The position numbers and the translations under genes were made by a program. The notes below the pieces were generated by a model. That model saw nothing but the letters and a program-made list of their open reading frames with translations. It was not told where the DNA came from and made no database searches. Below, piece after piece: positions 1-20,162 of a stretch of DNA of 20,162 nt (the first letter of the stretch is position 1; every line of letters begins with the position of its first letter). The stretch is from a virus: positions 1 to 20,162 of IMG/VR virus record IMGVR_UViG_3300009124_000128; one strand, given 5' to 3'.

Positions 1-271
1 TTACATCAACGTCAGTGTCTCTAAAATTAATCTTAGCATTTTTGTTGAACACCGACTTGGTGCCTACAAAAAATCTTTTGGTGCCTGGGTACATACCACA
101 AAAAATAGCAGGGGCACCGTCCCACTTAGTGGTAATTTTAAATGTATTTCTTTGTTTGCCACTGAATGTCTGGGCAAGTTCATCCAAGAACATAAAAGCA
201 TCCTTAGCACCCCGACTGCCGTCAAGCAAGATGCTATCTTCAAGGTGTTCTAGGTGAGTGTTCTTAGACAT
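1..271 (-). CDS. Conserved phage protein with ligase-like KxDG motif, 3' end cut by window edge
   Basis: The first 90 codons read without a stop to the window edge, so the C-terminal part is missing. The ATG overlaps the upstream TGA by one base (TGATG), which supports this start. Residues 43-59 contain TTKWDGAPAIFCG, with Lys49-Trp-Asp-Gly52, and residues 68-75 contain FVGTKSVF. KxDG is motif I of the covalent nucleotidyltransferase superfamily (ATP-dependent DNA and RNA ligases, capping enzymes), in which the lysine is adenylylated. I believe uncharacterised cyanophage proteins with a KWDGAP segment exist, but I cannot name the family with certainty. A nucleotidyltransferase role is inference from one short motif. 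The downstream ligase motifs, if any, would lie outside the window. That the gene is real is fairly sure; the function is open. Confidence 0.75.
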   Translation of the reverse strand, partial: MSKNTHLEHLEDSILLDGSRGAKDAFMFLDELAQTFSGKQRNTFKITTKWDGAPAIFCGMYPGTKRFFVGTKSVFNKNAKINFRDTDVDV

Positions 272-1704
272 CAGTACAGTTTTCCAAAAGGTCCAAAGCG
301 GTCACCCTTCTTCTGGGCGAGGAACGTCATGTCAGTCATGAACTGGTTACGTTTCTTTTCTTTCATGCCCATGAGCATGTCAAGGAAGTACAGTTGCATC
401 ATCTTTGACGTAGCAACATGAGTTTCGGTAGCAAGGACGACCTGGAAATTGTTGACTGCATCATCTTCATCGACAACAGTGTCAACCCCCTTCTGCCTCA
501 GTGACTTGATTATCTTAGCATACTCATCCTGTACCTTGGTGAAGTCCGTGAGACTCTTTGGATACTGTCCATGCTTGTTATCGAAGCGGACACCATAGTC
601 AATCATTAATTTTTGTACCATATCAACGGGTGCCTTACCTAGGCGAGCAGCACCTGCTCCCTCTTGTGTAGGTTCCCACTTCAGATTAGAGAATCCAGAA
701 CTATCATTGCCTTTGATCTGAAAATTGTATACAGACTTAGGTGCTTTAACAAAAACTCTGGTGTCTTGTGTACCGAATGAGGTGACACCTTTTTTATTTT
801 TACCTAGAGATAGATCAATTTTAATTTTATCTATCTCAAAATACATCTCTTTATACGAAGCAAAGTCTGCCTCACTGAGATTGACTCTCTCATATCTTGC
901 TTCGTTACCAGAAATTTTCTTGAGTGATACACCAACCACAATGTTATCTCTAAACAAAGTTCTTAGAATAGCATTTAATTCTTGAAGGGTTTGACTGCCA
1001 CCACCATCAACTAGTTCTTGAATTTGTCTAATAGTTTGATTGGAATCCTTGATCAACCATATGTCAGCAGGGTTCCAATTGTCTTTCTGGGAGATTTGAT
1101 ACTTAGTTCTAATAAGATCAGTGATCCATTTCATGAATCCACCGTCACGATTGAACTCAGTGAACCTAGGATTAGCATACTCAACCAGCATAGTCTTCTG
1201 CTGCTTGTAGTAATCATCCAACCATGAGTCATCAAACTCTAATTGTGATCTCTTCCATATCTTTTGTAGAGCCATGTACGCCACACGATCCTTTCTGATA
1301 TCTTCTGAAGAATTATATCTTTTGTTCTCTCTAAGAACTCGCTTCAAGATATAAGCAGACCCTCTTTCTTGAGCAGCAGTAGTCTTAGCATCTGGTTGTC
1401 CACCAGCACCAGTCTTTCCTGTAATTTCAAAGACCACTTTTTTGTTATCAACATCAATTTGATACTTATCTTTGCCAGATACACCACCAGGGTTCTTAGA
1501 AATGACATCATCTAGCATAGATTTATTCAGATAGATTTTGTAAGTGCCTTGTCTGTTAGTAGGCCACTTAAATCCACTGTCATCTTTCTCTGGTCTCAAC
1601 CAACCAGATGTAGCAACCTCTTCTAAAATAGTTTTCAATGCTGCCTTAGCAGGATTGGGCACTGGAGATACTATCTGAGATATATTAGCAGGTTGTTTTG
1701 CCAT
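271..1704 (-). CDS. Conserved phage protein of unknown function, 477 aa
   Basis: This 477-aa ORF starts with ATG behind a strong GGGGAGG ribosome binding site 8 bases upstream, and ends in a one-base overlap with the next gene. I do not recognise a characterised family. The protein is hydrophilic with no signal peptide or membrane segment. Residues about 80-125 hold a Gly/Thr-rich stretch (TGKTGAGGQPDAKTTAAQER) that resembles a conserved surface or active-site loop; it is not a proper Walker A motif. The rest is mixed alpha/beta with many Lys, Asp and Glu. The gene follows the tRNA and its terminator, so it may open a new transcription unit with its downstream neighbour. A CTAAATA sequence, the core of T4-type late promoters, lies in the upstream hairpin. 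A late structural or DNA-processing role is possible but unproven. Confidence 0.85.
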   Translation of the reverse strand: MAKQPANISQIVSPVPNPAKAALKTILEEVATSGWLRPEKDDSGFKWPTNRQGTYKIYLNKSMLDDVISKNPGGVSGKDKYQIDVDNKKVVFEITGKTGAGGQPDAKTTAAQERGSAYILKRVLRENKRYNSSEDIRKDRVAYMALQKIWKRSQLEFDDSWLDDYYKQQKTMLVEYANPRFTEFNRDGGFMKWITDLIRTKYQISQKDNWNPADIWLIKDSNQTIRQIQELVDGGGSQTLQELNAILRTLFRDNIVVGVSLKKISGNEARYERVNLSEADFASYKEMYFEIDKIKIDLSLGKNKKGVTSFGTQDTRVFVKAPKSVYNFQIKGNDSSGFSNLKWEPTQEGAGAARLGKAPVDMVQKLMIDYGVRFDNKHGQYPKSLTDFTKVQDEYAKIIKSLRQKGVDTVVDEDDAVNNFQVVLATETHVATSKMMQLYFLDMLMGMKEKKRNQFMTDMTFLAQKKGDRFGPFGKLY

Positions 1705-1735
1705 AAAAAAATCCTCCCCTAGTATTTAGAGGAGG
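1705..1735 (-). terminator. Rho-independent terminator that also carries the next gene's ribosome binding site
   Basis: Read on the minus strand, CCTCCTCTA (1735-1727) pairs with TAGGGGAGG (1721-1713) across a 5-base loop: nine pairs including one G-U wobble. Seven U residues follow at 1711-1705. The hairpin begins 7 bases after the tRNA 3' end, so it fits termination of the tRNA transcript. The 3' arm is also the GGGGAGG Shine-Dalgarno of the 477-aa gene, whose ATG comes directly after the U tract. CTAAATA, a T4-type late promoter core, spans the loop and 5' arm (1729-1723). All three readings come from the sequence; which of them work in vivo is inference. Confidence 0.7.
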
Positions 1736-1741
1736 TTACAA

Positions 1742-1826
1742 CGGAAAGGGTGGGATTCGAACCCACGGAGGCTTTCACCTCGCTAGTTTTCAAGACTAGA
1801 GCCTTCAACCACTCGACCACCTTTCC
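1742..1826 (-). tRNA. tRNA-Ser (anticodon UGA)
   Basis: An 85-base cloverleaf reads on the minus strand. The acceptor stem GGAAAGG pairs with CCTTTCC and is followed by discriminator G. The D arm contains GAGTGGTTGAAGGC. The anticodon stem CTAGT/ACTAG closes the loop CTTGAAA, with anticodon UGA. A long variable arm with stem GAGG/CCTC is diagnostic of class II serine tRNAs. The T arm is GTGGG-TTCGAAT-CCCAC. No CCA is encoded. It reads UCA codons and probably supplements the host pool. It lies downstream of the thioredoxin gene and is followed at once by a terminator. Confidence 0.97.
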
Positions 1827-2007
1827 TTAAGTATTCTTTTTCTTGTTCGTATGGATGCTTTTGTTGAGTCCAGATCTCATATCCTTCTACAAGATCTGGA
1901 ATCAACCACTGGTCCACCCGATAGCAATACTTCCAGTTGACAGGTTGAATACAATTCATCACGACAACTTGGAAGAATGCTACTAGGTGAATCCAGAAAC
2001 TATACAC
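1783..2007 (-). CDS. Candidate small protein overlapping the tRNA
   Basis: This 74-codon reading frame begins at a GTG overlapping the thioredoxin stop and ends inside the tRNA-Ser gene, overlapping it by 44 bases on the same strand. An internal ATG at 1959 would give 58 residues. The N-terminus has a hydrophobic stretch (FWIHLVAFFQVVVM), and the middle is rich in Trp, Tyr and charged residues (NWKYCYRVDQWLIPDLVEGY, then EIWTQQKHPYEQEKEY), which looks like real protein. The last dozen residues are simply the tRNA sequence translated. There is no clear Shine-Dalgarno before either start. The frame fills what would otherwise be a 173-base gap in a very compact genome. Function unknown. Confidence 0.45.
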   Translation of the reverse strand: MYSFWIHLVAFFQVVVMNCIQPVNWKYCYRVDQWLIPDLVEGYEIWTQQKHPYEQEKEYLRKGGRVVEGSSLEN

Positions 2008-2299
2008 CGTATTTAGTCCATAGTTTTCGGATGTTCTGAGTGATTGGCATACCACTAGAGTAAGTCTCTAGCAGTTCTTCTGTCTCTTCATCAACGATGA
2101 TCAGAACAGGAGTAGCAGTCACACCATACTTCTTGGCGAGAGCAATGTTCTCTTCTGGGATTGGTTCATCGCTGAAGTCCTCTAGTTGAACTTCTTCGAT
2201 GAGTTTGGTACGCTCGTCTTTAAGAGCATTAAAGTATCTCTTAACGAGACCACAAGGACCACAAGAGTCCTTAGTAAACAGAATAAACTTAGCGGTCAC
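2000..2299 (-). CDS. Thioredoxin/glutaredoxin-fold redox protein
   Basis: This 99-aa protein has the thioredoxin-fold active site Cys13-Gly-Pro-Cys16 after the first beta strand (KFILFTKDS), and a cis-proline signature Thr63-Pro64 (GVTATPVLIIVD) before the third strand. CGPC is the classical thioredoxin sequence, while the short length is closer to glutaredoxins and T4 NrdC. The likely role is as a cytoplasmic dithiol reductant, for example for phage ribonucleotide reductase; no reductase gene lies in this window, so the partner is inferred. The ATG overlaps the mazG stop as ATGA, indicating translational coupling. Confidence 0.92.
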   Translation of the reverse strand: MTAKFILFTKDSCGPCGLVKRYFNALKDERTKLIEEVQLEDFSDEPIPEENIALAKKYGVTATPVLIIVDEETEELLETYSSGMPITQNIRKLWTKYGV

Positions 2300-2700
2300 A
2301 GGTCACCCTCCTGACGGTTCTCGGAATAGTAGATGTCGAATTGTCCACCTGGATACCTACTCTCAAGTTTCGTGACATTACGTTCGATAACCTCTTCGAA
2401 GGATACACCCAGTGCTTGGGTTGCCTGTGCTACGTACCAGAGAAGATCACCCAGCTCAATAATAAGATGTTCTCGATTGGCATCATTCCAAGGTTTACCT
2501 TGGAACACCATCTTCTTGATGATCTCAAGAAACTCACCACCTTCAGCATTAATCCCAACGCCAGCAGTAAGAAGACGCTCGATATTGGCACCCTTTCCAT
2601 CAAGTTCAACAAGACGGTCAGAAAGATATACAAAATCTTTTGAAGCATCACTCGTTACAGCATCAACGAACTTTTCATAACGAGAAAAATTAATAGTCAT
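2296..2700 (-). CDS. mazG: MazG-like nucleotide pyrophosphohydrolase
   Basis: This 134-aa protein has the all-alpha NTP pyrophosphohydrolase pattern: acidic helix residues Glu53, Glu56 and Glu59 (AEGGEFLEI), then Glu82 and Asp85 in IELGDLLWYV. These are the Mg-binding ExxE and ExxD motifs of the MazG superfamily. MazG enzymes hydrolyse (d)NTPs to the monophosphate and pyrophosphate. Cyanophage MazG was once proposed to lower host ppGpp, while biochemical work has pointed to dGTP/dCTP-type substrates, so the in vivo role is unsettled. It has the single-domain size usual in phages. It overlaps gp41 upstream and the thioredoxin downstream, both by ATGA. Confidence 0.93.
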   Translation of the reverse strand: MTINFSRYEKFVDAVTSDASKDFVYLSDRLVELDGKGANIERLLTAGVGINAEGGEFLEIIKKMVFQGKPWNDANREHLIIELGDLLWYVAQATQALGVSFEEVIERNVTKLESRYPGGQFDIYYSENRQEGDL

Positions 2701-4088
2701 ATTACGAATTTAGAGAATTTATCAAGGCGGTTTTGTTTGGAAGAAACATCTTCAAAGGTTTCAAACGTGTCTTCATCTTCTGTATCGAGGATGTCAACGC
2801 CGTCTGAATCCTCAACATTATAGAGCTTCATCTTCGCTCTGTCAATACCCACTGTGAAACGTCGGTAGAATGTAAGATCGTTGTATCGATTCTTAAGTTG
2901 CTTAACCATAATTCTGCCAGACTGTTCAAGCTCTTCGGTACTAATGAGAGCAAACATAAAGTCTGCTGTGGCAGGAAGACCAAAGGATTCAGAAGTGTCG
3001 GTGAGATCAACGTCACTATTACCAAAACCACTCCTAGTAGTTTGAGTTGCTGATACGACTGGTACGTCGTTCTCAACAGCCAGACCCCTGAGTTCTTCTG
3101 CAATTGCTTTAACGTAAGTGTAAGAGTTGACAATGTGACCCTTGTACCTTGACGAGGCACAGATATTTAGATAGTCAATGAAGACAATATCTGGTTTGAA
3201 ATACTTCTTCAAAGACAGTTCATTCAACAGTCCCTTGAAGTGTCCAGCATGAGCAGAAGCAGTAGGATACTCTTTGATGATCAAACGACCCTGTGTCTTC
3301 CTACCAATCTCAGCAACCCTAGAGGTAAAGATCTGCTCAGGGATAGAACCAATGTCTTTAATGTTAACGTTCAGAAGGTTAGCGTCAATACGTTCAGCAA
3401 TCTTCTCCTCAGACATCTCCATAGTGATGTAGAGAACGTTCTTACCTTGGGACAAACATGCTGCTGCCATGTGACACATGAACAGAGACTTACCAACACC
3501 AGTACCAGCAAGGGCAACGTTTAGTGTCTTGTTAGATAGTCCACCCTTGGTAACAGTATTGAACTTATCAATGTCAAATGGAGTCTTATGTTCCTCCATA
3601 TGATAGAACTCATAACGTTCTTGTACGTTCTCAACGTAGTCGTGACCTACATGTTCGTCGAACGATACTGCCAAGGCTTCTTGTAGGATCGAGGGGATCG
3701 CATCCTTTGATACTTTTGATTCACCTCCATCCGCAATCTTGATGGATTCGAGTAGAGCGAGATAGATTGCTCTGTCCTTACACCACTTCTCCGTGGTGTC
3801 AAGTAACCACTGGTGTTCAACTGGCGTTTCCTCAAACGACTTGAGAGTTTGTACCGCCAGGTTGTACGCTTCTTCGGTAATGTCCTTACGATCCTGGAGG
3901 TTGATGATAAGAACCTCCGAAGTCGGGACAGTATCATAGTTACTAGCGAAGTTCCAAACTTCTTCATAGATGATACGTTCATGATGATCTTCAAAATATT
4001 CAGGTTTTACAAAAGGTACTACCTTACGATAGTACGCTTCATTGAACAGAAGATTTCGGAGGATCGATAGTTCAATTTTCTCACTCAT
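2697..4088 (-). CDS. 41: Replicative DNA helicase, T4 gp41-like
   Basis: This is a 463-aa DnaB/RecA-fold hexameric helicase that unwinds the fork 5'-3' and carries the primase. The N-terminal domain (residues 1-150) is helical. Walker A is AGTGVGKS at about 194-201, followed by [20 protein letters not shown], the H1a/Walker region typical of DnaB-family helicases. Walker B is [11 protein letters not shown] near 300, and [12 protein letters not shown] is the sensor (H3) region. I chose the ATG at 4088 because it overlaps the uvsX stop as ATGAGTGA and matches the short N-terminus of T4 gp41. An in-frame ATG at 4100 would add four residues. The acidic C-terminus ([18 protein letters not shown]) may be the partner-binding tail. 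No primase gp61 is in this window. Confidence 0.96.
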
Positions 4089-5103
4089 CTTCTGTGCCAT
4101 ACAAAAATTCTTTACGTGCTTGTTCGTCTAGTTGTTCGAGGACTTCGGGAGTGAAATAAAGTTCTGGTTCTTTGAGGATTGCTTTGGCGTAGATTTTCTT
4201 TCCATCAATCTCATAACGTCCAGCAACATTTTTCCACAACCCTGCTCGCTCGCCCATCTCAAGTAGTCCATAGTGTCGTTGTAGTCCTCTCTGGTCAAAG
4301 AATAGTCGTGTTTCTACTTTAGAACCCTCACGGGTCAGACGGGACTTCTTCGCCTCACATTTAATAATGTTTCCGACCAGATCGGTTCCTTCCTTTTCTT
4401 TTTTCTTAGAAAGGAAAACGATGGTAGAAGCGGAATACTTAAGACCAACTCCTCCTCCCATTTCTTTAGTCGGGACGTAAGATCCGATAACATCATAAGT
4501 GTGATTGGTGACTAGCATTGGAATGTTAGCCTTGCCGAGCTTCAAAGTCAAGACTCGGAAGGCACCTTTAATAAGCTGTGATTTCGTCATGTCACGAACC
4601 TGCTTATCATTAGTGATGTCCTCCATCTCCTTAGAAGACGAAAGCATCCCAAGAGAGTCTAACACGAACATCAGTGGTTGACGCTCGTCTTTAGGTTGTT
4701 CTAAGTATTTGTCTACGATCCTGATCGCCTGGGTCCTGAACTCCTCAATGGTATCCACAGGCATGATGATCATACGATCCGAGTCGATGCCACGACTCTC
4801 GATCATGTCTTTAGAAATGGCAGACTCAGTTTCAAAATAAATGACTCCAGCATCAGGATTAGAATCAAGGAAAGAACGAACCACACTGAGGCAAAAGAAA
4901 GTCTTGCCCGTGCCCGATTCTCCTGCCAAGGCAGTAATCTTGTTGGAAGGAAAACCTCCGTAAATCGAACCACTAACCAGGGCATTAACCATGTAGCTGC
5001 CAGTGTCAATGAAAGATTCAATATCGCCAGCAGCAATCCCGTCGCTAACAAATGAAGCGTACTCATTCTTGCTGTCTTTAATAACAGTATCTAGGAAACC
5101 CAT
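4081..5103 (-). CDS. uvsX: UvsX RecA-like recombinase
   Basis: This 340-aa strand-exchange ATPase is of the RecA/T4 UvsX family. Walker A is GESGTGKT (61-68), YFETES with the catalytic glutamate lies near 91, and Walker B is [11 protein letters not shown] (144-154). The L2 DNA-binding area follows [19 protein letters not shown]. It coats ssDNA and drives recombination-dependent replication with gp46/47. I chose ATG 5103, two bases after the gp43 stop; the frame stays open upstream into gp43, but that extension is hydrophobic and outside the family's N-terminus. The C-terminus is acidic (LYGTEDE), as in RecA proteins, where the tail restrains DNA binding. Confidence 0.96.
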
Positions 5104-5105
5104 AA

Positions 5106-7598
5106 TTAGAAAAATGATAAGAGTGAAACAGACCGCTCGTAGTCCCAACCAATACATTCTAGCACGTTCTTGAGCGGTTCAAAGAACGACTTCTCAAACT
5201 GTTTGTTGAAGTCTACATACTTCTCAACGTTGAACTCAGGTGGGAGATTTTGGAAGAACGAGATTACGTTTTCTTGGATGGGGTTGGGAGTCTTGAGGTA
5301 GAGAAACTTGATCTTCTCTCCTTCTTGGATAAGAGGGTACTTGTGAGTAAGTTTATTACGGCTAACATGGTGATTGTACAGTAATGCACCTCGGACATGA
5401 ATAGGTGTACCCTTTGAATAGATGTCCGCCACAGACTTGTATTTCTTGAGACCATTTACACCTCGGGGAAAAGCAATGTTTACACAATCTTCTTTCTTTG
5501 TGTCTTCCTTGACCCTATCAATATAGTCAATTAACACATCATTATCTTCGTTAATAATAATCTCATATGCTTTGAGTAGTTTATCTCGGAAGTATGCTGG
5601 AGTAGATGACCTAGCGGTCTCCATACCACAAATCTTCATCTTAGGTTCAGCATAGCGGACACCTTCGCTGTCCCATACGTTGAGAATGTATCGCTTCTTG
5701 GCAGTCCAGATAGCACGGTCAGCGATGTTCTCACGCTTCATCTTCATTTTTTGTTCATATGCCGAAACGTAGTTCGCAAGTTCCTGATAACTGGACTCGA
5801 TGAATGGTTCCAACTTTTCTTGACAGATCTTGTCAAGTATCCCCACAATTGCTGTTTTGTTGCCAGACTTAGCACTAAAAAATTTATCAACAAGAGGTCC
5901 AAGATTAAGATAGATTGAGTCGGTATCGCTAGCGATGACATAATCGACATCCTCCGTTTGTAACAGTTTATTTAGATATCCGTTCATCTTGTTCTCAATC
6001 CAACGGATCGAAAGCTGACCAGACATAGTGATTGCCTCAGCGATCTCTAGTCGATAGTAACGGAAGTGTTCATTACCAATGGCACCATAAGCAGAGTTCA
6101 GTTGGATCTTACGTGCCATCTGAATGTTGTTACAGCGAGCGATCTCTTTCTTAAGATCGGTGCTGGGTTTCTTCTCATACTCCTGCTTTGCCTTAAGCAT
6201 ACGCTTCTTATAAATGGTACGTTCCTGATAGATCTTGTCCATCAGTTCAGGCAAGAAACCACGCTTCGTGGTGTCATAGTATGTACCATTAGCACACAAA
6301 GTCTTACCCTCCATGTAGGAGATATCAATCTCATTATTCAGGAGTCGATCGACCGTCGCCGTTGGGTGACGATGGTCAAGTAACGTCTCTGGCGAGAGGT
6401 TGTACTGCATAATGAGGTGAGGGTAGAGCGAGTTGAGGTCAAAACTGACCACCCAGTCATAAATCCCTGGAATAGGTTCTTTGACATACGCCCCAGCGTA
6501 CTTGTTATCTTTCCTGCTTTCATGTTTAGGAGGGATTACTAGATTACGTTTAGACAGATAAACATAGATGATGTTGTCCCACATACGTACCTGTGAGTAC
6601 ACATCTTCAAAGTTAACCTTAGCATCGTATGCCATGGTGATAGCAAGTTCAATCAACTTCATCTTGTCATCCAGCTGGTCAACCAGACGAACGTCAACGA
6701 TGTTGTAATCAACAAACTTCTTCCAGTCCTTGGTATAGAACTCCTTGAAGGTATCGAACTCACTGTGATCAAGTTTCTTGGCACCAAGTTCTACCGAACA
6801 AATGTGATCCAGACGGTAGGACTCTTGGTTGGTGTAAGTAAACTTCTTATACAGTTCCAGATAATCAAGGCAAGAAATGCCACTGATGTCATAAGCAATC
6901 TGCTTACGACCTTTAATGTAGATCTCACGGTAGAGAATACTCTTCCAAGGTGAGATCATCTTGGATTCTTTCTCTCCAATCACACGCTCGATACGTTTGA
7001 TGATGTACGGGATATCGAACAGTTGTACGTTCCAACCCGTGATCACATCAGGGAAGTTAGAGATCCAGAAGTGGAGAAATGCCTTCAGCAGACCCACCTC
7101 AGTCTTGAACTCAAGGTAGTCCACGTCAGGGTCTGTCGCCTGATACGGGCGAGAACCAAACACAGTGATACGACCAGTGTGAGAGTCCTTCAAGGAGATC
7201 AGAAGAATCTCCTGGTCGGCAGTCTCGATGTCAGGAAAACCATTCTCAGCACCAGTCTCGATGTCAAGGGTAAAGATACGAATCTGATTCATATCAAACT
7301 TCATCTCATCCCAAGGATACTCCTCAAGGATGTACTGGTTGTTGTATCGTGTCTGACCATACACAGGAAAGTCTTCCATCTCCTTGTGAGTGTCAACAAA
7401 CTGACGTGCATCTTTGATCGTGCCCTGCTTAACAGGGCGAACACGTTTGCCATCGAGTGTCTTCCACTCGGAAGGTTTCTCGGTAGGCAAGAACAGTGTC
7501 GGGTTGAACTTCACCCGATCACTGAACTGCCGACCATGATCATAACCACGAACCAGGATAGTGTTCCCAGACTGTTGAACACTGGTGTAAAACTTCAT
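5106..7598 (-). CDS. 43: DNA polymerase, family B, T4 gp43-like
   Basis: This complete 830-aa replicative polymerase has a 3'-5' proofreading exonuclease. Exo I is LDIETG (111-116), Exo II is [13 protein letters not shown] (186-198), and Exo III is [13 protein letters not shown] (298-310). Polymerase motif A is [10 protein letters not shown] (387-396), motif [15 protein letters not shown] (497-510), and motif [11 protein letters not shown] (556-565) with the catalytic aspartates. All key residues are present, with no intein or split. The protein ends in SLLSFF, a short hydrophobic/aromatic tail like the sliding-clamp-binding peptide of T4 gp43, so it should dock on gp45. Somewhat shorter than T4 gp43 (898 aa). 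The start overlaps the upstream Sm-like gene as ATGA. Confidence 0.98.
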
Positions 7599-7849
7599 TC
7601 CGTCTCTTTGTCTTTCAGGTCATAGTAAAGTGCCGAGTACATGGCGCTAGGATCACAGATCACAGTAATGTCGGATGATCTAACAACCAGTTCTCGGTCG
7701 TCGCTGAACTCGGGAAAGGGCACTGCTCCATCCCGAGATACCTCACAAGGGTATTTTAGCACACAGTCAGGGTCACCGAACTCGACGCCACCCAGTTCCT
7801 CAATCTCTGCTACGAGCCAATGCCCGTCTAACTTGAGGAGTTTAATCAT
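7595..7849 (-). CDS. Short Sm-like (LSM-fold) protein, third of three
   Basis: This 84-aa protein can be aligned by eye to the two genes upstream: an opening strand IKLLKLDGHWLVAEIEEL (compare HLTTGEQIIAGLEEL in the first copy), a middle strand VLKYPCEV, then PFPEFSD and a closing DITVICDPSAMYSALYYDL (compare NIVAVAEPTWHVYDTYIGL). This pattern of a curved five-strand barrel with a [T/S/D]G turn after strand 1 suits the Sm/Hfq fold. As I recall, a Sm-like protein of putative cyanophage origin has been solved structurally. RNA binding is inferred. It lies directly before DNA polymerase, with ATGA overlaps on both sides. Confidence 0.75.
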   Translation of the reverse strand: MIKLLKLDGHWLVAEIEELGGVEFGDPDCVLKYPCEVSRDGAVPFPEFSDDRELVVRSSDITVICDPSAMYSALYYDLKDKETE

Positions 7850-8337
7850 ACTACCTCAGGGACAATGGCAGGTTCTTCAACCTGTTGGAAAGGTTCGGCA
7901 ATAGGATGTTCATCAGTGTTAGCACCAACGCCAGCAGTGTTAGGAATATCACCACCCACTGCCTCTTGAATAGCTTCTCGCTGTGCTGCCGAGTTCTTAT
8001 CTTCCTGCTGATCTACTTTATTTCGATAAGCTTGTGCCAAACCAGGATCAGGAGTTCCAATAGTTAGAATACCATCATAAGGAATACGATACTGATTATC
8101 CAAAGAATATGGACACCACTTACTAAATTTAACTTGAAGATCTCGGGATGGATCATCTGTGTTAGGAACACTAATTAATTCAAGTTCATAAGGGAAATTC
8201 ATAACAAGACAAACACCCTTACGATCTTCACCCTCTCCTTCGAATACTTCTTGTAAGATAGTAATCAATTTATCACCACTCTTAAGAACTACAATAGATG
8301 GTTGAAGTTCAGCAGGTTGATTGTTTTCTTCAGTCAT
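7846..8337 (-). CDS. Sm-like (LSM-fold) protein with acidic C-terminal tail, second of three
   Basis: A 163-aa protein. Residues about 15-105 follow the Sm-like pattern: IVVLKSGDKLITILQEV, CLVMNFPYELELI, FSKWCPYSLDNQYRIPYDG, ILTIGTPDPGLAQAYRNKV. The FxxWxPyS...YRI block is nearly the same in the first copy (FFAWSPFSSTREFRI). The last 60 residues are a Gln/Glu/Pro-rich, probably disordered tail (EEPAIVPEVV), absent from the other two. I chose ATG 8337 because it is preceded by GGAG at suitable distance and overlaps the stop of the first copy by eight bases; the open frame further upstream lies inside that gene. Probable ring-forming RNA-binding protein; function unproven. Confidence 0.78.
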   Translation of the reverse strand: MTEENNQPAELQPSIVVLKSGDKLITILQEVFEGEGEDRKGVCLVMNFPYELELISVPNTDDPSRDLQVKFSKWCPYSLDNQYRIPYDGILTIGTPDPGLAQAYRNKVDQQEDKNSAAQREAIQEAVGGDIPNTAGVGANTDEHPIAEPFQQVEEPAIVPEVV

Positions 8338-8686
8338 TGTTTTTGTTTCTCCGTTTTTTCTCAAGTTTATATGCTTCAAATTCCGCTTCATTTAATAGTG
8401 GATGAAGCGGTTGTACTAGACCAATGTATGTATCATACACATGCCAAGTAGGTTCTGCTACAGCAACGATATTTTCAAATGCAATTCTGAATTCTCTAGT
8501 AGAAGAAAAAGGACTCCAAGCAAAGAAATTCATTGAAGGTTTTTCGGGGTCATCTGTAGCGATGACCTTCATTGCCATAGGCATAGTGGCAACAAAGCAC
8601 AAAGGATTGCCTTCGGTATCTTTCAATTCTTCTAGACCAGCAATTATTTGCTCTCCAGTAGTTAGATGTAGTATGTTAATAGACAT
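8330..8686 (-). CDS. Sm-like (LSM-fold) protein, first of three
   Basis: A 118-aa protein. The strand order is SINILHLTTGEQIIAGLEEL, CFVATMPMAMKVI, MNFFAWSPFSSTREFRIAF, NIVAVAEPTWHVYDTYIGLV, followed by a basic tail KLEKKRRNKNND. The Sm1-like strand with TG turn and the closing strand match its two downstream neighbours. It is the first gene after the terminator that ends the hsp20 unit, with an extended -10 promoter 20 bases upstream. A basic tail in a Sm-like protein would suit RNA contact, but this is inference. There is no clear Shine-Dalgarno (leader ends GATTAATT), so initiation may be on a very short leader. Confidence 0.78.
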   Translation of the reverse strand: MSINILHLTTGEQIIAGLEELKDTEGNPLCFVATMPMAMKVIATDDPEKPSMNFFAWSPFSSTREFRIAFENIVAVAEPTWHVYDTYIGLVQPLHPLLNEAEFEAYKLEKKRRNKNND

Positions 8687-8706
8687 AATTAATCTGTGCT
8701 CACGTT

Positions 8707-8715
8707 ATTATAGCA
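8707..8715 (-). promoter_or_regulatory. Extended -10 promoter for the Sm-like/gp43/uvsX/gp41 unit
   Basis: TGCTATAAT reads on the minus strand: a consensus TATAAT with the extended -10 TGn. It starts within the U tract of the upstream terminator, so termination and re-initiation are abutted. No -35 can be seen, because that position holds the terminator hairpin. The expected start gives a leader of about 14 bases before ATG 8686. A host sigma70-type, early or middle promoter is likely. Confidence 0.6.
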
Positions 8716-8746
8716 AAAAAACACAGGACCCACAAGGGGTCCTGTG
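8715..8746 (-). terminator. Strong rho-independent terminator after hsp20
   Basis: On the minus strand CACAGGACCC (8746-8737) pairs perfectly with GGGTCCTGTG (8731-8722) over a five-base loop, giving ten GC-rich pairs, followed by seven Us at 8721-8715. It lies 7 bases after the hsp20 stop. This is the clearest terminator in the window. Confidence 0.93.
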
Positions 8747-8753
8747 CCAATAT

Positions 8754-9200
8754 TTATTCTGTCAGCAGTTGCTTCTCTGGCGGTTTTCCACCAATTTCAT
8801 ACACCGTTCTCCTCTGGTGTTCTGGGATAATTTTTTCCAGCGAAACACACAATAAACCGTCCGCAAAAACTACATCAGTCACTCTAACATCATCTCCTAG
8901 TTGCCACGTTCTAGTGAACGATCTCTTCGATACTCCTTTGTGTACATACTCGACTTTAGGATCCGTCTTTGCATGTGTCGTGGCAATTCTGAGAATGTTT
9001 GATTCAGTAGATACTTCAATCTCCTCTGGTTTAAATCCTGCCAGAGCAATTTGAATTTCGTAATTACTGGTGTCATGTTTGATTAGGTTATACGGAGGAT
9101 AGTTCTTATCATGATGTGTCATAGATTCCAATCTATGGAACATATCATCCAAACCTACAAAATGAGGGGAGTAGAGATCCCACTGGTAAGTGTTAGTCAT
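8754..9200 (-). CDS. hsp20: Small heat shock protein, Hsp20/alpha-crystallin family
   Basis: A 148-aa ATP-independent holdase chaperone. The alpha-crystallin domain runs from YPPYNLIKHDTSNYEIQIALAGF through KPEEIEVSTESNILRIA and the classical KRSFTRTWQLGDDVRV...DGLLCVSLEKIIPE (about 34-132). The N-terminal arm contains LDDMFHRLES, as in bacterial HspA/IbpA. The C-terminal tail lacks a clear IXI motif. A perfect AGGAG lies 7 bases before the ATG, behind a leader of about 55 bases. It is flanked on both sides by terminators and has its own -10, so it is a one-gene unit inside the replication region. Hsp20 genes are common in cyanomyoviruses and are thought to help protein folding or scaffold assembly during infection. 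Confidence 0.97.
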   Translation of the reverse strand: MTNTYQWDLYSPHFVGLDDMFHRLESMTHHDKNYPPYNLIKHDTSNYEIQIALAGFKPEEIEVSTESNILRIATTHAKTDPKVEYVHKGVSKRSFTRTWQLGDDVRVTDVVFADGLLCVSLEKIIPEHQRRTVYEIGGKPPEKQLLTE

Positions 9201-9260
9201 TATAGTTCTCCTTAGTTAAGCGAGAGTTAGTTGTATGGACCCGTTCGGCATCCACTACTA

Positions 9261-9266
9261 ATTATA
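9261..9266 (-). promoter_or_regulatory. -10 promoter element for hsp20
   Basis: TATAAT on the minus strand, followed by TAGTAGTGG, lies shortly after the regA terminator. No -35 TTGACA is seen at 17 bases; that position falls in the terminator stem. The predicted start gives a leader of about 55 bases with a strong AGGAG before ATG 9200. The same arrangement, terminator then TATAAT, occurs at 8707-8746. Confidence 0.55.
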
Positions 9267-9275
9267 ATGGCACAT

Positions 9276-9304
9276 AAAAAAAGTGGGGTGTTGTATACCC
9301 CACT
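9276..9304 (-). terminator. Rho-independent terminator after regA
   Basis: AGTGGGGT (9304-9297) pairs with ACCCCACT (9289-9282) over a seven-base loop on the minus strand, followed by a run of Us (9281-9276). It lies 12 bases after the regA stop and ends the dam-62-regA transcription unit. Confidence 0.9.
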
Positions 9305-9316
9305 GATATGTTCGGT

Positions 9317-9739
9317 TTATACTTCAGTCTTCTTACGACCGATATTGTATTTACTTTCAAGCGTCCATTCATCCTTCTCTTTGAAGGCAAGGACTTTAAT
9401 TTGATTAAGTGGAGCAACGTCAGAAATTTTATCGCCCTCCACTAATGAAACAAGACCCCAATCAGAAAGAAGTTGGATGATCCTGTTCCGTCTTTGAACA
9501 TCATTCAATGAAAGATTTGTGCTCTTTCCATCAAGAGCAAACAATTCTTTAAAGTGAACAATGTAATACTTTCCTTGCTTATGAAGGATATGACACGACT
9601 GATATAGCTTCCTTTCTTTTCTGGATGCTACACCAATACGTGTAAGAGTTTCTCGAACCTTGAGGAAGTCGTCAGGTTGTCCCAAGGTAACCTCCACCAT
9701 ATCGGTAGGTTGCCAAGTTACTTCAATTTCTGTGCTCAT
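9317..9739 (-). CDS. regA: RegA translational repressor
   Basis: A 140-aa early-gene translational repressor that binds ribosome binding sites of phage mRNAs. Strong family features are visible: DDFLKVRETLTRIGVASRK, LYQSCHILHKQGKYYIVHFKE (written here as two blocks, LYQSCHILHKQ and GKYYIVHFKE), LLSDWGLVSLVEGD, and the C-terminal EWTLESKYNIGRK, closely matching T4 RegA along its whole length. The N-terminus is about 13 residues longer than T4 RegA. An in-frame ATG at 9700 (MVEVTLGQP) would match T4 better, but ATG 9739 has a GGTGG upstream and an ATGA overlap with gp62, so I kept it. A terminator follows. Confidence 0.96.
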   Translation of the reverse strand: MSTEIEVTWQPTDMVEVTLGQPDDFLKVRETLTRIGVASRKERKLYQSCHILHKQGKYYIVHFKELFALDGKSTNLSLNDVQRRNRIIQLLSDWGLVSLVEGDKISDVAPLNQIKVLAFKEKDEWTLESKYNIGRKKTEV

Positions 9740-10119
9740 TTCATGCCACCTTTATTCAATGTCTTTCTTATAGAATCAAGTTCCTCTTTAGTGAGAATGT
9801 TTAAAGCTTCTAATGCTTTATTATGACTGTAACCATAATATTGCTTTACAAGTTCTAACTCTTCAAGAGTTTCCTTGCGTAACCAGGGAGTGAAACGTTT
9901 CCTCGGTTTCAAACTATTTATAAAAAAGTCATACTGTAGTCTTTTATCGAGATGACAGTTCTTGTTCATCTCGTTAGCATACAGAATGGTATCAGTAAAT
10001 GATGACAAGCACTTATTAATAATAAAAGGTGGATACTTTCTCTCCACCTCAGGGTCATCCTTAAGAATATTCTTCTTAGATTGGTTTATGCTGTACAGGT
10101 AGTCTTTGAGTTCCGCCAT
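9736..10119 (-). CDS. 62: Clamp loader small subunit, gp62-like
   Basis: A 127-aa protein directly upstream of regA, the gp62 position. Blocks such as KYPPFIINKCLSSFTDTILY, YANEMNKNCHLDKRLQYDFF and PRKRFTPWLRKE are those I associate with the cyanophage gp62 family. It is shorter than T4 gp62 (187 aa) and has no nucleotide-binding motif, as expected: gp62 is the non-ATPase wrench of the gp44(4)/gp62(1) loader that opens the gp45 clamp. Its first 44 bases overlap the upstream 63-aa ORF in another frame. The stop overlaps the regA start as ATGA. Here gp62 is separated from gp44 by about 1.8 kb, whereas in T4 they are adjacent. Confidence 0.9.
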   Translation of the reverse strand: MAELKDYLYSINQSKKNILKDDPEVERKYPPFIINKCLSSFTDTILYANEMNKNCHLDKRLQYDFFINSLKPRKRFTPWLRKETLEELELVKQYYGYSHNKALEALNILTKEELDSIRKTLNKGGMK

Positions 10120-10267
10120 TCCAGTGTCTGATCACTCCGCTAATAATAAAAAGATTAGTAATGAAATAAGTGAGAAGTATAATAGTCCGTATGATAGCAA
10201 TGTAATCTGCTTCTCTTTCATCTCGCCCCTCCTTCTGTCCAAGTGCCTTCGCCCACAGTCTCCACAT
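10076..10267 (-). CDS. Small membrane protein, 63 aa
   Basis: The ATG overlaps the stop of the upstream 47-aa gene (TAATG), and the frame runs 44 bases into gp62. The N-terminus WRLWAKALGQKEGRDEREAD is charged, and one hydrophobic helix follows (about 23-45: IAIIRTIILLTYFITNLF). VIRHW and a short tail inside the gp62 overlap close it. One transmembrane segment is expected, N-terminus probably cytoplasmic. I recall small cyanophage proteins of the same WxLWAxALGxK...EADxxAxIRT layout, but no function. No Shine-Dalgarno is clear, so it probably relies on coupling to the upstream gene. Confidence 0.75.
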   Translation of the reverse strand: MWRLWAKALGQKEGRDEREADYIAIIRTIILLTYFITNLFIISGVIRHWNGGTQRLPVQHKPI

Positions 10268-10410
10268 TACTTGAATACGGCAGTGACACCAACGACCTTA
10301 GCATTAGGGTTACGAGCGAGAGCAACCTCACGTGCTTCCTGATAATCACGGGCGATGACTTCTTCCTTGAAGACCTTGCCAGCAACGTAGAGTTTGACTT
10401 CACACTTCAT
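10267..10410 (-). CDS. Conserved very small protein, 47 aa
   Basis: The 48-codon frame starts MKCEVKLYVAGKVFKEEVIA and ends AKVVGVTAVFK-stop. It looks like a compact beta-alpha-beta domain: two strands (KCEVKLYVAGKVFKEEV), a helix (DYQEAREVALARN), and a last strand (AKVVGVTAVF). The ATG overlaps the dam stop by eleven bases and its stop overlaps the next ATG by one base (TAATG), so the three genes are tightly coupled. I believe close homologues occur widely in cyanomyoviruses, but no function is known to me. It could be missed by annotation with a 60-codon cutoff. Confidence 0.82.
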   Translation of the reverse strand: MKCEVKLYVAGKVFKEEVIARDYQEAREVALARNPNAKVVGVTAVFK

Positions 10411-11245
10411 AGTTCATAAGGACCAGTTCAGTCCTGCTTGCTTGATCTGTATTATAGGACCCCACGGACCTCATGGTATAAGTGTGTGCAAATTCTGCTA
10501 CTGTCCACCCTTGGAACCTCTCTTTGACAAGTTGAGACGAATTGTAAGAAACGAGCTGACGAGCGATGTAACGATCACAATCGGAAGCAAAATCATCATG
10601 GGAGAAGCATTTGTGCATACTACCTCGCCTTCCGTATAAGTTAGATTTAATATCGTAGGGAGGGTCTGAATAAATGAAGACTCGTCGATCGTCGGTAAAG
10701 AGCTTTTCATAATGTAAGTTAGTAATCTTCCATTTGGCAATTAGTTTTTGATACTCGGGCAGTCTGTCAATTCCTGCCATTGAGAAGTTGCTATCGCTTG
10801 CTTGCTTAGAGAAGGAACTTGATTCAGTGAGACCTGAGAAAGAACACTTATTAACAACATAGAAGGAAACAGCACGGTGGAAATCTTTAGTGTCTTCCAC
10901 AGGTCGTTCCAGATATTCTTTCGCACTATCAAACAAAGTTCTGGCAGATGCTGGATCAATGTGTCTTTGTTTAAGTTGGACAAGTTCGTCTCTAAGTGCT
11001 TGTCCATGGTCTTGTAGTTCTCGCCAGAAATTATAAAGAGGTTCGTAGAGATCGTTGACAACGATATTCAAATGAGGATATCGTTTAGATACTTCAAGTG
11101 CCACAGAACCACCACCTAGGAATGGTTCACGATACTCATCGTAGTCTTTTAGATCAGGAAGATATTGAAACAGTTTACTCAGGGCACGACTCTTCCCCCC
11201 TGGATAGCGAAGGGGAGTCTTCAGGGATTTCAAAGTTTGGGGCAT
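10400..11245 (-). CDS. dam: DNA adenine N6-methyltransferase, D12 class (Dam)
   Basis: A 281-aa SAM-dependent MTase of the Dam/D12 alpha class. The first block is TPLRYPGGKSRAL (SAM-binding motif X), then the FLGGGSVALEV motif I (FxGxG), a helical recognition domain, and the catalytic motif IV DPPYD in VFIYSDPPYDIKSN, with DPPY present. T4 Dam methylates GATC; GATC occurs many times in this window, so the site is not avoided, but the target here is not shown. Possible roles are protection against host restriction and replication timing. The first 71 bases overlap the upstream 73-aa ORF in another frame. The stop overlaps the 47-aa gene. Confidence 0.96.
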   Translation of the reverse strand: MPQTLKSLKTPLRYPGGKSRALSKLFQYLPDLKDYDEYREPFLGGGSVALEVSKRYPHLNIVVNDLYEPLYNFWRELQDHGQALRDELVQLKQRHIDPASARTLFDSAKEYLERPVEDTKDFHRAVSFYVVNKCSFSGLTESSSFSKQASDSNFSMAGIDRLPEYQKLIAKWKITNLHYEKLFTDDRRVFIYSDPPYDIKSNLYGRRGSMHKCFSHDDFASDCDRYIARQLVSYNSSQLVKERFQGWTVAEFAHTYTMRSVGSYNTDQASRTELVLMNYEV

Positions 11246-11396
11246 GATATTTAAGGTATTCCCAAAAGGTTAACTTCAATTGTTTCTGTGTCATGCCACA
11301 ATGAGCGGCAGCAGCAGGTAGATTCATTGTAGCATGAAACAAAGCTTCGTGTGCTTCTGCTACGTTTTCTGGTGTGGTCTTAACTTTCTCCGACAA
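11175..11396 (-). CDS. Small conserved protein, possible helix-turn-helix, 73 aa
   Basis: A hydrophilic 73-aa protein. The segment NLPAAAAHCGMTQKQLKLTFWEYLKYH has the look of a helix-turn-helix (helix, CGMT turn, recognition-like helix), and the N-terminus SEKVKTTPENVAEAHEAL is helical. The start is uncertain because there is no ATG. TTG 11396 sits 9 bases after a good GGAGG and is my choice; TTG 11402 (3-base spacing), GTG 11414 and TTG 11420 are alternatives. The 3' end overlaps the dam start by 71 bases. A DNA-binding role is inference from the helix pattern only. The start region overlaps the stop of the 62-aa gene. Confidence 0.72.
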   Translation of the reverse strand: MSEKVKTTPENVAEAHEALFHATMNLPAAAAHCGMTQKQLKLTFWEYLKYHAPNFEIPEDSPSLSRGEESCPE

Positions 11397-11568
11397 GTTC
11401 AATGTCCTCCACACAATCAACAGTTACTTCATGTTCACCAAAGCGATACCAGTGATTCATTTCACCACAAATATCTGGACGTTCTCCTAGATACTCAACA
11501 TCATCACTTTGATTTTCTCTCAACCACGCTTGGAGTCGGTGGTGCATCAGTTCGCTTTTACTAATCAT
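11380..11568 (-). CDS. Hypothetical protein, 62 aa
   Basis: A 62-aa acidic protein starting MISKSELMHHRLQAW, with a first helix then probable beta strands (EMNHWYRFGEHEVTVDCVED). No known motif. The ATG lies in the 3' copy of a 15-base direct repeat flanking the HNH gene; GGAG at the end of the HNH gene, 11 bases upstream, would serve as a somewhat distant ribosome binding site. Before the HNH insertion its ATG would have overlapped the gp44 stop as ATGA. It overlaps the next gene at its 3' end. Confidence 0.75.
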   Translation of the reverse strand: MISKSELMHHRLQAWLRENQSDDVEYLGERPDICGEMNHWYRFGEHEVTVDCVEDIELVGES

Positions 11569-11579
11569 TTGAATTCACA
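11565..11579 (-). repeat. Direct repeat, distal copy (3' side of the HNH gene)
   Basis: TGTGAATTCAAATGA on the minus strand, identical to the copy at 11895-11909. It contains the HNH stop (TGA) and the ATG of the 62-aa gene. The unit between identical positions of the two copies is 330 bases. Confidence 0.95.
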
Positions 11580-11898
11580 CTCCTTTCAAATACAAAATTG
11601 CTTTTTCCAATTGCGATACATCATCATCCATAAATCCTATGGCAGTATTGCAATGACCACATAACCATCCTCTAAACTTTTTTGTTTTATGATCATGATC
11701 TAAAATCATTCTTCTATCAGTTCTCCCACAACACTGGCATTTTTGAGGATTTGGATGTTTTTTTCTTAGTTCTTTAAGTAATTTAGAATTATTTCTTTCA
11801 CATTCTTTGCAATTTACACCCAACTTATCTCTTTTAGATCTATTTTTACCAAACGAATCTAATGGAAGAACTCTATCACAGGAGGGACACTTTTTCAT
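11575..11898 (-). CDS. HNH endonuclease, endonuclease VII-like, putative homing endonuclease
   Basis: A 107-aa freestanding nuclease. Paired cysteines at 4/7 and 30/33 form an N-terminal zinc-like knuckle; 54/57 and 80/83 form the zinc site of the HNH domain. The catalytic block is ILDHDHKTKKFRGWLCGHCN (65-84), a hallmark of the recombination endonuclease VII family. T4 gp49 resolves junctions, but small stand-alone members like this are usually mobile. Base composition is clearly AT-richer than gp44 and dam on either side. The gene is bracketed by a perfect 15-base direct repeat. It starts in an ATGA overlap with gp44, so it is expressed from the replication operon. A late-resolvase role is less likely at this size and place. 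Confidence 0.9.
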   Translation of the reverse strand: MKKCPSCDRVLPLDSFGKNRSKRDKLGVNCKECERNNSKLLKELRKKHPNPQKCQCCGRTDRRMILDHDHKTKKFRGWLCGHCNTAIGFMDDDVSQLEKAILYLKGV

Positions 11899-11909
11899 TT
11901 GAATTCACA
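11895..11909 (-). repeat. Direct repeat, proximal copy (end of gp44)
   Basis: TGTGAATTCAAATGA on the minus strand encodes the last residues of gp44 (CEFK-stop) and includes the ATG of the HNH gene. Identical to 11565-11579. The flanking bases differ at once (AGT before and AAAA after, against GAG and TTAG). Confidence 0.95.
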
Positions 11910-12836
11910 ACTCATCATAACTTCAGTAAGACATGCCAACAGGTTGATCTCCTGGTCAGGAACAATATGAATGTCCCTAGAATATTTGGCAATGATCAGC
12001 ACTGCTTCAGGAATAGATGCTCCCTTAAGATTGTCATAGAGAGTATCATAGAGTTTCCTCATCACAGTAGTAGGATCATTATTGATATTATCAACCACCC
12101 ACTTACGAACAACAGTAAACTCTTTGTTCTTGAGAGAACGAACCAGGGAGTCTAGGTTAATGTCAGCAACATCAGCAAGGATAGCAGAATCAATACTGCC
12201 ACTAGCAGCAAATCGCTGACACTCATTAATGAGACGACGCCAATCAGGATAGTAACGTTTAACAACCTTTGCCAAAACTTTATCTTGGTACTCGACACCT
12301 TGCTCCTCAAGAATTTCTTTGAGTCTAGCAAAAAATTGTCCCTGTAGAGCAACCGCTTGTTCTGTATTGATCTTAAAGTCAACTACAGTACAGCGACTGT
12401 GAAGAGGTTCAATAATCTTGTTAGGAAAGTTACAGGTAAAGATGAAGCGGCAGTTGCCGTGGAACTCCTCCACGGCGGTCCTGAGGGACAGCTGAACATC
12501 GTTAGTGGTGTTGTCTGCCTCATCAATGATGACTACCTTGTGAGCGCCCCCAGAGGTCAGGGAGACCGTTGTAGCGAACTGCCTGACCCGATTCCTCACA
12601 GTGTCAAGGAAACGACCCTCGTCAGACCCGTTGATGACGATGTAGGAGGCACCGATCTCGTCACACAGTGCCTTGGCAACGGTAGTCTTACCAATGCCTG
12701 CCGTTCCAGCAAGCAGCAGATTAGGAATCTCTCCCTGTTCTACAAACCCGTGGAACGACTTTTTGATATTCTCGGGTAAGATACAGTCAGCAATTTTGCT
12801 GGGACGGTACTGTTCAACCCAAAGAAATTTTTTCAT
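11895..12836 (-). CDS. 44: Clamp loader large subunit, gp44-like AAA+ ATPase
   Basis: A 313-aa RFC-like AAA+ clamp loader ATPase. It starts MKKFLWVEQYRPSKIADCIL, the RFC box of all loader subunits. Walker A is AGTAGIGKTT (43-52), Walker B VVIIDEAD (101-108), sensor 1 FIFTCNFPNKI, and the arginine-finger SRC motif is HSRCTVVDF. Four copies with one gp62 load gp45 onto primed DNA. I chose ATG 12836; the frame is open only two codons further, to a TTG. The stop is part of the 15-base repeat, so the final residues CEFK may come from the HNH insertion. It lies two bases downstream of the gp45 stop. Confidence 0.97.
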   Translation of the reverse strand: MKKFLWVEQYRPSKIADCILPENIKKSFHGFVEQGEIPNLLLAGTAGIGKTTVAKALCDEIGASYIVINGSDEGRFLDTVRNRVRQFATTVSLTSGGAHKVVIIDEADNTTNDVQLSLRTAVEEFHGNCRFIFTCNFPNKIIEPLHSRCTVVDFKINTEQAVALQGQFFARLKEILEEQGVEYQDKVLAKVVKRYYPDWRRLINECQRFAASGSIDSAILADVADINLDSLVRSLKNKEFTVVRKWVVDNINNDPTTVMRKLYDTLYDNLKGASIPEAVLIIAKYSRDIHIVPDQEINLLACLTEVMMSCEFK

Positions 12837-12838
12837 AA

Positions 12839-13507
12839 TCAAGGCTCAAGAGCAATATAGTATACAAGATCGAGATTAGCATGACGCCACTCGGTAATCA
12901 GTTTGCTGGAGATCTTCACATTGTAGTCTCCAGGATACAGTTTCAAGTTCTCAACTTTCAGGAACAGTTCGTAAGCACCAGTAGCAGTGCCTTGAATCTC
13001 CTGAGTGTAAGCATTAGCAGTATCGTTCTCTTTGTCACACAGATTCAGACTGATAGTGCCGTCTTCAGTAGAGACAAAGGAAAGATCTGGGAGACTGTAA
13101 ACACCAGATGCTTTCTGGAGTTGAACAAGATCTTCAGATGACAGGGAGAATTCCATGTCAGCACCAGGAAACTTAACGTCACGTTCTGGAGCAGACTTCA
13201 GGGTGATCTCAGGATCGGAAAAGTAATACTTAGCAGAGCGACGACCACCACGGATAGTGACATACTCTTCATTGTCAAAGTTCAGACCAGGATCTTGGAA
13301 TAAGCTCAGACCCATGAGGAACTGACCTAGGTCATAGATTCCACAAGTCTTAGGGAACATCTCAGGAGAAGTGTACTGAGCAATCATGTTCTCACCAACA
13401 CTGATTGTCTTCAACACATTACCCTCACGAATCATAATAGATCCATTGATTGTCGAGAAGTTCTTCAGGACAGATGTAGTTTGGGGCGTAAGTGAAAGTT
13501 GACTCAT
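12839..13507 (-). CDS. 45: Sliding clamp, gp45-like
   Basis: A 222-aa processivity clamp that trimerises as a ring around DNA, tethering gp43. The order of elements fits the gp45 family: LSLTPQTTSVLKNFSTINGS at the N-terminus, YDLGQFLMGLSLF, DDNEEY-type strand NFDNEEYVTIRGG, the KYYFSDPE strand, FSLSSEDLVQLQKASGVYSL linking the two domains, and a C-terminal beta structure ending LDLVYYIALEP. It is about the length of T4 gp45 (228 aa). In T4 the same clamp also activates late transcription with gp33 and gp55; neither gene is in this window. The start overlaps the DUF3310-like gene as ATGA. Confidence 0.96.
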   Translation of the reverse strand: MSQLSLTPQTTSVLKNFSTINGSIMIREGNVLKTISVGENMIAQYTSPEMFPKTCGIYDLGQFLMGLSLFQDPGLNFDNEEYVTIRGGRRSAKYYFSDPEITLKSAPERDVKFPGADMEFSLSSEDLVQLQKASGVYSLPDLSFVSTEDGTISLNLCDKENDTANAYTQEIQGTATGAYELFLKVENLKLYPGDYNVKISSKLITEWRHANLDLVYYIALEP

Positions 13508-13794
13508 CGATTGGGATACTCCTCAGTGGTAGTAGATTTATCAGAAAAATGTAGCAGAAGCAAAGCGTAGTGAAGGATCTTTACGATATCACGACGAGCA
13601 GTGCCCTTCTTATCATAGCGTGAAGCATACTTCAGGATGTTGCTCCTACAAAATGCTTCAGCATCCCCACATGCTTCAATCAAATCTAAAGTTTGAATGC
13701 TGTCATTGCCAGCAGAGTAGTGCTGGTTATATGTGCTAGCAATGTAATCACGAAGCTCTTGAAGGAGCTTGTCTTCATTATATTTAAAAGTCAT
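13504..13794 (-). CDS. DUF3310-like small protein, 96 aa
   Basis: The C-terminal two thirds, LDLIEACGDAEAFCRSNILK followed by YASRYDKKGTARRDIVKILHYALLLL, match the DUF3310 pattern as I know it (a polar helix, then N-x-IKY-x-xR-x-x-KG and a DL-x-KA-like helix). These are small phage proteins of unsettled function, sometimes annotated as nucleotide kinase-like. I chose ATG 13794 (TFKYNEDKLLQELRDYIAST), two bases before which the upstream gene ends; the frame stays open further back but there lies over that gene. The stop overlaps gp45 as ATGA. Gene reality is strong; the family call is moderate. Confidence 0.8.
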   Translation of the reverse strand: MTFKYNEDKLLQELRDYIASTYNQHYSAGNDSIQTLDLIEACGDAEAFCRSNILKYASRYDKKGTARRDIVKILHYALLLLHFSDKSTTTEEYPNR

Positions 13795-13795
13795 A

Positions 13796-13966
13796 TTACT
13801 CGGAAAAGATGGTTTCCAGTTGATCATGATAGCACTCAAACACTTTGCCGTCAATACTTTGAACATAGAGTTTGAGTCCATCACCATCAAGGATTTTAAC
13901 AGATCGACCGTCCTTAAGGACGGCGATACAACCACGATAGCCGTGGAACTCGGTATCAGTTTTCAT
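13796..13966 (-). CDS. Small beta-rich protein, 56 aa
   Basis: Starts at ATG 13966, six bases after a strong GGAGG; it overlaps the CobS-like stop by eleven bases. The sequence GYRGCIAVLKDGRSVKILDG plus LKLYVQSIDGKVFECYHDQL suggests a small SH3/KOW-like barrel. No known motif is visible and I do not recognise a function. Longer in-frame starts lie inside the CobS-like gene and lack a ribosome binding site. Confidence 0.78.
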   Translation of the reverse strand: MKTDTEFHGYRGCIAVLKDGRSVKILDGDGLKLYVQSIDGKVFECYHDQLETIFSE

Positions 13967-15017
13967 CAGATTCCTCCACTTTGTCGTCGATCTTCTCATA
14001 GAGAGAAAGGAATGATTCTTTAGTTTCATCATCAAAACGGTTGACACAAGATTGGATTGCTTTCATCCGTTTGCCGAAAATCTTGTAAGCATTGATGATG
14101 TGAACCAGACGACGGGTGCTGATGATCTCATCAATGCCACCATCATTAAAGGTCTTACGGATGATATCTGCCCAGTCAACCAGACGAGATACAAACTCAG
14201 CGTCATCACACATCTTGCCAAGAATCTTTGCCTCAACAGTAGGAGTGGGATACTCCTGTTCAAAGGTCAAGGCAAATCGCTCAAGGAATGCTTCGTTGAG
14301 AACGTTGGTGCCGATGAAACGTCCATCATCAGAACCCTTTCCCTTAGTGTTAGCAGTAGCAACCACAGTGAAACCAGGAGCAGGGACGACATACTTACCA
14401 GTTTTCTTAAGGAACACACCCTTGCCTTCAAGGATAGATTGGAGACACAGGATCTTATTGGATGCCAGGTCAACCTCGTCTAGAAGCAGCACAGCTCCCC
14501 TCTCCAGAGCTTCGATGACAGGTCCGTTGTGCCAAACAGTGTTGCCATCAACAAGACGGAACCCACCAATAAGATCATCTTCGTCGGTTTCAATGGTAAT
14601 GTTTACACGAATCAACTCTTTATTTAGAGCAGCACATGCTTGTTCAACAGAGAAAGTTTTACCATTACCAGACATACCAGTGATAAACACGGGATAGAAA
14701 ATACCAGAACCAAGGATTTTCTTGAGGTCGGTGAAGTTCCCGAACGGGACAAAACCATTATCTTTCTGAGGGACAAGGTTACGATCTTCCCGTTCAGGAG
14801 CAATCATCTCTTCCAGTTGCTCACGTGCTTCGTCAATGGTCAGGTTCCACTTACCACGACCAGTCTTGTAAGGTTCCATACGGTTAACGATAGTAGCATA
14901 AGAATATCCCATGTGATTAGCACCTGCCTTGAGAGCAGAAGTGCCAACCTCAGTGCCAAAGTTCTCTTCGATGTAAGCGAAGAGTTGAATCATATCGATG
15001 TGAGCGGGACGGGGCAT
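13956..15017 (-). CDS. cobS: CobS-like MoxR-type AAA+ ATPase
   Basis: A 353-aa AAA+ ATPase. After an N-terminal helical region come Walker A GMSGNGKT (114-121), the pre-sensor DEDDLIGGFRLVDGNTVW (hairpin typical of MoxR/CobS), and Walker B AVLLLDEVDLA (175-185). Sensor 1 is VVATANTKGKG, and NEAFLERFAL and STRRLVHII provide the arginine finger and sensor 2. Cyanophages carry this gene annotated as cobS, a subunit of aerobic cobaltochelatase (CobNST), thought to boost host cobalamin synthesis. The N-terminal region is phage-specific. A general MoxR-type partner of the VWA protein encoded just upstream is the alternative, and I see no CobN here. Confidence 0.93.
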   Translation of the reverse strand: MPRPAHIDMIQLFAYIEENFGTEVGTSALKAGANHMGYSYATIVNRMEPYKTGRGKWNLTIDEAREQLEEMIAPEREDRNLVPQKDNGFVPFGNFTDLKKILGSGIFYPVFITGMSGNGKTFSVEQACAALNKELIRVNITIETDEDDLIGGFRLVDGNTVWHNGPVIEALERGAVLLLDEVDLASNKILCLQSILEGKGVFLKKTGKYVVPAPGFTVVATANTKGKGSDDGRFIGTNVLNEAFLERFALTFEQEYPTPTVEAKILGKMCDDAEFVSRLVDWADIIRKTFNDGGIDEIISTRRLVHIINAYKIFGKRMKAIQSCVNRFDDETKESFLSLYEKIDDKVEESDEN

Positions 15018-15029
15018 TGTGCTTTGTTT

Positions 15030-15086
15030 GTTGATGAACTAATTATAGGGGCAGAGTGGGGCAGAGTCAGGGGCAGAGTGGACAGT
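15030..15086 (-). promoter_or_regulatory. Promoter module of the cobS-like gene
   Basis: On the minus strand: ACTGTCCACT (15086-15077), a repeat block, TATAAT (15047-15042), then GTTCATCAAC (15039-15030), 12 bases before ATG 15017. The gap before cobT-like has the same ACTGTCCACT and GTTCATCAAC in matching positions. There is no -35 and no clear Shine-Dalgarno (leader AAACAAAGCACA). Confidence 0.6.
15048..15079 (-). repeat. Three tandem ACTCTGCCCC repeats upstream of the -10
   Basis: Three exact copies of ACTCTGCCCC lie on the minus strand at 15079-15070, 15067-15058 and 15057-15048, the first separated by TG. They sit directly next to TATAAT, where an activator would bind. Origin by slippage is possible. 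Confidence 0.9.
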
Positions 15087-17207
15087 TCAGGAAACGACCG
15101 TGGCAAAGGAAGACAGGATCTTTTTGTTAGTGGTCTTTGCCTTGAGCATGGTACGGAAAGACTTACTGATCTCAGTCTTCTTAGCACCAGCCTCAACATC
15201 AAACTCAACGTCAGAAGACAGTGTAGTTTGACCGAGAACATAGAGAGAATCATATCCAAGACCATTAAGTTCCCAGGATTTTTGCTTCCTCCACTTCTTC
15301 ATGACAGCATCATGATCGTGATTCCAACCATGGATACCTTTGTACAGAGAACTGAAGTCACCACCATTACCAATTCGGAAACCGATAAAGTTAACCTCTG
15401 GAAAACTATCTTTCAGATTCTCTAGGAGAATAGTGGTCAAACTATTCGTAATCTCATAATCAAAGTGACGATAAGTTCTGCCGATCTTAGGATCACGAAG
15501 GCAACAGTTAGATTGAACGCTACGGTTGCCAACATACTCATTTAACTCAACATCATAGCTTAGGTTGTTTCCTTCACCATCAGTAAGAATACAGACATTA
15601 ACTTTTTGAAGATCATTCGCTATTCGGAAATAGGGAATGAGAGTCTTGAGAGTGATCAAACTTTCATTGAGAGGAGTGCCAGACAGATCCAGACCCATAG
15701 GGTTGTGATAGTAAATAGCACTCCTGCTGTAGTAATAAGCAAGACGATACAGATGCTTAATGCTTGTATCAAAACTCTTGCTGTTGCTACGGGAGGTAGC
15801 AAGATTCAACAAAGAGAATCGTTTGTGAACAGAAAGCACGTTGTCCTTACGTTCGTAAGCATACTCTTTTACGTACTCAGTTTCTTCACCACCCTCAAAA
15901 ATAGAGTTGTTCCATTCATAGGTGAAAGCATAAACCTCAAAAGGAATCTGAACCTTACGGCAGAACCAACAAAGGTTGATAAGTTGCTTGGCAGTATCCA
16001 TGAGTACAGTGCCCATCGATCCAGACCAGTCAAGAATAAAGATCATACCATGGTTCTTACCATCAGGCAGAACAGTCACTTTCTTAAAGATGTCATCAGA
16101 ATACTTATAAGTATGAAGCTTAGAAGTATTAAGAACACCAGTCTTAGATTGACCAGCACGAGCATAAGCGTCAGCAGACTTACGGCACTCAAACTCCTTA
16201 ACAAGGTAGTTTACCTCCTTCTGAGATGATTTTTTGAAGTCATTAAAATCAGAATCAACTCCTTCAAAAATGTTACCCCACTGCTCAGCACGTTGCTCAG
16301 CAAGTTCTTTCCAGTATTTACCAATGTAACCTTGAAGTTTATCGTAATCAACGATAACTCGGTCAAGATCAACCTTAGGAACCTCAAGATAGACAGGTTC
16401 CTGAGCATAAGAACGTTGGTTAGTCAGTTCTTCTGCTGCTTCATCAAAAGACTTTTGAGTTTGAGATTCGTAGTCTTCACCACCTTGCTTAGAGAAAGAA
16501 GGAGTTTCGAGATCGGCTTCATCACGTTTGCCGTTACCACTGCTGTCATCGGAATCATCGGTCTCTGCTTCAGTTTCTTGGGTTTGATTTTGTGATTGTG
16601 CTTCAGCAGAAGTAGACTCCTGTCCCTGCTGAGAAGATTGTGGAAGATTAGCAGGAGGAGTGTCTTCTTTCTGTTCGTCAAGATACTGTTTTAGTTCACG
16701 ACAAACAGAAAGAACATCATCAAAGGTCTCACACTCAGCAACCTTGTCTACAAAAATTGTCTCACTAGATTCAAAAGGAATGAGAGCATAAGCACCAATC
16801 TTAAAGTGAAGGTTGATACGGTCGATTAGGTTGAACTTAGAAAGATCTTGTCCTTCAATGTCAAAGAAGTCAGCATCGTTAAGTTCTTGATAACCTCTAT
16901 AGAAGTCTTTACTGAGACCAGCATACTTACGCTTCATCAACTTCTCAATACGAGCATCCTCTACAACATTAATGAAGTCTTTAGGAACATCAAAGTCCCA
17001 CTTGTCAGCAGGTGTGTACAGAGCATGACCGACTTCGTGACCCACCAGCAGGTCATAGACAATGTTAGATGCCTTGTCCCACAGGGGAAGAGTCAGCACA
17101 CGACGGAGCACGTCAAAAGAAGCAGTGCTGACCTTACGGTGCTCAACCACAAGGTTCTCGGTAGCGAGCAGTCGTGCCAGGTTTCCTCGGATCTCTTGGT
17201 TGAACAT
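15087..17207 (-). CDS. CobT-like VWA protein with N-terminal zincin (HEVGH) motif
   Basis: A 706-aa protein in three parts. Residues 1-170 carry HEVGH at 57-61 and VVEDARIE at 81-88; HExxH plus a downstream Glu is the gluzincin metal site, as in the putative metallopeptidase plus VWA families (DUF2201 type). Residues about 175-260 are an acidic Gln/Ser/Glu/Asp-rich linker. Residues about 385-600 form a von Willebrand A domain with MIDAS DWSGSMG (393-399) and the later DLSGTPLNESL, as in CobT and BchD. VWA proteins with MoxR/CobS-type ATPases are assembly or chelatase complexes. The cobS-like ATPase is the next gene and shares its promoter type. Whether it is CobT itself or a distinct protease/chaperone is unresolved. 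No signal peptide is visible. Confidence 0.88.
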   Translation of the reverse strand: MFNQEIRGNLARLLATENLVVEHRKVSTASFDVLRRVLTLPLWDKASNIVYDLLVGHEVGHALYTPADKWDFDVPKDFINVVEDARIEKLMKRKYAGLSKDFYRGYQELNDADFFDIEGQDLSKFNLIDRINLHFKIGAYALIPFESSETIFVDKVAECETFDDVLSVCRELKQYLDEQKEDTPPANLPQSSQQGQESTSAEAQSQNQTQETEAETDDSDDSSGNGKRDEADLETPSFSKQGGEDYESQTQKSFDEAAEELTNQRSYAQEPVYLEVPKVDLDRVIVDYDKLQGYIGKYWKELAEQRAEQWGNIFEGVDSDFNDFKKSSQKEVNYLVKEFECRKSADAYARAGQSKTGVLNTSKLHTYKYSDDIFKKVTVLPDGKNHGMIFILDWSGSMGTVLMDTAKQLINLCWFCRKVQIPFEVYAFTYEWNNSIFEGGEETEYVKEYAYERKDNVLSVHKRFSLLNLATSRSNSKSFDTSIKHLYRLAYYYSRSAIYYHNPMGLDLSGTPLNESLITLKTLIPYFRIANDLQKVNVCILTDGEGNNLSYDVELNEYVGNRSVQSNCCLRDPKIGRTYRHFDYEITNSLTTILLENLKDSFPEVNFIGFRIGNGGDFSSLYKGIHGWNHDHDAVMKKWRKQKSWELNGLGYDSLYVLGQTTLSSDVEFDVEAGAKKTEISKSFRTMLKAKTTNKKILSSFATVVS

Positions 17208-17219
17208 GGGTCTCTCTCG

Positions 17220-17275
17220 GTTGATGAACCTACTATAAGACCCCCTGGGGTCACCAGGAGGTCACAGTGGACAGT
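17220..17275 (-). promoter_or_regulatory. Promoter module of the cobT-like gene
   Basis: On the minus strand: ACTGTCCACT (17275-17266), a hairpin GACCTCCTGG/CCAGGGGGTC with one G-U pair (17263-17239), TATAGT (17237-17232), and GTTCATCAAC (17229-17220), again 12 bases before ATG 17207. The box-to--10 distance is 28 bases from end to start here and 29 in the cobS module. Only two Us follow the hairpin, so it is a weak terminator for the oxygenase gene at best. Confidence 0.6.
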
Positions 17276-17285
17276 CTCTCAACTG

Positions 17286-17924
17286 TCAATACTCAAAGTT
17301 AGAATCATCATGCCCGACAGGTCCCTTAGGCATTATATTAAAAGATAACGAGTATCTTTTAATATCAGTTTTATGTTTTAAAACTTGATGCTGTAAAGAA
17401 CTAGGGAACAATACCATCATGTTTGTTCTCGGTCTAAGTTCCCAAGACAAACTATTAAAGTAATTGTAATCAAATGGTTCTACATTTATAGTTATATGAT
17501 TAGGATTGTAAAATACTAAAGGAGCACTGTCATTATCATATGCCCCAAAGTAAACAATACCGCTCAACCAAGAATTGGTGTGTGAATGTCGTTCACATCC
17601 ACCACCTTCATATGTACGTGTAAACCAAGAACTAGTGAATTGAATATCACACGGATACTTCATAGTATCAATTACATAAGAAAGACATTTGTCTCTTAGG
17701 TGCTTCTCAACATCTGGAAATTTTGACAAAATATTTTTATCTTTAGTAACTGCTCCTAGACAACCATCATCCTCAATATCTTCTAACCATTCAACAGTAT
17801 CTTTAAAATCATAAAGTTGTTTGGTAATATTAAAGTCAATATTACAAGTAGAAATAGGACTAGAAAAAGTCGGAACAATTTGCCAGTAAGGTTCTTGATC
17901 TAACGTGAATGGTGGGTAACTCAT
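17286..17924 (-). CDS. 2OG-Fe(II) oxygenase superfamily protein
   Basis: A 212-aa protein with the layout of the TIGR02466-like 2OG-Fe(II) oxygenases of marine phages. CERHSHTNSWLSGIVYF (110-126) carries His113 and His115, the metal-binding region followed by the NSWLSG strand; PLVFYNP (135-141) follows. FPSSLQHQV contains distal His179, and KRYSLSFNI supplies Arg190, expected to bind the 2-oxoglutarate carboxylate. Substrate is unknown; such enzymes hydroxylate proteins, nucleobases or small molecules. Sequence is notably AT-rich compared with the Cob-like genes next door, which suggests separate acquisition. The start overlaps gp46 as ATGA. It is the last gene of the 47-46 unit. Confidence 0.88.
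   Translation of the reverse strand: MSYPPFTLDQEPYWQIVPTFSSPISTCNIDFNITKQLYDFKDTVEWLEDIEDDGCLGAVTKDKNILSKFPDVEKHLRDKCLSYVIDTMKYPCDIQFTSSWFTRTYEGGGCERHSHTNSWLSGIVYFGAYDNDSAPLVFYNPNHITINVEPFDYNYFNSLSWELRPRTNMMVLFPSSLQHQVLKHKTDIKRYSLSFNIMPKGPVGHDDSNFEY
17335..17365. repeat. Perfect 13-bp inverted repeat inside the oxygenase gene
   Basis: ATATTAAAAGATA (17335-17347), a five-base spacer, and TATCTTTTAATAT (17353-17365) form an exact palindromic hairpin. It lies in the coding sequence for the IKRYSLSFNI segment near the C-terminus. AT-rich, no T tract beyond the arm, and not at a gene boundary. Confidence 0.95.
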
Positions 17925-19636
17925 GCTTCAGATAAAACAGAATAATTTTTAATTTTATCAAACTTAAGGGTTCGATCAAACTTTCCTTCTAGACTTTCTT
18001 TGTGACTAATAACAAACACGTTTGTGTTGTCATCAAAGTTACGAAGGATCCATCCTAGTTCACTACTACCACTGGCATCCAGAGAACCATCAAAGATCTC
18101 ATCTAGAATAAGGAGGTTAGTATCCACACTATTCTTAAGTTTAGCAATACTCCTCCAAGTAAGCAGAAGAGCAAGATCGATACGAGCTTTCTCTCCCTCA
18201 CTGAAAGATTCGTAAGTAAAGATATCTCGGTATCTAGACTTAATAGTTTCCTCAAAGTTTTCATTAAGAGTAAAGTTAACGTAAAAGTCCATCTTCCTAA
18301 GATAATCTCCGATGAGTTTGTTCATCGCTGGAAGATATCGTTTGATGATTCTACTCTTAATTCCATTATCTTTTAACAATTGACCAGCAACACTTAATGT
18401 ATCTTTATCTTTTTTAGATGTGATAAACTGATCTTTGATCAGATTCTTCTCATTAACGTAAGCAGTTAGCTTTTCAAACTCTGCTTTCTTGCTGCTGGTA
18501 GGAGCATTAAGATCTTCGATCTCTGTCTCTATATTACTAATCTGCTGACCAAGAGATGTAATCTCATAGTTCAGTTGATTAATAACAGAATTTAATTCAA
18601 CAATTTGTTCAGACAACTCCATGAACTTTGATTCACGTTTCTCCTCTTGCTTAATAGACTCCTCAAGATCACCGAAGCCTTTCTCTAAGGTCAGTAATTC
18701 TTTGTCACCCTCATTGATCTTCTGGTCTCGGAAGTCCTGTCCAATCTCTTGTGTACATGTAGGACACACGTGATTGTTAATGAAGAACTCAGTCTCTTTC
18801 TTACAGGTGCTGATCTTTTGCTGGATCTTCACACGAAAGGTATTGAGTTGTTTGAGTTTCTTTTTGTTATCGGCAAGAGTTTCAAGTTGATCGTTTAAAC
18901 TACCAACTTCAACAGTCAGTTCAGCAGCTTGTTTCATCGCTCCTGATTGACTCACCTTCAGTGAAGAAATTTTATTTTCTTTCTTCTCGATATCACTCTT
19001 CGCCTTCTTCTCCATCTCCAGCATGTAATTTTTCTGGAGTTCGATTTTGTCAGTAGACAACTTGAGTTGATATTCTAGTTCCTTGATCTCTTCATTGTTG
19101 TCACGAACTTTGTCTTTAAGCAAAGTGTTCATGACTGAGAAAATCTGGATGTCTAGAATGTCTTCGATGATTTCCCTTCGTGATGCCACTGGCAGTTTCA
19201 TAAAAGGAACGAACGTAGATGACCCAAGAACTACAATCTGTGTGAAAGACTTATAGTTCATCTTCAAAATGTTTTGTTCTAGTTGCTTTTGATAGTCAAC
19301 TGCTGTAGATGACTGATCAATCATCTGACCATTTTGATAAATCTCAAACACACTAGGTTTGATACCACGAATAATTTTGTATTGATTTTTAGCAATACGA
19401 AACTCGACTTCCACCTCACAACCTTTTTCATTGATGCTGTTAACCAGCATGGGTTTATTAATCTTCCTAAATGGTTTACCAAATAAAGAAAATGTCAAAG
19501 CGTCAAGAACGGTACTCTTGCCAGCACCATTTGAACCAATGATTAGATTGGTTTTGTGTGATGTAAGATCCACCTCGGTGAACACGTTCCCCGTAGATAG
19601 GAAGTTTTTCCAGCGGATCTTTTCAAATACGATCAT
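17921..19636 (-). CDS. 46: Recombination nuclease ATPase subunit, gp46 (SbcC/Rad50-like)
   Basis: A 571-aa SMC-like ATPase. Walker A is GSNGAGKST (34-42). Residues about 170-400 form two coiled-coil arms around a zinc hook CPTC (291-294). The ABC signature is SFSEGEKAR (477-485), and Walker B LLILDEIFD (508-516) is followed by the D-loop GSLD. It works with gp47, encoded just upstream, to resect double-strand ends, feeding UvsX for recombination-dependent replication and host DNA breakdown. Length is near T4 gp46 (560 aa). Overlaps of ATGA type occur at both ends: with the 87-aa gene upstream and the oxygenase downstream. Confidence 0.97.
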   Translation of the reverse strand: MIVFEKIRWKNFLSTGNVFTEVDLTSHKTNLIIGSNGAGKSTVLDALTFSLFGKPFRKINKPMLVNSINEKGCEVEVEFRIAKNQYKIIRGIKPSVFEIYQNGQMIDQSSTAVDYQKQLEQNILKMNYKSFTQIVVLGSSTFVPFMKLPVASRREIIEDILDIQIFSVMNTLLKDKVRDNNEEIKELEYQLKLSTDKIELQKNYMLEMEKKAKSDIEKKENKISSLKVSQSGAMKQAAELTVEVGSLNDQLETLADNKKKLKQLNTFRVKIQQKISTCKKETEFFINNHVCPTCTQEIGQDFRDQKINEGDKELLTLEKGFGDLEESIKQEEKRESKFMELSEQIVELNSVINQLNYEITSLGQQISNIETEIEDLNAPTSSKKAEFEKLTAYVNEKNLIKDQFITSKKDKDTLSVAGQLLKDNGIKSRIIKRYLPAMNKLIGDYLRKMDFYVNFTLNENFEETIKSRYRDIFTYESFSEGEKARIDLALLLTWRSIAKLKNSVDTNLLILDEIFDGSLDASGSSELGWILRNFDDNTNVFVISHKESLEGKFDRTLKFDKIKNYSVLSEA

Positions 19637-19896
19637 TCTAAATCTTTCGGTGGTATCAGGAAATCATCTTTGGTAATTATAGCATACTTATGGTATCTCT
19701 CTTCACAAGCATTAATAATTAAATCTTCATCAATTTCAACAATCTGAAGGAGTGGGTTTGTAGGATCCATTACCATCATACCGTTGTATCGCTCCGCATC
19801 GTCAGCACTTTCGAAAATAGGAATAATCTGATCTCCTTCTTCGGAAACCACAGAGAACACCCCTTCTACTTTATCAGCTAACGTGAGAATATACAT
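19633..19896 (-). CDS. Small DUF3110-like protein between gp47 and gp46
   Basis: An 87-aa protein: MYILTLADKVEGVFSVVSEE, then IIPIFESADDAERYNGMMV, a strand LQIVEIDEDLII, and a closing KYAIITKDDFLIPP. The overall order (YvL strand, IfEsxDDAxRY, EIDxxxI, IxxxxxLIPP) resembles DUF3110, a small cyanobacterial family, as I remember it. Placement between the two subunits of one nuclease, with TGATG and ATGA overlaps, suggests equal expression with them and perhaps a regulatory role; this is inference. Function unknown. Confidence 0.82.
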   Translation of the reverse strand: MYILTLADKVEGVFSVVSEEGDQIIPIFESADDAERYNGMMVMDPTNPLLQIVEIDEDLIINACEERYHKYAIITKDDFLIPPKDLE

Positions 19897-20162
19897 CAGG
19901 CAACTTCACAGCTCTCAATATATAGGGACCTCATTAATTTCTTGAGTTCGGTTTTGTCTACCGACATCTCAGTATCATCGACATACTCATTAAGAAGAGT
20001 CATCGTGTCTTTGACTTCTAAATTAATTTCAGCATCAGTATCATCTTCGGTAGTAAGAGTTTCCACAATCTTAATATCGTGTACACCCACATCATACAAA
20101 CGATCTACAAGAGATTCGAACATATAATAGTCGGTCTTCTCTTCCACAACAATTTTAATATA
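19896..20162 (-). CDS. 47: Recombination nuclease subunit gp47 (SbcD/Mre11-like), C-terminal end only
   Basis: The frame is open to the window edge, and only the last 88 residues are present. They read YIKIVVEEKTDYYMFESLVD, an acidic middle, and TELKKLMRSLYIESCEVA. This is the C-terminal capping and gp46-binding part; the phosphodiesterase motifs lie outside. Identity rests on position beside gp46 and on general resemblance to cyanophage gp47 C-termini. Its stop overlaps the next ATG by one base. Confidence 0.82.
   Translation of the reverse strand, partial: YIKIVVEEKTDYYMFESLVDRLYDVGVHDIKIVETLTTEDDTDAEINLEVKDTMTLLNEYVDDTEMSVDKTELKKLMRSLYIESCEVA

Follow-up and report, generated by a model that had tools for sequence, protein, structure and literature searches.

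Acidic Sm-like paralogues encoded next to the DNA polymerase gene in T4-like cyanophages

Three small proteins encoded directly ahead of the DNA polymerase gene (gp43) of a T4-like cyanophage were shown to be members of a single family of small cyanophage proteins with the Sm fold, to which the protein of PDB entry 3by7 is related. Across the gp43 loci compared, SmA ahead of gp43, in most cases with SmB before it, is the rule of this family. The window, which is the whole 20,162-base IMG/VR virus record, represents a T4-like cyanophage replication region, and its nearest relatives were T4-like Synechococcus phages. We favour the explanation that the proteins are acidic, ring-forming accessory proteins of the phage replication or transcription machinery, with a probability of about 0.45. 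Fold and family are already known, the fold from one ocean-virus structure. The new elements are the tandem multi-copy set, the coupling to the polymerase gene, the joining of DUF6561 with four PHROG families and the acidic, non-canonical character of the proteins; little has been written on the conserved set or on how tightly it is linked to the polymerase. In the open-access literature we found no study of these cyanophage Sm-like genes.

The Sm-like genes and their probable expression unit

On the minus strand of the window the gene order was gp46, a large protein, a CobS-like ATPase, gp45, gp44, a DNA methylase, gp62, RegA, Hsp20, SmC, SmB, SmA, gp43, UvsX and gp41. gp62, RegA, Hsp20 and gp43 were named through Pfam and PHROG, and the other window genes through synteny with annotated cyanophages. 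The features used below were as follows (window positions).

5106-7598, minus strand: gp43 DNA polymerase (Pfam DNA_pol_B, 1.6e-32), overlapped by the end of SmA
7595-7849, minus strand: SmA, 84 aa, Sm-like, DUF6561 (Pfam, 8.7e-19), phrog_483
7846-8337, minus strand: SmB, 163 aa, Sm-like, phrog_431 (3.8e-30), with an acidic, mostly disordered C-terminal tail
8330-8686, minus strand: SmC, 118 aa, third Sm-like protein, SmB lineage, phrog_431 (1.6e-17) and DUF6561 (6.7e-8), with a short basic tail
8707-8712, minus strand: TATAAT hexamer (exact, -10-like) immediately ahead of SmC, read from the sequence
8720-8748, minus strand: intrinsic-terminator-like hairpin and T run between hsp20 and SmC, parting the Sm-gp43 unit from hsp20
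8754-9200, minus strand: Hsp20, upstream neighbour of the Sm genes (Pfam HSP20, 1.2e-15; phrog_432)
9317-9739, minus strand: RegA translational repressor, upstream neighbour (Pfam Translat_reg, 1.6e-43)
17921-19636, minus strand: gp46, named by synteny with annotated cyanophages

The initial annotation had recognised three adjacent Sm-like reading frames with different tails. Their positions were confirmed with a single revision: the start of SmB was moved from 8391, where the longest open reading frame begins, to an ATG at 8337 (MTEENNQP...) that lies behind a GGAG and is most likely the start. The tails also proved to differ. SmC ends in the basic sequence KLEKKRRNKNND, the acidic tail of SmB was modelled with low confidence (pLDDT under 60 near residues 130-150), and SmA is closed by its C-terminal helix with no further tail. 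The genes overlap by 8 nt (SmC/SmB), 4 nt (SmB/SmA) and 4 nt (SmA/gp43), the SmA stop and the gp43 start sharing an ATGA. The same three-gene layout was present in the Synechococcus phage relative Sf-FR1. Elsewhere in the window, a DUF3110 protein (1.7e-9) is encoded at 19633-19896 between gp46 and a partial gp47, and a tRNA-Ser (TGA) gene lies on the minus strand at 1742-1826, near the window end.

Of 203 distinct upstream regions, 116 had a TATAAT hexamer no more than 110 nt ahead of the first Sm gene, compared with 16 +/- 4 in mononucleotide shuffles, and similar hairpins, under a strict rule, in 18 of the 203 loci (0.2 in shuffles). A sigma-70 scan before SmC gave no two-hexamer promoter, the clean match being to the -10 only. 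Furthermore, the SmA-gp43 junction measured -4 or -1 nt in 200 loci. Hairpin, hexamer and overlapping or abutting junction together suggest that the Sm cassette probably heads the gp43 transcription unit.

Sm fold, lineages and further copies

Single-sequence phmmer searches against the PDB were merely suggestive (SmB and SmC, E 0.02-0.09; nothing relevant for SmA), so that family profiles were required. These matched 3by7 at 1.9e-10 (SmA), 9.9e-12 (SmB/C) and 3.4e-14 (SmD, a further paralogue described below), and all of them also matched the TIP60 constructs built on 3by7. AlphaFold2 models of SmA (pLDDT 94.3) and SmB (86.1; core mostly above 90, tail disordered) showed strands followed by a C-terminal helix in Sm topology. 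Their top Foldseek matches in the PDB were 3by7/TIP60, followed by human U1 snRNP Sm, archaeal SmAP and Lsm1-7 chains; the SmB model matched 3by7 at E 7e-5 with a TM of 0.86 by target. The Sm-like fold that had been proposed was thus upheld by the profile matches and by the models of SmA and SmB, and SmC is assigned to the Sm-like family by its sequence. 3by7 (JCVI_PEP_1096686650277) is a marine metagenome protein described as structurally similar to Sm/LSm and serves as the core of the designed nanocage TIP60. It resembles the window proteins in fold, in homology to every paralogue profile, in its similar length and in the C-terminal helix. It is closest to the SmD class rather than to SmA or SmB, and it was solved alone, without tandem partners, as five identical chains in the crystal. 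The 2009 study of this structure reportedly described traits that would suit the binding of nucleic acid.

No Hfq or LSM Pfam model matched the three proteins up to E 10; only DUF6561 and Sm_like (PF16243) did, and no NCBIfam model matched the Sm proteins. SmA and SmC passed the cut-off of DUF6561 (PF20198), SmB fell below it (5e-4), and SmC matched Sm_like at 0.005. Pfam keeps PF16243 and PF20198 apart and lists DUF6561 as of unknown function. phrog_431 was common to SmB and SmC, and the SmA profile matched the SmB/C profile at E 2.5e-17 (hhalign). The similarity among the three proteins, earlier read by eye, is therefore well past chance level, and they are diverged paralogues. The profile matches join DUF6561, Sm_like and phrog_431, 471, 483 and 527 into one superfamily.

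In the tree, SmA separated from SmB/C/D, and SmD formed a clade of 12 members with support 1.0. Extra SmB-type copies fell into two separate clades, with supports of 0.983 (the one including this window) and 0.993; the SmC clade, at 0.983, contained Sf-FR1 and loci L013, L014 and L022. When SmC was the sole query of viral contigs, only six near-identical or close contigs were returned. By sequence, SmA and SmB are old lineages, each conserved separately, and almost all loci have both; SmC alone has the look of an additional copy, derived from the SmB lineage. The tandem duplication suggested earlier holds as paralogy; as a recent event it does not.

Three to five Sm-like genes per genome were present in all 14 complete or long genomes. 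In the genomes inspected, SmE, which passes the Pfam Sm_like cut-off, had uvsW on one side and the late sigma gene gp55 on the other; it matched 411 phage records, all cyanophage or marine. It is annotated as 'methylamine utilization', a widespread mislabelling of this Sm-like gene seen, for example, in NC_006820.1 at 84006-84404 (L099:2507-2905) and its equivalents in other cyanophages. By synteny, SmE would be expected just outside the upstream edge of the window. SmD followed gp44 in S-CAM3, and as a query it matched 354 records, one Pelagibacter phage among them. Another Sm-like copy occurred in S-RSM4 among 2OG-oxygenase and tail genes.

Conservation of the genes at gp43

Because the SmB/C alignment was too diverged to search viral contigs directly, the census was anchored on gp43. 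It covered viral contigs and phage records, some of the contigs overlapping, and comprised 221 loci whose sequence extended 1.2 kb or more beyond gp43 on its upstream side; the sample consists of relatives of the cyanophage gp43, and the counts apply to these. SmA was upstream of gp43 in every one of the 221 loci and was preceded by SmB in 209; the reversed order was found in none, and no locus was without SmA. The placement directly before gp43 noted in the initial annotation was therefore not only correct but general. SmB-SmA stood directly at gp43 in 158 loci, 35 had the pair followed by an insert, 16 carried SmB-SmB-SmA and 12 had only SmA, so that a third copy (SmC) belongs to a minority of the loci (16 of 221). 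The 12 SmA-only loci were scattered over several phage groups, indicating that SmB is dispensable. In about 35 loci 200-730 nt, a further gene where examined, separated SmA from gp43, with SmA and SmB kept.

Several local variants were recorded. In L045, L066 and L070, SmA and gp43 are split by a gene of about 255-263 aa (LSIDLDYIMGP...), present in two copies in L066. SmA carries a mid-domain insertion of about 40 residues in the SmA-only phages L077, L233 and L234. S-CAM3 (L011:1170-2440) has an insertion between regA and hsp20 that encodes a type II restriction enzyme paired with a DNA methyltransferase.

Charge, ring composition and possible roles

All 249 SmA and all 241 SmB sequences were net negative. 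Mean charge per 100 residues was about -9.9 for SmA and -9.4 for SmB, the lowest among the genes compared in the region, while RegA and gp62 had +3.3 and +4.7. The predicted bent beta-sheet, the beta1-beta2 G-turn and the beta4-turn-beta5 module recall Hfq and the archaeal and eukaryotic Sm/LSm rings. However, unlike those, SmA and SmB have a strongly negative net charge and lack the Sm1 D-x-N and Sm2 R-G; in the column compositions of SmA and SmB these canonical contact residues were not conserved. At the corresponding places SmA has G-[ED]-P-D-C and [RSH]-S, and SmB is variable. The beta2-beta3 loop of SmA conserves G25, D/E26, P27, D28 and C29, and S58 is conserved where Sm2 would lie; these positions correspond to the two loops forming the nucleotide pocket in Sm proteins. 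SmA thus retains a conserved site of different chemistry, and SmB does not. Because the proteins are strongly acidic and have no canonical RNA-contact residues, a classic Hfq-type chaperone is not favoured, and the earlier hint at RNA control is weakened. Local RNA- or DNA-binding patches are nevertheless compatible with a negative net charge, and an acidic protein may contact nucleic acid through one of its faces.

A hetero-oligomer of SmA and SmB is possible, and their co-occurrence in fixed order favours a joint function. SmA and SmB, with or without SmC, might build a hetero-oligomeric LSm ring. Such a ring would bind RNA of the phage or of the host, much as a viral version of the Lsm1-7 and snRNP rings, and would perhaps replace the Hfq lacking in many Prochlorococcus hosts; hfq is absent from most Prochlorococcus strains (PMC2518516). 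Two ancient paralogues side by side at 209 loci, the three to five paralogues in each of 14 records and the hetero-heptameric Sm/Lsm chains among the structural neighbours are in line with this mixed ring, which we nonetheless consider doubtful. The partners are not mutually required: the 12 loci that retain SmA without SmB argue against an obligate mixed ring. In mfDCA of 224 SmA-SmB pairs (Neff 164, a weak test), A-B couplings were no higher than the A-Hsp20 and B-Hsp20 controls, Hsp20 being a neighbouring gene presumed to be non-interacting, and the blocks of A beta4 against B beta5 were flat. Since the top inter-protein scores equalled those of the Hsp20/RegA controls, coevolution was not used as evidence for a complex. 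Couplings between beta4 and beta5 within SmA and within SmB fit Sm edge pairing weakly and may be intramolecular. Natural SmB-SmA fusions were not seen among the ORFs checked. The acidity of both proteins, the unconserved Sm1 and Sm2 residues and the single sequence of the five chains in the 3by7 crystal also speak against an RNA-binding mixed ring. The broader idea, in which marine T4-like cyanophages possess a dedicated set of three to five acidic Sm-like paralogues whose mixed rings serve the viral replisome and the machinery of late transcription, as a viral LSm system and not a single Hfq-like protein, likewise seems rather unlikely to us.

Another explanation is that SmA would bind the mRNA of the operon that encodes it, as RegA does or as T4 gp43 does when it regulates itself, with coupling through the stop/start overlap setting the amount of polymerase. 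The ATGA-type or near-zero junctions and the presence of regA within the same gene cluster agree with this. However, the loci that keep SmA and SmB despite an insert before gp43, the acidity of the proteins and the further paralogues at other genome sites make such a translational device improbable. Equally hard to credit is a Rof-like inhibition of the host, in which the Sm-like proteins would block a site where a factor of host transcription or RNA decay binds RNA. Rho is, to our knowledge, missing from cyanobacteria, and a target other than Rho would be needed; the fixed place and the co-encoding with replisome genes also count against this. Strong acidity and the Sm fold are on its side, as is the precedent of Rof (YaeO) itself, a Rho inhibitor from different hosts that is alike in fold and acts by protein binding, through contact with Rho (PMC11018626).

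The accessory role at the replication or transcription machinery, which we prefer, is favoured by the paralogues beside gp55 and gp44 and, by analogy, by the action of Rof on Rho (PMC11018626) and by cyanobacterial Hfq, which was reported without RNA binding (PMC10989914). Against it, the Sm-gp43 neighbourhood may reflect expression timing alone, and the traits reported for 3by7 would fit contact with nucleic acid. SmA, SmB and SmC would constitute a short promoter-proximal cassette that we infer to be expressed, and translationally coupled through the observed overlaps, with gp43, uvsX and gp41. By homology with 3by7, each protein probably forms small rings via pairing of the beta4 and beta5 edges. 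SmA would be the core member, with its family-specific conserved G-[ED]-P-D-C loop and the Ser at the Sm2 position, and SmB and SmC diverging partners with variable tails. As they are the most acidic of the region's measured proteins and lack canonical RNA-contact residues, their likeliest function would be that of oligomeric protein adaptors, or of nucleic-acid competitors, at the replication and late-transcription machinery, rather than that of general RNA chaperones.

These genes, currently annotated as hypothetical or 'methylamine utilization', are near-universal in the sampled members of one of the ocean's most abundant virus groups, where they have the genes of the polymerase and of the late sigma factor as neighbours. 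Placing DUF6561 and the four PHROGs in the Sm-like superfamily provides a structural handle on them, and the role of Sm-like rings in phage replication becomes testable with small soluble proteins.
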